Assembly: GCF_017094485.1 (NCBI RefSeq) | Contig: NZ_CP064786.1 | Span: forward strand, 2,294,001 to 2,358,000 | Length of the DNA stretch: 64,000 bases | DNA from: Natranaeroarchaeum sulfidigenes | Lineage (GTDB): Archaea > Halobacteriota > Halobacteria > Halobacteriales > Natronoarchaeaceae | Reading direction: 5' to 3' | In this document: one piece after another, positions 1-64,000 of the stretch | How positions within the stretch are numbered: the first letter of the stretch is position 1 | How the letters are laid out: each line of letters opens with the position of its first letter | The notes under the pieces: generated by a model | Databases searched by the model: none | The model's input: only the letters and a program-made list of their open reading frames with translations | Told to the model about the DNA's origin: nothing | Made by a program: the position numbers and the translations under genes

Positions 1-332
1 GCGGCGTCTTCGACGGGCTAATCGAGCTGGCGGCGGCCTCCGAGGTCGAACTGGTCGTCGAGTCGGCAACCATCCCGATCCGCGAGGAGACGGCCCGGCT
101 CTGTACGGCGATGGACGTTGATCCACTCCACGCGTTCGGCTCCGGGGCCGCGCTGGCGACGGTCCGCGAGGAGGACGTCGCGGACGCGCTGGCCGCGCTC
201 GCCGACGTCGGGATCGAGGCCGCCGAAATCGGGACGGTTCGGGCAGCCGACGAGCCCGCACTCGTACTGGATGGGGAGCGCCACACCGACCCGGCCCGCG
301 AAGCGCTGTACGCGCTATGGGACGACACGTAG
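1..332 (+). CDS. AIR synthase-related protein, C-terminal part (5' end outside window)
   Basis: The open frame enters from the left edge (first full codon at 3) and ends with TAG at 330-332, so only about 109 C-terminal residues are visible. They include IPIREETARLC, the phrase MDVDPLHAFGSGAALATV and a closing EPALVLDG-like strand. This is the layout of the C-terminal domain of the AIR synthase/HypE superfamily (PurM, ThiL, HypE, SelD). The haloarchaeal stand-alone members are ATP-binding proteins of unsettled substrate. The ATP-binding N-terminal half is not in the window, so no specific reaction can be assigned. Family-level confidence is good; exact function is unknown. Confidence 0.75.
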   Translation, partial: GVFDGLIELAAASEVELVVESATIPIREETARLCTAMDVDPLHAFGSGAALATVREEDVADALAALADVGIEAAEIGTVRAADEPALVLDGERHTDPAREALYALWDDT

Positions 333-351
333 GGCGAGCGGTGATTGTGCC

Positions 352-441
352 TTAGCTTCGAATACTGTAGCGAATAGATGCAGTATTTGATATGTTTCAC
401 TTCAATTTAGGAAGTGAATTACTACAGTTTTCGAAGCCTAA
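352..441. repeat. Nested inverted repeat in an AT-rich intergenic patch
   Basis: Outer arms at 352-370 and 422-441 pair with one mismatch and one bulge (core CTTCGAATACTGTAG against CTACAGTTTTCGAAG). An inner perfect 8-bp hairpin, TTCACTTC (396-403) and GAAGTGAA (411-418), has a 7-nt loop. The patch is clearly more AT-rich than its neighbours. It could be a transcript-end structure, a short non-autonomous element remnant or an operator; the sequence alone does not decide. Confidence 0.6.
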
Positions 442-514
442 CGCTATGGCTGTCGAAAGCGGCCGCTAACGACGGTAGTGGCTGACGAGTGGCCGTGGCT
501 CATCGGCGGGCAAA

Positions 515-524
515 ACTACTTATC
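515..524 (+). promoter_or_regulatory. Probable TATA box of the PPOX-fold gene
   Basis: ACTACTTATC stands in GC-rich DNA with its centre about 27 bp before the GTG at 547, the spacing expected for a haloarchaeal leaderless transcript. It decides the choice of start: the upstream in-frame GTG at 478 would lie ahead of the transcription start. Confidence 0.5.
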
Positions 525-546
525 GATCCCGGCCAAGTCTCGACGC

Positions 547-1011
547 GTGTCAGACCCGCCCTTCGCCGTCCGTGGCTCGCTCTCGCCCGAGGCTATCGAG
601 GAGTTCCTTCGTTCGACCGTCGTCCCGATCAGACTGTCCTGTCACCGGCCGAGTGGCGACCTCTGGATGCTCTCGCTGTGGTTCCGGTATCGCGAGGGGG
701 CGCTGGAATGTGCGACTTCGGCCTCATCCGACGTGGTGAGATTCCTCCGGGCGGACGACGCGGTCGCGTTCGAGGTATCGACGAACGAGCCGCCCTATCG
801 GGGCGTCCGGGGCAACGGCGTCGCGCGAATCGAAGCCGACGAAGACAAAGCACTGCTCCGCGCGCTCGTCGAGCGGTATCTCGGCGGGACGGACTCGTCG
901 CTCGCCCGGAACCTGTTGTCGGAGGAGCGGGAGGAAGTCCGGATCCGTATCGAGCCGGAGACCGTCTACGGCTGGGACTACTCCGGGCGGATGGCGGACG
1001 CTGTAGAGTAG
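547..1011 (+). CDS. Pyridoxamine 5'-phosphate oxidase-fold (split-barrel flavin/F420-type) protein
   Basis: The frame is open from 478, but I take GTG 547 because of the TATA-like element at 515-524; this gives 154 residues beginning MSDPPFAVRG. The body has the split-barrel pattern of small PPOX proteins: a first strand with RLSCHRPSGDLWMLSLWFRY, then ECATSASSDVVRFL, then VAFEVSTNEPPYRGVRGNGVARI. In this family that last loop contacts the cofactor phosphate. Members bind FMN, F420 or haem and reduce diverse small molecules, and the actual substrate cannot be read here. It is a single gene that converges on the archaemetzincin gene. Confidence 0.75.
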   Translation: MSDPPFAVRGSLSPEAIEEFLRSTVVPIRLSCHRPSGDLWMLSLWFRYREGALECATSASSDVVRFLRADDAVAFEVSTNEPPYRGVRGNGVARIEADEDKALLRALVERYLGGTDSSLARNLLSEEREEVRIRIEPETVYGWDYSGRMADAVE

Positions 1012-1033
1012 AGAAACGCAAGCCCTGAACCGC

Positions 1034-1555
1034 TCAGAGGATCTGCCGCTGGCAGGTGCCACAGAGGTTCTGTTCTTTCATATCGACTTCCCGGACCGTC
1101 GGCGAGAAGTTCATGACACAGCGTTTGTTGTCACAGTGTTCGAGGCCGAAGGTGTGGCCGATCTCGTGGACGATCTCCTTGCGGACGCGGTCGTCGAAGA
1201 TATCCTCGGAGTTCCGTTCGGAAAAGCCGCCATCGCTGGAAGTCTGCAGGCGATAGGTAGAGACGACGCTACCGTTGCCATCGAGGTAGGCCAGCCCGAA
1301 GACGTAGTTCCGTTTCCGGTAGAACAGGTCCTTGGGCGTCACCGCGATGTTCTTCTCTCCGGAGCCGATGCGGCTGGCGAGTTCAATGAAGTCCTCTGCA
1401 CGGTACTGGTTGCGGTTCGCGTCGAACGCGCCGTCGGGAATCGGCTGGGGTTCGTGAACGGTGACATCGCAGTCGTACACCGCTCGTAACCCCGCGGACG
1501 CCTCGCGCTTGACACGCGCTGGAACGTCCCCCACCGGCACGACGTCAACGAGCAT
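1034..1555 (-). CDS. amzA: Archaemetzincin, zinc metalloprotease
   Basis: The 173-residue protein starts at the ATG whose complement is 1553-1555 (MLVDVVPVG); the open frame upstream of it lacks family similarity. The signature HEIGHTFGLEHCDNKRCVMN matches the archaemetzincin motif HExxHxxGx3Cx4CxM. A CGTC pair about 17 residues later completes the second, structural zinc site. In characterised family members the first site is catalytic with three His, and four Cys hold the second zinc. It is a small cytosolic peptidase of unknown physiological substrate. It is divergently arranged with the UPF0146 gene, sharing about 40 bp of upstream DNA. Confidence 0.95.
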   Translation of the reverse strand: MLVDVVPVGDVPARVKREASAGLRAVYDCDVTVHEPQPIPDGAFDANRNQYRAEDFIELASRIGSGEKNIAVTPKDLFYRKRNYVFGLAYLDGNGSVVSTYRLQTSSDGGFSERNSEDIFDDRVRKEIVHEIGHTFGLEHCDNKRCVMNFSPTVREVDMKEQNLCGTCQRQIL

Positions 1556-1594
1556 ACCAACCTCTAATATCGCGCCGATCATAAACATCCCGCC

Positions 1595-1993
1595 ATGCCC
1601 CACACCGATTCCGCCGCGATCGCCGACCGTCTCGCACGCTTCGACCGAGTGGTCGAGGTGGGGGTGGGACGGCGGCCGGACGTCGCCGGTGCGCTCGCCG
1701 ACCGCGGCGTAACCGTCACCGCGACGGACATCACGCCGCGCGAGGGTCCCGAGAACGTCGAGTTCGTGCTCGACGATATTACCGACCCTACTCCGGAAGT
1801 CTACGCCGATGCCGATGCGATCTACGCACTCGATCTTCCGCCCGAGCTCCACCGACCCACGGCGGGCGTCGCACGCGAGCACGATGCTGTGTTCGTCTTC
1901 ACGACGCTGGGCGGCGACCCTCCCGCGATCCCGGTCGAGCGCGAGACGCTGCCCACGGAGACGCTGTACTGGGCACGCGAGGGGCCGAGCTAG
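1595..1993 (+). CDS. UPF0146 family protein
   Basis: This is a 132-residue protein with a Rossmann-like methyltransferase-type N-terminus: FDRVVEVGVGRRPDVAGALADRG, then VTATDITPREG, then an acidic DDITDPTPEVYADADAIYALDLPPELH. The glycine loop and the acidic end of strand 2 resemble a nucleotide- or SAM-binding fold, but the protein is too short for a complete methyltransferase. UPF0146 is a conserved archaeal family without an assigned reaction. The start at 1595 follows a short AT-rich segment, TAATATCGCGCCGATCATAA, shared with the divergent archaemetzincin promoter. Confidence 0.85.
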   Translation: MPHTDSAAIADRLARFDRVVEVGVGRRPDVAGALADRGVTVTATDITPREGPENVEFVLDDITDPTPEVYADADAIYALDLPPELHRPTAGVAREHDAVFVFTTLGGDPPAIPVERETLPTETLYWAREGPS

Positions 1994-2050
1994 TCCAATC
2001 GCTCGTCTGAACCCGATACGTCCTTACCCCCGGCGGCCGTTCGCCTCTCT

Positions 2051-2953
2051 ATGACCGACGCCACGAACGACACAGAGGCGACCGATCTCGCCCCCGATGC
2101 CGTCGTGCTGGACATCGACGGCGTGGTGGTCGACGTTGCGGACTCCTACCGGCGAGCGATCCTCGAATCCGTCGAGACGGTGTACGGCGACACGATCGAA
2201 AAGACCGACGTGCAGGCGTTCAAGGACGCGGGCGGGTTCAACAACGACTGGGAGCTGACCTATGCGGCAGCACTGTACGTCCTCGCCGAGCGCGAGGGGA
2301 TGACGCTCGATATCGCGGCGTTCACCAGCGCGATCGCCGAGCACGGTGGCGGGCTCGACGCCGCAGAGCAGGTCGCAGAAGACGCCCTGTCGGATACCGA
2401 CTGGGCATACGTCCGGGATCGCTGGAATCCCGAACGGCTCCGGGACGTCTTCCAGCAACTCTACCTCGGGGCGGAGCTGTACCGCGAGCTCGAAGGCGGC
2501 GAACCGGACGCCGACACGCGCGGCTACATCAACGACGAGCCGCTCCTGCTCGACGCGGCGACGCGCGAGCACCTCGTCGACCAGTACGACGTGGGCGTCG
2601 TCACGGGTCGTCCGGAAGCCGAAGCCGAGATCGCCCTGGAACGGGCCGGACTCGACGTCCCGCCGGAGCGCCGGTTCACGATGGACGACTGGGAGGAAGG
2701 GAAACCGCATCCCCACGCGCTGACGACGCTCGCGAAACGGTTCGACGCCGAGAGCGTTGTCTTCGTTGGGGATACACTCGATGACGTCCGGACCGCAGTC
2801 AACGCCGCCGAAGCCGATCCGGACCGGGAGTACCACGGGATCGGCGTGTTGACTGGTGGGCTCTCCGGCGAGGCTGGCCGGGAGAAGTTTGCGGACGCCG
2901 GGGCGACGGCGGTGCTCGATTCGGTCAACGACGTGCCGGACCTCCTGGACTGA
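2051..2953 (+). CDS. HAD-superfamily hydrolase (TIGR01548-like)
   Basis: This 300-residue HAD phosphatase-like protein has motif [18 protein letters not shown] (two Asp nucleophile/acid positions), motif II VVTGR, motif [11 protein letters not shown] with its Lys, and motif [18 protein letters not shown]. All catalytic acids are present, so it should be active. An internal cap of about 130 residues separates motifs I and II. The closest family I recognise is the archaeal/plant hypothetical HAD group TIGR01548, whose substrate is not established. It lies 58 bp before the next gene's ATG, and that gene appears to have its own promoter. Confidence 0.85.
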
Positions 2954-2982
2954 CCCGCATACCGTTGCCGGTCACGCAACCC

Positions 2983-2990
2983 TTTTTATC
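2983..2990 (+). promoter_or_regulatory. TATA box of the F420:NADP reductase gene
   Basis: TTTTTATC lies in GC-rich DNA 22-29 bp before the ATG at 3012. This fits a leaderless haloarchaeal transcript and supports that start over the longer in-frame extension. Confidence 0.6.
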
Positions 2991-3011
2991 CGCTCGGCCT
3001 ACCCCACGAGT

Positions 3012-3680
3012 ATGCGAATCGCGCTACTCGGCGGGACTGGCGATATCGGTCAGGGACTGGCGCTGCGCTGGGCGTACGACACCAGCCACGAGATCCTGAT
3101 CGGCTCGCGAACGCCCGAGAAAGCACGGACGAAAGCCGAGGAATACGAGACCGAACTGGACAGCCGCGGCGCCGAGACGACGATCAAGGGCTTCGAGAAT
3201 GCGATGGCTGCCGACCGGGCGGACGTCGTCGTGCTCGCCGTCCCTCCATATCACGTCTCTGATACAGTCGAGGACGTCGCCGATCGGCTCGACGACGACA
3301 CGATCCTCGTCTCTCCTGCGGTGGGAATGAAAGGCGACGAGCACGGGATGCACTATCACCGCCCCGGCGCAGGCAGCGTGACAGCCGTCGCGGCGGAGGC
3401 GGCCCCCGAGGGACAGCCGGTCGTCGGCGCGTTCCACAACCTCGCCGCGGATCGACTCGCCAACCTCGACGTCGAACTCGATCTCGACACGCTCGTCGTG
3501 GCCAATGATCGCGACGCTGCGGAGACGGTTCGATCCCTCGCGGAGGCCATCGAGGGCCTGCGCGCGCTCGACGCCGGGCCGATCGAAAATGCCGCGGAAG
3601 TCGAGAGCGTCACACCGCTGGTCATCAACATCGCGAAGTACAACGACGGGATGCACGACGTCGGCGTCCGGTTCCTGTAA
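3012..3680 (+). CDS. npdG: NADPH-dependent F420 reductase
   Basis: The 222-residue protein begins MRIALLGGTGDIGQGLALRWA, the Rossmann GxGxxG-type loop, followed by ILIGSRTPEKA, whose Ser/Arg read the NADP 2'-phosphate. Later it has VVLAVPPYHV, VSPAVGMKG and VVGAFHNLAADRL, all characteristic of F420H2:NADP oxidoreductase (Fno/NpdG). The enzyme moves hydride between F420 and NADP in the cytoplasm and so links the F420 pool to anabolic NADPH. Its length is normal for the family. The start is set by the TATA element 22-29 bp upstream. The local neighbours do not include F420 biosynthesis genes. Confidence 0.93.
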   Translation: MRIALLGGTGDIGQGLALRWAYDTSHEILIGSRTPEKARTKAEEYETELDSRGAETTIKGFENAMAADRADVVVLAVPPYHVSDTVEDVADRLDDDTILVSPAVGMKGDEHGMHYHRPGAGSVTAVAAEAAPEGQPVVGAFHNLAADRLANLDVELDLDTLVVANDRDAAETVRSLAEAIEGLRALDAGPIENAAEVESVTPLVINIAKYNDGMHDVGVRFL

Positions 3681-3734
3681 CTCGCTGTCGATCGAAGCAC
3701 AAAGCTTTCACTGCAGGCACATGATCGGGGTAGT

Positions 3735-4058
3735 ATGGTCCCCCTCCAGACCGCGTTCGTCGCAGTGCATCCGGTCGAGTTCCTGCTTGCCCCGCTTCTG
3801 TTACTCGTCGGTGCGCTCGGCGGGCTGAGTATCGTAAATCCGGAACTGGCTTTCAGATACGAGAACATTTTCCAGCTCCGCGACGTTGAACTCTCCGGGT
3901 TCGGCGTCGCATTGCAGGTACTCGGTGGGGTCCTCGCGTTACTCGTGGCTGGCCCGTACCTCTACCTGCAGGACATCCCGTTTGGCGTACTCAGCGCCGT
4001 GACGTTCTACGGAAGCGCGCTGGTGGTGATGTACGTTCACCGACCGTCGAAGCGTTGA
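3735..4058 (+). CDS. Small haloarchaeal membrane protein, function unknown
   Basis: The 107-residue protein has three hydrophobic segments: about 8-33 (VEFLLAPLLLLVGALGGLSI), 52-74 (FGVALQVLGGVLALLVAGPYLYL) and 80-100. Between the first two is a short charged loop with FRYENIFQLRDVEL. It ends in a positively charged tail, suggesting a cytoplasmic C-terminus. I recognise no enzymatic motif. The gene is convergent with the thioredoxin gene and follows the F420 reductase after 54 bp. Confidence 0.7.
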   Translation: MVPLQTAFVAVHPVEFLLAPLLLLVGALGGLSIVNPELAFRYENIFQLRDVELSGFGVALQVLGGVLALLVAGPYLYLQDIPFGVLSAVTFYGSALVVMYVHRPSKR

Positions 4059-4083
4059 GTACGGACCGGTCAAAAAGGCCTGC

Positions 4084-4353
4084 TCAAGCGCCCGCGGATT
4101 CGAGCGCGTCCTCGATGTCCTCGCGCTGGGTGACACCGACGAACCGCTCGACGATCCCGTCTTCGTTCTCGACGATCAGCGTCGGGAGCGAGCGAACCTG
4201 ATACTCGTTGGCGATGTCTTGCTGTTCGTCGACGTTGACTTTTTCGAGGTCGAAGCGGTCTTCCCACTCTTCTTCGATCTCTTCGAGGATCGGGTCCTGC
4301 GTCTTGCAGGGGCCACACCAGTCGGCATAGAAGTCTTTCAGCGTTACAGTCAT
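4084..4353 (-). CDS. Thioredoxin family protein
   Basis: This 89-residue mini-thioredoxin has active site WCGPCK at residues 12-17 (FYADWCGPCKTQDP), the cis-proline phrase VRSLPTLIVENEDG and a terminal VGVTQREDIEDAL helix. It lacks the extra N-terminal strand and helix of full thioredoxins, as is common in archaea. The predicted role is cytosolic thiol-disulfide exchange; partner reductases are not nearby. I chose the ATG complement at 4351-4353 (MTVTLKDFY). The longer in-frame extension has no family similarity. Confidence 0.9.
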   Translation of the reverse strand: MTVTLKDFYADWCGPCKTQDPILEEIEEEWEDRFDLEKVNVDEQQDIANEYQVRSLPTLIVENEDGIVERFVGVTQREDIEDALESAGA

Positions 4354-4444
4354 GCTACGTACATCAGGTGTTTCAGGGCTGCGCGCATAAGGGTTTCCCA
4401 CTTTCGCTCTCTCGCTGCACAGCCGGGGATCGGGGGTCGAAAGA

Positions 4445-4453
4445 CTTAGTTAC
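4445..4453 (+). promoter_or_regulatory. Probable TATA box of secG
   Basis: ACTTAGTTA lies 22-30 bp before the ATG at 4475 in otherwise GC-rich sequence. The spacing is typical of a leaderless haloarchaeal transcript. Confidence 0.5.
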
Positions 4454-4474
4454 CCCGGACAACCAGTATCGAGT

Positions 4475-4657
4475 ATGAGTGGCAGCAGCGGTGAGAACAC
4501 GGGCGGGCTGATGTCCAGTGCGGGGCTTGTCCGCTACTTCGACGCGGAAGACAGCAACGCGATCCAGATGGACCCACGGACGGTCGTCGTCGTCTCCGTC
4601 GCGCTCGGCATCTTCGTCCACATGCTGGGAATCTGGGCCCACGGCATCAGTATTTAA
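4475..4657 (+). CDS. secG: Preprotein translocase subunit SecG (Sec61-beta homologue)
   Basis: The 60-residue protein has the Sec61-beta layout: a Gly/Ser-rich N-terminus, then [16 protein letters not shown], then [20 protein letters not shown] as the single C-terminal transmembrane helix. It is the accessory third subunit of the archaeal SecYE(beta) channel in the membrane, with a cytosolic N-terminus. Length and motif order are normal. It sits alone, 58 bp ahead of pdxT. Confidence 0.93.
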
Positions 4658-4715
4658 TTTCTGCCCGACAGCCGAAGACGCGTGGTTTTTGCCGTTCAGA
4701 TCCCAACACTACCCA

Positions 4716-5315
4716 ATGAGTCTTACTGCTGGCGTCCTCGCCGTGCAGGGCGACGTAAGCGAACACGTCGACGCGGTCGAGCGCGCCGCCCGCGACATCG
4801 ACGACTCGGTCACGGTACGAGAGATTCGATCCGCCGGTATCGTCCCCGACTGTGATGTCCTCTTGCTCCCCGGCGGCGAGTCGACCACCATCTCGCGACT
4901 GATACATCGTGACGGTATCGCTCCCGAGATCCGCGAGCACGTCTCGGCGGGCAAGCCGGTGTTTGCGACCTGTGCCGGACTGATCGTCGCCGCCGAGGAT
5001 GCGGGCGATGACCGCGTCGAGACGCTCGACCTCTTCGACGTGACAGTCGAGCGCAACGCCTTTGGCCGCCAGAAGGACAGCTTCGAGGCCCCACTCGATA
5101 TCGATGGGCTGGACGAGCCGTTTCCCGCGGTCTTCATTCGCGCTCCGGTGATCGACGAAGTCGGAGAGGACGTCGACGTGCTCGCATCGTGGGACGATAG
5201 ACCGGTCGCGGTCCGACAGGGTCCCGTCGTCGGTCTTTCGTTCCATCCGGAGTTGACCGACGACAGCCGTCTTCACTGGCTCGCACTGTTCGAGGCGATC
5301 GACGGCGGGGAGTGA
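4716..5315 (+). CDS. pdxT: Pyridoxal 5'-phosphate synthase glutaminase subunit PdxT
   Basis: This 199-residue class I glutamine amidotransferase has LTAGVLAVQGDVSEH at the N-terminus, LLLPGGESTTISRL at the oxyanion region, the catalytic Cys in FATCAGLIVAAED (about residue 86) and the His-Glu of the triad in GLSFHPELTDD. It releases ammonia from glutamine and channels it to PdxS, which builds PLP from ribose 5-phosphate and glyceraldehyde 3-phosphate. PdxS is not in the window. The ATG at 4716 is preferred because the upstream extension overlaps secG and lacks homology. Confidence 0.95.
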   Translation: MSLTAGVLAVQGDVSEHVDAVERAARDIDDSVTVREIRSAGIVPDCDVLLLPGGESTTISRLIHRDGIAPEIREHVSAGKPVFATCAGLIVAAEDAGDDRVETLDLFDVTVERNAFGRQKDSFEAPLDIDGLDEPFPAVFIRAPVIDEVGEDVDVLASWDDRPVAVRQGPVVGLSFHPELTDDSRLHWLALFEAIDGGE

Positions 5316-5370
5316 CCGTCTCACCCGAGCGGGACGTGGACTTTTCTCCCTGCGGGTCCTGGGACGTAGT

Positions 5371-5820
5371 ATGAAGGCGAGTATCGACGCCGTCCGGGTC
5401 GCTGGGACACGCGAGGGGCCAGTCGCGGTCGTCGTCCTAACGGTCGAAGACGAGAGCGACGTCCTGCCCATCTTTATCGGATTCGAGGAGGCCGCGAGCA
5501 TCGCCCGCGGCATCGACGCCGAGGATATCGGCCGACCGCTCACCCACGACCTCTTGCTCGATGTGGTTGAGGAACTCGGTGGGCGCGTCCGTCACGTCGA
5601 GGTGTCCGCGGTCGAAGACGGTACCTATATCGCCGATCTACACATCGACACCCCGCGTGGCGAGACAACGATCGATGCGCGACCGAGCGACTCGCTCGCG
5701 CTTGCCTCTCGAACCAGCGCCAGCATCGAGGTGTCCCCCGACGTGTTCGCCAATGGGTCACGACCCGCCGAGGAGTTCGAGGAACTCGATCCGCTTCAGG
5801 ACGTCGCCCAGCTGGCGTAG
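5371..5820 (+). CDS. Bifunctional nuclease family protein (DUF151)
   Basis: The 149-residue protein shows the DUF151/BFN pattern: VVVLTVEDESDVLPIFIGFEEAASIARGID, then RPLTHDLLLDVVEELGG, then the C-terminal IDARPSDSLALASRTSASIEVSPDVF. Family members have been described as bifunctional RNase/DNase in plants and structurally in Thermotoga; the in vivo role in haloarchaea is unknown. It is cytosolic, with no signal peptide or membrane segment. It lies between pdxT and hisE on the same strand, with about 50-bp gaps on both sides, so co-transcription is possible. Confidence 0.88.
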   Translation: MKASIDAVRVAGTREGPVAVVVLTVEDESDVLPIFIGFEEAASIARGIDAEDIGRPLTHDLLLDVVEELGGRVRHVEVSAVEDGTYIADLHIDTPRGETTIDARPSDSLALASRTSASIEVSPDVFANGSRPAEEFEELDPLQDVAQLA

Positions 5821-5868
5821 CGGGGCGGAGACGGACCACTTTAGACGCTCGGTGCCGACTGCCCGTAC

Positions 5869-6156
5869 ATGAGCGAGGACGTACTCGACGAGCTGTTCGA
5901 CGTCATCGAGGACCGGAAGGAGAACCTGCCCGAGGGATCGTACACGACGTCGCTGTTCACCCACGAGAAAGGGGAAAACGAGGTCCTGGAGAAACTCGGC
6001 GAGGAAACCACTGAGCTGATTCTGGCCGCGAAAGACGACGACTTCGACGAGATCGCCTACGAGAGTGCGGATATCGTCTATCACCTGCTCGTGTTGCTCG
6101 CGATGAAGGACATGGATCTCGAAGACCTGCGCGCGGAACTCGCCGAGCGGCGATAG
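5869..6156 (+). CDS. hisE: Phosphoribosyl-ATP diphosphatase
   Basis: The 95-residue MazG-fold protein has LFDVIEDRKENLPEGSYTTSL, EKLGEETTELILAAKDDD and YESADIVYHLLVLLAMKDM. The EExxE plus ExxD acidic groups bind the Mg2+ that hydrolyses phosphoribosyl-ATP to phosphoribosyl-AMP in step 2 of histidine synthesis. It is a stand-alone HisE, not fused to HisI, as usual for haloarchaea. Another histidine gene, hisH, lies about 1.3 kb further on the opposite strand, separated by the amidase gene. Confidence 0.95.
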   Translation: MSEDVLDELFDVIEDRKENLPEGSYTTSLFTHEKGENEVLEKLGEETTELILAAKDDDFDEIAYESADIVYHLLVLLAMKDMDLEDLRAELAERR

Positions 6157-6160
6157 TAAC

Positions 6161-6165
6161 TTTTT
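6161..6165 (+). terminator. Possible U-tract terminator after hisE
   Basis: A TTTTT run starts 5 bp after the hisE stop codon in a stretch leading into AT-rich DNA. It is consistent with archaeal intrinsic termination on a U-tract. Short T-runs also occur by chance here. Confidence 0.35.
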
Positions 6166-6219
6166 ACACATCGGCTGGCGAGAATAACTTGTTAGAGAAT
6201 TAATTACTTTTCATAGTAG

Positions 6220-6230
6220 AAAAATATAAA
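6220..6230 (+). promoter_or_regulatory. TATA region of the amidase gene
   Basis: A very AT-rich AAAAATATAAA is centred about 25 bp before the ATG cluster at 6250. It follows roughly 50 bp of AT-rich DNA, atypical for this chromosome. The spacing favours a leaderless start at 6250 or 6253 rather than the out-of-frame ATG at 6231. Confidence 0.6.
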
Positions 6231-6249
6231 ATGATCCTATCCATCGATA

Positions 6250-7326
6250 ATGATGGATATGAAGCTACCCAGACGAACACTGCTGAAAGCAACTGGCGCA
6301 TCGATGGCAGCCGGTGGGGCGGTCGCCACGACTGGTACTGCCGCGGCCGACCCCTCCGACACGTGGGATCCCGCCCACTCGACGAACTATTCCAGTTCGA
6401 ATCGGGGGGCAAGTGATATCAACTGGATCGTCGTCCACGTCACGGTCGGTGAGTACTCCGGCGCAATCAACTGGTTCAAGAACTCCGACGCGAACGTGAG
6501 CGCCCATTACGTGATCCGGAACTCCGACGGCCACACGACGAAGATGGTCGACGAGAGCGACGTCGCCTGGCATGCTAGCGAGTTCAACTCGAATTCGATC
6601 GGGATCGAACACGAATGGACCGAGTCACAGGGGTTCATCTCCGATACTATGTACGAGCAGTCCGCCGAGATTATCGAGAACCTCGCAGACCAGTACGATA
6701 TTCCCCTGAACTACTACCGCGATCACACAGTTCCGTGCGACGCCAGCGGTGGGATCATCGAGCACCGCCATGCCCCTGCGGACAGCCACTGTGGGTCGTC
6801 GAACCAGACGGCCTGTCCCGGTCCGGACTGGGACGGCGACCGACTCATGAAGTTCGTCGGCAGCACCGATGGCGGTGGCGGTGATGCGTTCGAGGACGGA
6901 CAGGCAATCCACGCGAATACGACGGTCAATACCCGAGAGAGTCCCGGGACGGACGACGATGTGCTCGCGACGCTCGAAGAGGGCGATGTCGGGAAAATCG
7001 TCAACGGCCCTGTCGAGGAAGACGGCGACACCTGGTGGGGAATCCACTGGACCGATGCTGACGTCTGGGGATGGAGTGTCGAACAGTTCATCGACGCCTG
7101 TCCCACGTTCTGTCATGGGACGCGGGTCGAAACGACACAGGATCTGAACGTCAGGGCGGGACCGAGCCTCGACGACGACGTGATTCACACCGTCTCGAGC
7201 GGACAGATAGGGGAAGTGATTGCGGGACCACAGTCGACGGACGGATATCAGTTCTGGGAGATCGAGTACGACTCCGAGGTGACCGGCTGGTCGATCGCCG
7301 ACGGGGGCCGTCTTGTCGTCGAATAG
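6250..7326 (+). CDS. Tat-exported N-acetylmuramoyl-L-alanine amidase with two SH3-like repeats
   Basis: This is a 358-residue secreted protein. Residues 1-33 are a Tat signal (PRRTLLKATGASMAAGG) ending near TAAADPS. Residues about 55-205 form an Amidase_2/PGRP domain: INWIVVHVTVGEYS carries His63, SIGIEHEW carries Glu120, and the metal half-site is RHAPADSHC with ACPGPDW (His174 and Cys189). Two bacterial-type SH3 repeats follow at about 218-282 and 292-356, each with a TVNTRESPG- or DLNVRAGPS-like strand. The family cleaves the MurNAc-L-Ala bond of peptidoglycan, which haloarchaea do not make, so a role against bacteria or on imported muropeptides is inferred. It has its own AT-rich promoter, and a duplicated hisH tail lies just downstream. 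Confidence 0.88.
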   Translation: MMDMKLPRRTLLKATGASMAAGGAVATTGTAAADPSDTWDPAHSTNYSSSNRGASDINWIVVHVTVGEYSGAINWFKNSDANVSAHYVIRNSDGHTTKMVDESDVAWHASEFNSNSIGIEHEWTESQGFISDTMYEQSAEIIENLADQYDIPLNYYRDHTVPCDASGGIIEHRHAPADSHCGSSNQTACPGPDWDGDRLMKFVGSTDGGGGDAFEDGQAIHANTTVNTRESPGTDDDVLATLEEGDVGKIVNGPVEEDGDTWWGIHWTDADVWGWSVEQFIDACPTFCHGTRVETTQDLNVRAGPSLDDDVIHTVSSGQIGEVIAGPQSTDGYQFWEIEYDSEVTGWSIADGGRLVVE

Positions 7327-7331
7327 TATCG

Positions 7332-7395
7332 ACTACTCCTCGAGACAGATCTCCACGAAGTTCCGGAGGATCTGCAACCCCGTCTCTCCGCTCTT
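7332..7395. repeat. Displaced duplicate of the hisH 3' end (copy A)
   Basis: This 64-bp segment is identical to 7488-7551 except for one base (C at 7375, T at 7531). It would encode the last 20 or so residues and stop of HisH on the minus strand but is cut off from the gene. It begins 5 bp after the amidase stop codon. Confidence 0.9.
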
Positions 7396-7420
7396 CGTTC
7401 AGCCACCGTTTTCGCCATCG

Positions 7421-7445
7421 GGTTCGCTCACCCCGCGAGCGAACC
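7421..7445. terminator. Perfect 9-bp hairpin between the two hisH-tail copies
   Basis: GGTTCGCTC (7421-7429) and GAGCGAACC (7437-7445) pair perfectly around a 7-nt loop, between the convergent amidase and hisH genes. It could be a bidirectional transcript-end structure or part of a small inserted element. No long T-run follows, so termination is uncertain. Confidence 0.45.
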
Positions 7446-7487
7446 GCTCGCCGAAACCCGTGGGCGCAAAAGCGGCTCGCTCGCAGT

Positions 7488-7551
7488 ACTACTCCTCGAG
7501 ACAGATCTCCACGAAGTTCCGGAGGATCTGTAACCCCGTCTCTCCGCTCTT
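7488..7551. repeat. hisH 3' end, original copy of the 64-bp direct repeat (copy B)
   Basis: This is the in-place end of hisH, including its stop codon at 7489-7491. Its near-identical duplicate lies at 7332-7395, and the 92 bp between the copies are unrelated to the hisH interior. Confidence 0.9.
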
Positions 7552-8202
7552 TTCAGGGTGGAACTGCGTCCCAAAGACGTTGCCCGCCTCGTTGGCGACG
7601 ATGCTCGGGAAATCGAGGCCGTAGTCGGTCGTGGCGACGACCGCCTCCTCGGAATCCGGCTCGGCGTAGTAGGAGTGGACGAAGTAGGCGTACTCCCCGT
7701 CGACGGAACTGTCTTTTCCGTCTGCTCGTTGCGTCTCCGACGCAACGGTGTCGATTCCCTCGACGAGTGGATGCTCGCGCTCGACGTTCAACTCGTTCCA
7801 GCCCATCTGGGGGACTTTCTGGCCCTGATCGAACTTGAGGTTCGTGCCGGGGATCAGATCGAGCCCCCTGACGTCCCCTTCGCCCGCGTGGTCGGCCTCC
7901 TCGCTGTCGGTCAACAACATCTGCATGCCGAGACAGATCCCGAACAGCGGCTGGCCGCGCTCGGCCGCCTCGTGCAGCGCCTCGCGGTACGGTCCAGCGT
8001 TCTCGACGCCCTCGCGGAACGCGCCGACGCCGGGGAGGACGATCCCGTCAGCCGCCTCGAACGCGTCCGGATCGTCAGTTATCTCGACCGTTGCGCCCAC
8101 GCGCTCCAGACCGCGCGTGACGCTCCGCAGGTTCCCCAGACCGTAATCGACGACGACGACCGAAGCGGTCTCGGTCTCCGTCACGTCCGTCTGCTGGCTC
8201 AT
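7489..8202 (-). CDS. hisH: Imidazole glycerol phosphate synthase glutaminase subunit HisH
   Basis: This 237-residue class I amidotransferase has VVVVDYGLGNLRSVTRGLERVG, IVLPGVGAFREGVEN, the nucleophile Cys in FGICLGMQMLLTDSEE, VPQMGWNELNVE and the His/Glu pair in FGTQFHPEKSG. It supplies ammonia to HisF for imidazole glycerol phosphate formation. It runs about 30 residues longer than bacterial HisH, partly from an N-terminal MSQQTDVTETETA extension and a SETQRADGKDSSVDGE insert typical of halophiles. HisF is not in the window. The 3' 64 bp is duplicated downstream. Confidence 0.95.
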   Translation of the reverse strand: MSQQTDVTETETASVVVVDYGLGNLRSVTRGLERVGATVEITDDPDAFEAADGIVLPGVGAFREGVENAGPYREALHEAAERGQPLFGICLGMQMLLTDSEEADHAGEGDVRGLDLIPGTNLKFDQGQKVPQMGWNELNVEREHPLVEGIDTVASETQRADGKDSSVDGEYAYFVHSYYAEPDSEEAVVATTDYGLDFPSIVANEAGNVFGTQFHPEKSGETGLQILRNFVEICLEE

Positions 8203-8302
8203 ACCCTCGCTTTGCTCTGGGCTGGGAAGTTCCTTCCGTTTCGCACAGATATCGCCCCCGACACTCGGGACAGAGTGTACAGAAGGATCCGGAGCTGGTC
8301 AG

Positions 8303-9157
8303 CTACAACGGGCGATCGGCCGGCGTCATCTCGACAAACCTGAGAGTCCACCAGACAGCAAGCAGTGAAAGCACGGCGACGAGCGCAGCGCTTCCCGAAA
8401 CCTGCGCCATCTCTGTCGGGCTTGCCGGAAGCCGAAGCTGGAGCATCGTCAGGCCGAGAACGACCGTCCCCGCGCCGGCAGCGGCGGCGATGCGGCGTTC
8501 AGTCCCGTCCAACTCGGCACCGTCCCGAACCCAGAGAGCCAGCGCGATCAGGGCGCTGAACGCGAGGAGCCCAACGCCGTAGTACAGCATGTGCAGCCGC
8601 ATTGAACCGATGCTGATCACGAACGGCGTCGCGACGACGAAAGGGGGAACGAGCGCACCTACTGCGAGCGCTGCGAGCCGCGGGGGACGCTCGAACCGTG
8701 ATTCGAGGGACCACGCAGTCGCCGCGATGACTAGCGCAAAGATGAGTATCGCCGTCAGGAAGTGAGCGGTGAGATACAGTACCTCGTACTCGAGGACGGT
8801 CAGTCCGCCCAGAACGATCTGGGAGGGGAGGATAGCGACCGCTGCAGTCAGCGCGTAGCGAACCCGTTTCGACCGCCCTCCACGCCACGCCGAGACGGCC
8901 AGTCCAAGCAGGAGAAACCCGGTTGGCAACGCGATGAGCCGGTGGAACCATTCGATAAAGCTCGGCCAGTTCGCCGGGAACAGCCCCAGCCAGCCGTCAC
9001 ACAGCGGCCAGCGTCCCTCACAGGTCAGACCGGCTCCAGCGACTGCGGTGTAGATGCCGATCAGAATCAGCGAGAACGTAAGTCCGGCCGCCACGGTGAG
9101 CAGACGGGGGAACGAGAACAGCCCGTCCTCATCAGGCCCTGATGTATCCGAATCCAT
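8303..9157 (-). CDS. ctaA: Heme A synthase (COX15/CtaA family)
   Basis: This polytopic membrane protein of 284 residues has eight hydrophobic segments. It carries the CtaA first-loop pattern GIYTAVAGAGLTCEGRWPLC with two Cys, and haem-ligand His candidates in EWFHRLIALPTG, LTAHFLTAILIF and MRLHMLYYGVG. The family oxidises haem O to haem A for cytochrome oxidase. A fourth His usual in the last helices is not evident: that segment reads MAQVSGSAALVAVLSLLAVWW. I use the ATG at 9157; the codon before it is GTG in frame. The gene is divergent from the M24-family gene. Confidence 0.88.
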   Translation of the reverse strand: MDSDTSGPDEDGLFSFPRLLTVAAGLTFSLILIGIYTAVAGAGLTCEGRWPLCDGWLGLFPANWPSFIEWFHRLIALPTGFLLLGLAVSAWRGGRSKRVRYALTAAVAILPSQIVLGGLTVLEYEVLYLTAHFLTAILIFALVIAATAWSLESRFERPPRLAALAVGALVPPFVVATPFVISIGSMRLHMLYYGVGLLAFSALIALALWVRDGAELDGTERRIAAAAGAGTVVLGLTMLQLRLPASPTEMAQVSGSAALVAVLSLLAVWWTLRFVEMTPADRPL

Positions 9158-9270
9158 CACGATCGGACCTCAGGGTTTCGCGTACTTAGACCTGACCAAA
9201 TCCGGGGCGGTCGTGGCGCTCACCGATCGGCTTCGACGTTCCTAATAGCCCTGCCGTTGATGTCCGGCGT

Positions 9271-10362
9271 ATGCGAGAGGACCGTCTCGACGCGTATCTC
9301 GAATCGAACGATCTGGACTCCGTCTGGTTCGCCCGCCCGAACTCGTTCGCGTGGCTCACCGGCGGCAACAACGTCGTCGACAGGGCAGGCGATATCGGCG
9401 TCGCCGCCGCAGGCTACAACGGAGAGGATCTCGTCGTGGTAACGGACGACATCGAAGCGGAACGGCTTCGAGAGGAGGAACTGGCCGAGGACGTCACTGT
9501 CATCGAGTTCGAGTGGCATACCGGATCGCTGGCGGAAGCAGTCGCGGCCGAAGCCGACGGCTCCGCGGCGGCCGACTTCGAGGTCCCCGGCTTCTCCTCG
9601 GTCGATGCGCGCGAACTTCGACAGCCGCTAACCGAGAGCGATATCGACGCGTACCGCAATCTCGGTCGGGAAACGGCAGCAGCGATCGAGTCAGTGGCTC
9701 GCGAACTTCAGCCGGACGACACCGAACGGGAAGCGGCAGCGGCCCTGCGGGTCGCGCTGTCGGCCCGCGGGATAGAGGCCCCTGTTGCGCTCGTCGGCGG
9801 TAGCGAGCGCGCCCAGCAGTACCGCCACTACACGCCCCAGCCGGTCGAACTGGGCGAGTACGCGCTGCTGTCGGTGACCGCAGAGAAAGCAGGGCTTCAC
9901 GCTTCGTGTACCCGGGCGGTCGCCTTCGATCCACCGGAGTGGCTCGAGGAGCGCCACGATGCCGCGATGACGGTCGAAACAACTGCGCTCGCGGCGACGC
10001 AGGCGGCCGGTAACCGCGCGGAGGAAGGAACTGCGGGCGATGTTTTCGCCGCGATACAGGACGCCTATGCTGCCATGGGACACGAGGGGGAGTGGCGTGA
10101 ACACCACCAGGGTGGAGCAGCGGGCTTTGCAGGTCGGGAATGGATCGCAACGCCGAACAACGATGCGCCGGTACACACGCCGATGGCGTATGCCTGGAAC
10201 CCGACCGTGCAGGGCGCAAAGAGCGAGGATACCGTACTCGTCACCGGCGATGGTTTCGAGGTGCTGACTGATACCGGCCGGTGGCCGACGATCGAGGTCG
10301 ATGCACACGGCTATGGCGTGACCCTCGAACGTCCGGCGATCCTCAATAGCAACGAAGAATAA
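9271..10362 (+). CDS. M24-family aminopeptidase-like protein with lost metal ligands
   Basis: The 363-residue protein has a creatinase/prolidase-type N-terminal domain (about 1-120: LESNDLDSVWFARPNSFAWLTGGNN) and a pita-bread domain (about 125-355). In active Xaa-Pro peptidases the metal is held by Asp-Asp-His-Glu-Glu. Here the strand that should hold two Asp reads LLSVTAEKAGLHASCTRAV without Asp. The His loop reads EWREHHQGGAAGFAG, the first Glu position reads AWNPTVQG, and only SEDTVLVTGDG keeps its Glu. It is probably a non-peptidase or altered-metal family member; haloarchaea commonly carry such proteins. Confidence 0.8.
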   Translation: MREDRLDAYLESNDLDSVWFARPNSFAWLTGGNNVVDRAGDIGVAAAGYNGEDLVVVTDDIEAERLREEELAEDVTVIEFEWHTGSLAEAVAAEADGSAAADFEVPGFSSVDARELRQPLTESDIDAYRNLGRETAAAIESVARELQPDDTEREAAAALRVALSARGIEAPVALVGGSERAQQYRHYTPQPVELGEYALLSVTAEKAGLHASCTRAVAFDPPEWLEERHDAAMTVETTALAATQAAGNRAEEGTAGDVFAAIQDAYAAMGHEGEWREHHQGGAAGFAGREWIATPNNDAPVHTPMAYAWNPTVQGAKSEDTVLVTGDGFEVLTDTGRWPTIEVDAHGYGVTLERPAILNSNEE

Positions 10363-10406
10363 TCACATAACAAAATATGGTCATACGACGTCTCTTATTG
10401 CGTTTT

Positions 10407-10420
10407 TCGACAGCTGTCGA
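10407..10420. promoter_or_regulatory. Perfect 14-bp palindrome upstream of the malic enzyme promoter
   Basis: TCGACAGCTGTCGA is perfectly self-complementary and sits about 20 bp upstream of the AT-rich TATA region of the malic enzyme gene. It is a candidate operator, but no regulator can be named. Confidence 0.4.
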
Positions 10421-10435
10421 TTGAACCGTTCGATC

Positions 10436-10445
10436 AATTTTTTAC
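10436..10445 (+). promoter_or_regulatory. TATA box of the malic enzyme gene
   Basis: AATTTTTTAC lies 26-35 bp before the ATG at 10471, in a GC-rich background. The spacing fits transcription starting at or just before the start codon. Confidence 0.55.
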
Positions 10446-10470
10446 GCTTCGGTGTGAGGGTACACATCTC

Positions 10471-12723
10471 ATGGGAATGGACGAAGACTCACTGGAGTAT
10501 CACGAGGAGGACCCACCGGGGAAGATCGAGATATCGACGACGAAGCCGACGAACACTCAGCGCGATCTGAGTCTGGCGTACTCCCCCGGCGTGGCGGCAC
10601 CCTGCCGGAAGATCCGCGACAGTGCAGAGGACGCATACAAATATACGGCCAAAGGAAATCTGGTCGGCGTGATCTCGAACGGTTCTGCCGTGCTCGGACT
10701 GGGCGACATCGGTCCGGCGGCGTCGAAACCCGTCATGGAGGGCAAAGGTGTGCTGTTCAAGCGGTTCGCCGATATCGACGTGTTCGACGTCGAGCTCGAC
10801 CATTCGGATCCCGAGAGTTTTGTCGAGACGGTCGTCGCGATGGAGCCGACCTTCGGCGGTATCAACCTCGAAGATATCGCTGCGCCGGACTGTTTCGAGA
10901 TCGAACGGCAGTTGAGCGAGCGGATGGACGTTCCCGTGTTTCACGACGACCAGCACGGGACGGCGATCATCAGTGGTGCTGCCCTGTTGAACGCCTGCAG
11001 AGTCGCCGACAAGGATGTCGGAGAGCTGAAAGTGGTCTTTTCAGGAGCCGGTGCGAGCGCGATCTCCACCGCCCGGTTTTACGTTTCACTAGGCGTCAAA
11101 CGCGAGAACATTCTGATGTGTGACTCCTCGGGGATCATCACCGAGGACCGTGTGGATGACGGCGAGATCAACGAGTACAAACAGGAGTTCGCCCGCGATG
11201 TCCCCGATGGGGATCTCGCCGACGCTCTGGTGGAAGCCGACGTGTTCGTCGGCCTGTCGGTTGGCGGGATCGTCAGCCAGGAGATGTTGCGCTCGATGGC
11301 CGCCGACCCGATCGTCTTCGCGATGGCGAACCCCGATCCGGAAATCAGTTACGAGGACGCCAAAGCGGCCCGCGATGACTCGGTCATCATGGCGACCGGT
11401 CGCTCCGATTACCCCAATCAGGTCAACAACGTGCTCGGTTTCCCGTTCCTGTTCCGTGGTGCCCTCGACGTCCGTGCAAGCGAGATCAACGAGGAAATGA
11501 AAGTCGCGGCCTCCGAAGCGCTGGCCGAGCTCGCGCGTCAGGATGTCCCGGACGCGGTCGTCAAGGCCTATGGCGATGAGCCGATCCAGTTCGGGCCGGA
11601 CTACATCATCCCGAAGCCGCTTGACCCGCGGGTGCTGTTCGAGGTCGCCCCCGCCGTCGCACAGGCGGCGATGGACAGCGGTGCGGCGCGTACCGACATC
11701 GACATTCCACAGTACGTCGAGCAACTGGAAGCCCGCCTCGGCAAGTCCCGTGAGATGATGCGGGTCGTCCTCAACAAGGCAAAGAGCAACCCACAGCGCG
11801 TCGCGCTGGCCGAGGGGGGCGACGAGAAGATAATCCGTGCGTCCTACCAGCTACAGGAACAGCAGATCGCCGAACCGGTGTTGATCGGCAACCGCGATCA
11901 GATCGAGCGGACGGCGCTCGAGCTCGGTCTGGAGTTCGACCCCGAGATCGTCGATCCCGAAACAGACGACTACGAGGAGTACGTCGACCGGCTCTACGAA
12001 CTCCGCCAGCGCAAAGGCGTCACCAGAAGCGAAGCCGAAGATATGATCCGGGACAGCAACTACTTCGCGTCGGTGATGGTCGAGTCCGGCGACGCGGACG
12101 CAATGCTGTCTGGGCTGACCCACCACTACCCCTCCGCGCTCCGCCCGCCGCTCCAGATCGTCGGCACCGCAGAGGACGCGGAGTACGCCGCGGGCGTCTA
12201 CATGCTGACGTTCAAGAACCGGGTCATCTTCATCGCCGACGCGACGGTTAATCAGAACCCCGACGAGGACGTGCTGGCCGAGGTGACCGAACACACTGCC
12301 GAACTCGCCCGGAGCTTCAACATCGAACCGCGCGCGGCACTGCTCTCGTACTCGAACTTCGGGAGCGTCGACAACGAGGGACCGAACAGATCCCGCGAAG
12401 CCGCACGACGGCTCCAGGAGGACCCTGCGATCGACTTCCCGGTCGATGGCGAGATGCAGGCCGATACCGCCGTCGTCGAGGAGATGCTTCACGGTACCTA
12501 CGAGTTCTCCGAGCTCGACGAACCGGCCAACGTGCTCGTCTTTCCGAACCTAGAAGCGGGTAATATCAGCTACAAACTGCTCCAGCGTCTCGGCGGTGCG
12601 GAAGCCATCGGCCCGATGCTCGTCGGGATGGACAAGCCGGTCCACGTCCTGCAGCGCGACGACGAGGTCAAGGATATCGTGAATCTGGCCGGGGTTGCGG
12701 TCGTCGACGCACAGAACGAGTAG
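10471..12723 (+). CDS. maeB: NADP-dependent malic enzyme with C-terminal phosphotransacetylase-like domain
   Basis: This 750-residue MaeB-type fusion has a malic enzyme domain in about 1-425: [42 protein letters not shown], then the HDDQHGTAI metal-site loop and the NADP-binding [17 protein letters not shown]. The remaining 320 residues resemble phosphate acetyltransferase ([17 protein letters not shown] to [18 protein letters not shown]). The reaction is malate + NADP to pyruvate + CO2 + NADPH. In characterised MaeB proteins the PTA-like part is regulatory, binding acetyl-CoA, and lacks transferase activity. Length is normal. It is a single-gene unit with its own promoter. Confidence 0.95.
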
Positions 12724-12876
12724 AGAAAGCGGGTCGGGAGAGCGTTGCCGCGCGGTTGCCCGGCAGAGCCGCTATCGACCACGAAGTGTCCTTTTTAACT
12801 GAAATCTGCAGCCCGGTCGGTACGGGTAGCGATCTCGTGATAAAAAACCGGTCGTTGGTCAGTTGCTCACGGATGG

Positions 12877-13500
12877 CTAGTCGCTCGCGTGTCGATCCGC
12901 CCGCGACGGTGGGGGGAACTCGCTCGTCGGCGACTCGGCAGAGCCGGGCAGTACGCAGCGGTCTGGTTCGTGGTTAACGTGAGCGTACTGGTCGGGCGCG
13001 TTCGCGAGCGGGTGTGCCGGATTGTCCTCGCTGTTGATGCGGGCGGCCCGTACTTCCCCGAAGCCCGAGAGTCGGGCGCGGATTCCCCGCCAGTGGTTCG
13101 TCGTGTTCTGTGGCGGCGAGAGCGGATGCGGTGGCTTGCCGTCGGGATGCTGCGTCGCGAGGATGGCGTTGTTGACGTTTCCGGCGAGCTCGTCGTGGTC
13201 GACGAGGACGCCGACGCGCGCGTTCGGTGGGGAGCGAGTGGCCAGCACGTCGAGCCCGAGATGGAGCGCCCGATACTCGGCGACGTTGTTATCCGGGACG
13301 GGCTGTGGGAGCGACAGTCTCGCCACCCGCTTTCCTTCACGTGTTTCGATTACGACGCCGAGGCCGCCGCTCTCCTTGCGATAGGAGCCGTCTGTCGCCA
13401 CGTAGAAGTCTCGATGATGAGTCCGCGGCGGGTGCGCGATATGCGGCGTCGGTGACTCGTCGAACAGGTCTCGCAGTGCGGGCCGGCCATGCGCGGCCAT
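12877..13500 (-). CDS. rnhA: Ribonuclease HI, haloarchaeal type
   Basis: The 207-residue protein has the RNase H acidic set: Asp in FYVATDGSYRKESGG, Glu in VAEYRALHLGL, Asp in VLVDHDELAGNVNNA and a final Asp in INSEDNPAHPLAN. This matches the D-E-D-D metal-binding pattern of type 1 RNase H as found in haloarchaea. It cleaves RNA in RNA-DNA hybrids such as primers and R-loops. About 65 N-terminal residues (MAAHGRPALRDLFDESPTPH) precede the catalytic core; I use the ATG complement at 13498-13500. The basic, proline-rich C-terminal end is less conserved. Confidence 0.9.
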   Translation of the reverse strand: MAAHGRPALRDLFDESPTPHIAHPPRTHHRDFYVATDGSYRKESGGLGVVIETREGKRVARLSLPQPVPDNNVAEYRALHLGLDVLATRSPPNARVGVLVDHDELAGNVNNAILATQHPDGKPPHPLSPPQNTTNHWRGIRARLSGFGEVRAARINSEDNPAHPLANAPDQYAHVNHEPDRCVLPGSAESPTSEFPPPSRADRHASD

Positions 13501-13576
13501 ACTAGCCCTCAGAGTACAGGGCAACTTAAGTTCACGGTCGGATGGCACGTGAAGCCGGGGGAAAGGCGGCTGGGAG

Positions 13577-13834
13577 CTACTGCTTGTGAGGATAGCCGAC
13601 GAGCAGTGCAAGGGCGTTCAGGGCGAGCAGTCCGAGGAACGTCAGCACCTCACCGCCGGTATCGAGGCCCGTTGCCAGCATCGGGACGTGGAGAAACGGG
13701 AGCACCACGGCGGTCCAGAAGCCAGCCGCGTACACCCGATCAGCCAGTTGATCTGCGAACCATTCCCGGAAGCTACTGTCAGTGGACTCGCCTGCGACCG
13801 ATCCCGTCTCGTGTTGAATGGAGGGGCTTGACAT
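13577..13834 (-). CDS. Small two-helix membrane protein, haloarchaeal
   Basis: The 85-residue protein has a hydrophilic N-terminus, an amphipathic SFREWFADQLADRVYAAG segment and two likely membrane spans (FWTAVVLPFLHVPMLATG and GEVLTFLGLLALNALALLVG), ending YPHKQ. I recognise no functional motif. A TATA-like AT-rich stretch, ATAAGATAC on the minus strand at about 13871-13879, precedes it. It is separate from the flanking genes and its function is unknown. Confidence 0.65.
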   Translation of the reverse strand: MSSPSIQHETGSVAGESTDSSFREWFADQLADRVYAAGFWTAVVLPFLHVPMLATGLDTGGEVLTFLGLLALNALALLVGYPHKQ

Positions 13835-14056
13835 GAGTTTCCCAGCTCGGTTTGCTCCAACGAGGTACTGTATCTTATAGGGGGTTGAGCGTTTCCGCTA
13901 TTTCGTCCCGTTTTACACCATCAAAGGGACCCTATGATGTTTTATAAATCCCTTGAGAGGGCTTAGAATTTTTAAAAACAGTTTTGAGCCAGTAATCCGG
14001 GATTATACTCTAATAGAATTATATACGTCAGAGCGTCAGGTCAAACGACTGATCGG

Positions 14057-15628
14057 TCAGGTGTCACCGTCTTCGATTACGATCGTCATTGATGCGTCCT
14101 CGTCCCGTGTCGTTACGGCGTGTTCGTGCTCGCCGGGATCGAGATTGGTCGGAACCTCGAACGTAACAGTTTCACGTTCGTCACTGCCGATTTCGAGTGA
14201 CTGGGTCGTCTGCTCGTCCCCGTCGAACACGTAGCCGACCGTTGGCGTCCCGTCGTCGCTGCCCGTGTTGTGGATCGTCGCCTCGACGACCGCCTCGTCC
14301 CCGCGATCGACCCGTTCGGGCGCATCGATACCGTCGATTTCGTACTGGGTGTCCAGTACGGTGATCGTCACCTCGTCGCTCGGGAACGTGTGCGTTGTCG
14401 TGTTCGCGCGTGCGAGCGTGACCGGAACAGTCCCGGCCTCATCGAACGTCAGAGAGGTGGTTCCCTGCCAGTCGAGCCACGCGGTGCGATCGTCCACGGA
14501 GAGTGTTCCGGGAACCGGCTCGTCGGTATCCGTTCGGATGCCCGTAAACTCGACCGCCTCTCCGCGCTCGACCGTCGTCTGGTTGGGCTGAAGGGCCAGC
14601 GGTGCTTCGTGTCGGGCGAATCGGACCGTCTCCGTCACCGTCTCGAACGTCTCGCTGTCGGTATCGGGTGCAGTGGCCGAGATATCGAGCTGTGTCGCAC
14701 GATCCGCGGTAAGCGATAGCACCCCCTCGTCGGCGATCCGCTGCTCGCCGTCGACATCGACGGTCGCGTTGACCGGTTCGTCAGTATCCGTTCGACGGAT
14801 CTCAATCGTCACATCGTCGCCGACTCTCGGCTCTTCAATATTCTGGGATAGCGATAATCCGACCGTTCGTGGCTCGACGGAGATCGTTGTCGGTCCGTCG
14901 CGGAACGTCTCTGTGTCGGTATCCGGGGCGGACCCTGTCGCCTCGAAGGTGCCGCTCTGATCGAACGGAATGGTAACACGTCCGACCTCGTTCGTCTCGT
15001 GATCCTCGCCGTCGACGGTGACGCTACCGGAAACCGCCTCACCGGTGTCCGATCGCTGGAGCGAGAACGTCACTTCGTCGCCCGCAGTGATCTCCTCCTC
15101 GTCGGCGTCGAGCAAGAGGTCGATCTCGAATCGCTCGACCGAGATGATCATGGCATCGGAAATATACTGGGTCTGGTCAGTCCCTTCTCGCTCGGCCCGG
15201 ACGGTGAACTCCCCGCCACGGTCGAAGGTGATAGTAGTTTGGCCCGCCCCGTCAAGATCGTATTCCGTGCCGTCTGCCTGCACTGTGGCGTCCGTCGCGG
15301 CCGTCTCGTTCTCGTAGGTAACTGTGAACTCGGCAGTATCACCGGGAGTGATCTCGCTCCGATTTGCCTCGACGACGAGCTGGACCTCTTCGGGCCCGTC
15401 GTCACGCCAGTCCTGAACCGGGAACACCGTCCCGTCATCGTCACCGTCGTCGAGGACCGGCGTTGCTCCGAACCCGAGAACGCCGACCGTGAGTGTTCCG
15501 AACACGAGCACTGCGATGGCGATAAGAGTGAGATCACGCCGGGGATCGTATCCGTCGCTGTCGCCTCCGAGTGTACGCCGGCGGGTTATATATGATCCCT
15601 GGGGAGGACCCTCGTTCGGCGGGTTCAC
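14057..15628 (-). CDS. Membrane-anchored surface protein with four Ig-like repeats and a C-terminal CARDB-type domain
   Basis: After a short charged N-terminus comes one membrane helix (LTLIAIAVLVFGTLTVGVLGFG), an acidic linker, then four repeats of about 80 residues. Each repeat starts with a PGDTAEFTVT- or AGDEVTFSLQ-like strand, continues through TDEPV-type loops and ends ISV or ITV. A final CARDB-like domain (RVDRGDEAVVEATIHNTGSDDG) closes the protein. The repeats share APDTDTETF-type phrases and likely arose by internal duplication. The bulk should be outside the cell. Two GTG starts are possible (15652 and 15628); I favour 15628 because TTTAACC lies about 30 bp ahead of it. It sits beside the archaellum operon but on the opposite strand. 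Confidence 0.72.
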   Translation of the reverse strand: MNPPNEGPPQGSYITRRRTLGGDSDGYDPRRDLTLIAIAVLVFGTLTVGVLGFGATPVLDDGDDDGTVFPVQDWRDDGPEEVQLVVEANRSEITPGDTAEFTVTYENETAATDATVQADGTEYDLDGAGQTTITFDRGGEFTVRAEREGTDQTQYISDAMIISVERFEIDLLLDADEEEITAGDEVTFSLQRSDTGEAVSGSVTVDGEDHETNEVGRVTIPFDQSGTFEATGSAPDTDTETFRDGPTTISVEPRTVGLSLSQNIEEPRVGDDVTIEIRRTDTDEPVNATVDVDGEQRIADEGVLSLTADRATQLDISATAPDTDSETFETVTETVRFARHEAPLALQPNQTTVERGEAVEFTGIRTDTDEPVPGTLSVDDRTAWLDWQGTTSLTFDEAGTVPVTLARANTTTHTFPSDEVTITVLDTQYEIDGIDAPERVDRGDEAVVEATIHNTGSDDGTPTVGYVFDGDEQTTQSLEIGSDERETVTFEVPTNLDPGEHEHAVTTRDEDASMTIVIEDGDT

Positions 15629-15757
15629 GTACTGGACCGGATACGTAGGCACAGGTTAAATGCGTTCGGACGCTGTGTGTGCCATGGGCGTCCGGATGCA
15701 TGATTGTCCTTGCTGGCGGCAAAGTATAGTATGGTAGAGCCTGAAGGTAGACAGGCT

Positions 15758-16324
15758 ATGACAGAGGAGCCGGACGACGAGCGGGACCCGACCGTGCTTA
15801 CACCCGAGGAGCTCGAGCTGGAAGCGGAAGCTGGCGTCGAGCAGATCGAAGAGAACCGGTTCGTGGTCAATCCGTCGGGCGAGCCAACTTCTTCTGTGGA
15901 CGAGTCCGGGCCGTCGGCACCCGATACTGGTCCTCGGGAGTATGCTGCGTCGGAGAGTCAGCAGGGGGCGGGAGAGCCCGAGAAGGCAGCCGCCACCGCT
16001 GCTCGTGAGCCGGACGAGACATCGTCCGACTCGCCCTCACGGCGGGACGGCTCCGCGTCGGACGAGCGACACGATGAACTGAACGGTGAAACAGCCTTTT
16101 CACCTTCCGCACGTGGAGTTGCGCTGGAACATATGGACCGCTCACATGCCATCGACGTGTTGCTGAAGACCGACGATGGGATCGCCGAACGACGGATCGC
16201 CGCTGACGACCGGATTACTGTCTTCGAGGAGCTTCTCACCTGGTACGCCAGTACGATCGACGACGATAACGCGCCTGCAGCGACGATATCGGCGCTACTT
16301 GCCGAAGCTGACCTCAATTCGTGA
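15758..16324 (+). CDS. Acidic protein with conserved C-terminal domain (DUF7500-like), beside the archaellum operon
   Basis: This protein of about 188 residues has a disordered, Glu/Asp/Ser-rich first two thirds (EEPDDERDPTVLTPEELELEAEAGVEQIEENRFVV is the only conserved-looking N-terminal block) and an ordered end with RRIAADDRITVFEELLTWYASTIDD. The TPEEL...NRFVV block followed by a variable linker is a pattern I associate with haloarchaeal DUF7500. An AT-rich AAAGTATAGT at about 15721-15730 suggests the start is ATG 15758; ATG 15731 is the alternative. Its position 129 bp before arlCE hints at a motility link, without direct evidence. Confidence 0.6.
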   Translation: MTEEPDDERDPTVLTPEELELEAEAGVEQIEENRFVVNPSGEPTSSVDESGPSAPDTGPREYAASESQQGAGEPEKAAATAAREPDETSSDSPSRRDGSASDERHDELNGETAFSPSARGVALEHMDRSHAIDVLLKTDDGIAERRIAADDRITVFEELLTWYASTIDDDNAPAATISALLAEADLNS

Positions 16325-16397
16325 GTCGTGTTAACTCGCTGTCTGCTGGTTCGGTAGTCAACTATAGCACCCGTTGGTTTGAGCCTCTTTGATTAGG

Positions 16398-16418
16398 TAC
16401 GCAACTTATTCTTGCGTA
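16398..16418 (+). promoter_or_regulatory. Inverted repeat enclosing a TATA-like core upstream of the arl operon
   Basis: TACGCAA (16398-16404) and TTGCGTA (16412-16418) are perfect 7-bp arms around CTTATTC. The AT-rich core ACTTATT would serve as TATA for a transcript starting near 16433, about 20 nt before arlCE. A second AT-rich element, TTATAAC, is at 16431-16437. Binding of a dimeric regulator to the arms would block TBP, so this is a plausible operator. Confidence 0.5.
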
Positions 16419-16453
16419 TCTACTAGGGAGTTATAACTTTCAATAGCCCACTT

Positions 16454-17398
16454 ATGAATATAGGAACCATTCTGGACGAATTGGGGTTGGACGCGCTCTC
16501 ACCCGGCGGTCCAGACGACCCCGATGCCGGCCCACAGGAGCCGCTTGACGACGAGGACGAAGAGGAAGATGTCTCCGAAGAAAAAGAGACCAGGGAGTCC
16601 TCGTCATCCGGCGGGCTTTTCGGCGGCGGTGACGACGGTTCGAGCGAACTCACCGACGATATCGCCGATCTCGAACACGAACTCAGCGGGGTCCGTAATC
16701 AGGTCGAACAGAACAGTGCCAGCATCGATGGACTTGAAAGCGAACAGGTGAACGTCGGCGAACGACTAGATAGAATCGAAGAGCACAACGCGACCCTGCT
16801 CGGCGTCTACGATCACCTCACAGAGAGCGTCAATCCGTTTACGGGCGACTGGGAAGGCGATATCGAGCAGCCTGACGAGTCCGAATCGAAGTTCGGCGTT
16901 ATCCCCGGCCCCGAAGACGAGACTGAAAACGAGGATGCATGGGACACCGAGACGGAAGAGACCGATCCTGGCCAGTCCAGTGAACGTTCCCCGGAGCCGG
17001 AACCGACGTTCGAGCCAGCATCGGAACAACCGGTTCGAACGACAGCCACGGAGCCGACATCCACATCAACACGACCGCCGAACACCGATGACGGGCCGTA
17101 CCTGACGCGGTTTGCGGCCACCTACGCGACCGAAGTATTGCTCATGGAGTGGTTGACGATGCTCGTCGATCGCTCGGGTCAGGAAGGCGCACTGAAAGCG
17201 CTGGATCATTACGACCGTATCGACTGGATTAGCGAACCGGTCAAGCGGGATCTGGAGGTCATGCTCAGCGGCGCACACTGTGACCCCGATACGCCACCAC
17301 AAAACGATCTCAACACTGACGTTCACGATCGGAGTTTCAAATACATCGCCAGACTCTCACAGCAGGCACAACTGGAGCAGTCGGAGCAGGTGAGGTGA
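16454..17398 (+). CDS. arlCE: Archaellum switch-complex protein ArlCE (FlaC/FlaE fusion)
   Basis: The 314-residue protein has an acidic low-complexity N-terminus, a FlaC-like coiled coil at about 70-125 (LTDDIADLEHELSGVRNQVEQNSASIDGLES), an acidic Ser/Pro linker, and a C-terminal ArlD/E domain from about 210 (YLTRFAATYATEVLLMEWLTMLVDRSGQEGALKALDHYDRIDWI). In haloarchaea ArlCE and ArlD form the switch that couples chemotaxis output (CheF) to the motor at the ArlHI base, on the cytoplasmic side. It is the first gene of the operon; arlF follows after 6 bp. Confidence 0.93.
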   Translation: MNIGTILDELGLDALSPGGPDDPDAGPQEPLDDEDEEEDVSEEKETRESSSSGGLFGGGDDGSSELTDDIADLEHELSGVRNQVEQNSASIDGLESEQVNVGERLDRIEEHNATLLGVYDHLTESVNPFTGDWEGDIEQPDESESKFGVIPGPEDETENEDAWDTETEETDPGQSSERSPEPEPTFEPASEQPVRTTATEPTSTSTRPPNTDDGPYLTRFAATYATEVLLMEWLTMLVDRSGQEGALKALDHYDRIDWISEPVKRDLEVMLSGAHCDPDTPPQNDLNTDVHDRSFKYIARLSQQAQLEQSEQVR

Positions 17399-17404
17399 CG
17401 GTAC

Positions 17405-17851
17405 ATGGGATTCAGCACCAGTGCCGCGGTCGCAGTCGTCGCAATCGGTGCGCTCATCAGCCTCGGGTTGTTGTATCCCGCCGTTGAAGGCTCCACTCTG
17501 CAGATATCGGAAGCTAGTGATGACCGACAGGATCGTATCATCGACGCGAGGAACAGCGGTGTCGATATACACTCGGCGACCTATAACGATTCGGCCGACA
17601 GTTTGACGGTCCACGTGGACAACTCCGGTACAGTGACACTCGACGTATCGAAGACTCATCTCCTGATCGACGGCGAGCTTCCGGCCGAGCGGACGACGTG
17701 GGTCGAGGGCGACCAGAACCGCGACCTGTGGGTCGGCGGTGAGGGCCTCGAAATAGAGGTGCCGAACGTCGAGACGGCCCCGGACAGAGTCGTCATCGCT
17801 ACTCAGACCGGCGTACAGGATTCGACCGAAGATATCGAGGAGGAAACCTGA
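17405..17851 (+). CDS. arlF: Archaellum stator protein ArlF
   Basis: The 148-residue protein has an N-terminal membrane helix (TSAAVAVVAIGALISLGLLYPAVEG) followed by an extracytoplasmic beta-sandwich with NSGVDIHSATYNDSADSLTVHVDNSGTVTLDV and LLIDGELPAERTTWVEGD. This is the FlaF fold; in crenarchaea ArlF/ArlG tether the rotor to the S-layer. It has an acidic C-terminal tail. ArlG begins 1 bp after its stop codon, so the pair is translationally coupled, matching the ArlF-ArlG complex. Confidence 0.93.
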   Translation: MGFSTSAAVAVVAIGALISLGLLYPAVEGSTLQISEASDDRQDRIIDARNSGVDIHSATYNDSADSLTVHVDNSGTVTLDVSKTHLLIDGELPAERTTWVEGDQNRDLWVGGEGLEIEVPNVETAPDRVVIATQTGVQDSTEDIEEET

Positions 17852-17852
17852 C

Positions 17853-18326
17853 GTGGCGAGCGTTTCTGTGTCCCATCTGATCATCTTCATCGCCGCGCTC
17901 ACTGTGGCCGTCGGCGTTGCGACGACGCTGACCGTCAACGTCGAAAGTATGAGCGTCTCGTTAGACGAACGAGGTGACAGCGTTGCTCAGGACATCGAAA
18001 CCGACATCAGTATTATCAGTGACGCGGGAAGTCCCGACTCGATCTACTCGACCGATGAGGACGGCAACGGCGAAGTTACCCTCCTCGTGAAAAACACCGG
18101 GAATCGTCCGACACACACTGACAGCAGCGATCTCGACGTGCTGATCAACGGGCAGTATCAGAACGGTGTCGACGTCGACGTGATCGGTAGCGAAGGATCC
18201 ACGGTGTGGGGCGAAGGCGACGTTGTGCGGATGACCGTGAACGAACCCCTCGATGCCGGAGATCACCGGGCAACGGTGCGGGTCAGATCTAACGAAGATA
18301 CGCTACGGTTCTATCTGGATGAATAA
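17853..18326 (+). CDS. arlG: Archaellum stator protein ArlG
   Basis: The 157-residue protein begins at GTG 17853 (ASVSVSHLIIFIAALTVAVGVATTLT is the membrane helix). The external domain carries EVTLLVKNTGNRPTHTDSSDLDVLINGQ and WGEGDVVRMTV, parallel to ArlF. The family forms filaments capped by ArlF between membrane and S-layer. The start follows the arlF stop by one base; arlH begins 3 bp after its end. Length and topology are typical. Confidence 0.92.
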   Translation: MASVSVSHLIIFIAALTVAVGVATTLTVNVESMSVSLDERGDSVAQDIETDISIISDAGSPDSIYSTDEDGNGEVTLLVKNTGNRPTHTDSSDLDVLINGQYQNGVDVDVIGSEGSTVWGEGDVVRMTVNEPLDAGDHRATVRVRSNEDTLRFYLDE

Positions 18327-18329
18327 CTC

Positions 18330-19085
18330 ATGGTAAGCCTATACGAACTCGGACTCGAGGAGCGCGATCGGGTAAACCCGGCCTTCGGTGGCGGGTTCCC
18401 GAAAGGAAGTATCGTCCTGCTGGAAGGGAGCCACGGCGCTGGCAAGAGCGTGTTCGCTCAGCGGTTCTGTTATGGACTCTGTGAGAGCGATACGTACGTC
18501 ACCTACGTCTCCGCCGAACTGACCGCGGGTAGCCTGATAAAACAGATGGGGTCGATGGACTACGATATTGTCGATCATCTGCTCCGTGAGCAGTTGCTGT
18601 TCTTGCACGCGGATGTCGACACCAGAGATACGATCAACCAGCGACCGGGTCCCGAGGAAGCGGGTGGACGCGAACTCATCACGAAGCTCATGCAGGCCGA
18701 GACGATGTGGGAAAGTGATGTCGTCATCTTCGACGGATTCGACGCCATCCTGCTTCACGATCCCCACTACGAGGCGATCAGTGAACACGGCGACGCCGAC
18801 GATATCATGCAGAACATGATCACCTACTTCCGACAGATCGTCAACCAGGACAAAACGCTGATCCTGACCGTCAATCCGGATTCGCTGTCCCGGACGGCTC
18901 TCAGACCTCTCCGGAACGCCGCCGATGTCTACCTGTCACTGGAGATGGAAAGTGTCGGGAGCGAAGTCCGACGCAACATCGTCGTCAAGAAGTTCGCGGA
19001 GATGGGCAATCAGGTCGATGACAACATCGGCTACGCAGTCCAGTCCGGCCGCGGGATCACGATCGTGACACGGACGGTGGCCTGA
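18330..19085 (+). CDS. arlH: Archaellum motor ATP-binding protein ArlH (KaiC-like)
   Basis: The 251-residue RecA/KaiC-like protein has Walker A GSHGAGKSVFAQRF (about residues 33-46) and Walker B DVVIFDGFDAILL. In studied species ArlH binds ATP, hydrolyses it poorly, autophosphorylates and docks on the ArlI hexamer to license assembly and rotation. The C-terminal RRNIVVKKFAEMGNQVDDNIGYAVQSGRGITIVTR matches the family. It lies 3 bp after arlG and 1 bp before arlI in the compact part of the operon. Confidence 0.95.
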   Translation: MVSLYELGLEERDRVNPAFGGGFPKGSIVLLEGSHGAGKSVFAQRFCYGLCESDTYVTYVSAELTAGSLIKQMGSMDYDIVDHLLREQLLFLHADVDTRDTINQRPGPEEAGGRELITKLMQAETMWESDVVIFDGFDAILLHDPHYEAISEHGDADDIMQNMITYFRQIVNQDKTLILTVNPDSLSRTALRPLRNAADVYLSLEMESVGSEVRRNIVVKKFAEMGNQVDDNIGYAVQSGRGITIVTRTVA

Positions 19086-19086
19086 G

Positions 19087-20772
19087 ATGACGGAACTCGG
19101 AACTGCGAACCTGTCAGGACAACTTGGCGCGCTCGCACACGAGCATCCCCATCTCGACGAGCATCTCGAATACTATCGGGATATCCATGGGGAGTACCCG
19201 ATGTATACCGAGACGCTGGAGGACGAACACGAGGTCGCCAGACCGAACGTCATCTACCCCACCCAGAGTGAGCATGCAGTCTTCTGTCACGTTCACGGCG
19301 ATGTCGGCCAGCCGTTGACGTACTACGTTGTCGAACCGACACTCAATGCCGACGAACAGGCCGTTTTCGACGACGTGCGACAACGGATCCTCGAAAAGAG
19401 CGTCAACAAGCCCGCCCCGACGGACGACGAGCAGTTCATCGAGCACATCGACGAACTACTCGAGAGCGTCACACACGTCGGCGGGGTCGCGACCGGCGCG
19501 CTCCAGCAACTGCTCGGGACACGCATCACCGTCGCGCCCGACACCTACCAGAAGATCCGCTACCAGCTACAGCGCGATATCGTCGGACTCGGGCCGCTGA
19601 ACCCAGTCATGCAGGACCCACAGAACGAGGATATTCACGTCATCGGAACCGACCAGTGTTACGTCGACCACGGCACCTATGGGATGTTGCCTACCACGGT
19701 CGACTTCGGGACGCCCGCTGAGTTCGAGAACTGGTTGCGGAACATGGGCGAACGGATGGACACGCCGGTCAGCGACTCGAACCCGATCATCGACTCGACG
19801 CTGCCCGATGGGTCGCGTATCAACATCATCTACTCCGATGACGTGTCGGTGCAAGGCCCCTCGCTGACGATCCGACAGGGGGACGAGGTTCCGCTGTCCG
19901 TCCTCCAGATCACAAAGTGGGGGACGCTCTCGCCGAAACTCGCCGCCTACCTCTGGCTCTGTCTCGAAAACGAACAGACGGTCTTCGTGGTTGGCGAGAC
20001 CGCCTCGGGAAAGACGACGACACTGAACGCGATTACCTCGTTTATTCCGCGAGACTCGAAGATCTATACTGCGGAAGACACCGCCGAAGTCGTTCCACCA
20101 CACGATACCTGGCAACAGTTGCTCACTCGCGAGGGTCAGGGGGAAGACTCCAGTTCGGATATCGACCTGTTCGACCTGGTCGCTTCGGCGCTCCGATCTC
20201 GCCCTGACTACATCATCGTGGGCGAGGTTCGAGGTGCGGAAGGACAGATGGCGTTTCAGGCCGCACAGACCGGACACCCCGTCATGCTTACCTTCCACGC
20301 CAGCGACATCGTGTCGATGATCCAGCGCTTTACCGGTGAGCCGATCAACGTCCCCGAGACGTTCATGGACAACTGCGATGTCGCGCTGTTCCAGAACAGG
20401 GTCAAACAGGGGGACGATGTCTATCGGCGGGTTACCAGCGTTCAGGAGATCGAGGGATACTCGAAACATGACGGCGGTGTCGTGACCCAGCAGGCCTTCC
20501 GGTGGGATCCCCGCGACGACGAGATCGTCTTTACCGGGATGAACAACTCTCACGTCCTCGAAAACCAGATCGCGGAACTGCTCGGCTACGAGAACACCCG
20601 CGAGATCTACGACGAACTGGACCGACGTGCACAGATCGTCGAGCGCCTGATCGAAGCGGATGTCCTCGAATACGAGGAAGTCAACGATGCGATCGCGACG
20701 TTCCAGCGAGACGGGGTCGAGGCGCTGCCGATCGACCTGACCGGACTCACCGCATCGCCACAAGCAATCTAG
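19087..20772 (+). CDS. arlI: Archaellum assembly/rotation ATPase ArlI
   Basis: This 561-residue type IV secretion-like ATPase of the GspE/FlaI superfamily has Walker A VFVVGETASGKTTTLNAI at about 300-316, Asp box EDTAEVVPPHDTWQQLLTR, Walker B DYIIVGEVRGAEG and His box HPVMLTFHASDI. The N-terminal domain includes YQLQRDIVGLGPLNPVMQDP. It is the hexameric motor that assembles and rotates the filament beneath ArlJ. An unusual 116-bp gap separates its stop from arlJ, whereas arlF-G-H-I are nearly fused. Confidence 0.96.
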   Translation: MTELGTANLSGQLGALAHEHPHLDEHLEYYRDIHGEYPMYTETLEDEHEVARPNVIYPTQSEHAVFCHVHGDVGQPLTYYVVEPTLNADEQAVFDDVRQRILEKSVNKPAPTDDEQFIEHIDELLESVTHVGGVATGALQQLLGTRITVAPDTYQKIRYQLQRDIVGLGPLNPVMQDPQNEDIHVIGTDQCYVDHGTYGMLPTTVDFGTPAEFENWLRNMGERMDTPVSDSNPIIDSTLPDGSRINIIYSDDVSVQGPSLTIRQGDEVPLSVLQITKWGTLSPKLAAYLWLCLENEQTVFVVGETASGKTTTLNAITSFIPRDSKIYTAEDTAEVVPPHDTWQQLLTREGQGEDSSSDIDLFDLVASALRSRPDYIIVGEVRGAEGQMAFQAAQTGHPVMLTFHASDIVSMIQRFTGEPINVPETFMDNCDVALFQNRVKQGDDVYRRVTSVQEIEGYSKHDGGVVTQQAFRWDPRDDEIVFTGMNNSHVLENQIAELLGYENTREIYDELDRRAQIVERLIEADVLEYEEVNDAIATFQRDGVEALPIDLTGLTASPQAI

Positions 20773-20888
20773 TGGTTGACACGATTGTGCTGGCAGGTCT
20801 CTCAGGGACGGTGTCGCCCCGGCAGTCGAGGAATAACGTTTCATACCTGGGATACAATGGGTCGACAGGACGACCGTGACGGATATCA

Positions 20889-22631
20889 ATGAGCTCTGAA
20901 AGCGCAACAGCGACCAGCCGTAACGCGGAGGATGATTCCTCCGTCGAACTCAAGGAGGCGGTGCGATCGCTGTTGATGGCGTACGAGGGGATGGAGATGT
21001 CCATCCAGCGATATCTCCTCGTCATTCTGTTTCCCTCGGTAGTCTTCGGTATTACGGTTGCCATCCTCCCGTTTTTGCTTCCCGTGCCGGGGATCGCTAC
21101 CGGCCCATTCCTGATTCTTGGGCTCTTTCTTCCGTTCATCGCCCTCGTCTATCCGAAACTGCAGAACGACCGACAACAGAAGGAAGTGCGGGACCAGTTC
21201 CACCTCTTTATTACGCATATCACGATCCTCTCTACGACCAACATCGATCGTGTCGAAGTGTTCCGGACACTCTCGAAAGAGGAGGATTACAACGCTATCG
21301 CGACCGAGATGGGCCATATCGTCGCATTGATCGACACCTGGAACCTGAGTCTCGACGACGCCTGTCGGTTTCGCGCACGACGCGTCTCCAGTCCACTGAT
21401 GCAGGATTTCCTCGAACGGCTTGCCTACACCGTGGGAGCGGGCCAGCCCATGAGTGACTTTCTGATCAACGAGCAGGACAACATCCTCCAGCACTACAAG
21501 GTCCGGTATGAGAACGAGCTAGAACGGCTCAACGTCATCAAAGACGTCTACCTGTCGGTGATCAACTCGACCACGTTCGGCCTCGTCTTCGCGATCTTGC
21601 TTCCCTTCCTCATCGGTATCGACCCGATGATCGCGCTCTCTGCCGTGCTGACGCTGTATCTGTTCGTGCAGGTGACGTTCATTTACGTGATGAACAACGT
21701 CGCCCCGCAGGATCCGGTCTGGAGCCACTCCGACGATATCGCGCTGGAACGCAACATTCGGCTTCGGATCTCGATCATCGTTAGCATCGGACTTAGCCTC
21801 CTGTTGATGGCTCTGACGTATCTCGCGCTCGATGGCGTGTTGCCGGTCGGCACTGATCTCCCCGAGCCGATCTACATGGCGATTCCGTTCACGCCGCTGT
21901 TGATCAGCGGGCTCGTCATGCGCCGGGAGGAACAGCGGGTCAAAAACCGTGACGACGAGTTTCCCTCGTTCATCCGCGCGCTTGGCGCGGTCGAAAGTGT
22001 CAAACAGAGCTCGACGTCGTCGGTCCTCTCTTCGCTGCGCCGGAAGGACTTCGGCTCGCTTACGGAGACGATCAACAACCTCTATCTGCGGCTGGCCATG
22101 CAGATCAACTCGACGCTCGCCTGGAAGTACTTCGCTACCGAGACCGGTTCCTACCTGATCCAGCGCTTTAGCGACATGTACGTCGTCGGTCGGCGGATGG
22201 GCGGCGAGCCGATTCAACTTGGCGAACTCATCGAGAAGAACTTCACGCAGGTGTTGAACCTGCGACAGATGCGGACCCAGGAAACGGGGACGATCATCGG
22301 CGTGATCTACGGGATCACCGCGACGAGCACCTTCGCCTTCTTCGTCGGGCTCGAAATCGTCCGCCTGTTACAGGATATCTCCGGCGATCTCGAACTCGAT
22401 CAGGCTGGCCTCAGCGGCTTGCTCCACCCACAGGTGTACGATATTGACCAGGTTCGATTTTTCCTCTTTATCGCCATTCTGCTCAACGCTATGCTCTCCT
22501 CAATGATGATCCGCGTCATCGACCGGGGCCACTCCCTGAGCGCACTGAATCACTTCGTCGTTCTCGTCTGGATGAGCGTCATTATCGCCGTCCTGACGCG
22601 ATACCTGATGAACTCGCTGATCACGGTGTGA
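20889..22631 (+). CDS. arlJ: Archaellum platform membrane protein ArlJ
   Basis: The 580-residue polytopic protein has two GspF/TadC-like modules. The first holds the helix pair LLVILFPSVVFGITVAILPFLLPV / PFLILGLFLPFIALVYP and the cytoplasmic block DQFHLFITHITILSTTNIDRVEVFRTLS. The second holds FPSFIRALGAVESVKQSSTSSVLSSL. Three or four helices follow (IIGVIYGITATSTFAFFVGLEIV, FFLFIAILLNAMLSSMMIRVID, ALNHFVVLVWMSVIIAVLTRYL). It is the membrane platform that anchors ArlI and the archaellin filament. Normal length for haloarchaea; last gene of the operon. Confidence 0.95.
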   Translation: MSSESATATSRNAEDDSSVELKEAVRSLLMAYEGMEMSIQRYLLVILFPSVVFGITVAILPFLLPVPGIATGPFLILGLFLPFIALVYPKLQNDRQQKEVRDQFHLFITHITILSTTNIDRVEVFRTLSKEEDYNAIATEMGHIVALIDTWNLSLDDACRFRARRVSSPLMQDFLERLAYTVGAGQPMSDFLINEQDNILQHYKVRYENELERLNVIKDVYLSVINSTTFGLVFAILLPFLIGIDPMIALSAVLTLYLFVQVTFIYVMNNVAPQDPVWSHSDDIALERNIRLRISIIVSIGLSLLLMALTYLALDGVLPVGTDLPEPIYMAIPFTPLLISGLVMRREEQRVKNRDDEFPSFIRALGAVESVKQSSTSSVLSSLRRKDFGSLTETINNLYLRLAMQINSTLAWKYFATETGSYLIQRFSDMYVVGRRMGGEPIQLGELIEKNFTQVLNLRQMRTQETGTIIGVIYGITATSTFAFFVGLEIVRLLQDISGDLELDQAGLSGLLHPQVYDIDQVRFFLFIAILLNAMLSSMMIRVIDRGHSLSALNHFVVLVWMSVIIAVLTRYLMNSLITV

Positions 22632-22700
22632 TTGGACAGATCATTTAGATCGCCAACTATTATGGTGATTGGAATCGTTAAACTATATTGTGGTGATCCA

Positions 22701-22967
22701 ATGAGCGATACCGGTGGGAGGCCGAAACAACAGGAGTACGGTGAGGCTGAAATCAACGATCGCGGCCGTCTGACGATACCGAAAGCACTGCGAGACGATC
22801 TTCGACTCGATGGGGGGACGCGCTTTACAGTCCTTCGGGACGGTACCGAAATCAGGCTCGTCCGACAACTCCCCGAACTGGAGACCGTTTCGTCGGGCAA
22901 ATCACGCGACGAATGGGGGGAGGACGCGTTTCGAGATGCGGGTGAAGCGACGTTCGGGGGGCGATAA
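22701..22967 (+). CDS. AbrB/SpoVT-type antitoxin (VapB-like)
   Basis: The 88-residue protein has a swapped-hairpin AbrB domain: EINDRGRLTIPKALRDDLRLDGGTRFTVLRDGTEIRLVRQ. A C-terminal toxin-binding tail (WGEDAFRDAGEATFGGR) follows. It directly abuts the PIN-domain gene (stop at 22965-22967, next ATG at 22968), the classical antitoxin-first order. The dimer should bind the pair's own promoter and neutralise the nuclease. I chose ATG 22701 over the extended frame because AbrB homology begins after it and AT-rich DNA precedes it. Confidence 0.85.
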   Translation: MSDTGGRPKQQEYGEAEINDRGRLTIPKALRDDLRLDGGTRFTVLRDGTEIRLVRQLPELETVSSGKSRDEWGEDAFRDAGEATFGGR

Positions 22968-23414
22968 ATGCGGATACTCCCTGATGTCAACGCGCTCTCG
23001 ATCCAACTTATCGACGACCATCCGGGCCACCCGTACGTGGCGGAACAGCTCGTTCCGGCACTGCACGGCGAAGAGACGCTGTTGTTGTTCGGCTATCTTC
23101 CACTCCGAGTGCAATGGGTGCTTGAGGATCTCGGTCTGTCGACAGTCGATGCTCGAAACGCAGTGAGTTCGTTATTGCAGTATCCGGTGGAGTGTGTCGA
23201 CTCGACGCCAGACATTGTTCTCGATGCCTACGAAATCAGTGCAGAAAAAAACCACGACGTGTACGATTGCTTTTATATCGCGCTTGCACGTCAAGCAGAT
23301 GCTGACGTGATTGTTACGACGGACAGGGACTTCGAGGTCCTGTGTGAAGATGAGCAGTTCGAGTACACCAATCCTGTCCCCGAGGACGTGCTGTCGGAGT
23401 TCCACCAGGTGTGA
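22968..23414 (+). CDS. PIN-domain toxin (VapC-like)
   Basis: The 148-residue PIN protein has the first Asp in MRILPDVNALS, central helices, NHDVYDCFYIALARQAD with the third acidic position, and VIVTTDRDFEVLCED with the fourth. PIN toxins are Mg2+-dependent RNases, in studied cases cutting tRNA or rRNA. The second acidic position (usually Glu in helix 3) is unclear in the LPLRVQWVLEDLG stretch. The pair sits between arlJ and the opposite-strand arlD-like gene, interrupting an otherwise motility-only cluster. Confidence 0.83.
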   Translation: MRILPDVNALSIQLIDDHPGHPYVAEQLVPALHGEETLLLFGYLPLRVQWVLEDLGLSTVDARNAVSSLLQYPVECVDSTPDIVLDAYEISAEKNHDVYDCFYIALARQADADVIVTTDRDFEVLCEDEQFEYTNPVPEDVLSEFHQV

Positions 23415-23429
23415 CACCCACGTCCGACG

Positions 23430-23984
23430 CTACTCCTCGCTCATCTCGTCATCCACCGGGTCCTCGTGGTGGTCGTGACAGTAGTCGCTGTCACCGAGCG
23501 CGGGCCGGGTACACGGCTCGCCATCCTCATCGGTTGCCGCACACTGGCTGTCCTCGGGCACGCCGCCGTCATCACCGCCGATTCCGGCGTTCGAGTTGAC
23601 GCCGTTCTGTCCGAGGCGGAGCGTCGTCAGGTCGCGTTCGATGCTGTCGCCAGCGATGGCGGCGACGTATTCGAGTGATCGAGCGTGGCCCTCGTACGGC
23701 GTCTCCGCGAGCGCGTCGATACTCGTCTCGTCGCCGTCGTCGTCGTTCGAGAGCTCGTCGACCGAGAGCCCGCGCACGTAATCAACCATCTTCCGATAGA
23801 CCTCGCCGCTGATCCAGCCAGCATCTCTGTAGAATCGCAGGGAGCGGATCGCGCCGGTCGAACCGAACTCGTTGCCGAGATACCGTGCCCAGGCCATCGC
23901 AGTCACCTGCTCTGCTGCCGTCCCGTCGAGCGAGTCCAGATGGGGTGTGGAACTGCGCCCGGTCACGCTGTGTCGTTGGCTCAT
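23430..23984 (-). CDS. arlD: ArlD-like archaellum protein with C-terminal zinc-binding motif
   Basis: The 184-residue protein starts at ATG 23984 (the codon two before it is an in-frame GTG). Residues about 22-75 form an ArlD/E domain (AWARYLGNEFGSTGAIRSLRFYRDAGWISGEVYRKMVDYVRGL), matching the same domain in ArlCE. A linker leads to a Cys/His cluster near the C-terminus: Cys148, Cys158, Cys169 and His172/173 (QCAATDEDGEPC...DSDYCHDHH), which resembles a small treble-clef-like zinc finger. ArlD partners ArlCE in the haloarchaeal switch complex. It is convergent with the PIN toxin gene; a TATA-like AAAGTA lies about 30 bp ahead of it. Confidence 0.8.
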   Translation of the reverse strand: MSQRHSVTGRSSTPHLDSLDGTAAEQVTAMAWARYLGNEFGSTGAIRSLRFYRDAGWISGEVYRKMVDYVRGLSVDELSNDDDGDETSIDALAETPYEGHARSLEYVAAIAGDSIERDLTTLRLGQNGVNSNAGIGGDDGGVPEDSQCAATDEDGEPCTRPALGDSDYCHDHHEDPVDDEMSEE

Positions 23985-24353
23985 GCTCACTTACCCCGCC
24001 TACTCGTGGAGCTACTTTATCCCTTTCCCCAAATCACTACTTCTGTTCTATTCTGCCGCTGCACGCGTGCTGCCCGCTGTATTTGCCAGAATACTAGTCT
24101 CCCGTGTGATGAGCAGGGGAGGGTAGTGCACCTAATATATTTGGAAGGCCGGTCGCATGGCGGCGGACTCGTCTTCGGTACCGCCTGTCGGAACTCCGCC
24201 GCGTGCTGGACGCATACTCGAAGCGCGATATAAATTGTATAAACAAACTACCTTCTTGTGTAGGTATACATCTACAGCACCATACTATCATATTAGGAAC
24301 TTTTATTTCAATTTGACACGAAATAACATACAGACTACGGCCAGACACCAGCC
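23985..24353. other. Intergenic region between arlD-like gene and first archaellin gene
   Basis: These 369 bp contain no convincing gene. They hold the minus-strand promoter of the arlD-like gene (TATA-like element on the minus strand near 24013-24020). AT-rich DNA from about 24225 on has TATA candidates at 24227-24235 (GATATAAAT) and 24300-24307 (CTTTTATT) for the archaellin gene. An imperfect inverted repeat lies between them (TGTAG 24259-24263, CTACA 24272-24276). Confidence 0.6.
24300..24307 (+). promoter_or_regulatory. TATA box candidate of archaellin gene 1
   Basis: CTTTTATT is centred about 50 bp before the ATG at 24354, which would give a leader of roughly 25 nt. No strong Shine-Dalgarno motif is seen in that leader. 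Confidence 0.45.
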
Positions 24354-24965
24354 ATGGAGATCACCATACCAGACAGACCGGAGCGGCGTGCCCAGATCGG
24401 CGTCGAGACGCTGATCGTGTTCATCGCGATGGTGCTCGTCGCGGCGATCGCGGCGACGCTGCTTCTCAACACAGCCGGATTTCTCCAGAACCAGGCGTCG
24501 ACGACCGCCCAGGACGCCCAGGATCAGGTCTCCAATCAGGTACTGATCATCAGCTCGGTCGGCGAGATCTCAGAGGACGGCGGGGACAACGCCATCGGCG
24601 AGGTCCGCGTGAGCGTGATGCAATCACCCGGCGCGGGCGAGATCGACCTTGGCGGCTCCTCGGTCGAGTATGTCGGCCCCGACGGTCAGGAGACGCTGAT
24701 CTACGACGAGAGCCCCGATGTGGGTGAGTTCGGCGTCGAGGACGTCCGCAACGGCGATACCGTTCCCGTCCTCACCGAGCGCCAGGACCGCTACGTCATC
24801 AGCGTCGAGCTGACCGACGACGACACCAGCGATCTCCGCTATCTCGAACCGGGCGAGAGCGCGACGCTGCGGATCGTCACCCCCGCGGGCAGCGAGGCGG
24901 TGGAGATTCTGAATGTGCCGCAGTCGCTCAGTAGCTACGACGAGGGCGACGCGGTGCAACTCTGA
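24354..24965 (+). CDS. arlA1: Archaellin (archaellum filament subunit), short copy
   Basis: The 203-residue preprotein has a class III signal peptide: charged MEITIPDRPERRAQIGVETL with processing expected just before the Gln, then the hydrophobic VFIAMVLVAAIAATLLLNTAGFLQ core that packs in the filament. The globular domain carries VMQSPGAGEIDL, VEYVGPDGQETLIYD, VPVLTERQDRYVISVEL, LEPGESATLRIVTPAG and [18 protein letters not shown]-like ends. The -1 residue is Ala rather than the usual Gly. No N-x-S/T sequon is present. A second, longer copy follows. A U-tract terminator lies just downstream. Confidence 0.95.
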   Translation: MEITIPDRPERRAQIGVETLIVFIAMVLVAAIAATLLLNTAGFLQNQASTTAQDAQDQVSNQVLIISSVGEISEDGGDNAIGEVRVSVMQSPGAGEIDLGGSSVEYVGPDGQETLIYDESPDVGEFGVEDVRNGDTVPVLTERQDRYVISVELTDDDTSDLRYLEPGESATLRIVTPAGSEAVEILNVPQSLSSYDEGDAVQL

Positions 24966-24978
24966 GGCTGTATCGGAG

Positions 24979-24984
24979 TTTTTT
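24979..24984 (+). terminator. U-tract terminator after archaellin gene 1
   Basis: A TTTTTT run begins 13 bp after the stop codon of the first archaellin gene. This is consistent with intrinsic archaeal termination and with separate promoters for the two archaellin genes. Confidence 0.5.
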
Positions 24985-25154
24985 CGTGCACGAGCACACG
25001 CGTGACGCAGACCCGACTGAGCACGTCGCTCGTCGGAACCGAGTCAGTTGGCGCATAATCGAACGGTTCACGCCCTCTATAGCAATTCTCTCACAACCAC
25101 CTAATCAGCATGGGTGCGGGTTCGCTCCGGTCCTACTGGTGTAGCCTGTGGTTC

Positions 25155-25164
25155 TTTTTTATAC
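25155..25164 (+). promoter_or_regulatory. TATA box of archaellin gene 2
   Basis: TTTTTTATAC is a strong AT block in GC-rich DNA about 75-84 bp before the ATG at 25239, implying a leader near 50 nt. A purine-rich GAGGAT at about 25225-25230 could act as ribosome-binding site, unusual for the mostly leaderless genes here. Confidence 0.55.
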
Positions 25165-25238
25165 CCCTACTATGGATAGTTCAGAGGTCGTTCAACAGGC
25201 GACCCGCGAAAGCGAACCCAACGCGAGGATACACAACA

Positions 25239-26171
25239 ATGGAAATCAGCGTACCCGAATTCACACGCGACAACGATCGAGGTCAGGTCGGTATCGAGAC
25301 CCTGATCGTCTTCATCGCAATGATTCTAGTGGCAGCGATCGCAGCGAGCGTACTAATTAACACGGCAGGATTCCTGCAGAACCAGGCGAGCGAGACGAGT
25401 CAGGACTCCGAAGATCAGGTGTCCAATCAGGTGCTGATTATCAGTTCGATTGGTGAGGTTGCAGAGGTTGACGGTGAGGTTGAAAACGTTGAATTTGAGA
25501 TTGATGCTGACAGCGCTGATGCTGACGAGGCCGACTTGGAATACCTAAGTGGTGACTTCGACTTTGAGTCGGATGACGGCGACTTGATCGTCAGAAATGT
25601 AGATGAGGACGAAGAATTCGTCTGGACTGACGACACTGATCCCGTCACTGAAGGTGAAAGTATTGCTCTCCACGACGAAGTTGATTACAGTGATGACGAC
25701 GACATAGAGGTCGAATGGACTGATGACAGCACTGTGTGGGACTTCGGTACAGTTGACGATTCGTTCGACGATACGGAAACTGAGGAAGTGACTGTCGAAG
25801 ACGGTGAAAACCAGATCAGCGAGATCAGCATGACGGTCATGCAGTCGCCGGGTGCTGACGAGATCGACCTCAGCGGTGCATCCATCGAGTACATCGGCCC
25901 TGACGGTCAGGATACTCTGACCTACGAGGACGGCTTCGATGTCATCGGTACGCAGGACGAAGACGAAACTGCACCCGTTCTGACCCAGCGACAGGACCGC
26001 TTCACCATCGAGATCGGACTCGAAGAGGATGGAGAAGACCTCCGCTACCTCGAAGAGGGTGAAGATGCCACGGTTCGCATCACTACCCAGTCCGGTAGCG
26101 AGGCAGTCACCATCGTGAACGTCCCGCAGTCGCTCAGCAGTTACGACACTGGCGACGCAGTCGAACTGTAA
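25239..26171 (+). CDS. arlA2: Archaellin, long copy with acidic insertion
   Basis: The 310-residue preprotein starts [20 protein letters not shown]; cleavage is expected between Gly and Gln. The N-terminal helix ([29 protein letters not shown]) and C-terminal two thirds closely match the short archaellin. Between residues about 77 and 191 it has an insertion made almost wholly of Asp, Glu, Val, Ser and Thr, encoded by clearly AT-richer DNA (about 25467-25811). The insert would sit on the filament's outer surface. No N-glycosylation sequon is found. I take ATG 25239 rather than the open frame from 25110, because the signal peptide begins there. Confidence 0.93.
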
Positions 26172-26198
26172 ACTGCGACTGATCGATTTCGGTTTCAG

Positions 26199-26203
26199 TT
26201 TTT
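26199..26203 (+). terminator. Possible U-tract terminator after archaellin gene 2
   Basis: A TTTTT run lies 27 bp downstream of the stop codon, following a T-rich GATTTCGGTTTCAG stretch. It is a plausible archaeal termination site. Confidence 0.4.
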
Positions 26204-26311
26204 GCGACCAGGGGAACATACACGGAGCGTGATTATAGCCGTCCTGTCCGGGCGGCTTCTTTTACTGACACAGTGACAACGCCGAAAGCTGTTGGATCAG
26301 CGTCAAATACT

Positions 26312-26319
26312 TTTTTACG
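26312..26319 (+). promoter_or_regulatory. TATA box of the receiver-GAF-BAT regulator gene
   Basis: TTTTTTAC lies in GC-rich DNA. Its centre predicts transcription from about 26341, downstream of ATG 26335 and upstream of ATG 26356, which favours the second start. Confidence 0.5.
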
Positions 26320-26355
26320 TGGTGTCTGGCAAGTATGGACACTGAACTGGCATCT

Positions 26356-28464
26356 ATGAGTGACAGGATCCACGTACTCCATCTCGACGACAACGAGCAG
26401 TTTCTCGATGTCGTCTCTACCTTTCTGGAAGAGGACAACGACGATATCGACGTGACGACCGAAACCGAGGCGAGCGAGGCGCTGTCGGTGTTGCAAAACG
26501 GCGCGGGCGTCGACTGCGTGCTCAGCGACTACCGGATGGGACCGACCGACGGTGTCGACTTCCTGCGGGAGGTCCGCGCGGTCGACGAGCGGTTGCCCTT
26601 CATTCTGTACACCGGGAAGGGGAGCGAGGCGGTCGCCAGCGAGGCGATCACACAGGGCGTGACCGACTACTTGCAGAAGGAACACTCTGCGGATCAGTAC
26701 GACCTGCTGGCCAATCGGATCCGGAACGCGGTGGATCGCGCGCGAGCGCAGGAGAGCCTCGAAGAGCGAGAAAGTATGTTGACCGCGCTCCACGACGGGA
26801 TGCGATCGCTGATGCTGGCCGAGACGCGGGAGGATATCGCCGGGGAGACCGTCGAAATCGCGGTCGACGTGCTGGAGTTGCCCTGGATCGCGGTCTACCT
26901 GCTCGACGAGTCCGCAGGGGTGTTGCGCCCGGAGGCCTTTATTTCGGATCTCGACGACGTGACCGAGGAGCCGCCGACGTTTTCCGGCGGCGAGAGTCTG
27001 GCGTGGGACGCCTTCGTCGACGGCGAGACCAGACACCACGAGGACGTCAGCGAGATGGAGGGCCACGACGCCGAGTCCGTGTTGACCAGCGAGCTGATCG
27101 TTCCGCTGGGGGATCACGGCGTGTTACTTGCGGGGACGACCGGCGACGACCCGCTGGAGGCGGTGACCGGCGAGTTCGTCGAGACGCTCGGAGCGAACGC
27201 GGAGGCGGCGCTGGACCGCGCCGAACGCGAGGCCGTGTTACGCGAGCGCGACCGGAAACTCGAAGAACAGAACAGCCAGCTCAAGCGACTCAACCGGATC
27301 AACACGGTGATCCGGAACATCGATCAGGCGCTGGTGCAGGCCTCGACGCGCGAGGAGATCGAACAGGAGGTCTGTGACCGGCTCGTAAACGTCGACCTCT
27401 ACGAGTTCGCGTGGATCGGCGGCTACAACAATATCAACGAGACGATCAGCCCGCGGGCGAAAGGCGGTACCGAGGGGAACTATCTGGCGAGCATCGATCT
27501 CGACAGCGAGTCCAACCCGATCCAGGACGCGCTCCACGAGGGCGAGGTCGGTATCGTCCAGAACATCTTCGAAGACGAGAGTATGGGCAGCTGGCGCAAG
27601 CAGGCGTTAAAAAGCGGCTTCCGATCGGTGGCGACGGTGCCGCTGACCTACGAGGGGGCCGTCTACGGACTCCTGCAGATCTACGCCAGCCAGCTGGATA
27701 CCTTCGACGGGGATACCCGTAGCGTTCTCGCGGAGCTTGGAGAGACAATTGGCTACGCGATCAACGCGATCGACCGCAAGGAGGCGCTGCTGACTGACAG
27801 CGTGGTTCAGGTCGAGTTCCGGATTCCGAACTCAGAGGATTTCCTGTACACCCTCTCGAAACGGACCGGCAGCAACGTCGACCTGCGAACGATCCTGCCC
27901 CAGTCCGACGGCTCGTATCTGATCTTCTTCTCGATCACCGATGCCGAAGTCGAGGACGTCCTCGCGTCCGCCGAGGAGTCCCTGTCTGTCTCCGAGGCGA
28001 AACTCATCAGTGAGCGCAACGACACGGCGCTGCTCGAGTGCCGGACAACTGACACGAACATCGCGACGACGGTCGCGGATCACGGCGGCGTCCCGCGGTC
28101 GGTTTCCGCCGATCCGAACGGCGGCCGAGTCGTCGTCGACCTGCCACAGACCGCGGACGTGCGATCCTTCGCCGAACGACTGACCGGCGAGTATCCGTCC
28201 GTCGAGTTCGTCGCCCGCAGAGAGCGGACCAGCGATACCGGCAGCAGACGCTCGTTCCGCGAGCGCCTCGACGACCACCTGACTGACCGTCAGCGGGAGG
28301 TGCTCGAAGCGGCCTACTTCAGCGGCTACTTCGAGTGGCCCCGGGAGAAAAACGGCGAGCAGATCGCCGAGGCGCTGGGCGTCGCCCCGCCGACGTTCAA
28401 CCAGCACCTTCGTGCTGGAGAGCGAAAACTGTTCGAGACACTCTTCGAACCGGACTCCGTCTAA
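26356..28464 (+). CDS. Response-regulator/GAF/BAT-type transcriptional regulator
   Basis: This is a protein of about 702 residues. The receiver domain (first 120 or so) has the acidic pair in VLHLDDNEQF, the phospho-acceptor Asp in VLSDYRMGPTDG, Thr in FILYTGKGS and Lys in YLQKEHS. Two GAF-type sensor domains follow (about 135-290 and 315-475), then a BAT dimerisation region (about 475-620) and a C-terminal HTH_10 (LTDRQREVLEAAYFSGYFEWPREKNGEQIAEALGVAPPTFNQHLR). The last part is the bacterio-opsin activator type. No kinase domain is present, so a separate histidine kinase or a GAF ligand must signal. It sits directly after the archaellins; a role in their control is inference only. Confidence 0.88.
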   Translation: MSDRIHVLHLDDNEQFLDVVSTFLEEDNDDIDVTTETEASEALSVLQNGAGVDCVLSDYRMGPTDGVDFLREVRAVDERLPFILYTGKGSEAVASEAITQGVTDYLQKEHSADQYDLLANRIRNAVDRARAQESLEERESMLTALHDGMRSLMLAETREDIAGETVEIAVDVLELPWIAVYLLDESAGVLRPEAFISDLDDVTEEPPTFSGGESLAWDAFVDGETRHHEDVSEMEGHDAESVLTSELIVPLGDHGVLLAGTTGDDPLEAVTGEFVETLGANAEAALDRAEREAVLRERDRKLEEQNSQLKRLNRINTVIRNIDQALVQASTREEIEQEVCDRLVNVDLYEFAWIGGYNNINETISPRAKGGTEGNYLASIDLDSESNPIQDALHEGEVGIVQNIFEDESMGSWRKQALKSGFRSVATVPLTYEGAVYGLLQIYASQLDTFDGDTRSVLAELGETIGYAINAIDRKEALLTDSVVQVEFRIPNSEDFLYTLSKRTGSNVDLRTILPQSDGSYLIFFSITDAEVEDVLASAEESLSVSEAKLISERNDTALLECRTTDTNIATTVADHGGVPRSVSADPNGGRVVVDLPQTADVRSFAERLTGEYPSVEFVARRERTSDTGSRRSFRERLDDHLTDRQREVLEAAYFSGYFEWPREKNGEQIAEALGVAPPTFNQHLRAGERKLFETLFEPDSV

Positions 28465-28510
28465 CAGAAGTCCCCGTAGATCCGTTCTCCAGACCTGTCG
28501 CGCACCGAAC

Positions 28511-28518
28511 TATTTAAC
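28511..28518 (+). promoter_or_regulatory. TATA box of bioB
   Basis: TATTTAAC is centred about 28 bp before the ATG at 28543, giving a leaderless bioB transcript. It abuts the candidate BirA operator. Confidence 0.6.
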
Positions 28519-28521
28519 ACA

Positions 28522-28553
28522 GTGTAAACTGAGTTCGAAGGTATGGTTTACGA
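28522..28553. promoter_or_regulatory. Candidate BirA (biotin repressor) operator spanning the bioB start codon
   Basis: The half-sites GTGTAAACT (28522-28530) and GGTTTACGA (28545-28553) are separated by 14 bp and resemble the biotin-operon operator form TTGTAAACC-N14/15-GGTTTACAA, recalled from comparative studies of BirA sites. They match it at 7 and 8 of 9 positions. The right half is inside the coding sequence (codons 2-4). Binding would cover the transcription start. Confidence 0.6.
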
Positions 28554-29658
28554 GACGGGCAATCAGACGGTCGACGACGCGGTTCGGCGCGTCCTCGATG
28601 GGGAGCGCCTCGACCGAAAGGATGGGCTGGCGCTGATCGCCCAGCCGGTCGCGGATCTCGCCCCTGCTGCGGACTACATCAGGTCCCAGCTGGGTGACGA
28701 TACCGTCGACGCATGTAGTATCGTCAATGCGAAAGCGGGCGACTGTTCCGAGGATTGTGGGTTCTGTTCGCAGTCCGTTCACTTCGATACTGGGATCGAG
28801 ACCTACGGGTTTCTCGGCCCCGAGAAGGTTCTCGAATCGGCGAAACGCGCCGAGCGGGACGGTGCGCAGCGCTTCGGGATCGTCGTCGCCGAAAAAGGTG
28901 TCAGCAAAGAGCACCGCCCGGAAGAGTGGGAGGAGGTACTCGAAGCGATCCGTCTCGTGCGCGACGAGACTGATGTCGAAGTCGACGCGAGCCTCGGGAT
29001 CCTCACCGACGAAGAGGCCGAGATTCTCGCCGACGAGGGGCTGAACCACTACAACCACAACATCGAGACGTCGCCGAACTACTTCCCGGAGATCGTCGAC
29101 ACCCACAGCTTCGAGGACCGGGTCGAAACGCTCGAAGTGGCGAAAGAAGCGGGAATGGATCTCTGTGCTGGCGTCATCCTCGGGATGGGCGAGACGCCAA
29201 CCGATCGGGTCGACGCCGCCATCGCGCTCCAGGAGATCGGCATCTCCTCGCTCCCGGTGAACGTGTTGAACCCGGTCGCGGGGACGCCGATGGCCGAGCG
29301 ACTCGGCGATTCGGCGGATATCTCGACGGAGGAGATCGTGAAGACCGTCGCCGTCTACCGGCTCTTGCATCCCGAAGCTCGCGTTCGACTCACCGGTGGG
29401 CGAGAGGCCAACCTCGACGAGGACGAACAGCATCTGCCCTTCGAGGCGGGGGCCGACGGTATCCTGACGGGGGACTACCTGACGACCGGCGGCCAGTCAC
29501 CGGGCGAGGATATCGAGGTAATGGAGCGGGCGGGAATGCGCCCGAACATGGACAGTAACGAATTCGATCCTGCGGCGGTCAAATCGCGGGACAGCGAAGG
29601 TGGCGACGGTGACACATCCACTGGCACTGCAAGGAGTGCCGCGACGAACGATTGCTAA
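28543..29658 (+). CDS. bioB: Biotin synthase
   Basis: This 371-residue radical SAM enzyme carries the [4Fe-4S] motif CSEDCGFCSQS within NAKAGDCSEDCGFCSQS, followed by GIVVAEKGVS, YNHNIETSPNYFP, CAGVILGMGETPTDRVD and NPVAGTPMA, and the [2Fe-2S]-region Arg in LTGGREANL. It inserts sulfur into dethiobiotin to give biotin. The start is fixed by a leaderless TATA at 28511-28518. The last 45 residues (after RPNMDSNEFDPAAVK) are a non-conserved, Ser/Thr/Asp-rich tail. A bioF homologue follows on the same strand after 150 bp; bioA and bioD are not in the window. Confidence 0.95.
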   Translation: MVYETGNQTVDDAVRRVLDGERLDRKDGLALIAQPVADLAPAADYIRSQLGDDTVDACSIVNAKAGDCSEDCGFCSQSVHFDTGIETYGFLGPEKVLESAKRAERDGAQRFGIVVAEKGVSKEHRPEEWEEVLEAIRLVRDETDVEVDASLGILTDEEAEILADEGLNHYNHNIETSPNYFPEIVDTHSFEDRVETLEVAKEAGMDLCAGVILGMGETPTDRVDAAIALQEIGISSLPVNVLNPVAGTPMAERLGDSADISTEEIVKTVAVYRLLHPEARVRLTGGREANLDEDEQHLPFEAGADGILTGDYLTTGGQSPGEDIEVMERAGMRPNMDSNEFDPAAVKSRDSEGGDGDTSTGTARSAATNDC

Positions 29659-29808
29659 GAGGGGTGTGCTAGTCCCCGGTCGAAGTGAGAAAAGCTATAC
29701 CCACTGAGCAGTAGGACCAAATCAGTTGCAGCGTTTCGGACGTGCACAACGGACGAACCGCAGGCAGTCGATATCGCCGCAGACAGCGGACGGAGATGGC
29801 GACGAGAT

Positions 29809-31068
29809 ATGAGTGACGATTTCAGCGCAGGAGATGACAGCACCGGATCGCAACGAGATGACGGCTCGTCGATAGGCCACGGCTTCGACCTGTCGGCCGA
29901 GCTGGCTGCCCGTGAGCGACGCAACCTGCTTCGCCGACTGTCGCCCGCAAACCGGGTCGCAGAACGTGCACAGTTCGCCCCTGCACCGGGAAGCGCTCTC
30001 CCGGTCGTCGACGGGGAGGAACGACTGGTCCTTGGGGCCAACAACTATCTCGGGCTCACACAGGACGAGCGTGTACAGGACGCTGCCGTCGCCGCCACCG
30101 AGGTCGTCGGAACCGGTGCAGGTGCGAGCAGACTTGTCACCGGGGATACGCTGGTTCATCACGATCTGGAGACCCGGCTCGCCGAGGCGACCGGCACCGA
30201 TCGGGCACTCACCTTTGCTTCCGGGTACGCCGCGAACGTCGGGACGATTACTGCGCTTGAGCCCGATGTTGTCTTCTCGGATTCGAACAACCACGCGAGC
30301 ACGATCGACGCCTGCCGCCTTTCCGGCGCGGAGACGATCGTCTATGACCACTGTGATACCGCCGATCTCGCCAGCCGGATGAGCGACCGCGAGCAGGCGG
30401 ATGACGAATCCTGGCTCGTCGTCACCGACTCCGTGTTCAGCGTGGACGGCGATGTCGCACCGCTCGAGGAGCTCTGTATCCTCGCGGAGCAGTACGGAGC
30501 CTGGGTGATGGTCGACGAGGCCCACGCGATCGGTCTGTACGAGGACGCTGGCGGTATCGTCCAGCGAGAAGGGCTCTCGGATCGAGTTGACATCCAGATG
30601 GGGACGCTCTCGAAGGCGCTTGCGAGCCAGGGCGGCTACGTCGCAGGGGCCGAGGAGCTGATCGAGTATCTGATCAATCATGCTCGTTCGTTTGCATTCT
30701 CGACCGGACTTTGCCCGCCGGCAGCCGCCGCGGCCGCCGAATCGCTGCACATCGCTCGGACTGACGACTGCCGGAATCGGCTCTGGAGAAACGTGGAGTA
30801 CCTCCGTGAGGAACTGGACGGGATGGGCTATCACGTGCCGGGTGAGACCCAGATCATTCCGGTTCGCGTCGACGACCGGACCGCCGCGCTGGAACTGAGC
30901 GAGGAACTCTACGAGCGTGGTGTTGTCGCCCCGGTAATCAGGCCGCCAAGCGTTCCCGAAGGGACGACCAGAATCCGGGTCGCACCGATGGCGACGCATT
31001 CCGCGTCCGATCTGGCTACCTGTCTCGATGCGTTCCGCGATGCAGGCAGGGAGATCGGGTTGCTGTAA
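29809..31068 (+). CDS. bioF: 8-amino-7-oxononanoate synthase or related alpha-oxoamine synthase
   Basis: This 419-residue fold-type I PLP enzyme has LVLGANNYLGLTQDERVQDAA, GTGAGASRLVTGDTLVHHDLE, SNNHASTIDACRLSG, VVTDSVFSVDGDVAPL, WVMVDEAHAIGLYEDAGG and the PLP-binding Lys in MGTLSKALASQGGYVAG. It condenses pimeloyl-CoA/ACP with alanine in biotin synthesis. 2-amino-3-ketobutyrate CoA ligase is the close alternative, but the bioB neighbour favours BioF. The first 35 residues are an acidic, non-conserved extension. The 150-bp gap to bioB holds no recognisable gene. Confidence 0.87.
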   Translation: MSDDFSAGDDSTGSQRDDGSSIGHGFDLSAELAARERRNLLRRLSPANRVAERAQFAPAPGSALPVVDGEERLVLGANNYLGLTQDERVQDAAVAATEVVGTGAGASRLVTGDTLVHHDLETRLAEATGTDRALTFASGYAANVGTITALEPDVVFSDSNNHASTIDACRLSGAETIVYDHCDTADLASRMSDREQADDESWLVVTDSVFSVDGDVAPLEELCILAEQYGAWVMVDEAHAIGLYEDAGGIVQREGLSDRVDIQMGTLSKALASQGGYVAGAEELIEYLINHARSFAFSTGLCPPAAAAAAESLHIARTDDCRNRLWRNVEYLREELDGMGYHVPGETQIIPVRVDDRTAALELSEELYERGVVAPVIRPPSVPEGTTRIRVAPMATHSASDLATCLDAFRDAGREIGLL

Positions 31069-31125
31069 GGCTGGAGCGCCCCCCATTCTAGCGCTCCGCT
31101 GTGTCGCAGAGCGTCACCCGATCGG

Positions 31126-32568
31126 CTACATGAAATCAGTCAGACCTGCCTGGCCGTCGTCGGCCCCCTCGTCAGTCCCGCCGTCAGTCGAATCGTGGGG
31201 CTCGGCATCCGGTTCTGGCTCGGGGTCGGTCTCAGCCTCGGCCTCGACGTCCCGCGTCGCCCCCTCGAACGCCCCTCCTGAGTGCTCGACAGCCTGTTGC
31301 TCGCGCAGCTCCTGGGCGTCCTCGACGATCGACTGTACCTTGTTGGTGGTCTTCCCGCTGCCCGTCACGAAAGAGACCTGCTTCTCGTCGAGATCGTAAA
31401 TCGCGGCCATCCGAACGGTAAGCTCCCGGTTCTTGCAGTGGTGAGTGAGCTCGGAGAGGAACGGAAGAACGTGGCGACGCGCCGTGCCGATGCTGGTGCC
31501 ACTCTCTTCTGCGATCTTGACGGCGATGCTGTCCCTCGTCTCTCTCGACCCGCGGGAGCGGCCGAGCTTCGACCAGTAGCTCGGTGGGCCATAGCGCGTC
31601 CAGCCGCCCTTCTGCTCACTTCGGGCTGCTGCGACGCCCGCAGTCATATTGTCGCCCGCGTAGCGCCAGTAGGAGTAGTCCTGAGTTGCGCGCACGCGCC
31701 CAAGCCACCGGTCGGCGTTGGCAAGGTAGCCGTACGCATCGGCGAGTTCGCGGCCCGCGTAATCTTTGGGCATGTTGTCCTCGATCCAGTTTATCATGTC
31801 GTCGGGCGTCTCGTCGACGTCATAGGACGCTTCGAGCGCGGCCTGCGGGTCGAGCTTTTTGATCACGTCGTCGAGAAAATCGAAGATGTCAGTCGTCGTA
31901 TCCCGCTGGCCGGTCACCACGTCCTCGACGGTCAGCCGGTCGGCCTGCTCGGCGACCGCCTGCAGGTCGTTGACCGCCGATCGAAGGTCGCCACTGGTCT
32001 GTCTGGCGATCGCTTCGAGGGCTTCCTCCTCGTACTCGACGCCTTCCTTCCGACAGATGTCCCGGAGGACGGGCACGATCGAGCGTTTCGAGACATCCCG
32101 GAACTCGATCTCCTGGCAGGCGTTGCGCAACCCCTGGGACATGTCGTAAAACTCGTTTGCGATCAGGATCATCGGCTGGTCGGCATCCCTGACGACGCCA
32201 GTGACCGCCGCGGAACCACCGTAATCGGCGTTGCCGTGGAAGTTATCGGCCTCGTCCATCACGACCAGGCGTCTGCCCGAACTGCCCTGCGTGAGCGTCC
32301 CTGACTGAGCAGCCTCACCCGCGATCCTGTCGATCACGTCGGCCTGTCGCTGGTCACTCGCGTTCAACTCGATGACTGGCCAGCCCTTATCCGCAGCCAG
32401 CGCGTGGGCCGCCGACGTCTTCCCGATCCCCGGACTGCCGTAGACGATGACCGCCTCGCGGTGTTGCTCCCACGAATCGGCCCACTCTTTTAGCGCGTCG
32501 CGGGCCTTGTCGTTCCCCCGGACCTCCGCCAGCGTCGACGGGCGGTATTTTTCGGTCCAATCGCTCAT
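31126..32568 (-). CDS. rfcL: Replication factor C large subunit
   Basis: This 480-residue AAA+ clamp loader subunit has WTEKYRPSTLAEVRGN at the N-terminus, Walker A VYGSPGIGKTSAAHALA, Walker B RLVVMDEADNFHG, and the sensor/collar region through VVTGQRDTTTDIFDFLDDV. The last 70 residues are acidic, low-complexity and end QAGLTDFM, a PIP-box-like PCNA-binding sequence. With small RFC subunits it opens and loads PCNA on primed DNA. Length and order are typical of haloarchaea. It is convergent with bioF and divergent from nothing nearby; the USP gene follows upstream on the same strand. Confidence 0.95.
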   Translation of the reverse strand: MSDWTEKYRPSTLAEVRGNDKARDALKEWADSWEQHREAVIVYGSPGIGKTSAAHALAADKGWPVIELNASDQRQADVIDRIAGEAAQSGTLTQGSSGRRLVVMDEADNFHGNADYGGSAAVTGVVRDADQPMILIANEFYDMSQGLRNACQEIEFRDVSKRSIVPVLRDICRKEGVEYEEEALEAIARQTSGDLRSAVNDLQAVAEQADRLTVEDVVTGQRDTTTDIFDFLDDVIKKLDPQAALEASYDVDETPDDMINWIEDNMPKDYAGRELADAYGYLANADRWLGRVRATQDYSYWRYAGDNMTAGVAAARSEQKGGWTRYGPPSYWSKLGRSRGSRETRDSIAVKIAEESGTSIGTARRHVLPFLSELTHHCKNRELTVRMAAIYDLDEKQVSFVTGSGKTTNKVQSIVEDAQELREQQAVEHSGGAFEGATRDVEAEAETDPEPEPDAEPHDSTDGGTDEGADDGQAGLTDFM

Positions 32569-32610
32569 TACCGGAGTGTGGGGCGACCGGCGTTTATTCG
32601 TTGCGGAGTG

Positions 32611-33045
32611 TTAGTCCCGGTCCTCCCCGACCACAAGTACGGGCGCGACACGCGACCGGACGATGCTATCAGTCGTACTCCCGAGTAGCGCGCGCTTGAA
32701 CGCCGAACGGCCCTGCGTCCCGAGCAGAATCAGGTCGACGTCCCTCTCTGCGGCGTAGTTCTCGATGGCTTCGTGGGGAACCCCTTCGAGTATCTCCGTC
32801 GTCGTCTCGACGCCCGCCGCCTCGGCGCGCTCGGCCAGCAGGTCGAGCGTCTTGCGAGCCTCTTTGCGAAGGTTCCCAGCTACGGTTTCGGGGTCGACGA
32901 TAGCGTTATCGTAGGCCGTTCTGGTCTCGACGACGGAGACCAGATGGAGGGTCGCATCGTAACGCTCGGCGTGGTCGAGGGCGTGGTCGGCCGCCGCCGC
33001 GGCGTCGTCGCTGCCGTCGGTCGCAAGGAGGATCTCGTCGTACAT
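32611..33045 (-). CDS. Universal stress protein (UspA family)
   Basis: The 144-residue single-domain USP has MYDEILLATDGSDDAAAAADHAL, HLVSVVETRTAYDN, DLILLGTQGRSAFKRALLGSTTDSIVRS and APVLVVG. The GxxGxxxxxxxxxG(S/T) ATP-binding signature is intact, so it belongs to the ATP-binding class. Haloarchaea carry dozens of such genes, and no specific stress can be deduced. The ATG complement at 33043-33045 is used; the longer open frame upstream overlaps intergenic sequence and lacks homology. Confidence 0.92.
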   Translation of the reverse strand: MYDEILLATDGSDDAAAAADHALDHAERYDATLHLVSVVETRTAYDNAIVDPETVAGNLRKEARKTLDLLAERAEAAGVETTTEILEGVPHEAIENYAAERDVDLILLGTQGRSAFKRALLGSTTDSIVRSRVAPVLVVGEDRD

Positions 33046-33097
33046 GGTCGGGAGTACGTGAGCGAGTATAACAGTACTTCCGGCCGGATCTCTCGCC

Positions 33098-34276
33098 CTA
33101 CGCGCCGAGTTCGGATAGCGGCGTCCCGGAGACGACCTTGCCGCCCTTGATGACTGTCTCGATCTCGTCGAGGTCAGCGACATCCGTGGTCGGGTCGCCA
33201 TCGATTACGAGCAGGTCGGCGTGATAGCCGGGTGCAACTTTCCCGGTGTCATCCAGACCGATCGTTTCCGCGGCAGTACCGGTCATCGCCGTGATCGCCT
33301 CCACGGGAGCCATGCCGTTCCGAGCCATGAACTGGATCTCGACGCGGTTCGAGCCGTGGTGGTTAAACGGTGTCCCGGCGTCGGTCCCACCGGCGATCCG
33401 CACTCCCGCATCGACAGCGCGACGGAACGACTCTCGATGGATCTCGTACACCTCGTTCGACTGGGCGAGCGTCTCGGCGGTCGCGCGGTCGCCGTTGTGC
33501 AGGATGCGGTGGGGGGCGGTGAGCGTCGGGACGAGCGTGACATCCTCGTCGAGCATCGCCTCGATTGCGGCGTCATCGAGGAAGGTCCCGTGTTCGACGG
33601 TATCGACGCCAGCCTCGGCGGCGGCCCGGATGCCCTCCGCGCCGTGGGCGTGGGTGGCGACGTGAACGCCGTGGCGATGGGCCTCGTCGACCAGGGCGTG
33701 GATCTCTTCGTGGGTAAAGGCGAGCGTTCCGGGATCGGTGCCGGGCGTCGTGACGCCGCCAGTCGCCATGAACTTGATGAACTGTGCGCCCTGCTTGCGC
33801 TGCTCGCGGACGGCGCGGCGACACGCCTCGGGCCCGTCGACCTCTTGCCCGAGATGGTGGCCGTGGCCCCCGGTGATCGTGATCGAGGCGCAGTTCGCCA
33901 CGGTTCGTGGACCCGGCACGTCGCCGCGCTCGATGGCACGGGCGAGGTCGATGTCCAGACCGTGCGCACCCATCGAGCGCACCCCGGTAACACCACTTTC
34001 GAGCGTTCGCCGGGCGTTCGCAATCTCCGTGAACAGCAGTTCGGCATCGCTTTTGTCGGTGACGTCCTCGATGCTCGCTTCGCCCGACAGCGAGAAGTGG
34101 ACGTGAGCATCGACGATACCGGGGACGAGCGTGTACCCGTCGAGGTCGACCACCTCTTCGTCCGCCCGTGTAGTCGAAACGTCGCTGGTGGCGGTGATAC
34201 GCCCCTCGTCGAACTGGACCGGTCCATCGAAGACGCCACCGTCACCGTCGACGACGCGAGCACCCCGAAGAATCAT
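33098..34276 (-). CDS. Amidohydrolase-family metal-dependent hydrolase (prolidase-like)
   Basis: This 392-residue amidohydrolase has the N-terminal strand domain with LVPGIVDAHVHFSLSGE (HxH metal site), the likely bridging Lys in GAQFIKFMATGGV, His in HGVHVATHAHGAEGI and DTVEHGTFLDD, and the catalytic Asp in RIAGGTDAGTPFNHHG. The C-terminal half returns to the small domain (GKVAPGYHADLLVIDGDP). The pattern fits the imidazolonepropionase/Xaa-Pro dipeptidase-like subfamily (binuclear metal). The substrate is unknown, and nothing in the neighbourhood points to one. Confidence 0.88.
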   Translation of the reverse strand: MILRGARVVDGDGGVFDGPVQFDEGRITATSDVSTTRADEEVVDLDGYTLVPGIVDAHVHFSLSGEASIEDVTDKSDAELLFTEIANARRTLESGVTGVRSMGAHGLDIDLARAIERGDVPGPRTVANCASITITGGHGHHLGQEVDGPEACRRAVREQRKQGAQFIKFMATGGVTTPGTDPGTLAFTHEEIHALVDEAHRHGVHVATHAHGAEGIRAAAEAGVDTVEHGTFLDDAAIEAMLDEDVTLVPTLTAPHRILHNGDRATAETLAQSNEVYEIHRESFRRAVDAGVRIAGGTDAGTPFNHHGSNRVEIQFMARNGMAPVEAITAMTGTAAETIGLDDTGKVAPGYHADLLVIDGDPTTDVADLDEIETVIKGGKVVSGTPLSELGA

Positions 34277-34366
34277 GCTCGAAGGGTGGGGTGTGGACCC
34301 TAATGAATCTGATCGTTGCCACTCTCCGGGATCGCCCGTCTGTGACGAAAAATCCAGCCGCCGTGA

Positions 34367-34495
34367 TTATGTTGGGTCGTTACCGCGCTGGAGCAGGTAC
34401 GCCATCTCCCACATAGCGTGCTCCAGTTCACTGTCGTCGGCCACTTCTTCGAGTTTGCGGTACAGCGAGTCGGACACCTCTATTTCGGGCATCAT
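34367..34495 (-). CDS. Small 42-residue protein, possible ribbon-helix-helix-like
   Basis: Reading the minus strand from ATG-ATG at 34495 gives MMPEIEVSDSLYRKLEEVAD followed by DSELEHAMWEMAYLLQRGNDPT and a TAA stop. The VSDSLYRKLEEVA opening is typical of short haloarchaeal RHH/antitoxin-like or CopG-type proteins (a beta strand then a helix). Codon use looks like the host's (strong third-position GC). It is shorter than a complete DNA-binding domain plus toxin tail, and there is no toxin gene next to it. Confidence 0.5.
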   Translation of the reverse strand: MMPEIEVSDSLYRKLEEVADDSELEHAMWEMAYLLQRGNDPT

Positions 34496-34605
34496 GTGCC
34501 CGTATGTCATCATCGTACATGAATATACTGGGTTACGAAATTGAGTTAATTATCTGCGAAAAGAGCACTTGTCAACTACCAGCGACCCTGCAAACCGGGT
34601 GTGAC

Positions 34606-34773
34606 ATGCTTTCCGCCCGCCAGTGGGAGGGCCACGGGCCACGTGCTGGCACTGCCCGGCTGAACTATCTCGACGAAGAGGTCGGTATCGACGACGCCGA
34701 GGCGGCGCTCGACGAAGCCGCACCCGCGATCACCGAGTACGCCCAGGGGATCCCGGACAGGTACGTCCAGTAG
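34606..34773 (+). CDS. Short hypothetical open frame, weak support
   Basis: A 55-codon frame, MLSARQWEGHGPRAG through ITEYAQGIPDRYVQ, has an acidic, haloarchaea-like latter half (LNYLDEEVGIDDAEAALDE). It could be a genuine small gene or the remnant of a larger one. The surrounding 34496-34846 region is otherwise without a gene and is AT-rich near 34520-34560. I see no family match. Confidence 0.3.
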   Translation: MLSARQWEGHGPRAGTARLNYLDEEVGIDDAEAALDEAAPAITEYAQGIPDRYVQ

Positions 34774-34846
34774 GGGCGGCGAGTCGACCTGATCGCCGTG
34801 ACCCGCACCGAATCCGTTTTGCGCCCCCGGCCAGTACACCCACCCA

Positions 34847-35509
34847 ATGGAGCGCAGCGTTGCCCTCGATCGAGCCGAGGAAATCGTCGACACCGTCGAG
34901 GAAGAGCAGATGCCCGTCCCCGTTCGTGAGGTCTGGGTGTACGGTGACGTCGCGCTCGGACTCGATCCGATCGACCGGCTCGACATCTACGTCACCAAGG
35001 ACATCCTGCTGGAGGACGAGCCGGAACGGGAAGTCAAGTTCGTCGACTCCCACGGCATCGAGGGCGTCGGCCGAACGGTCCGGGCCGACTGGGCCGCGGA
35101 GTACCCCGAGCACCTGCGGGCGAACACGAACGGCCACGCCGCACCCGAACAGTGTCTCGCCGCCCACCTCCTTGACGACGACGACGAGCCGATCCATCTC
35201 GAGGTCTGTAACGCGAGTTTCGAGGACAACGTCACCCAGCGCCTGCAGGGCGCGAAGGCCCGTGGCGCGTGGGAACAGCTACTCGATCCCCGAGGTGCCT
35301 GTCTGTGGGTCGGCGACGGGGCAGGGGAGGGGCGGCGAAGCAAGGACGCCCTGGCGAAACTCAGGGACGGCGAACTCCCATTCCCCACGCTTCCCGAGGC
35401 GCTGACGATGATCGGACTGGACGAGAACGAGGCGGACGAAGCCGCTGAAGCCGTTCAAGCCTGGCGAACCGAACAGGAAGGCACGACGGTTCGCGGCGAC
35501 ATCGTATAG
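34847..35509 (+). CDS. Conserved haloarchaeal protein (DUF7095-like)
   Basis: The 220-residue soluble protein has an N-terminal block VPVREVWVYGDVALGLDPIDRLDIYVTKDILL that resembles the nucleotidyltransferase-like G[DS]-type start of a beta strand and turn. Then come EYPEHLRANTNGHAAPEQCLAAHLL, CNASFEDNVTQRLQGA and a C-terminal helix-rich AKLRDGELPFPTLPEALTMIGLD. I recall this as a haloarchaea-only family of unknown function (DUF7095). It is convergent with the MinD-like gene, whose stop is adjacent. Confidence 0.75.
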   Translation: MERSVALDRAEEIVDTVEEEQMPVPVREVWVYGDVALGLDPIDRLDIYVTKDILLEDEPEREVKFVDSHGIEGVGRTVRADWAAEYPEHLRANTNGHAAPEQCLAAHLLDDDDEPIHLEVCNASFEDNVTQRLQGAKARGAWEQLLDPRGACLWVGDGAGEGRRSKDALAKLRDGELPFPTLPEALTMIGLDENEADEAAEAVQAWRTEQEGTTVRGDIV

Positions 35510-37558
35510 CTACTCCTCGTCGTCCGTGTTGGTCACCTTGTCCATCGTCTCCTTAAACAGTGCGTTGATCTCGTCGTCCTCGTCCTCTTCCTCGTCGAGG
35601 AGACTCTCGGGATCGGAAGAGACGCCCTCGAACATCTCCTCGTCGTCACTCACGTCATCGTCGCGATCATCGTCCAGTGCATCCTCCGCCGAATGGTCGT
35701 TCGGTGTTGACTCTGCTTGCTCGACCGGACCCGTCGACTGCTCATCTGAGCCGTCCTCTCTCTGCTGGCCGGAGTCAGGAGCCGAGCTGTCGGACAGTTC
35801 GTCGTCGTTGAGGTCGTCCTGGAGCTCACGCACCGCTTCGTCCACCGGTGAGTTACCTCTCTGGTCGTCAGAGTCAGGCGATCCCTCAGCCACGTTGCCA
35901 CTATCGTCAGCCGTGCCGGAATCAGCTGCTGTTGGCTCCTCGCTGGCTCCGTCGCCGGTGTCAGTCCCACTCCCGTTCGTTTCGTCGGCCGCCTCGGTCT
36001 CCTCCCCGCCGAAACCGGGTAGCTCGAAGCCGCTGTCGTCGTCATCGGTATCGGCCACCTCCTCGTCGGCTGCTCCGATCTCCGACCCCTGATCGGCCGC
36101 TGATCCAGTGTCGCCCTCGTCGTTTCCGGCCTGGCGGTTTCCTGCTCTCTGGTCGTCGGCCTGTTTGCTCTCGGTAACCTCGCCCGTGTCCTCGAATTCG
36201 AACTCGGCAGCCGATGGCTCCGTATCACGCGTCTGCTCGTCGCCCTCTGGCTCTCCATCGCCATCGGCGGTAGATATCGAGTTCGCCGCTGGTTCGGTTG
36301 TCGTCTCGCTATCATCGCCAGTCTTGTCGTGGTCGCGTTCCGCAGTCGGCTCCTCCGCTACCGTATCTGCCGATGCCCCGTCCGAGAGGGTCCCCTCGCT
36401 CTCCGCAGTCTCGGGAGACGATTCGAGCTTTACCGTCTCGTCATCTTCGACGCGTTCGCCCTCCTCGACGCGCTCGCCTTCCTGTCCCGATGGCTCACTT
36501 TGTTCCGCGGACTCAGCAGCGTCCCCATCACCCGTGGGCGCAGCTGTCGCGTGATCCGTCGGTTCCCCGTCCGGTGGATCGCTCTCGGCCGAATCCGCTG
36601 AAACACCGGATCGCTCCGGATCGGCGGGGTCAGACACGGATGACTGATCGGCATGTGCCTCCTCGACATCCGACTCTCCGGATACATCGGCGGTCGAACC
36701 TCCGGCGGTGGTTTCGGTCGCCGATTTTGACGCGTGGGCCATTTCCTCATCTCCGGACTCGCCGTCTCCCCCCACTGCTGTCTCGGTCGCCGCTCGACTC
36801 GAATCGGAGCCCGGTTCGTCCGCGCTCGCTGGCAGGACCGGCCCAGTCAGTCCACCAGCACCAGTGAGACTCGACGCCAGCTGCCAGTAGACCATTGCGG
36901 CATCGCTGTCGGGATCATAGCGGAGTAGCGACTGGCCAGCCCCCGCGGCTGCCCGTACCGCATCGTCCTCGGGAACCACGGCGAGTACGTCGGTGTCGAG
37001 CTGTTCGGTTACGCTGACGATGTCGATCGCCTGTACCGAGGGAACTCGCGAGAGGACGGTCCCGCGGATCCGACAGCCGTGATACCGCACTACAGTCGCC
37101 GCCTCCGCGGTCGCCGCCAGATCGTCCTCGGCCGATCCCGAGACGAGGATCACCTCGTCGGCCAGTTCGAGCCCCATCGCGACGTCGACGCCGCCACCGT
37201 GGCCGAGATCGAGCAAAACGACATCGTAGCGCTCGCGTAGCGTCGTCGCCGCTCGGACGAGCCGGTGGGTACGGACGTCAGTCGGTGCGGGAGCCTCGTT
37301 TCCCGAGGGAAGGTACTCGACGCCGTGCGATCCCGTCACCATCGACTCGTCGATCGTGGCATCCCCTCTGAGCACCGACCGGACGCCGTCGTCGCCCTGC
37401 ACATCGATGATCTCTTCAATGCCGTCGCTATCGAACGCCGCATCGACGACTGCGACGCGTGTCGCCGTTTCGGCCATCGATACCCCCACTGATACTGCGG
37501 TGGTCGTCGTTCCGATCCGGTCGCGTCCCCCCAGAAACGCGAACACTGTTCCTGTCAT
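35510..37558 (-). CDS. MinD/ParA-like protein with degenerate P-loop and long acidic tail
   Basis: This is a 682-residue protein. The first 245 or so residues follow the MinD/ParA fold: MTGTVFAFLGGRDRIGTTTTAV, VAVVDAAFD (Walker A'), YDVVLLDLGHGGGVDVAMGL (Walker B) and VILVSGSAEDDLAATAEA. The deviant Walker A consensus KGGxGKTT reads GRDRIGTTTT here, so both lysines are gone and ATP hydrolysis is unlikely. The following 440 residues are low complexity, rich in Asp, Glu, Ser, Thr and Gly, ending ALFKETMDKVTNTDDEE. Haloarchaeal MinD4, which positions archaella and chemoreceptors, also has a long C-terminal extension; whether this is a relative is inference. I use the ATG complement at 37556-37558. 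Confidence 0.75.
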   Translation of the reverse strand: MTGTVFAFLGGRDRIGTTTTAVSVGVSMAETATRVAVVDAAFDSDGIEEIIDVQGDDGVRSVLRGDATIDESMVTGSHGVEYLPSGNEAPAPTDVRTHRLVRAATTLRERYDVVLLDLGHGGGVDVAMGLELADEVILVSGSAEDDLAATAEAATVVRYHGCRIRGTVLSRVPSVQAIDIVSVTEQLDTDVLAVVPEDDAVRAAAGAGQSLLRYDPDSDAAMVYWQLASSLTGAGGLTGPVLPASADEPGSDSSRAATETAVGGDGESGDEEMAHASKSATETTAGGSTADVSGESDVEEAHADQSSVSDPADPERSGVSADSAESDPPDGEPTDHATAAPTGDGDAAESAEQSEPSGQEGERVEEGERVEDDETVKLESSPETAESEGTLSDGASADTVAEEPTAERDHDKTGDDSETTTEPAANSISTADGDGEPEGDEQTRDTEPSAAEFEFEDTGEVTESKQADDQRAGNRQAGNDEGDTGSAADQGSEIGAADEEVADTDDDDSGFELPGFGGEETEAADETNGSGTDTGDGASEEPTAADSGTADDSGNVAEGSPDSDDQRGNSPVDEAVRELQDDLNDDELSDSSAPDSGQQREDGSDEQSTGPVEQAESTPNDHSAEDALDDDRDDDVSDDEEMFEGVSSDPESLLDEEEDEDDEINALFKETMDKVTNTDDEE

Positions 37559-37678
37559 TGCCACGACTATCGGAAGCATCCACCGTGAATGTTGCCCCAC
37601 TCGGGAGCCCCACACAAAGCGCGTCGCTCCATCGTAGATGAACGTGCGACCTACCGGTCGCACCGTGAATTCCAGCCG

Positions 37679-38479
37679 CTACTCGACGACGCCAGTCGTG
37701 ACGAAAAAAGGAACGACCTCGCGGCGTCTGTACTCTCCGGTCTGCATCTGCTCGATTACCGCTCGACCCATCTCGCGCCACGCGCTCCGGAGCCGGTCGT
37801 AGCCCCCATCGGTCAGCCCGCCCGCCTGCATCTCGGCGCGGTCTGCGGCCAGTCCGTCACCGGTCGCCTTCCGCTTTGCCGCGTCGAGGTCACGCTGGGA
37901 GTACGGCGCGGAGACGATCCGTTCGTGATCGTAACGGGCTGTCGTGACGTTGCCCAGTCCGGCTTGCTCGAACAGCGCGGCAGTCGGGCTCCCCCCGAGC
38001 GTGATGTCGGTCCCGACGCCGTCGAGGTAGGCCTCTCTCGCGTGGGCAGCGAGTTTCGCCTCGGCCTCGACGCTCGACTCGACCGTCACCGCGGCGTTGT
38101 CCGGTTCGACCGCCGCGACGCGCTTGCTCGCTACGCGCGCGAACTCCTCGATCGCGGCGGCGGGGTCGGAGAGGTTGATCAACAGCGCCTGACAGACGAC
38201 CAGATCGACCGCATTATCGGGGAAGGGCAGGCGAGTCGCGTCCCCGGCGACCGGGCTGGCGTGCTCGCGGGCGGCATCGAGCAGGGCCGTGTCGGCGTCC
38301 ACGCCCAGCACCTCGACGCCGCTTTCCTCGGCGAGCACGCGGGAGAGCTCGCCGGTTCCACAGCCGACGTCGAGGATCGAGTCACAGTCCTGCAGGTCAA
38401 GGGCCGCAAGCGCCTGCCGTGAGTCGTCCCACATCCCTGCGCGGGTGTCCCGCAGGTACGACTCGGAAAACTCTCGCAC
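37679..38479 (-). CDS. Class I SAM-dependent methyltransferase
   Basis: This methyltransferase of 266 residues starts at GTG 38479 (REFSESYLRDTRAGMWDD). It has motif I SILDVGCGTGELSRVL, acidic EVLGVDADTALL, motif II-like DATRLPFPDNAVDLVVCQALLIN and motif III-like VASKRVAAVEPDNA. A TTTTTTAG-type AT block on the minus strand at about 38502-38509 gives leaderless spacing to this start; the longer frame extends into DNA without homology. The substrate is not evident: the C-terminal half (TLGGSPTAALFEQAGLGNV) resembles small-molecule methyltransferases of the Methyltransf_11 type. Confidence 0.82.
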   Translation of the reverse strand: MREFSESYLRDTRAGMWDDSRQALAALDLQDCDSILDVGCGTGELSRVLAEESGVEVLGVDADTALLDAAREHASPVAGDATRLPFPDNAVDLVVCQALLINLSDPAAAIEEFARVASKRVAAVEPDNAAVTVESSVEAEAKLAAHAREAYLDGVGTDITLGGSPTAALFEQAGLGNVTTARYDHERIVSAPYSQRDLDAAKRKATGDGLAADRAEMQAGGLTDGGYDRLRSAWREMGRAVIEQMQTGEYRRREVVPFFVTTGVVE

Positions 38480-38546
38480 GGGTGGAACTGGACCGGGCAG
38501 GCTAAAAAACGGGACGATCCGGAAGCGTGCTGTTCGATGGGCCGGC

Positions 38547-39377
38547 TCAGAGTCGGCGTTCCGCGAAGTCCCGCACGGCACCGAGCGTCCCCGCGCTAAG
38601 TTCGGTCGTGTGTCGCCACTCCTCGGTGATTCCATCGTGGCGGTAAAACCGGTCGTGATCGCCACAGCCAGTACCGTGCCAGGAGGTCTCGCTGCCCGGT
38701 TCGGCGGCCCCGGCGTACGCGGTTGCAAAGGGCGTGACTTCGCTGACATCCTCGTCGACTCGCGTCACGCTCCCGAGGTCGTGATCGCAACTGCCTTCGA
38801 CGACTGCGCCGACTGCCTCGTCGTCGACCAGCGTGTGCAACACCTCGTGGATCGCGATATTTCGCGTCACGTCCCGCCCGTCCCAGCGTTCGGTCGCGCC
38901 GAGATTGGCGATGGTCACCGTCCCGTCGCCGCCCCGTGTGACATCCGCCCTGGCCGTGCCGTAGCCCAGGTCCGGATTGAACGGCTCGCGCGCGAGCAGT
39001 AGATGTGCCGTGTTGGCGCTCCGGGCCTCGCGGTCGTCGAGCAGGTCGCCGAACGCCGTCAGCAGGTCGGAGCCGTCGAGGCCGGTCGGCGGATCGACCC
39101 CCGGTTCGGCATCGAGACTCCAGTCGGCGTCGTCGATCGTCTTGGACTCACGCTCGATGTGTGCTGTGAGACGCTCCAGCGCGACGCCGATCGCCGCGTA
39201 CGCCTCCAGCGCCGGTCGGTCCCAGCCGTTCCAGCGGTCGCCAGTCGCCGCCGGGACAACGCGAACGCGTAGTGTGGCGGTAGCGGGTGCGCTCGCGGTG
39301 CCGACGGCGAGTGCGGACGCCGAGGTGCCCACCGCCGCGAGCATCGCCCGTCGGCCTGTGACCGGGGACCTGGTCAT
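38547..39377 (-). CDS. Tat-exported protein with HExxH metallopeptidase-like motif
   Basis: This 276-residue exported protein has a Tat signal MTRSPVTGRRAMLAAVGTSA ending near APATATL. The mature part has TRNIAIHEVLHTLVDDEAVG, where HEVLH is a gluzincin/metzincin-type zinc motif. It is followed at a distance by GSCDHDLGSVTRVDED and then GTGCGDHDRFYRHDG. A third ligand (Glu or His) in either block could complete a protease site. I do not recognise a named peptidase family, and secretion as a surface or extracellular protease is inferred. The codons and GC are like the surroundings. Confidence 0.7.
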   Translation of the reverse strand: MTRSPVTGRRAMLAAVGTSASALAVGTASAPATATLRVRVVPAATGDRWNGWDRPALEAYAAIGVALERLTAHIERESKTIDDADWSLDAEPGVDPPTGLDGSDLLTAFGDLLDDREARSANTAHLLLAREPFNPDLGYGTARADVTRGGDGTVTIANLGATERWDGRDVTRNIAIHEVLHTLVDDEAVGAVVEGSCDHDLGSVTRVDEDVSEVTPFATAYAGAAEPGSETSWHGTGCGDHDRFYRHDGITEEWRHTTELSAGTLGAVRDFAERRL

Positions 39378-39452
39378 CGCTATCCACTCGGCGGGCCGAT
39401 CATATCAATGTGGGCGTCGACTGGAGCGGTGCACTTTCTACAATGTGTGGAA

Positions 39453-39508
39453 ATTCTATTGAATAGAATACTTGATTTTGCAGGGCAGCGACACAATGTT
39501 TGAACATT
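39453..39508. repeat. Two palindromic AT-rich elements upstream of the HExxH gene
   Basis: ATTCTATT-G-AATAGAAT (39453-39469) is a perfect 8-bp inverted repeat with one central base. AATGTT-TG-AACATT (39495-39508) is a perfect 6-bp inverted repeat. Both lie in a 213-bp AT-rich intergenic stretch between the HExxH gene and the second PIN toxin gene. They may be operator sites or a transcript end. Confidence 0.45.
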
Positions 39509-39590
39509 CTATATTATAATACTGCTGGGCGTCATCGGACGAGAAACCGGGGTGCGAGTTCTCAATTATATGCTCCTCGACGGACGAAGG

Positions 39591-40028
39591 TTAGGCACCG
39601 TCCTCGCGAGATCGAACGACATCGACATCGATCGGAAGGGTCTCGAAGTCATCATCATCACCGGCGATGAGTGTCGCATCCCGCTCGTGGGCGAGTGCAA
39701 CGCCATGAGCGTCCGCAAACGAAATGTGACCATCCGCTTTCACCTCGGCAGCAAGTCGCCAGTCAGCTCGTTCGATTTGAACCCCCCACCGTTCGAGCGA
39801 ACGGAGATCGCGATCGGCAGTGCGAAGTGAGTCCCTCGTGGGGTTGTCGTCAATTCCCTCGAAGCGAGCAATTAGATGGAGTACTTCGCCAGCGTTGGTC
39901 TCTGCCAGCAGCCCTTCGATAGTCTCGTCACGAACGTCTCGAAGATACTCTTCGACGACGCTCCGACCTGGCTCGTCGTAGAGGTATGCGATGATCGCTT
40001 CGGTATCAAAGACGTACCGGTTACTCAT
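39591..40028 (-). CDS. PIN-domain toxin (VapC-like), second pair
   Basis: The 145-residue PIN nuclease has the first Asp in YVFDTEAIIAYLYDEPG, Glu in LLAETNAGEVLHLIARFEG, Asp in HISFADAHGVALAHERD and ATLIAGDDDDFETLP for the fourth acid, so all four acidic positions are present. The predicted role is Mg2+-dependent RNase toxin. It overlaps the antitoxin gene by 4 bp (ATGA at 40025-40028), so translation is coupled. This is a different PIN subfamily from the pair near arlJ. Confidence 0.9.
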   Translation of the reverse strand: MSNRYVFDTEAIIAYLYDEPGRSVVEEYLRDVRDETIEGLLAETNAGEVLHLIARFEGIDDNPTRDSLRTADRDLRSLERWGVQIERADWRLAAEVKADGHISFADAHGVALAHERDATLIAGDDDDFETLPIDVDVVRSREDGA

Positions 40029-40330
40029 TCATCCTCCGAGTCAGCCGGTCGGAGTCGGTTAGCACGGTCCTCTTCGCGCCGGTGTTCCTCGCGTTTCAGT
40101 TCGCGAACCCGGTCGATCACGTCGCCACGCTCGCGGTCGGTGCCAGCGTGAATCCCGCCCAACTCTTCGAGTGATGGGACTGGTTCGACGATGATCCGAT
40201 CGTCTTCCTCGTAAATGAACACCTCACCAGGGGTGTCGATCCCGAACTTCTCCCGGAGCGTCTTCGGGATCGTCGCCTGTCCCTTCTGCGAGACGCGTAC
40301 GACCTCTGGGTCTCGAGTACTACTCGGCAT
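40025..40330 (-). CDS. AbrB-family antitoxin, second pair
   Basis: The 101-residue protein has an AbrB swapped-hairpin DNA-binding domain at about residues 8-52 (VVRVSQKGQATIPKTLREKFGIDTPGEVFIYEEDDRIIVEP). A charged, helical C-terminal half (RGDVIDRVRELKREEHRREEDRANRL) suits wrapping around the PIN toxin. It is the first gene of the pair. The 132 bp upstream to 40463 contain AT-rich DNA with TAGTAAAGCA-like sequence on the minus strand for its promoter. Confidence 0.88.
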   Translation of the reverse strand: MPSSTRDPEVVRVSQKGQATIPKTLREKFGIDTPGEVFIYEEDDRIIVEPVPSLEELGGIHAGTDRERGDVIDRVRELKREEHRREEDRANRLRPADSEDE

Positions 40331-40463
40331 GCTATGCTTTACTATCTTTTCTGAGTACTACTAACTATCGGTGAGCAGATCTTCCCAGCCGATGGCACTG
40401 TCTAGAAACACTACTTCGATCTTGGAGTGCCTAATGGATTGATATCGAAGACGTGTGTCGCGT

Positions 40464-40892
40464 TCAGTCGCCTGTGTTCGATGGCTGCGTGACGCCCGTA
40501 TCGAGATCCTCGTTCGTCTCACCGTACTCCCGCGCTGGAACTTTCGTCGCCATCATGACGGCGTCGTGTAGATTGTGCGTGTCGATGACCAGTTCGGCCA
40601 GCGTCCGGATCTGAAAGCCGCGTTCGAGACGCCGCCCGTAACACCGGGCGTACAGCTGGAGCCAGTCATCGAGCGCGCGGTGGAGCAGGTCCCACTCCTC
40701 CTCGGAAAACCGGGCAAACTCTCCGCCGCTCCGGCCGTCGATGTACAGCGAGACGAGTTCGCCGACGCCCTCCTGCAGGAACTGCTGGGCGCGCTCCGGC
40801 GCAGGCGTCGTCTCGGGAGGATCGAAGCCCTGCCGCTCCCGCCGGGCGCGCTCGGCCAGCCGCTCGATGCGCTCGCGATGCTCCGAGGCCAT
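40464..40892 (-). CDS. Uncharacterised protein coupled to the ETF operon
   Basis: The 142-residue soluble protein starts where the fixC-fixX gene stops: TGATG, the stop and start codons sharing base 40892. Content: MASEHRERIERLAERARRER, a Pro-containing linker, then helices LVSLYIDGRSGGEFARFSEEEWDLLHRALDDWLQLYARCYGRRLERGFQ and IRTLAELVIDTHNLHDAVMMATKVP. I do not recognise the family. Its tight coupling suggests a role in assembly, stability or regulation of the ETF system; this is inference. An alpha-helical fold is expected. Confidence 0.72.
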   Translation of the reverse strand: MASEHRERIERLAERARRERQGFDPPETTPAPERAQQFLQEGVGELVSLYIDGRSGGEFARFSEEEWDLLHRALDDWLQLYARCYGRRLERGFQIRTLAELVIDTHNLHDAVMMATKVPAREYGETNEDLDTGVTQPSNTGD

Positions 40893-42553
40893 CAGCCCTC
40901 CTTGTACTCGACGCCCTTGCCGCCGCTGGGGTGTTCCCACTTCGTGTCGGCGACGATGGCACAGGTGCCACACTCGACGCAGGGCTGGGTGTCGAGGCTG
41001 ACCACGCGCTCGGTGTCGCCGTTGGTCTTGATCTCCTCCTCGCGGTAGCAGCCGCCGCCGAAGTCCTTCGCGCTCACTGGACAGGCCGTCACGGCGGTCC
41101 CGCTGGCCTCGAATGTGCTGTCGATCAGCTCGATGTGAGGATCGCCGACGTTGTAGGTCAGATCGCCGATCCGGTCGTCCAGTTCGGGCGGCTCGACCTC
41201 GTGCTCGGCGTCGACCGGGGTTCCCAGTTCCTCGCCGAGGATCGTCGGCACCGTCACGTAGGACGTGCGGGTGTCGGGGATCATCCCGAGGACGAACGGC
41301 GAGTTGAACAGTCGTTCGACAGTACCGTCGAACGTGCGAAGTCCCGCACGGCCGATCGGCGAGTTCAGTAGTTTGTTGCTGACCGAGGTGACGATGTCGC
41401 TCTCCGAGAGTCCACTGGTCAGTTCGTAGCGGGTCGGCCGGAGCTTGTCCATCACGCCCTCGCTTTCGAGTTTCCCCTCGTAGAGCTCGCCCGCCTGCGA
41501 GGTGTCGCCGCGGGTCCTCGCTTCGGCAAAAGCCTCGGCGGCGAGCCCGCCCGCGGAGACGGCGTGATTCATCCCCTTGATGATCGGACCCTGTGCCTGC
41601 ATCTGTCCGGCGGCGTCGCCAACGAGCAGGAGCCTCCCGCGATGTGGCGAGGGATGAGCGACCTTCTTCGAGTCGGGGACGAGTTTGGCCGAGTACTCCC
41701 GTTCCTCGTAGTCGCCCTGCAGGTACTGGTCAAGCACGGGATGCGTAAGCAGGCTGTTCAGGAGTTCGTGGGGCTCGGCCTCTTTGGCCGCGAGCGAATC
41801 GAGGTGGAAGACCGTCCCGATCGACAGCGAGTCCTCGTTCGTGTAGAGGAACCCACCGCCACGGACCCCATCGAACAGGTCTCCCGAGAACAGGTGGGCC
41901 GCTCCCTCGTCCTCGTCGATATCGAAGCGCTCGTTGATGACTTCGGGCTCCATGTCGACAACCGCCTTGACGCCCTGGAACCACTCGTCGGGCTCGTCCC
42001 AGTCCATCAGGCCCGCGTCGCGGGCGAGTTCGGAGTTGACGCCGTCGGCCGCGATGATCACGTCCGCCGTGATCGGATCGAGTTCGTCGAAGGTGACGCC
42101 GACGATCCGGCCGTTTTCCCGGAGCAGACCGTTCGCCCGAACGTCCGTCAGGAGGCCGCCGCCTGTCTCTCGGGTCAGTTCGTGGACGCGCTCGGCGAGC
42201 CACGAGTCCATCTTCCGTCTGAGGACCGCATCACACCATGCGGTGTCGTGTTCGTGGACGTCGCCCAGATCGAACGTCTTGACCTTGTTCCCGGCAATGT
42301 TGTGGATGTAGTTCTCGTCGACCGGCCGTTCCGAGGCTGCCTCCCGAAAGTCGGGAAACAGGCCGTCCATCGTGTACGGTGCGGACTCCTCGGCGTAGAT
42401 CAGTCCGCCCGAGACGTTCTTCGAGCCAGCCTCGACGCCGCGTTCCAGCACGAGCGTCTCGACATCCTGTCTGGCCAGTGCGGCGGCCGCTGCGGCACCG
42501 CCCGGTCCTGCGCCGACAACAATTGCCTCGTAATGTTCGTACTCGTCAGTCAT
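40892..42553 (-). CDS. fixC: ETF-quinone oxidoreductase FixC fused to FixX-type ferredoxin
   Basis: This 553-residue fusion has an N-terminal FAD Rossmann motif VVGAGPGGAAAAAALAR, FixC hallmarks SKNVSGGLIYAEE, VIIAADGVNSELARDAGL, LLVGDAAGQMQAQGPIIKGMNHAVSAGGLAA. The last 90 residues are FixX-like with VTACPVSAKDFGGGCYREEE, PCVECGTCAIVADT and WEHPSGGKGVEYKEG, supplying one [4Fe-4S] cluster. It accepts electrons from EtfAB and passes them to menaquinone at the membrane. In bacteria FixC and FixX are separate; here they are one chain. It overlaps etfA by 8 bp upstream and the next gene by one base. Confidence 0.93.
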   Translation of the reverse strand: MTDEYEHYEAIVVGAGPGGAAAAAALARQDVETLVLERGVEAGSKNVSGGLIYAEESAPYTMDGLFPDFREAASERPVDENYIHNIAGNKVKTFDLGDVHEHDTAWCDAVLRRKMDSWLAERVHELTRETGGGLLTDVRANGLLRENGRIVGVTFDELDPITADVIIAADGVNSELARDAGLMDWDEPDEWFQGVKAVVDMEPEVINERFDIDEDEGAAHLFSGDLFDGVRGGGFLYTNEDSLSIGTVFHLDSLAAKEAEPHELLNSLLTHPVLDQYLQGDYEEREYSAKLVPDSKKVAHPSPHRGRLLLVGDAAGQMQAQGPIIKGMNHAVSAGGLAAEAFAEARTRGDTSQAGELYEGKLESEGVMDKLRPTRYELTSGLSESDIVTSVSNKLLNSPIGRAGLRTFDGTVERLFNSPFVLGMIPDTRTSYVTVPTILGEELGTPVDAEHEVEPPELDDRIGDLTYNVGDPHIELIDSTFEASGTAVTACPVSAKDFGGGCYREEEIKTNGDTERVVSLDTQPCVECGTCAIVADTKWEHPSGGKGVEYKEG

Positions 42554-44216
42554 CGCGCTCACCTCCATCGGTCGCGACCGCTGCCTCGACGATCGCATCG
42601 CTCGGATCGCCGCTCTCCAGAGCCTCGATCAGGTTCGGAAGCACCTCGAAGAGGTCGCCCTGAATATAGTAGTCCGACCAGTCGCGAATGTCGGCGTCCG
42701 GATCGGTGTTGATCGCGACGATCGTATCCGATTCGTCACAGCCGACCTTGTGCTGGATCGCACCGGAGACGCCCGCGGCGATGTAGAGGCTCGGCTGGAC
42801 CTCCTGGCCGCTCTCGCCGATCTGTCGGTCCTCACCGGTGTACTCCTCGACGTGGCCGTCGAACTGGAACGAGGAGGTGATGATCCCGCGCGTCAGACCG
42901 AAGGCGGCGTCCTCGAACGCGTCGGTCAGTTCGAGCCCGAGCTCGATCCCAGCCGTTGGATCACGGTCAATCCCGCGACCAACACAGACGACGACCTGAT
43001 GATCGGTGAGGTCGACGCCACTTTCGAGCAGGTCGTACTCCTCGACGTCGACCAGTAACCAATCGTCGTCGAGTTCGAGGTCGTGTTCGATCAGCTGGCC
43101 CTCCCGCTCGTAGTCCGGCTCGGGCATCTCGAACTTGCCAGGGATCACCGACGCCCCCTGTGGGTGGAACTCCCGGCGGGGCGAGTCCAGACAGAGGATC
43201 GTCGAGTACTCGAAGCCCGAGAAGTCCGGCCGGGGCATGTGCAACACGCGCTCGAAGCGCTTCTTGCCGCCCTCGCCGCCGGTTTTCGCCGGGTTGCTGA
43301 TGACCACATCGTCGATGTAGAGGTCCGAACAGTCACTGGCCAGCCCGGAGTCGAGTTCGGCCTGGACCAGCGCCGAGAGATCCCGGCCGTTGTGGGTCGC
43401 CGGGAAGACGACGTAGCGTGGCTCGTCGTAGTCGCGCCACTCCTCCTCGTGGCGGTCCTCACGGACGTAGGGGTGGCCCGCACTGCGTGCCATATCACAG
43501 TAGATCTCGGTGTAGGGCTTGTGCCGGAACCGTTCGAGTTCGGGATCGTCCTGATACAGTGCCACGTCTGCACCGTACGCGATCGTTTCCTCGGCCAGCC
43601 CCTCGACGTCCGACCCGATCACGACCGCAACGACGTTTTCCTCCTCCTCGTACTCCTCGTTGTACTCGTCCATCAGCTCGCGGGCCTTTCCGAGCAGTTC
43701 CTTCGAGACGTCGACGAGTTCGCCCGCCTGTGTCTCGCAGTAGACCCACATGTCCCGGTACTCGCCGCCGTCGAGCGAGCGGACGTGGGCTTTGTCCGCG
43801 GTCGGGTGGTCGAGGTGTGGATGTGCCTCCTCGGGCGGTTCGATCTCGATATCGGTCTCCTCGCTACCCAGTACCGAATCGAGTTGCTGGCCGATTAGCC
43901 GAAGGACCGTGTCCCGGTTTTCGCCTGCCTCCTCGATCTCCTGCAGTTCTTCAAGGCGCTCTGGATCGTCGATATCGCGGATCAGGTTTGCGGCGTCGGC
44001 CGTACTCAACTCCGTGATATCAGCGTCCTCGTCGCCGTCGCCATCGTCCTCGCTCAGCGCCTCGATTCTGCTCTCGATGAGCGTCTTGACAGGGACCCGA
44101 TCCTCGCCGTCGGCTTCAAGGTCGAGCATCGCCTCCAGCTCCTCGAGATCTTCGACGTCCTTGATTTTCGGTCCGAGTTCGGAGATGTCGTACTCGGTTG
44201 GATCTATCTCGACCAT
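42546..44216 (-). CDS. etfA: Electron transfer flavoprotein alpha subunit with N-terminal acidic extension
   Basis: This is a 556-residue FixB/EtfA. About 150 N-terminal residues are an extra module: helical, acidic segments (PTEYDISELGPKIKDVEDLE; DAANLIRDIDDPERLEELQ). The ETF domain then starts at about EYRDMWVYCETQAGELVDVSKELLGKA. The C-terminal FAD domain has VVVCVGRGI, RQIGESGQEVQPSLYIAAGVSGAIQH and TIVAINTDPDADI. The chain partners EtfB and donates to FixC. Typical EtfA is about 320 residues, so the extension is notable. The two extension segments look like a repeated helical motif. It lies 2 bp after etfB. Confidence 0.92.
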   Translation of the reverse strand: MVEIDPTEYDISELGPKIKDVEDLEELEAMLDLEADGEDRVPVKTLIESRIEALSEDDGDGDEDADITELSTADAANLIRDIDDPERLEELQEIEEAGENRDTVLRLIGQQLDSVLGSEETDIEIEPPEEAHPHLDHPTADKAHVRSLDGGEYRDMWVYCETQAGELVDVSKELLGKARELMDEYNEEYEEEENVVAVVIGSDVEGLAEETIAYGADVALYQDDPELERFRHKPYTEIYCDMARSAGHPYVREDRHEEEWRDYDEPRYVVFPATHNGRDLSALVQAELDSGLASDCSDLYIDDVVISNPAKTGGEGGKKRFERVLHMPRPDFSGFEYSTILCLDSPRREFHPQGASVIPGKFEMPEPDYEREGQLIEHDLELDDDWLLVDVEEYDLLESGVDLTDHQVVVCVGRGIDRDPTAGIELGLELTDAFEDAAFGLTRGIITSSFQFDGHVEEYTGEDRQIGESGQEVQPSLYIAAGVSGAIQHKVGCDESDTIVAINTDPDADIRDWSDYYIQGDLFEVLPNLIEALESGDPSDAIVEAAVATDGGERDD

Positions 44217-44218
44217 GG

Positions 44219-45091
44219 TCAGTCACCCCCCGCCTCCGCACGGCCCGCAGCGTGTGGCCCCAGTTCGTCGAGCAGCTCGCCCATCGACTCCTCGTCTGCG
44301 GGATCGATCTCCGTCGCCTCGCGTTCGGATGGCGCTTTCGGGATCGGATCGACGCCCTGAACGACTGTCGGTGAGCCATCGAGCCCGATGTAGTCCGGAT
44401 CGAGGTTGAGCTCCTCGTGGTCCCAGACGGTCAGATGGTCCTCGAAACTCTCGGCCCGGGCTTTCGTTTCCTCGCGCAGATCCCGGTGTTTCAGCCGGTG
44501 TTCGGCCCGCCGGTATACGGGCTCGAACTCGGGATCGGTGACGATTACCGCGGGCATTGGGGCTTCGACCGTTTCGATCTCCTCGATGTCGCCTTCGACG
44601 AGTCGTTTCGCCCGGACGACACCCTCCTCGGGATACGCTTCGAGAGAGATGACGTGTGTAATCATCGGCCATTCGAGCCCCCAGCACGTCTGTGGGCCGG
44701 TATGGCCCGTCTCCCCGTCAGCGGTCTTGAACCCGGCAAAGACCAGATCGGGCGTCTCGTCGAGATGCTCGATCCCCACGGACACTGTGATCGCCGTCGC
44801 CCAGGTGTCGGCCGCCGCCATCTCCCGGTCGGAAAGCAGATACAGTTCGTCGGCGTACACCGACTCCATTCCCTCTCTGAGGATGTCCTTGTAGCCCGGC
44901 GGCCCCATACTCATCAGTGCCGAGGTTCCGCCGTTCCTGATCTTGGTCTGTAACGCCGCCTTCAGTGCGAATTCGTCGTTCGGGTTCATCACGGTCGGCG
45001 TATCTCCGCGTTCGAGATGACCGTCTTCGTCGAACGACACCGCGCCTTCACTGAAATCCGGTACTCCTTTGGTAAGTGTTAGTGTGAACAT
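44219..45091 (-). CDS. etfB: Electron transfer flavoprotein beta subunit
   Basis: This 290-residue FixA/EtfB starts MFTLTLTKGVPDF, with TVMNPNDEFALKAALQTK, TSALMSMGPPGYKDILREGM, then DTWATAITVSVGI and the ETF beta core PDLVFAGFKTADGETGHTGPQTCWGLEWPMITHV. It binds AMP or a second FAD and pairs with EtfA. The last 70 residues are halophile-specific, acidic and less conserved. The gap to the upstream ferredoxin gene is 81 bp and contains two copies of a 12-bp sequence. Confidence 0.92.
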   Translation of the reverse strand: MFTLTLTKGVPDFSEGAVSFDEDGHLERGDTPTVMNPNDEFALKAALQTKIRNGGTSALMSMGPPGYKDILREGMESVYADELYLLSDREMAAADTWATAITVSVGIEHLDETPDLVFAGFKTADGETGHTGPQTCWGLEWPMITHVISLEAYPEEGVVRAKRLVEGDIEEIETVEAPMPAVIVTDPEFEPVYRRAEHRLKHRDLREETKARAESFEDHLTVWDHEELNLDPDYIGLDGSPTVVQGVDPIPKAPSEREATEIDPADEESMGELLDELGPHAAGRAEAGGD

Positions 45092-45097
45092 TGATAT

Positions 45098-45138
45098 CCT
45101 GTAACGTGTATTGTGAGTAGCCGCGGCCTGTAACGTGT
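45098..45138. repeat. 12-bp direct repeat pair in the etfB leader
   Basis: CCTGTAACGTGT occurs at 45098-45109 and again at 45127-45138, 29 bp apart start to start. Both lie in the gap between ferredoxin and etfB on the minus strand (read ACACGTTACAGG there). They could be regulator half-sites or an RNA feature controlling etfB expression. Confidence 0.6.
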
Positions 45139-45172
45139 TCTGACCGACGTCAGGCCGCCCGCTCTGTCCGTA

Positions 45173-45514
<342 letters not shown>

Positions 45515-45535
45515 CTAGTATGCAGATGTGGCGGT

Positions 45536-45545
45536 TACTTAAATC
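45536..45545 (-). promoter_or_regulatory. TATA box of the ferredoxin-ETF operon
   Basis: On the minus strand the sequence reads GATTTAAGTA, centred about 32 bp before the ferredoxin start at 45508. It is the only clear AT block upstream of the operon. Confidence 0.5.
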
Positions 45546-45592
45546 TTGGATAGAAAACCACCATATTTCGGGTGTATGTCTCTCGGAGAATA

Positions 45593-45661
45593 GACAGGTG
45601 GTTCCGGGAGGGCACGACAGGTAGCTCCGGGAGGGTATGACAGGTGGTCCAGAGAGGGTAT
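45593..45661. repeat. Three tandem 23-bp repeats upstream of the ETF operon
   Basis: Units at 45593-45615, 45616-45638 and 45639-45661 are each 23 bp and read GACAGGTGGTTCCGGGAGGG / GACAGGTAGCTCCGGGAGGG / GACAGGTGGTCCAGAGAGGG plus CAC or TAT. They differ by 3-5 bases pairwise. They lie between the ETF operon promoter and the 45704 gene, outside both genes. Confidence 0.8.
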
Positions 45662-45703
45662 CCACCCGAACGTTTGTGGATGTGGTGACCGTCAGTGAGG
45701 CCA

Positions 45704-45877
45704 ATGACCTCTCCCGACGAGTGTACCGAAGACGACTGTGAGCGTCCTGGAGCGGTGGTGCTTCACATCCCGTGGGGCGAAAACAGAATCGTCTGTACCG
45801 CTCACGCGCGGGTACTGGCCCGGCAGGACGGCGTCGTGGCTGATCCCCTCGAAAATCTCGACGAGGACTGGCAGTAA
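45704..45877 (+). CDS. Small Cys-rich protein, possible zinc-binding
   Basis: The 57-residue protein is MTSPDECTEDDCERPGAVV, then LHIPWGENRIVCTAHARVLA and an acidic end. Cys7, Cys12, the Cys in IVCTAHARV and its His form a C-x4-C...C-x2-H-type set, suggesting one zinc. Such 50-60-residue zinc proteins are abundant in haloarchaea, often of unknown function. It stops exactly where the convergent bactofilin-like gene ends. ATG 45704 is preferred to the frame open from 45695. Confidence 0.7.
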   Translation: MTSPDECTEDDCERPGAVVLHIPWGENRIVCTAHARVLARQDGVVADPLENLDEDWQ

Positions 45878-46732
45878 CTATTCCTGTTCGCGGGAGACGT
45901 CCTGCTTCAACTCGACTTGCCCGCTCGCTCGCATCGACCCGTCGACCGTCGCGCCGGATTCGAGTTCGAGGTCGCCACAGGAGACGTCGCCGAGCACTCG
46001 CGCGTCGTCGGCAATCGCAACGGTTCCGTTGCGGGTCGTCACGTCGCCGTGGATCCGGGTTCCCGAGCCGATCAGGATGTCCTCGCGCGCTCTAAGACTG
46101 CCGAAGATGTTGTTGTCCTCACCGACGACGATCGACTCCGCGCGGACGTTCCCGTGGAGCCGACAGCCGTCGCCGATCCGTGCGGGCGTCGAGACGCGCC
46201 AGGCGTCGTCGCTGACGGTTGCGTTTCTCGGGATCAGTAGCGGCTCCGATTCGGGATCCTCGCTCTCGGCGAACTGTCCGAACAGCTCTTCGGCTGCCTC
46301 TTCCTCGCCGATCCGCAGGAGCTGTGAGAGATAGATAAACAGGAAGACGATCGTCGGCATCGGGTTCCGAATGACGATCCAGCCGTTCGCCTCGAACCCC
46401 TCCTCGATGTCCACGTCGTCGCCGATGTCGAGGTCACCGCTGACCATCAACTGGCCGCCGACGTGGACGCGCTCGCCGAGATAGGCGTCCCGACCGACCA
46501 GAACGTTTCCGGCGACATCACACCACATGTCGAGTCGACAGTCCGCCTCGGCCTCGATATCGCCGCCGAACTCGACACCTTCACCGGCGAGGACGTTCCG
46601 GCCGCGGACGCCGAACTCGATCGTGCTCCGCCCGCCGATCACCACATCCCCGTCGGTCACCAGGTCGTGTTCTTCGACTGTCGTCCCGTCGGGAATCGAC
46701 AGCTCGTCAAGCGGGTTCGATCGCAGCGACAC
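45878..46732 (-). CDS. Bactofilin/halofilin-like polymer-forming protein with central hydrophobic segment
   Basis: The 284-residue protein has two right-handed beta-solenoid blocks. The first, about 15-120, has hydrophobic repeats every six residues (VIGGRSTIEFGVRGRNVLAGEGVEFGGDIEAEADC...VHVGGQLMVSGDLDIGDDVDI). The second, about 185-275, reads RIGDGCRLHGNVRAESIVVGEDNNIFGSLRA. Between them is a strongly hydrophobic IRNPMPTIVFLFIYLSQLLRIG that could touch or enter the membrane. Bactofilins polymerise without nucleotides, and haloarchaeal halofilins shape cells. The double-solenoid with hydrophobic break fits that theme, but which halofilin class is uncertain. Confidence 0.78.
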   Translation of the reverse strand: MSLRSNPLDELSIPDGTTVEEHDLVTDGDVVIGGRSTIEFGVRGRNVLAGEGVEFGGDIEAEADCRLDMWCDVAGNVLVGRDAYLGERVHVGGQLMVSGDLDIGDDVDIEEGFEANGWIVIRNPMPTIVFLFIYLSQLLRIGEEEAAEELFGQFAESEDPESEPLLIPRNATVSDDAWRVSTPARIGDGCRLHGNVRAESIVVGEDNNIFGSLRAREDILIGSGTRIHGDVTTRNGTVAIADDARVLGDVSCGDLELESGATVDGSMRASGQVELKQDVSREQE

Positions 46733-46786
46733 ACGCCTTCCTTTCCGCCGCCGGATAATAAACCCCGCGCGGGCGTCCGACAGGCG

Positions 46787-47242
46787 TCAGACGATCATCG
46801 CTGGAGCGTCCTCCTCGGCCGAATCATCCTCACACGGCCAGGTGAGATACTCGAAGTGTAGCGTCGACGATCCGAGGTAGAACTCCAGATACAGACAGTC
46901 CTCGTCCTCGGTGATCAGGTCTGATGCGGTCGCGGACGACTGGTACTCGTCGACTTCGATGACCACTTCGTACGCACCGGGACCGGACACCGGCTGCTCG
47001 AAAACTATCGCACCCTCACCGGGTTCGTCCCCACGGAGCCGTTCGGTCGTCTCGAATGTGGTCCCGTCCGCGTCCTCGATCCGTACCGAAAACTCGTGGA
47101 CCTCGTGTCGATGGTTCACCAGTTCGAGGTACTCGATCTGTGGCTCAGGCGGTTCCGGTTCGTCGGTACAGCCCGCGAGCAGTCCGGCAGCGGACCCGGA
47201 CGCCGCCGCGAGCAGCGATCGTCTGTCGATGGAGGGCATCAT
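46787..47242 (-). CDS. Tat-exported lipoprotein, unknown function
   Basis: The 151-residue protein has MMPSIDRRSLLAAASGSAAG then LLAGC, a twin-arginine signal with lipobox; the Cys would be lipid-anchored outside. The mature region is a beta-rich small domain (EYLELVNHRHEVHEFSVRIEDADGTTFETTE; AYEVVIEVDEYQSSATA) with an acidic tail. There is no enzymatic motif. The start is the first of two adjacent ATGs (47242/47239); the longer frame upstream (47263) is possible but unneeded. It lies just downstream of the bactofilin-like gene's promoter region on the same strand. Confidence 0.72.
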   Translation of the reverse strand: MMPSIDRRSLLAAASGSAAGLLAGCTDEPEPPEPQIEYLELVNHRHEVHEFSVRIEDADGTTFETTERLRGDEPGEGAIVFEQPVSGPGAYEVVIEVDEYQSSATASDLITEDEDCLYLEFYLGSSTLHFEYLTWPCEDDSAEEDAPAMIV

Positions 47243-47353
47243 CCGATCTTCTTTCCAGTTCATGATAACGATTGTGACAGGCCGGGGTATTGACCCATCC
47301 CTCGACAGCGGCCATGCGTGGAACCTTTTACTCGGCGGCTCCGAGCGGTTCGT

Positions 47354-47557
47354 ATGACTACACTCTCGTTCGACGAACACGGCGTCGACGTCGTCTACGA
47401 AGGGACCGAGTTCCGCCTGGAGAAGGAACTGATCGAAGAAGCGACACAGAAAGGCTACTACGACGTGACCGACCACGAGGTGCTCCAGATGGTCGCTTCC
47501 AACCCGAACCTGCAGGGCGAGCCCCGCCGGATCGGCGACATCGTGGCCAGAGAATAG
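47354..47557 (+). CDS. Haloarchaeal DUF5800 family protein
   Basis: The 67-residue protein is MTTLSFDEHGVDVVYEGTEF followed by RLEKELIEEATQKGYYDVTDHEVLQMVASNP and NLQGEPRRIGDIVARE. I recognise the family (DUF5800): tiny, highly conserved among haloarchaea, function unknown. ATG 47354 gives the family's normal N-terminus; the frame opens at 47318 without homology. It is divergent from the lipoprotein gene. Confidence 0.85.
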   Translation: MTTLSFDEHGVDVVYEGTEFRLEKELIEEATQKGYYDVTDHEVLQMVASNPNLQGEPRRIGDIVARE

Positions 47558-47703
47558 CACGGTCCAGCGATTCGGTGCTTTTGTCCCGAAAAGAGTCTCC
47601 GACCGTCACCGGATATCCTATTTGTGTAGGGCATCGTGGAACGATAACGTACGTAGGTTAGGTGGTATCGTTATCCCGGTCTCGGCGTACGTACAAACGA
47701 GCA

Positions 47704-48003
47704 ATGAGTACCCCAGATTCGACAATTGATCCAGGAGGGGGTAGCCTTTCGGACGGCCACAGACCGAGCGACCGGATCGTCACAGCCCTTGCAGAGGAGA
47801 AAGGCGTAGACGTACTGGACGTAGATCCACTGCTCGACACGATCGATCTTGATGCCGTTGACGATCTTCTCGGAGACGGATCGGGAGCGGCTGACTCGTC
47901 AGTACGGCTCTCGTTTGTCGTGCAGGGCTGTCGAGTCGTCGCCAGTGGGGACGGGAGCGTAACGGTCCGATCGCTGGAGGGACCCACGGGGAACGGACGA
48001 TGA
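47704..48003 (+). CDS. HalOD1 output-domain protein
   Basis: The 99-residue protein has a short Gly/Ser N-terminus, then the HalOD1 pattern: RIVTALAEEKGVDVLDVDPLLDTIDLDAVDDLLG and SSVRLSFVVQGCRVVASGDGSVTVRSLE. HalOD1 is a haloarchaeal domain often found alone or behind receiver/sensor domains and thought to be an output module. The start is ATG 47704. A small zinc-ribbon gene follows after 10 bp and a second HalOD1 protein 230 bp downstream. Confidence 0.82.
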   Translation: MSTPDSTIDPGGGSLSDGHRPSDRIVTALAEEKGVDVLDVDPLLDTIDLDAVDDLLGDGSGAADSSVRLSFVVQGCRVVASGDGSVTVRSLEGPTGNGR

Positions 48004-48013
48004 CGAGGAGACA

Positions 48014-48196
48014 GTGACCGAAAACGAACATATCGCGACGACGGGGGATGACTCCGAGTCGACCGAGCTGTGTGCCCAGTGTGGGGTCAGTATCGACACC
48101 TCGGAATGGCATCCAGTCGTCGCCGACGACGGCGCGGACGGCGAGCTTCAGCTGTATCCGTTCTGTGACGAGACCTGTCGAGACGAGTGGGAATAA
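48014..48196 (+). CDS. Small zinc-ribbon protein (DUF7576-like)
   Basis: The 60-residue protein starts at GTG 48014. It has ELCAQCGVSIDTSEWHPVVA and FCDETCRDEW, giving a CxxC...CxxxC zinc site (two Cys-rich knuckles 25 residues apart). This is the pattern of haloarchaeal DUF7576-like small zinc proteins. Its position between two HalOD1 genes on the same strand suggests one transcript. DNA binding or protein bridging is a guess from the fold only. Confidence 0.75.
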   Translation: MTENEHIATTGDDSESTELCAQCGVSIDTSEWHPVVADDGADGELQLYPFCDETCRDEWE

Positions 48197-48232
48197 ACTC
48201 CGACTGAAACCACTGCCTCTTTATTTGAGCAC

Positions 48233-48742
48233 ATGGGAGTTCGGGTAGAAGACGTACAGACAGCTATGAACGGGGATTCCGGGGGCAGGAACGAACTGGG
48301 GATGGACAGGGACGTAGAATACGTCGCGGTAAGCGACCACGAATCGGACGCCGGAACGCTGTTCGATCCGGACGCCGAGGACGCCTGGATCGAGTCTGAC
48401 ACGCTGGTCTCACTGGTCGACGACGAGGAGTCTGGGACGCGTTTTGACGCCGAGACCGGCACGTACCACATCGAGTACGACTGGCGCACAGCGATGCCGA
48501 TGAGCATGATCATCGTTATGGTCGTCGCGGATCTGGAGGGGACCGACCCGATGGAGTTGACGCCGCTGTACGATTCGCTGGATCCGGAACTGCTGGATAC
48601 GCTGTTTAGCCCGCGATCTGACGGGACGCTCGCGGTCGGCGAAGTGACGTTCACGTTCGAGGGCTACGAGATCCACGTCTACCGGCACGGACACATCAGC
48701 GTTCGGCCGCCCGAAGCACTGGAGACTCAGAAGTCGTCGTAG
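48233..48742 (+). CDS. HalOD1 output-domain protein with N-terminal extension
   Basis: The 169-residue protein has an acidic, mostly disordered first half, then a C-terminal HalOD1 domain: WRTAMPMSMIIVMVVADLEGTDPMELTPLYDSLDPELLDTLF and VGEVTFTFEGYEIHVYRHGHISVRPP. The second domain is diverged from the one in the 47704 gene but has the same strand order. The gene's end overlaps the convergent HNH-type gene by 16 bp. ATG 48266 is an alternative start. Confidence 0.8.
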   Translation: MGVRVEDVQTAMNGDSGGRNELGMDRDVEYVAVSDHESDAGTLFDPDAEDAWIESDTLVSLVDDEESGTRFDAETGTYHIEYDWRTAMPMSMIIVMVVADLEGTDPMELTPLYDSLDPELLDTLFSPRSDGTLAVGEVTFTFEGYEIHVYRHGHISVRPPEALETQKSS

Positions 48743-49248
48743 CGGTCCGCAGCAGACTCGAAGGAAAATTCCTTTTGCTCGCGGCTCCGCCGACCTTCCG
48801 CCGCGGCGAGTGCCTCCGCATCGGGTGACACGTCATCGGTAATCCGTGCCCACAAACCGTGGACTTTCGCGTGACACCACCGGCAGAGATAGACAGTGAT
48901 CTCGTGGCGTAGCTCCTCGCCGCCACCCGCATAGGAGAGATGATGTTCTTCCAGGAGCGGCCGCTCATCGTCGTGGGCGATCCGGCGCTCTTCGAGCCCA
49001 CAGCGTTGACACTCGCGGTCGTGATTTCGAGAGCGAAACTTCGGACAGTCAGTCCAGTCCCAGTCGTCGCCCGCGGCGACCGGACAGGCGAACTCGTCGG
49101 CACGGCGCTCCCGGGCGAACTCGGGGTCCTGTTCGGGATGCTCAAACGCGTACCGACAGCGCCCGTCGTCGGTGACGTGATCACAGACGTCGACGTGTTC
49201 GTAGGGGTCGTCGACGCCGACCGACGTTCCAGTGGGCGTCTTCTCCAT
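48727..49248 (-). CDS. HNH-type nuclease-like protein (DUF7097-like)
   Basis: The 173-residue protein has several Cys pairs (HVDVCDHVTDDGRCRYAF, FACPVAA, CPKFRSRNHDRECQRCG) and an HNH-like core ECQRCG...LLEEHHLSYAGGGEELRHEITVYLCRWCHAKVH, with the His-His, the Asn/His slot partly substituted, and a terminal CxxCHxxxH. It could be an active HNH endonuclease or a zinc-binding relative. I recall a haloarchaeal family, DUF7097, of this shape. The gene overlaps the 3' end of the HalOD1 gene on the other strand. Confidence 0.7.
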   Translation of the reverse strand: MEKTPTGTSVGVDDPYEHVDVCDHVTDDGRCRYAFEHPEQDPEFARERRADEFACPVAAGDDWDWTDCPKFRSRNHDRECQRCGLEERRIAHDDERPLLEEHHLSYAGGGEELRHEITVYLCRWCHAKVHGLWARITDDVSPDAEALAAAEGRRSREQKEFSFESAADRYDDF

Positions 49249-49282
49249 ACCGCCGTTCGGGATCGAACACTGTTGAACCTTC

Positions 49283-49936
49283 CTACCCTTCGTGTTCGAT
49301 CTCCCGCATCAGGGTGTAGCTGTTCGTCCGCTCCTGCCCCAGCGCGGCAGGGTGTGCGCCGACCGCGATGATCAGATCGTCGCCGCTGGTGATGGTCGCC
49401 ACGTGGATGTAGATCTCGACCTCCTCGCCCTCGAACTCGGCGGTCGTCTCGAACGTGCTGACGGTTACTTCCTCTTCGAGCACGACCTCCTCGCGCTCGT
49501 CGACCATCTCCACGTCGTCCAGTCCGTCGTACTCATCGCCCAGCTCATTCTGGAACTCGTCGAGGAGCTCCTCGTGAGAGAGCTGTGCAATCGGATTGAG
49601 CGACTGGCCCAGTATTTCGGCGTTCGGCGTCGACACGACCGCGAACGTCGCGGCCTGTTCCGTTTCGCCCTGAACGGTCAGATCCTTCTCGTAGGTGTTG
49701 ATCCAGTTGGTGACGATCAGCCGTCGTTCGATCCCGCCCGCCTCGACCTCCTCGTCGATCGTCAACTCCTCCGTGTCGACGTGTGTATACTCGGTTTCGT
49801 CGAGTCCGTCCTCGCTGACCGACGCCTCTGAGGCCGTAAACTCGACCGTATCCCCGGTGATCAGATCCATACAACCCGCAAGCGACGCCATCCCAACCGC
49901 GGCTCCCGCCAGTACTGCGCGACGTCCTGTTTCCAT
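49283..49936 (-). CDS. Tat lipoprotein, DUF6517 family
   Basis: The 217-residue protein starts METGRRAVLAGAAVGMASLAG with Cys next: twin-Arg signal and lipobox. The mature part matches the DUF6517 layout: EFTASEASVSEDGLDETEYTHVDTEE, RRLIVTNWINTYEKDL, FAVVSTPNAEILGQSLNPIAQLSHEELL, then ISGDDLI-like ending MREIEHEG. These are abundant surface lipoproteins in haloarchaea with no known function. I use ATG 49936; the frame extends 9 bp to an in-frame GTG. Confidence 0.85.
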   Translation of the reverse strand: METGRRAVLAGAAVGMASLAGCMDLITGDTVEFTASEASVSEDGLDETEYTHVDTEELTIDEEVEAGGIERRLIVTNWINTYEKDLTVQGETEQAATFAVVSTPNAEILGQSLNPIAQLSHEELLDEFQNELGDEYDGLDDVEMVDEREEVVLEEEVTVSTFETTAEFEGEEVEIYIHVATITSGDDLIIAVGAHPAALGQERTNSYTLMREIEHEG

Positions 49937-50005
49937 GGGAGACACAAGCCGGCCAGTAAATAAATCCTTTCCGGCAAGTAACTGCGGGTATCCGGAAGGA
50001 TATGC

Positions 50006-51529
50006 TTACTGCCAGTCCGAGAACGGCGTTCCGGAGCGACTGTGCTCGCGGTAGGCCTGCTGCATCCGTTCGACAGCGTTCTCGAATGAATGACCTGCCG
50101 CCAGCTCCGTTCGGATACGGTCGAGTTTCCAGCTGCTCGGTGTGGTTCCCGCTTTCCATCTGGCTTCGAGTGGGTCGATATAGTGTGCCGTCGTCTCACC
50201 GGAGACGCCCTGTTCGTCCAGCCCCGTCCGGACAAGGTCGAACAGTTCCCCGTAGATTTCGTCGTTCGCCTCGGTGTACTCGCCGTCGGCCAGCACCCAG
50301 GCCAGATCAGCGTCGAGTCCGTTCTCGGCCGCCGCATAGAAGCTCCGCTCGGCGTCGACGTGATCGAGTTCTGTTAGCGGGTGATCGGTTGCGACGATCC
50401 CCCGGAGCAGTCCGGCGACCAGCACCTGCAGGCCGACGTTACCCCGGATCGTCGGCTGGGTGGGCAGTGGACGGTACTCGATCCGAACTGACCGGCTATC
50501 GCCCTCACCGACAGGCTGCCCGCCGACAACAGAGCGAACCCAGCGCCAGTACGTTCCGCGTTTGTGGTCGAACTCCCAGAGGCGCCCGTCGATCGTCTCC
50601 CGCTCACTGTCTGCGACCCACTCGCGGAGGAACGGTGCACAGGTCGGATCATCGAGCAGGTACGAAATTGTATCGTGGGTCGTTTCGATGTCTTCGGGGA
50701 CGCGCACTTTGTTCCAGGCGGCGTTGATCGACTGCTCGAACGCGGCGATCCTGAGTTCGTGATGCGTTTCTTCGAGCAGCTGTTCGGGATCATCGACGTC
50801 GTACAGGTCAACCGGCAACAGCGGCGAGTTCGTCGAAAGCGCCAGTACGGGGCCGAGCGTCCGAATCGCCGCGTTGTAGTAGGCAGGGAGCGCGTCCGCA
50901 TCGGGAATCTGGAGATGTGGCTGGATCGAACTGGTCAAGGACTCACAGAGGATCGACGGGAAAGAGACCTCCGCACCGGGGACCGACAGGGAGACGCTCC
51001 CGTTGCCCTGTGCCAGTATCTCGTTATCCAGCGCCCAGTAGCGCGGCGACGCGGTCATATTCCGGGCGACCGTCACCCCCTCGTCGTCCTCGACATCGCC
51101 GAGGTACGACTGGGACCCCTCCGCCGGTGGGACCGCCCACATCGCGTCGAGGACGATTTCGGTGTCTGCATCGTCTGCCGCGGCACGAGAGGCGTCGAGA
51201 TTCTCCCGGAGTTGCGCGACCTGCCCGGCGATACCGTCCTCGTCGAAGCGTGTCGGTTCCGTGTGAAGTTCGGCGTTGTGGAGGCCAAGCTCCCGATCGC
51301 AGGGCGCTTCGAACACCGAATCTGGGAGGCGTGTGAGACTGGTATCGTCGACCGCGTAGGTTTCGATCTCGATACCGAGTGCAAAGCTCGGGTTGTCCAG
51401 TTCAGCGTCAGCCAGTAGCTCCGCGACAGTCTCGGCCTGCTCCTCGACGCGCTCGTCAAAGATCACCTCGGTCTCGTCCGAGAGCGACCGGCGGACGAGC
51501 TCCGTCCCGGTGTCCGTGGTATCTGCCAT
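50006..51529 (-). CDS. Glutamate-cysteine ligase-like protein (GCS2-type)
   Basis: This protein of 507 residues resembles GCS2/carboxylate-amine ligases: FALGIEIETYAVDDTSL near the N-terminus (metal-binding Glu), ELGLHNAELHTEPTRFDEDG, NMTASPRYWALDNEIL, and downstream SFPSILCESLTSSIQPHLQIPDADALPAYYNAAIRTLGPVLALSTNSPLL and RIEYRPLPTQPT. The reaction would be ATP-dependent joining of an amino group to a glutamate gamma-carboxyl, but the exact substrate cannot be claimed: known haloarchaeal gamma-glutamylcysteine ligases are smaller. It is divergent from the aldo-keto reductase gene. Confidence 0.68.
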   Translation of the reverse strand: MADTTDTGTELVRRSLSDETEVIFDERVEEQAETVAELLADAELDNPSFALGIEIETYAVDDTSLTRLPDSVFEAPCDRELGLHNAELHTEPTRFDEDGIAGQVAQLRENLDASRAAADDADTEIVLDAMWAVPPAEGSQSYLGDVEDDEGVTVARNMTASPRYWALDNEILAQGNGSVSLSVPGAEVSFPSILCESLTSSIQPHLQIPDADALPAYYNAAIRTLGPVLALSTNSPLLPVDLYDVDDPEQLLEETHHELRIAAFEQSINAAWNKVRVPEDIETTHDTISYLLDDPTCAPFLREWVADSERETIDGRLWEFDHKRGTYWRWVRSVVGGQPVGEGDSRSVRIEYRPLPTQPTIRGNVGLQVLVAGLLRGIVATDHPLTELDHVDAERSFYAAAENGLDADLAWVLADGEYTEANDEIYGELFDLVRTGLDEQGVSGETTAHYIDPLEARWKAGTTPSSWKLDRIRTELAAGHSFENAVERMQQAYREHSRSGTPFSDWQ

Positions 51530-51645
51530 TGTCGTCGTATTGTGCGCCCCCGGCATAGCACTTCGGCATCGGGCCGCCGGAAAACACCCCGACGACAGGA
51601 CGACACTTCCCAACGCCTTTGACAACTGCCTGCCAAAGCCCAGCT

Positions 51646-52473
51646 ATGATGCAACCAACCAGCGACGACTGTCCGCGCGCGAACGGGATGCCGATGCTCG
51701 GGCTGGGGACCTGGAAAAACGAGGATCCGGACCAGTGTGCCGAAAGCGTCCGGACCGCGCTGGAGACAGGGTATCGACACATCGATACCGCCGACCTCTA
51801 CGGCAACGAGGCGGCTGTCGGCGATGGGGTCCGGCAGGCCGATGTCGACCGTGAGGACGTCTTTCTCGCCACGAAACTCTGGACCGACGATCTCGGATAC
51901 GAGGATGCTATCGCCTCGGCCGAAGAGCGTCTGGACACACTCGGCGTCGACTATCTCGACCTGCTGTACATTCACTGGCCTGCAAAGAGTTACGACCCCG
52001 AGGAGACGTTCCGAGCCTTCGAGGAACTCCACGACCGGGGACTGATCGAGAACGTCGGAATCAGCAACTTCGAACCCGAGGGGATGGAGACAGCTATCGA
52101 ACACTGTGACGTACCGATTCTTGCCAATCAGGTCGAGTGTCACCCGTTCCTGCCCCAGGAAGACGTCCGGGCGACCGCGGCCGACCTCGATATCGAAGTC
52201 GTTGCGTACTCGCCGCTGGCTCGTGGTGCCGTCTTCGAGTCCGAGGCGCTGACCGACATCGCTGACGCTCACGACGCCAGCGCGGCACAGGTCAGCCTGG
52301 CGTGGCTGCTCGACAAGGGCGTCACGCCGATTCCGAAAGCGACGAGCCGAGAGCACATCGAGGACAACTGGCGCGCGCTCGCGCTGGAGTTGAGCGACGA
52401 GGAGATCGACCGGATCGATGCTATCGAAGCGGTCGACCGGAAGATCGATCCCGATTTTGGCCCCTGGAACTGA
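51646..52473 (+). CDS. Aldo/keto reductase
   Basis: The 275-residue AKR has a TIM barrel with LGLGTWKN, tetrad residues in GYRHIDTADLYGNE (Asp and Tyr), FLATKLWTDD (Lys) and LLYIHWP (His), NAD(P) motifs NVGISNFEPEG and TPIPKATSREHIEDN. It reduces aldehydes or ketones with NADPH; the substrate is unknown (DkgA-like in size). Two adjacent ATGs (51646, 51649) are possible starts. The frame open from 51619 overlaps the divergent promoter. Confidence 0.92.
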   Translation: MMQPTSDDCPRANGMPMLGLGTWKNEDPDQCAESVRTALETGYRHIDTADLYGNEAAVGDGVRQADVDREDVFLATKLWTDDLGYEDAIASAEERLDTLGVDYLDLLYIHWPAKSYDPEETFRAFEELHDRGLIENVGISNFEPEGMETAIEHCDVPILANQVECHPFLPQEDVRATAADLDIEVVAYSPLARGAVFESEALTDIADAHDASAAQVSLAWLLDKGVTPIPKATSREHIEDNWRALALELSDEEIDRIDAIEAVDRKIDPDFGPWN

Positions 52474-52524
52474 GCCGTCGATCTGCCGGAAGCTTGAAAA
52501 CGGATCGCTCGTTCTATATTTCGT

Positions 52525-53265
52525 ATGAGTACGCGGTCGTCCAGGAGCGGCGGGGTCGTCGACGGAATCAGGATCGACCTGCGGCGACTCCACGAAAGCT
52601 GGATGGAACTCGTCTTCCCCCGCCAGCGGGGAAGCGGTCACTCCGTCATGGGAAAGTGGACGCCGAACACCACGGGCGGCTGGATCGCCTACCGACTCTG
52701 GGCGGCAGTCGGCGTCCCGGTCGTCGCCGTACTGTACCCGCTCGCGCTCTCTGGCCTCATGTTTCGGTTTTACGCGTCGCGGATCGACCGCGTTGCGGCG
52801 GGCCTGGGTGTCGCCGGAGTCGTCGTCCTCGCGGCGCTGGTCTGGGGCGTCCTGACGGTTGCCGCCCATCAGGTGTTCAGTTTCGACGGCTTTCTCGCGG
52901 TGCTTGCGGCCGCCGTCGTCGCGACGATAGCTGCCGGGCTGGCAGTCGCCTTCTCGCAGGTCGGCGGCCGCCTCGTCTCGGTCGTCTTCGCATATCCGTC
53001 CGCGATGACCGCACTGTTCCTTCCACCGGTGGTCGCCGCACTCGTCTCGCCGACGCTGGGTGAGGTTGTGCTCTCCGGTAGCGACTCGCTGGCGATCTGG
53101 CTGCTAGACACTGTTCTGGTCGTTGGAGGACTCAGCGAGTGGCTCTCCGACCAGTACACGCTCGCCGGAGCGGCGTATCTCGGGATGTGGTTCGGCATCG
53201 CCGTCCCGCTGGGCTGGCTCATCGGCTCGCTCGTTACGCTTGCCGGGCTGGTTCGACCGACCTGA
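52525..53265 (+). CDS. Multi-span membrane protein, haloarchaeal, unknown function
   Basis: This 246-residue membrane protein has a cytosolic N-terminus of about 50 residues (HESWMELVFPRQRGSGHSVMGKWTP), then six likely spans: GVPVVAVLYPLALSGLMFRF, VAGVVVLAALVWGVLTVA, FLAVLAAAVVATIAAGLAVAF, SAMTALFLPPVVAALVSP, LDTVLVVGG and FGIAVPLGWLIGSLVTLAGL. I recognise no transporter motif. TATA-like TTCTATATT sits 13 bp ahead of the ATG, closer than normal. It is an isolated gene on the plus strand. Confidence 0.7.
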   Translation: MSTRSSRSGGVVDGIRIDLRRLHESWMELVFPRQRGSGHSVMGKWTPNTTGGWIAYRLWAAVGVPVVAVLYPLALSGLMFRFYASRIDRVAAGLGVAGVVVLAALVWGVLTVAAHQVFSFDGFLAVLAAAVVATIAAGLAVAFSQVGGRLVSVVFAYPSAMTALFLPPVVAALVSPTLGEVVLSGSDSLAIWLLDTVLVVGGLSEWLSDQYTLAGAAYLGMWFGIAVPLGWLIGSLVTLAGLVRPT

Positions 53266-53309
53266 ACGATCTCGGTACGCTTAGGAACCCTCAGTCCTGA
53301 GGTAGATAC

Positions 53310-53507
53310 ATGGAGTTCGACCTGACGAAAACCGTTGTGGCGTTCCTCGCAGTAAACGCAATCGGCGTCGGCGCGCTGATGGGCGCGCCGATGGGAATGA
53401 CCGAGAGCACGATCCTGACGATGGTACTGCCCTCGATGCTCGTCTTCGGCGCACTCACGCTCGCGATCGGCGTCAAGTTCGGCGAGTACCGCGCGAAAGC
53501 AGCCTGA
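53310..53507 (+). CDS. Small two-helix membrane protein (DUF7333-like)
   Basis: The 65-residue protein has two hydrophobic spans: MEFDLTKTVVAFLAVNAIGV continuing GALMGAPMG, and STILTMVLPSMLVFGALTLAIGV, with a positively charged end GEYRAKAA. It matches the size and pattern of a haloarchaeal family I recall as DUF7333. Function unknown. It stands between the six-span protein and the NAC gene. Confidence 0.75.
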   Translation: MEFDLTKTVVAFLAVNAIGVGALMGAPMGMTESTILTMVLPSMLVFGALTLAIGVKFGEYRAKAA

Positions 53508-53592
53508 CCGTCCGGTCTTCAGCCAGCCGTTTCACACCCCCTTCACAGTCGATCCCGTCAGTTATTTCCCCGCGTAGGGCCACCCTCGGAGT

Positions 53593-53976
53593 ATGTTCGG
53601 AGGAGGTGGCGGTGGCATGGACCCCCGCAAGATGAAGCAGATGATGGAACAGATGGGCGTCAACATGGAAGATATCGACGCCGAAAAAGTGATTATCCAG
53701 ACCCCCGACGCCGATCTCGTCTTCACGGACGCCGACGTGAACAAGATCGACGCGCGCGGGCAGGAAACCTATCAGATCGTCGGTTCGCCCGACGAGCAGG
53801 AGCCCGGCAGTGCTGGCGGCTCGGCCCCGGCGGTCGAGAGCGGCGATGCAGGTGGCGTCCCCGACGAGGACGTCGAAATCGTCGCGATGCGAACCGGTGC
53901 GAGCGAGGACGACGCACGTGAGGCCCTCGAAGCGAACGACGGCGATCTCGCCGCCGCAGTCGACCAGCTAGAGTGA
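53593..53976 (+). CDS. nac: Nascent polypeptide-associated complex protein
   Basis: The 127-residue archaeal NAC homodimer subunit has a Gly-rich start and [20 protein letters not shown], then the NAC barrel [32 protein letters not shown] 25-residue Gly/Ser linker and a C-terminal UBA domain follow ([30 protein letters not shown]). It binds emerging chains at the ribosome exit tunnel. It overlaps the start of the tRNA methyltransferase gene by 4 bp (GTGA), so translation is coupled. Confidence 0.95.
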
Positions 53977-54698
53977 CCGTCCTCGTCGTTCGCGGCAGCA
54001 GACAGTTCCTCGTCGAACCGGGCGAGGAGCAGGGCACTGACCTCGGTGTGCTGGAGGTGCCAGAGGACGTCGAACCGGGCGATACCCTGACGACGCATCT
54101 CGACGAGGAGTTTCAGGTCCGGCGATTGCGCGGTCCCGACCTCTTCAACCATATGGAGCGCACCGGCGCGCCGATGATGCCCCGGGATATCGGGCTGATC
54201 ATCGGTCATGTTGGAGTCGGACAGGGCGACCGTGTCCTCGATGCCGGGACCGGCACCGGCGTGCTCGCCTCGTATCTCGCTCGTGCGGGCGCGGACGTCC
54301 TGACGTTCGAGCGCGACCCGGAGTTCGCCGAGGTTGCCCGCGAGAACATGGAGCTGGCCGACGTGACCGATAGCGTCGACGTCCGGGCTGGCGACGTAAC
54401 CGACTACGTCGCGGACTGCGAGGAGCGCTTCGACGTCATCACGCTCGATACGGAGGATGCCGCCACAGTCGTCGAGGAGGCTCCCGACCTGCTCGCTCAG
54501 GGTGGCTACCTCGCCGTCTACTCGCCGTTCGTCGAGAACAGCCGTGAGGCCTGTCGCGCTGCACGGGAGGTCGGTCTCTCCGACGTCGTCACTCAGGAGA
54601 CGATCCAGCGTGAGATGGACTTCGACGACCGCGGTTCACGCCCATCAACTGGGGGCGTCGGCCACACCGGCTATCTGACGTTCGCGCGGAACGTCTAG
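53973..54698 (+). CDS. trmI: tRNA (adenine-N1)-methyltransferase TrmI
   Basis: The 241-residue SAM methyltransferase starts at GTG 53973 inside the NAC stop. An N-terminal beta region is followed by [22 protein letters not shown], motif [37 protein letters not shown] and [10 protein letters not shown], then [14 protein letters not shown]. These match archaeal TrmI, which makes m1A57/58 in the tRNA T-loop. The NAC-trmI pair shares a transcript with a 4-bp overlap. It converges on the third PIN toxin gene, overlapping its stop by 4 bp. Confidence 0.93.
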
Positions 54699-55093
54699 TC
54701 TCGTTTTCGCAGATTCGTCACATCCAGTTTGGATTCCAGAGCTTCCACCTGAAAATCGGCGTCTGCAACGATCAGATGGTCGCTGGTGGATCGTGCAGTA
54801 GCGGCAATAAGTAGGTCTCGAACCCCCATTCGCTGCCCGTCATCGAGCAACTCGTCCTGTAGTTTCGCCGCTTCGATGGCGACTGTCTCACTCAAATCGA
54901 CCGACCGAACACCGTCGAATCGCTGTCGCTCCGCGTCAACATCGATTCGTCCGCTTCCCAGCGGTCCATCAAGGACTTCGTAGACACAGAGTGTCGACGT
55001 GAGATACGGCCCCGGCTGCTCTTCGACGAACCCGACTGTTTCCTCGCGCCCTTCAAGCATGTCGATGATAACTGACGAATCAAGAACCGTCAT
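54695..55093 (-). CDS. PIN-domain toxin (VapC-like), third pair
   Basis: The 132-residue PIN protein has MTVLDSSVIIDMLEGREE with the first Asp, Glu in CVYEVLDGPLGS, RMGVRDLLIAATARSTSD with the third acid and LIVADADFQVEAL with the fourth. All four acidic positions are present. It is preceded by an RHH-like antitoxin gene, overlapping by 4 bp (ATGA at 55090-55093). The predicted target is RNA. Confidence 0.9.
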   Translation of the reverse strand: MTVLDSSVIIDMLEGREETVGFVEEQPGPYLTSTLCVYEVLDGPLGSGRIDVDAERQRFDGVRSVDLSETVAIEAAKLQDELLDDGQRMGVRDLLIAATARSTSDHLIVADADFQVEALESKLDVTNLRKRD

Positions 55094-55287
55094 CGACCGA
55101 AACTCTCCCGGGAGCGATCGATTGCACGCCGTGCACGATTGGCAGTTTCAGCATCCCATGAGCCTACATCGACCGGTTCTTCCTCACCTGCCAGTCTGGC
55201 CAGTAGTTCGTCGAAGCTCTCGTTTTCACGTTTCAGGCGGGTGAGTTTCTCTTTTGTCTCGTCAGATACGCGGATCGAGGTGCTCAT
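55090..55287 (-). CDS. VapB-type antitoxin, third pair
   Basis: The 65-residue protein starts MSTSIRVSDETKEKLTRLKR, then ENESFDELLARLAGEEEPV and a charged helical tail DAETANRARRAIDRSRESFG. The VSDETKEKLTRLK opening resembles ribbon-helix-helix or DUF217-type antitoxins rather than AbrB, so this pair is unlike the other two in the window. It starts a minus-strand pair with a TATA-like ATATGTATACATGATGC region upstream at about 55286-55302. Confidence 0.85.
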   Translation of the reverse strand: MSTSIRVSDETKEKLTRLKRENESFDELLARLAGEEEPVDVGSWDAETANRARRAIDRSRESFGR

Positions 55288-55360
55288 ATGTATACATGAT
55301 GCATACAGAATCTAAGTACTTTCGCTGGGACACTGGGTTTGTTCTGGACCGACGCCACGA

Positions 55361-55924
55361 TCATCCTACATCCCGAATCAGATCGAGCAACTCGCCGCGC
55401 CACTCCCCGGGGTCCGTATCGACACCCTCGACCGATCTGGGGTATGCACCGCCCGCGATCCGAAACCCGTCGCAGAGCCAGACGGCGAGCCACCCCTCGA
55501 CCCTCATCGACTCTCCCTCGGCGTCGTAGCGCCCGCGATAACCAAGCAGTGTCGCCCGGTCGCCGCTCTCGACGCGCATACGCTGACGGGTCGTCTGCTC
55601 GACATTGCTGATTCCACGCGCTTCGAGATCGGCCGCGAATGCCCGCTTGGCTTCTCTGACGACAGTCGACCGGATCATCGGCCCCATCCCCGGAGCCAGG
55701 GGCGGCGAAAAGGAGAGCCGCGTCGCGAAGAAAAACCGGAGGGTCGTGTCGCCGACCGCCGGGCGCAGGCGCTCGCGCAGGTCGGCGTCCTCGTATACCA
55801 GCGTCCGCCCCGTCACCGTCAGCGTCGGCAGCCGAAACCGCTCCTCGATGTTATCCTCGATGCACTTCCAGCCGTCGGCGTCGAGACGCTCCTCCGGGAC
55901 GGCGGGCGGCGGTGGATCTGCCAT
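55361..55924 (-). CDS. Uncharacterised haloarchaeal protein
   Basis: The 187-residue soluble protein has conserved-looking blocks GWKCIEDNIEERFRLPTLTVTGRTLVYED, TTLRFFFATRLSFSPPLAPGMGPMIRSTVVREAKRAFAADLEARG and GWLAVWLCDGFRIAGGAYP. There are no membrane spans or signal. The GC and codon usage are like the surroundings. I do not recognise the family; a role cannot be assigned from the neighbours (antitoxin upstream, TFS downstream after 323 bp of non-coding DNA). Confidence 0.7.
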   Translation of the reverse strand: MADPPPPAVPEERLDADGWKCIEDNIEERFRLPTLTVTGRTLVYEDADLRERLRPAVGDTTLRFFFATRLSFSPPLAPGMGPMIRSTVVREAKRAFAADLEARGISNVEQTTRQRMRVESGDRATLLGYRGRYDAEGESMRVEGWLAVWLCDGFRIAGGAYPRSVEGVDTDPGEWRGELLDLIRDVG

Positions 55925-56247
55925 CGGCCGTAGTTCGCTCGCCGACCACTTCAGGATTGGCGAGAACTGGACCAGCGTTCATCCCGTCTCGCTCGTTGAC
56001 ACACCGGATGCAGCGACGCTCCGCTTGCCATCCAACGCAACGTCACTCGACCACACAACCGCTCCGGGCGGGGCATCGAAAGGGGCCGACTGCTCGGCGG
56101 CTCCGCCGACGCAAGAACCGCAGGACTGAGTCCGAGGATCGCAGCGAGGCAGCGCCGTCGAGCGGGAGGGGCTTTCGGGAATAGCTGTGAAGCTAGCGGG
56201 GGACGATCAACTACGGCTTCCGAACCGCGTGAGAGAACCGACTCCAG
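55925..56247. other. Non-coding gap between two minus-strand genes
   Basis: These 323 bp hold no credible gene: frames crossing them are short and Arg/Ser/Pro-rich, as expected from GC-rich non-coding DNA. The part next to 55924 should hold the promoter of the 55361 gene (no clear TATA seen). The part near 56200 contains GAACCGCGTGAGAGAACC-like imperfect repeats. No RNA gene is recognised. Confidence 0.5.
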
Positions 56248-56559
56248 CTAGTGGTCGTCTTCGCGCCACTTGTGTTCGCACTCGGTACAGACGAAAAAGC
56301 GCGTCTCGGACTCGTCGGCCGCCCGGATCTGTTGCATATACCAGTGTGCGCGATCGTTGTCACAGTTGGGACACTGCGCCGACGTGGTCGGCAGACCACT
56401 GTCGCCCGCACCGGTTTCGATCACTTCGCTGACCTCCTGATCGTCGGTGAGCACGTAGTTCGCGTCGGGATTTTTCGGCTGCTTGTTCCCGCAGCTCCCA
56501 CAGACCCACAGCTCCTCGTCGGCTTTCATCATCGAGCCGCACTCGTCGCAAAACTCCAT
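56248..56559 (-). CDS. tfs: Transcription factor S (TFS, TFIIS-like)
   Basis: The 103-residue protein has two zinc ribbons: N-terminal CDECGSMMKADEELWVCGSCG and C-terminal CPNCDNDRAHWYMQQIRAADESETRFFVCTEC. The acidic pair in AADESET is the TFIIS-type catalytic Asp-Glu that stimulates RNA polymerase transcript cleavage. Length matches archaeal TFS1. ATG complement at 56557-56559. It is divergent from the CARDB-protein operon. Confidence 0.95.
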   Translation of the reverse strand: MEFCDECGSMMKADEELWVCGSCGNKQPKNPDANYVLTDDQEVSEVIETGAGDSGLPTTSAQCPNCDNDRAHWYMQQIRAADESETRFFVCTECEHKWREDDH

Positions 56560-56663
56560 TGGTACACACGACTACTCCCGTGGGGAGTGATAAGCCCGGC
56601 GTTTGCCCCGCTTACCCCTGCCGACGGCGACACCCCTTTACTTGTCGGCTCCTGAGCGAAATT

Positions 56664-57992
56664 ATGACGCGTCCCCGAACGGTGCTTGCAGTTTTTGCCC
56701 TTCTCGTGCTGATCGTCGGGAGTCTTGGCCTTGCGGCCGCAGTCCCCGATGCACGCCTGATCGTCGACGACGTCGAGGTGACACCCGAGACGCCAGCACC
56801 GAACGAGACAGCCACGGTCGACCTGACCGTCTCGAACTCCGCCGGGAGCGGTGAACCCGTCACCATCGACGAGGCACGCCTGCACGACGACGAACGAACG
56901 TATGCAACCGCCGAGAACGTCAGCGCGCTGTCGTCCGGTGATTCTGTCACGATCCCCCTCGATACCGCGTTCGACGAGGCTGGCGTCCACGAACTGACGG
57001 CGACCGTAAACGGGACCTACACGACGACCGACGAGGACGGCGACGAGATCGAGGAGTCGGTAACGATCACGTACCCGGTCACCGTCGTGGTCGGTGGCGT
57101 CGACGCGGGCGGCATCGAAGACGACGTGCAGGTCGACGCGCAGGCGGTCGATGCGAGCGATATCGAAGCCGAAGAGGGCGAGGATGCGCCAGCAGGTGGC
57201 GATCTGGATCTCGGTGATCTCGGTGGTGCGTTCGGCGATGCAGGGGTCGAGGACGGCGAGGCGATCGACGATGAGGACGAGCCTGCCACCAACAGGAGCA
57301 GCGATCGGCTACTCCGGATCGAGGTGACGAACTTCGGTACGGCGACGGCCCGGTCCGTCGTCGTCGAGCCCGAGACTGAGGCGACGGTACTGCCGCGGAT
57401 CCCGGCGTCGGATCTCGCTCCCGGTGAGCAGGACACTGTCTTCCTCGATCTCGACCGGGTCGAGCAGGCCGGAACGATCGACGTGACTGCGCGGTACTCG
57501 CTGGGAACTGATCGGCTCACGAGCGAAACTGCCTACGAGTACACGCCTGAGCGCACCCCGGCAGCGACGCTTGATTTCACCGACCTCGATATCGTTTCCG
57601 ATGGCGAGGACGTAGAGATTTCGGGGAACGTCGCAAACGTCGGTACGGCCGACGCAAACGGTGCTGTCGTCGCCGTCGAGCCTGCGGACGGCGTCCAGCC
57701 GACCTACCCACAGCGAAACTACTTCGTCGGCGCAGTGCCGGAAAGCGACTTCGTCGGATTCGACCTGACCGCGACCGTCGACGAGGACGTGACCGAAGTG
57801 CCGATCACAGTGACGTATCTGGACGATGGGGCCGAGCAGGAACACACAGCCGAACTCGAATACACGCCACGCGAGCAGTCGGATGGGAATGACGGCAGGA
57901 CGGTCTGGCCCTTTGCGCTTGTCGGAGCCATCAGCCTGCTGGCGCTGGGTGGCGGCGGACTGGTCTGGAGGAAGCGCAATGGACGCGACTGA
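56664..57992 (+). CDS. Secreted/membrane CARDB-domain protein of an ABC-transporter operon
   Basis: The 442-residue protein has an N-terminal signal or anchor (VLAVFALLVLIVGSLGLAAAV), then CARDB-like beta-sandwiches: DVEVTPETPAPNETATVDLTVSNSAGSG, LRIEVTNFGTATARSVVVEPE and DIEVSGNVANVGTADANGAVVAVEP-like repeats (third near residue 315). An acidic Gly/Asp linker lies in the middle, and a C-terminal membrane helix WPFALVGAISLLALGGGGLVW is followed by RKRNGRD. The gene overlaps the ABC ATPase gene by 14 bp, implying one transcript. It looks like the extracytoplasmic partner of a MacB-type exporter. Confidence 0.82.
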   Translation: MTRPRTVLAVFALLVLIVGSLGLAAAVPDARLIVDDVEVTPETPAPNETATVDLTVSNSAGSGEPVTIDEARLHDDERTYATAENVSALSSGDSVTIPLDTAFDEAGVHELTATVNGTYTTTDEDGDEIEESVTITYPVTVVVGGVDAGGIEDDVQVDAQAVDASDIEAEEGEDAPAGGDLDLGDLGGAFGDAGVEDGEAIDDEDEPATNRSSDRLLRIEVTNFGTATARSVVVEPETEATVLPRIPASDLAPGEQDTVFLDLDRVEQAGTIDVTARYSLGTDRLTSETAYEYTPERTPAATLDFTDLDIVSDGEDVEISGNVANVGTADANGAVVAVEPADGVQPTYPQRNYFVGAVPESDFVGFDLTATVDEDVTEVPITVTYLDDGAEQEHTAELEYTPREQSDGNDGRTVWPFALVGAISLLALGGGGLVWRKRNGRD

Positions 57993-58686
57993 GACGGCGA
58001 CCGCGACGGACGATCCGCCGGCGTCCCACCCGGCGCTCGAACTCGATACCGTCCGAAAGGTCTACGACAGCGGCGCGGAAACCGTCGTGGCGCTCGACGA
58101 CGTCGATCTCCGCGTCGAGCGCGGCGAGTTCGTCACCATCATGGGACCGAGCGGGAGCGGGAAATCGACCATGCTCAACGTGCTCGGGCTACTCGACGAG
58201 CCGACGTCCGGGACGGTCCGAATCGACGGTAGACTCACCGGCGATCTCTCGGATGACCGTCGGACGACGATGCGAAAGGAGCTGCTCGGGTTCGTCTTCC
58301 AGGACTTTTACCTGTTGCCAACGCTGACCGCGGTCGAGAACGTCACGTTACCAACCATTTTTGGGGACGGTACCCCGCGGCGCGGGCGGGCGGTCGACCT
58401 GCTCGAACGGGTTGGTCTGGGCGGGCGGCTCGATCACACCCCGACGGAGCTCAGCGGCGGCCAGCAACAGCGCGTTGCAATCGCACGAGCGCTGATCAAC
58501 GAACCGCGGATTCTGCTGGCCGACGAGCCGACCGGCAACCTCGACCGGGACACGAGCGAGCAGGTGCTTGACGAACTGTCGGGAATCACAGCCGACGGCG
58601 TCAGCGTGATCGCCGTCACTCACGACGAACTGGTGACCGAGTACACCGATCGAACCGTCGAGTTGTTCGACGGACGAATCCGATGA
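57979..58686 (+). CDS. ABC transporter ATP-binding protein (LolD/MacB type)
   Basis: The 235-residue ATPase has Walker [21 protein letters not shown]-loop [18 protein letters not shown], signature [16 protein letters not shown], Walker [13 protein letters not shown] and H-loop AVTHD. It fits the LolD/MacB/FtsE subclass that works with a FtsX-fold permease, which follows after 7 bp. The first 20 residues are acidic and non-conserved. The gene overlaps the CARDB gene. Substrate unknown; mechanotransmission type rather than classical import is expected. Confidence 0.93.
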
Positions 58687-58693
58687 CTGGGGC

Positions 58694-59839
58694 GTGTTGG
58701 CGGGGTGGGAACTCGTGGTGAAGTCCCCGGCACTCTTCGTCGCCCGGCGGAACCTCTCTCGCAACCGGTTCCGATCGGTTCTCGCGGGGCTCGGGATCCT
58801 CATTGCAGTCGTCGCCATCGCCGCGCTGGGGATCTTTGGGAACGTGCTCTCGCTGGGTGCGGCCGACGCGCTGGGCGATATCGGCAACGAGGTCGTCATC
58901 ACGCCCAACGCCGACGAGGGCTTCGACGAACTCACCGAGCGACAGGTCCAGTCGATCGAGCGCGTCACGGACGACGTAACGGTTGCCCCGATCAGAACGG
59001 AGACCGGGTTAGTCACCCGCGGGACGGAGTCGAGGGCTACGACACTCTATGGGATCGACGACCCCGCCGCGATCTACGAGGCCGACGAAGGGCGGTTGCC
59101 GGACCGGCATACACAGGGAGCTATCCTCGGGAGTAGCGTCGCCGAACAGCTGGATGCGGGCGAGGGTAACGTCGTCACCATCGATGACACCACCTATCGG
59201 GTGATCGCGGTGCTCGAACCGGTCGAGTCGTTCGGCCCACTCACAGCGGATGACGCCGTTCTGTTGCCCGAAAACGCGATTGCGGGCAGCGGGTACGAGC
59301 AGGTGATCCTGCGCGGCGAGGAGACGGGAGCGACGGCTGTGGCGGCCGACGCCGTAAGGGCTGAGCTCAATGCCCGGGAGGAGCGCATCGACGTCTTCGA
59401 GCTATCGGAGATCACCGACGAGATCGACGAGTTCTTTTCGCTCTTGCAGAGCTTTCTGCTCGGGATCGGCTCGATTTCGCTGGTGATCGCGGGCGTGAGC
59501 ATCCTGAACGTCATGTTAATGAGCACCGTCGAGCGGCGCGAGGAGATCGGCGTGATGCGCGCGGTGGGCGTCAAAAAGGGAGAGGTGCTCCGGATGATGT
59601 TGATCGAGGCAGGACTGCTGGGGCTGCTCGGTGCGGTCGGCGGCGTCCTCGTCTCGGTACTGTTGGCCGCCGGGCTGTATCTAACGACGCCCGTTGAGCT
59701 GTGGATCCTGCTCGATCCGGCGAATTTCTTCTATCTCGCGCTGGCCTTTGCCTTCGGGATCGGCGTAAGCCTGCTCAGTGGTGCCTATCCGGCCTGGAAG
59801 GCGGCAAGCGAGCGACCGGTCGACGCCCTGCGGGACTAG
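58694..59839 (+). CDS. ABC transporter permease (FtsX/MacB family)
   Basis: The 381-residue permease starts at GTG 58694 (LAGWELVVKSPALFVARRNLSRNRFRS). It has a first span VLAGLGILIAVVAIAALGIFG, a periplasmic-like domain of about 200 residues (GNEVVITPNADEGFDELTERQVQ..., MacB_PCD) and three C-terminal spans (SISLVIAGVSILNVMLMSTVERREEIGVMRAVG; LLGLLGAVGGVLVSVLLAAGL; FYLALAFAFGIGVSLLSGAYPAWKA). This is the MacB/FtsX topology. With the ATPase and CARDB protein it makes a three-gene operon. Confidence 0.92.
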   Translation: MLAGWELVVKSPALFVARRNLSRNRFRSVLAGLGILIAVVAIAALGIFGNVLSLGAADALGDIGNEVVITPNADEGFDELTERQVQSIERVTDDVTVAPIRTETGLVTRGTESRATTLYGIDDPAAIYEADEGRLPDRHTQGAILGSSVAEQLDAGEGNVVTIDDTTYRVIAVLEPVESFGPLTADDAVLLPENAIAGSGYEQVILRGEETGATAVAADAVRAELNAREERIDVFELSEITDEIDEFFSLLQSFLLGIGSISLVIAGVSILNVMLMSTVERREEIGVMRAVGVKKGEVLRMMLIEAGLLGLLGAVGGVLVSVLLAAGLYLTTPVELWILLDPANFFYLALAFAFGIGVSLLSGAYPAWKAASERPVDALRD

Positions 59840-60093
59840 CCGTCGCCCTCCGACTGGAACGGCTCGCCGACTGCCCCTCGCGGCAGCGTGTTGTGAAGGT
59901 CAGCCATCATCTCGCCCGAAGACTGGTACTGGTCGTCCGGGAGGTCAGCAACGAGCTCGCCGAGGTTTTCCTCGCCATCTGCGAGTCGGAGCGTTACGTC
60001 GTCGAATTCAGCGGCTGCCGCCCCAGGTGCGATCGGATAGTCGAGTTCGCCGAACAGTGCATCCAGGTGGCTCAGCCGGACTTCACGTCCCAT
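59836..60093 (-). CDS. Haloarchaeal DUF5789 family protein
   Basis: The 85-residue protein, MGREVRLSHLDALFGELDYP, then IAPGAAAAEFDDVTLRLADGEENLGELVADLPDDQY, matches the haloarchaeal DUF5789 layout: a short helix, a DYP turn and an acidic second half. Function unknown. I start at ATG 60093; the frame open from 60192 lacks conserved sequence. Its 3' end overlaps the stop of the ABC permease gene by 4 bp (convergent). Confidence 0.82.
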   Translation of the reverse strand: MGREVRLSHLDALFGELDYPIAPGAAAAEFDDVTLRLADGEENLGELVADLPDDQYQSSGEMMADLHNTLPRGAVGEPFQSEGDG

Positions 60094-60198
60094 ACCGGTA
60101 GTACGTGAGACAGAGACATACGTTGATGTGCTAGCTTCGGTGACACGTCTGCAGGGATTCAGAACTGGCAAGTACCCCGGTGTCGATAGCACGACTCG

Positions 60199-60696
60199 AT
60201 GACGCTTTCGGAGGAGGCTCGCGACCGCCTCGCAGACGTCGTGGAGTTACAGCCGACGAAAAACAGCGAGTTACAGGATCGGTGGGGGGTAGAGAGCGGG
60301 AGCGAGGTGCATAGCTACCTCGAATCCGAGCTTGGCAACTACTACTATCGGGACGACAACAGCCTGATCCGTGCGACGAGCGAGGCCAACGATCTGGTCG
60401 ACGTCGAGCCGGGGATCGAATCGGACGAAAACGACGTGCCCAGTGTCGTTCGTGTCCCGGAGTTGCAGGCGCAGGTCCTCGACGTGCTCGCGGGCCCGGA
60501 CGAACGCTCACAGAGCGTCGTCTCCGTGCTCCACGCGCTCCGGGACGCCCACGATATCGATCCCGACACGGAGGACGTCCGCTCGGCACTCCAGAGTCTC
60601 CGTCGCAAAGGTGTCGTCGAGGTCGTGTATCGTAGCGTGCCGACGTTCCGTCTGAGCGTCGATCGGGACGAGCTGGATGTCGAACGCTCGGACTGA
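60199..60696 (+). CDS. Haloarchaeal DUF5797 family protein
   Basis: The 165-residue protein starts MTLSEEARDRLADVVELQPT followed by KNSELQDRWGVESGSEVHSYLESELGNYYYRDDNSLIRATSEA, then ELQAQVLDVLAGPDERSQSVVSVLHALRD. A first winged-helix-like block followed by a second helical domain is apparent. I recognise DUF5797, conserved in haloarchaea, possibly DNA-binding; this is not shown. It is followed 2 bp downstream by the convergent HTH gene. Confidence 0.85.
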   Translation: MTLSEEARDRLADVVELQPTKNSELQDRWGVESGSEVHSYLESELGNYYYRDDNSLIRATSEANDLVDVEPGIESDENDVPSVVRVPELQAQVLDVLAGPDERSQSVVSVLHALRDAHDIDPDTEDVRSALQSLRRKGVVEVVYRSVPTFRLSVDRDELDVERSD

Positions 60697-60697
60697 G

Positions 60698-61000
60698 CTA
60701 CACCGTGTTTTCCGCGGTCTCAGCCTCCCTTTGCTGTATCTCGATCTCTTCGATTGTCCCCCAGTGCTCTCTGGCGGACTCGCTCGGCTCGTAAACTGCG
60801 CCGTACTCGTCGTCAGTCTTCGAGACGACACCGTGTTGCATGAGCACGTCCAGGTGGTGTCTGACAGTCGTGTAATCGAGATCGAGCGCCTTTGCGAGCT
60901 GGTTCGCGTTTCTCGGTCTGTGTTCGAGGGCGTAGACGAGTCGAAGGCGGTTTGGACCCCCGCGACTACTGCCGAAGACGTACCAGAGATCGGCCTTCAT
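60698..61000 (-). CDS. ArsR-type winged-helix transcriptional regulator
   Basis: This 100-residue winged helix has LWYVFGSSRGGPNRLRLVYALEHRPRNANQLAKALDLDYTTVRHHLDVLMQHGVVSKTD. A helix-turn-helix pair (ANQLAKALDLDYTTVRHHLDVL) is followed by a wing (VSKTDDEYGAVYEPSESA). It resembles haloarchaeal HTH_20/ArsR regulators. No metal-binding Cys/His pattern is seen, so it likely senses something other than metals or works as a simple DNA-binding repressor. It has a C-terminal QREAETAENTV tail. Confidence 0.85.
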   Translation of the reverse strand: MKADLWYVFGSSRGGPNRLRLVYALEHRPRNANQLAKALDLDYTTVRHHLDVLMQHGVVSKTDDEYGAVYEPSESAREHWGTIEEIEIQQREAETAENTV

Positions 61001-61186
61001 CTGGTTCCAACGTACTGATGGAGCGATATAAGTACACGCCAGGTACTTGCTCGTGGGTCCGGCCGCTATCCTCGTAAGCTCGGATTTGTATACACAGGAT
61101 GCACATACTGGAGAGAGTTTGGAGAGATCAGGGGCAGAGTTCGGAAATCGTTGAAGCGTGTGATTTCCCTACCTGTATACGTCGTT

Positions 61187-62089
61187 ATGAAACCAGACAG
61201 ACAAAGGCGGACGATTCTGAAAGCGACGGGTGGTGCGATCGTGTTCGGAACCCTTGCAGGGTGTACCGATGCGGCGGACGATCCGGAGGAGGAAGATCCA
61301 GAAGCGGACCCAGACGACGAAGATCCAGAAGAAGAGGAAGATCCAGAAGAAGAGGAAGATCCTGAAGAGGAAGAAGAAGAGGAAGAAGAAGAGGAAGAAG
61401 AGGAAGACGAGATGGCTATGCTTCGCGTCGCGCACCTCTCGCCCGACGCTCCGAACGTCGATGTGTACGTCGACGACGAGCCGACGCTCGAAGACGTCCC
61501 GTTCCGCGCGGTCAGCGACTACCTCGAACTGGAGCCGGAGACCTACAACATCCGGATCACGGCAGCCGGTGACGAGGAGACCGAAGTGTTCAACGAGGAC
61601 GTCGAGCTACCTGCGGGCGCGTTCACCGCAGCAGCCATCGGCGAACTCGACGAGGAAGGGACACAGGAGTTCGCCGTTGAAACGTACGAGGACGACCTCG
61701 AAGATCCGGGAGAGGACGCCCGTGTCCGGGCAGTCCACGCATCACCCGATGCTCCAGCAGTCGACATCGCAGCAAACGGCGATGTTCTGCTCGAAGACGT
61801 CGACTTCGGCGAAGCTGGGGCGGTCGAAGTACCCGCAGGCGAGTACACGCTCGAAATCCGAGCGGCGGGCGAAGAGGAGGCCGTCGCGGAATTCCCGGTC
61901 GAAACCGAGTCGGGGATGGTCTACTCCGCGTTCGCAGTGGGCTACCTCGAACCGGAAGAGGCACCGGCCGACGAGGAGTTCGACCTCGTTCTTACCGTCG
62001 ACAACGAGGGGATGGAAGACGACGAGATGAACGGCGAGGAAGAGGAGAACGGCGAGGAAGAGGAGAACGGCGAAGAAAACGACGTGTGA
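61187..62089 (+). CDS. Tat lipoprotein with two DUF4397 domains and a polyglutamate linker
   Basis: The 300-residue protein has MKPDRQRRTILKATGGAIVF then GTLAGC (Tat signal and lipobox), followed by a linker of about 55 almost purely Glu/Asp/Pro residues at positions 28-75. Two DUF4397-like repeats follow: MLRVAHLSPDAPNVDVYVDDEP and VRAVHASPDAPAVDIAANGDV, each continuing with YLELEPETYNIRITAAG- and AGEYTLEIRAAG-type strands. The C-terminus ends in a second Glu-rich tail (GEEEENGEEEENGEENDV). DUF4397 is an extracytoplasmic beta domain of unknown function. Confidence 0.87.
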   Translation: MKPDRQRRTILKATGGAIVFGTLAGCTDAADDPEEEDPEADPDDEDPEEEEDPEEEEDPEEEEEEEEEEEEEEDEMAMLRVAHLSPDAPNVDVYVDDEPTLEDVPFRAVSDYLELEPETYNIRITAAGDEETEVFNEDVELPAGAFTAAAIGELDEEGTQEFAVETYEDDLEDPGEDARVRAVHASPDAPAVDIAANGDVLLEDVDFGEAGAVEVPAGEYTLEIRAAGEEEAVAEFPVETESGMVYSAFAVGYLEPEEAPADEEFDLVLTVDNEGMEDDEMNGEEEENGEEEENGEENDV

Positions 62090-62152
62090 ATACAACGCTT
62101 ACCGACGTTTCTCGCCAGTAAACGGCAGTCACTGGGCCCTCGCGCTGGCGTA

Positions 62153-63223
62153 TCACGATTTTTTGATCCCTCGAAGCCGAGCGCGCCGAGCGGCGAGCAA
62201 CCGCGTTACCGTCTTCCCCGGCCCTCCGTCAATCGGCCAACCATGCTGTCGCCACGACGGGGGCTCCGGTTCGAAGGCCGGACAGGAGCCGGAACACTCG
62301 TTTGCAGTCTGAACGCGACAGTGCGAACCACACCAGGGGAGCACCTGCCCGTCGCGCTCGCGCGGGCCAAACCACCGACAATCCGGTCGCATCGTGTCGA
62401 CAAAGGACCGCCAGCCGCGTTCGTAGGCTCGTTCTGCGATCCGATACCGGAGCGTCGCTTTCCGATCGGGCGAGACGTACTCGAACGTCGCCGCCGACTG
62501 GTCGAACGCCGAGTCCCCCCCGCCACGGTCCGTGATCCGCGTTCCCGGTGTCGCCGGTTCGAGCGCCTGAGCGTGCCAGGCGATCGACGCCGAGAGCGCT
62601 GTGGGGTCGACTTCCAGTACGCCCGCTTTCACGGGGAGGTCCTCGAACAGCACGGGTGAGACCGCGGCGTCGGTCGCGCGGGTTGCCACCCACGCCTCGT
62701 CGGCCAACCCCAGTGCGACATCTCGTTCGAGCTGAGGCTGTAACGCTGTCGCCGCGCTCGCGTCCAGATCCGGCTTGTTCTCGATGGCGACGATTCGCTC
62801 GACCCACTCGGGGTAGCGATACCGTCGCCGGATCTCGATTCGGTTTCCCGACTTCCGGACATCCAGAATCCCCCGGTCGTCGGCCGCATGGATCGTCTCG
62901 CGGACGTAGCGCCACGGGTAGTCGGGCTCCGGAAGCGCGTCCCGATAGTACGTCCACTCCTCGGGCGCGGAGCGAAGCACGAAGCGCAGGTCGTCGTCCA
63001 GCCGTTCAGTACCGAGATTCGCACGACGTACGAGCGCCTCGCGGGTCGTTTCGACGACGATCGTATCCCAGCGTCGACGTTTCGTTCCCAACTGGCGCGC
63101 GACCAGTGCGACTGTGTCATCTGCAAGCGTGCCACCTGGCGGCCACTCGCGTTCCGCCCAGTAACAGACCCGAAGCTCGAAAGCGAACTCGGAGTCGTAC
63201 TGGATCTGCTCGGTCACGGTCAA
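62153..63223 (-). CDS. Haloarchaeal DUF5787 family protein
   Basis: The 356-residue soluble protein has YDSEFAFELRVCYWAEREWPPGG at the start, WTYYRDALPEPDYPWRYVRETIHAADDRGILDVRKSGNRIEIR, VAIENKPDLDASAATALQPQLERDVALGLADEAWVATRA (a nuclease-like ENKPDLD phrase) and the C-terminal Cys cluster LPWCGSHCRVQTANECSGSCPAF. The pattern matches the haloarchaeal family DUF5787. The Cys cluster is suited to metal or Fe-S binding. Some relatives are annotated as nuclease-like; the ENKPD segment resembles a PD-(D/E)xK motif but is not proof. Confidence 0.8.
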   Translation of the reverse strand: MTVTEQIQYDSEFAFELRVCYWAEREWPPGGTLADDTVALVARQLGTKRRRWDTIVVETTREALVRRANLGTERLDDDLRFVLRSAPEEWTYYRDALPEPDYPWRYVRETIHAADDRGILDVRKSGNRIEIRRRYRYPEWVERIVAIENKPDLDASAATALQPQLERDVALGLADEAWVATRATDAAVSPVLFEDLPVKAGVLEVDPTALSASIAWHAQALEPATPGTRITDRGGGDSAFDQSAATFEYVSPDRKATLRYRIAERAYERGWRSFVDTMRPDCRWFGPRERDGQVLPWCGSHCRVQTANECSGSCPAFEPEPPSWRQHGWPIDGGPGKTVTRLLAARRARLRGIKKS

Positions 63224-63262
63224 ACGAACGCGCGCCGGCCATCAAAACCGTTCCGCCGCTCG

Positions 63263-63754
63263 CTAGGACTCGTCACCGGCTCCCTCACGGACCTTCACCG
63301 CCATCCCGGTCTCGAAATCATACATCGCGTCGGCCGATAGCTCCGCCCGCCCGACCGCGAGCAGGTCACCGGTCTCGTGGACGACCAGCGCCTCATCGCC
63401 CGGGCGGAGGTCGTCGTCCACCTCGTCGATGAATTTGGCGAAGACGTTCTTGCCGTCGCGGACGAACGGCTCGCTCTCGTCGCCGACGACTACGCGATTG
63501 CGCGGCGGGGAGAGCGTGAGAAGCCGTCGACCCCCTTCGATACCGAGCGTGTACCGCCCGTCGACGTTCAGCGAGACGATCCGGTTCGACTCGCCGATTA
63601 CCTGCTGGGGCCTGCCCGAACTGCTGCGTTTGATCGTGAACCGTCCGTCTTCGGGAAACAGTGCTCGCCCTGCCCCGCCGCCGAACTGGTAGTCGGCGAC
63701 CGTCCGGAGCTGCTCACCGTCCTCGCCGAGTCCGGTGTTCGCGTCCTCGCTCAT
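63263..63754 (-). CDS. PUA-domain protein
   Basis: The 163-residue protein has a C-terminal half that follows the PUA pattern: FVRDGKNVFAKFIDEVDDDLRPGDEALVVHETGDLLAVGRAELSADAMYDFETGMAVKVREG. It has the signature GKNVF...D..LRPGDE...V....LLAVGRA. The N-terminal half carries GGGAGRALFPEDGRFTIKRSSSGRPQQV. PUA domains bind tRNA or rRNA. Small archaeal versions accompany tRNA-modifying enzymes (archaeosine and pseudouridine), but none is nearby. Confidence 0.83.
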   Translation of the reverse strand: MSEDANTGLGEDGEQLRTVADYQFGGGAGRALFPEDGRFTIKRSSSGRPQQVIGESNRIVSLNVDGRYTLGIEGGRRLLTLSPPRNRVVVGDESEPFVRDGKNVFAKFIDEVDDDLRPGDEALVVHETGDLLAVGRAELSADAMYDFETGMAVKVREGAGDES

Positions 63755-63909
63755 TGTCGAGTGCAGGAGTTCGGTGCGTGAAAGCGCTTCGACATTCCAT
63801 AGCAGATCAGAACTGACACCTGCAGATTCTGCGAGTCGTTATCAACCCACAACGTATCAGCCAAAGGGGGAAACCTATAAACTAGAAGCCCTCACTGGCT
63901 GGTATACAA

Positions 63910-64000
63910 ATGGATACTACGAAAGTGGCGGTAGGTGCGGTCCTCATTGCGATCAGCAGCGTTATTCTTCTCGCAACCGGATCGCTCGACTCCGGAGTTC
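63910..64000 (+). CDS. Start of an open frame with N-terminal signal-like helix (cut by window end)
   Basis: ATG 63910 opens a frame reading MDTTKVAVGAVLIAISSVIL then LATGSLDSGV before the window ends. The first 20 residues are a positively charged start plus hydrophobic stretch, consistent with a signal peptide or membrane anchor. An AT-rich element TATAAACTAG at about 63874-63883 lies about 30 bp upstream, in line with a leaderless promoter. The rest of the gene is outside the window. Confidence 0.55.
   Translation, partial: MDTTKVAVGAVLIAISSVILLATGSLDSGV

Follow-up and report, generated by a model that had tools for sequence, protein, structure and literature searches.

A MinD4 paralogue of haloarchaea with a degenerate P-loop and a long acidic tail, apparently maintained by selection

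MinD4 is the protein by which haloarchaea position their swimming motor at the cell pole. MinD4 of Haloferax volcanii oscillates without needing its Walker motifs, which its polar caps do require, and truncation of its tail impairs motility; archaeal MinD has no known counterpart of bacterial MinE (PMC11621097). That oscillation continues even with mutated Walker motifs raises the question of what purpose the ATP site in MinD4 serves. A natural, selection-kept MinD4 paralogue without the hydrolysing residues, which is what we propose here, would offer a ready-made way to find out which functions of MinD4 are independent of ATP cycling, and would also be a candidate partner for archaeal MinD.

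The window, as we call the whole 64,000-nucleotide stretch of Natranaeroarchaeum sulfidigenes DNA that was analysed, encodes on its minus strand a 682-residue protein (35510..37558; ATG at 37558, stop at 35510), referred to below as pseudo-MinD. Its start agrees with that of the homologues, which also start at this residue. Residues 1–236 (36851..37558, minus strand) form a MinD-like domain, and the profile and structure matches indicate that its fold is that of MinD. The archaeal MinD model TIGR01969 matches residues 7–233 (E 2.2e-28) with 99.1 bits, below the curated cutoff of 201.75, where MinD2-type proteins with intact motifs also fall. PDB 1HYQ is matched with an E-value of 3e-19 by the domain on its own, improving to 2.4e-39 when the family profile is used. 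A single-sequence AlphaFold2 prediction gave a mean pLDDT of 33, too low for a usable structure model.

We compared the P-loop, GGRDRIGTTTT (residues 10–20; 37499..37531, minus strand), with that of 27 canonical MinD4-type proteins, which carry S10, K12, G13, G16, K17 and T18, the form in the relatives being SGKGGVGKTTT. In pseudo-MinD the signature lysine K12 is replaced by arginine, G13 by aspartate and the catalytic lysine K17 by threonine, and the deviant Walker A signature of the ParA/MinD family, KGGxxK[S/T] with its signature and catalytic lysines, is absent from it. An earlier note, made from the sequence alone, had described a MinD/ParA-like domain lacking both lysines, and the alignment bears this out. 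Its further statement that the Walker A’ and B regions are kept stands for D39, the first switch-I aspartate, and for D117 in the Walker B region (residues 113–119; 37202..37222, minus strand), where D117 and G119 vary in neither the degenerate nor the canonical group; it does not stand for residue 41, the position of the second switch-I aspartate, which is alanine.

Nine orthologues, all with intact open reading frames, were found among 394 genomes of the order, in seven of the nine genomes of the window’s family (f1) and two of the three of a sister family (f10). A first search, which covered 295 genomes from the order, had found close relatives in f1 only, and the two f10 members came to light through the neighbouring DUF7095 gene. 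When a profile of the nine was run over the 394 genomes, they scored 316–357 bits and the next match 200 bits, a gap that is partly by construction as the nine trained the profile, and that leaves room for a very divergent degenerate member elsewhere; the next-best matches that were inspected carry KGGVGKTT. A contig scan using the domain returned a distant Halomonas protein (24% identity) as its sole match.

The catalytic lysine is missing from all nine orthologues and the signature lysine from eight (one, L013, keeps it). The signature lysine, the GG step, the switch-I stretch LGMAN and D149, K152 and R159, positions that we take to lie in helix 7 from knowledge of MinD structure, are replaced in most or all of them, and G16, T18, D39, D117 and G119 are invariant. 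Such shared degeneracy at a shared locus is more than chance. Sequencing error as the source of the lysine loss was ruled out by the identical P-loop of a second genome of the same genus (G046) and by the nine intact orthologues, which, together with the dN/dS values below, also rule out a lone pseudogene. Because both lysines, the GG step, LGMAN and the helix-7 positions are gone, pseudo-MinD has very probably lost ATP hydrolysis, in agreement with the earlier proposal of a non-hydrolysing member.

Loss of hydrolysis need not mean loss of binding. On the model of E. coli BcsQ, ATP might still be bound without either lysine; the protein would then be a stable nucleotide switch that hydrolyses slowly or not at all, with the ATP-bound form as its regulated state. 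BcsQ, a polar ParA/MinD-family protein (RGGVGTT), has arginine and threonine at the same two positions (PMC9178275), and BcsQ structures are among the matches of our family profile (6ybb, E 8e-8); the five residues invariant in the nine would fit such a switch as well. Yet the losses extend to the glycine that follows the signature position, to part of switch I and to several helix-7 residues, and we regard a BcsQ-like switch as possible but rather doubtful.

Next, we placed the protein in a tree that included the four Haloferax MinD proteins. The Haloferax genus was recognised because it matches the CetZ1 of solved structure at 99% identity, and which of its proteins are MinD1–4 was decided from tail lengths and the order of the genes rather than from names, following published locus-tag order (PMC11588486). 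The nine orthologues form one clade (support 100/99) inside the MinD4 group, which, with Haloferax MinD4, is split from MinD1, MinD2 and MinD3 with support 97/94. The MinD4 relationship suggested at the outset is thus upheld, and the clade is not one of active-looking ATPases: every member lacks the catalytic lysine. Removal of the P-loop, switch-I and Walker B columns left the degenerate clade at 98/94; without these columns MinD2 rows land among the canonical MinD4 groups, and rooting and deeper branching are unsure. Because these genomes also have a MinD4-type gene of the canonical kind (L040 in G000, L109 in G026), pseudo-MinD is, on this tree and gene content, a paralogue and not the MinD4 orthologue. 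The canonical MinD4-type proteins of the f10 genomes G026 (L109) and G038 (L110) are tail-less, with 249 and 253 residues. G026 also encodes another MinD/ParA-like protein (L134; G026:C1:1985439-1985987; 248 residues), which matches Pfam AAA_31 and MipZ-like and whose P-loop, ATGGAGATRTS, likewise lacks both lysines.

The remainder of pseudo-MinD, residues 237–682 (35513..36850, minus strand), is an acidic low-complexity tail. The 437 residues beyond residue 245, close to the 440 first reported, contain 34% D+E and 4% K+R with a net charge of about -127, a composition from which we infer disorder. Tail length beyond the domain varies from 112 to 461 residues across the nine orthologues. Despite these very different lengths, a motif A-x-F-[KQ]-x-x-M lies 17–38 residues before the C terminus in all nine, as against none of 37 canonical MinD4-type tails, and it occurs in at most 0.0004 of shuffled tails. 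In the window protein it reads ALFKETM, within the conserved region of residues 660–675 (35534..35581, minus strand), and the segment could be an amphipathic docking helix.

Selection was assessed with simple Nei-Gojobori estimates on single pairs. The dN/dS of the domain was 0.18 (g1), 0.26 (g3) and 0.18 (f10) in the archaellated genera and 0.30–0.47 in genus g2, which is without archaella, compared with 0.13–0.24 for canonical MinD4, 0.13 for DUF7095 and 0.21 for the neighbouring methyltransferase; residues 241–600 of the tail gave 0.63. These values indicate purifying selection on the domain and argue against a pseudogene.

We then considered the locus. Pseudo-MinD lies between a SAM-dependent methyltransferase gene upstream on the same strand (37679..38749, minus strand) and a convergent gene for a DUF7095 protein (PF23378; 34847..35509, plus strand), a family not mentioned in the literature searched. 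The two neighbours flank it in this order in all nine loci, the only neighbourhood common to them. In the window the stop codons of DUF7095 and pseudo-MinD are directly adjacent (35507-35512), with zero intergenic bases. Genus g2 (L084, L085, L070, L071) has a glycosyltransferase-like open reading frame between the methyltransferase and pseudo-MinD, or DUF7095, even where pseudo-MinD has been lost. As methyltransferase and DUF7095 genes are direct neighbours without a MinD gene in several other families (e.g. L086, L087, L093, L096–L098), pseudo-MinD appears to have been inserted between two genes that were already paired. In a tree built from both flanking genes f1 and f10 come together (support 95/96), which implies one insertion, then vertical inheritance and independent losses of the gene in G078 and in G006.

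The archaellum genes lie at 16454..26171 on the plus strand, with the locus edges 9–19 kb from pseudo-MinD, in line with the 9–20 kb given previously. Pfam matches and an archaellin search identified arlCE (16454-17398), an arlG-like gene (17853-18326), arlH (18330-19085), arlI (19087-20772), arlJ (20889-22631) and archaellins at 24354-24965 and 25110-26171, all on the plus strand. The second archaellin-family protein (353 residues) has two PF01917 stretches and stands beside the normal archaellin at 24354-24965; several such copies occur in the same-genus genome. Right after the archaellins comes a Receiver-GAF-BAT-HTH_10 regulator (26335-28464), possibly of the archaellum; its counterpart in the same-genus genome is 96% identical and occupies the corresponding position.

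Proximity in the window alone was rejected as proof of a link, since it fails in G054 and G062, where arlJ and the archaellum operon are on another contig than pseudo-MinD. The arrangement is looser in G046, as in the window, and tight in both f10 genomes (G026 and G038), where minD2, archaellin, arlCE/G/H/I/J, DUF7095, pseudo-MinD and methyltransferase are lined up over about 15 kb and arlJ is about 100–140 bp from DUF7095. In the five g2 genomes we found neither ArlJ nor archaellins, and CheW is kept; three of the five retain pseudo-MinD, and the only within-genus losses (two) and the highest dN/dS values both belong to this genus, a pattern that agrees with partial dependence on the archaellum and is suggestive only. 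The archaellated G010 yielded no DUF7095 and no member-level profile match. Overall, pseudo-MinD is present in six of seven archaellated and three of five non-archaellated genomes, numbers too small for a test. The archaellum connection raised earlier is supported in part, by the f10 operon and the g2 losses and relaxation; the three g2 genomes that keep the gene, the separate contigs of G054 and G062, and G010 speak against a role confined to the archaellum.

A role unrelated to motility is conceivable, in the envelope or in another process shared with the constant methyltransferase and DUF7095 neighbours, which alone accompany pseudo-MinD everywhere, including in genomes without archaella. 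We consider such a role unlikely, as the neighbouring pair exists without MinD in other families, MinD being the later insertion, and as it is the genus lacking archaella that shows the losses and the relaxed selection. Another idea, to which we give lower weight again, is a split MinD4, in which the catalytically dead paralogue would form a heteromer with canonical MinD4 and contribute the tail in trans: the pseudo-MinD proteins of G026 and G038, encoded next to the archaellum operon, have tails of 179–285 residues where the canonical protein has none. Functionless decay of a MinD4 duplicate would account for the fast divergence (34–56% identity between f1 genera vs 69–73% for DUF7095) and for the two losses and raised dN/dS of g2, but is very improbable because domain dN/dS is 0.18–0.26 in archaellated genomes, near the values of MinD4, DUF7095 and the methyltransferase, and the nine frames are intact and the C-terminal motif conserved.

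Altogether, these comparisons support a paralogue of haloarchaeal MinD4 that has kept the MinD fold and acidic tail, has probably lost its ATP-hydrolysing centre once and appears to be maintained by selection. Most likely it belongs to the MinD4 positioning system as a fixed component that does not cycle; that a MinD4 relative might work without an ATP cycle is plausible because the oscillation of H. volcanii MinD4 is independent of its Walker motifs and truncation of its tail impairs motility. Our preferred account, held tentatively, is that a hydrolysis-deficient paralogue serves that system as a scaffold or partner without cycling itself. The hydrolysing centre would have been lost in the common ancestor of the two sister families, after which selection maintained the gene. 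The remaining MinD surface would be the contact face for canonical MinD4 or for the cargo of MinD4, the tail and its conserved A-x-F-K-x-x-M helix would dock a partner, and pseudo-MinD would scaffold or dampen the placement of motility or chemosensory machinery, a context that we infer, with no ATP cycle run. The altered helix-7 and switch-I surfaces could equally mean that pairing with MinD4 has been lost.

Three described proteins from outside the MinD4 group invite comparison. McdA of cyanobacteria is ParA-type and lacks the signature lysine (SGGQGKT), but it keeps the catalytic lysine, which pseudo-MinD lacks too, and is a strong ATPase (PMC9178275). BcsQ of E. coli and other enterobacteria is a MinD/ParA homologue at the poles in which both Walker A lysines are naturally lost and replaced, as here, by R and T (PMC9178275). 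Its role is in the secretion of cellulose, together with BcsR and BcsE; no acidic tail has been described for it, its neighbours are other and the sequence similarity is only distant. Neither BcsR nor other cellulose secretion (bcs) genes were found among the 20 Pfam-annotated neighbours of our locus. TadZ/CpaE proteins, which act in polar pilus placement, are ParA-like, some with an atypical Walker A, and position the machinery of a type IV-like filament at the cell pole; they offer a lead, compared here at the level of the superfamily. Within the MinD4 group, MinD4 of Haloferax volcanii (HVO_0322) belongs to the same MinD clade and likewise joins a MinD domain to a long acidic C-terminal tail. 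That tail ends in a short hydrophobic tip, GFFSRFLG; some of the orthologues have a similar one (GLLGRLFD in L014), which is absent in g1 and f10. Haloferax MinD4 has KGGVGKTT and scores above the TIGR01969 cutoff, whereas pseudo-MinD has a degenerate P-loop, carries the extra A-x-F-K-x-x-M motif and exists as a paralogue beside a canonical MinD4-type gene.
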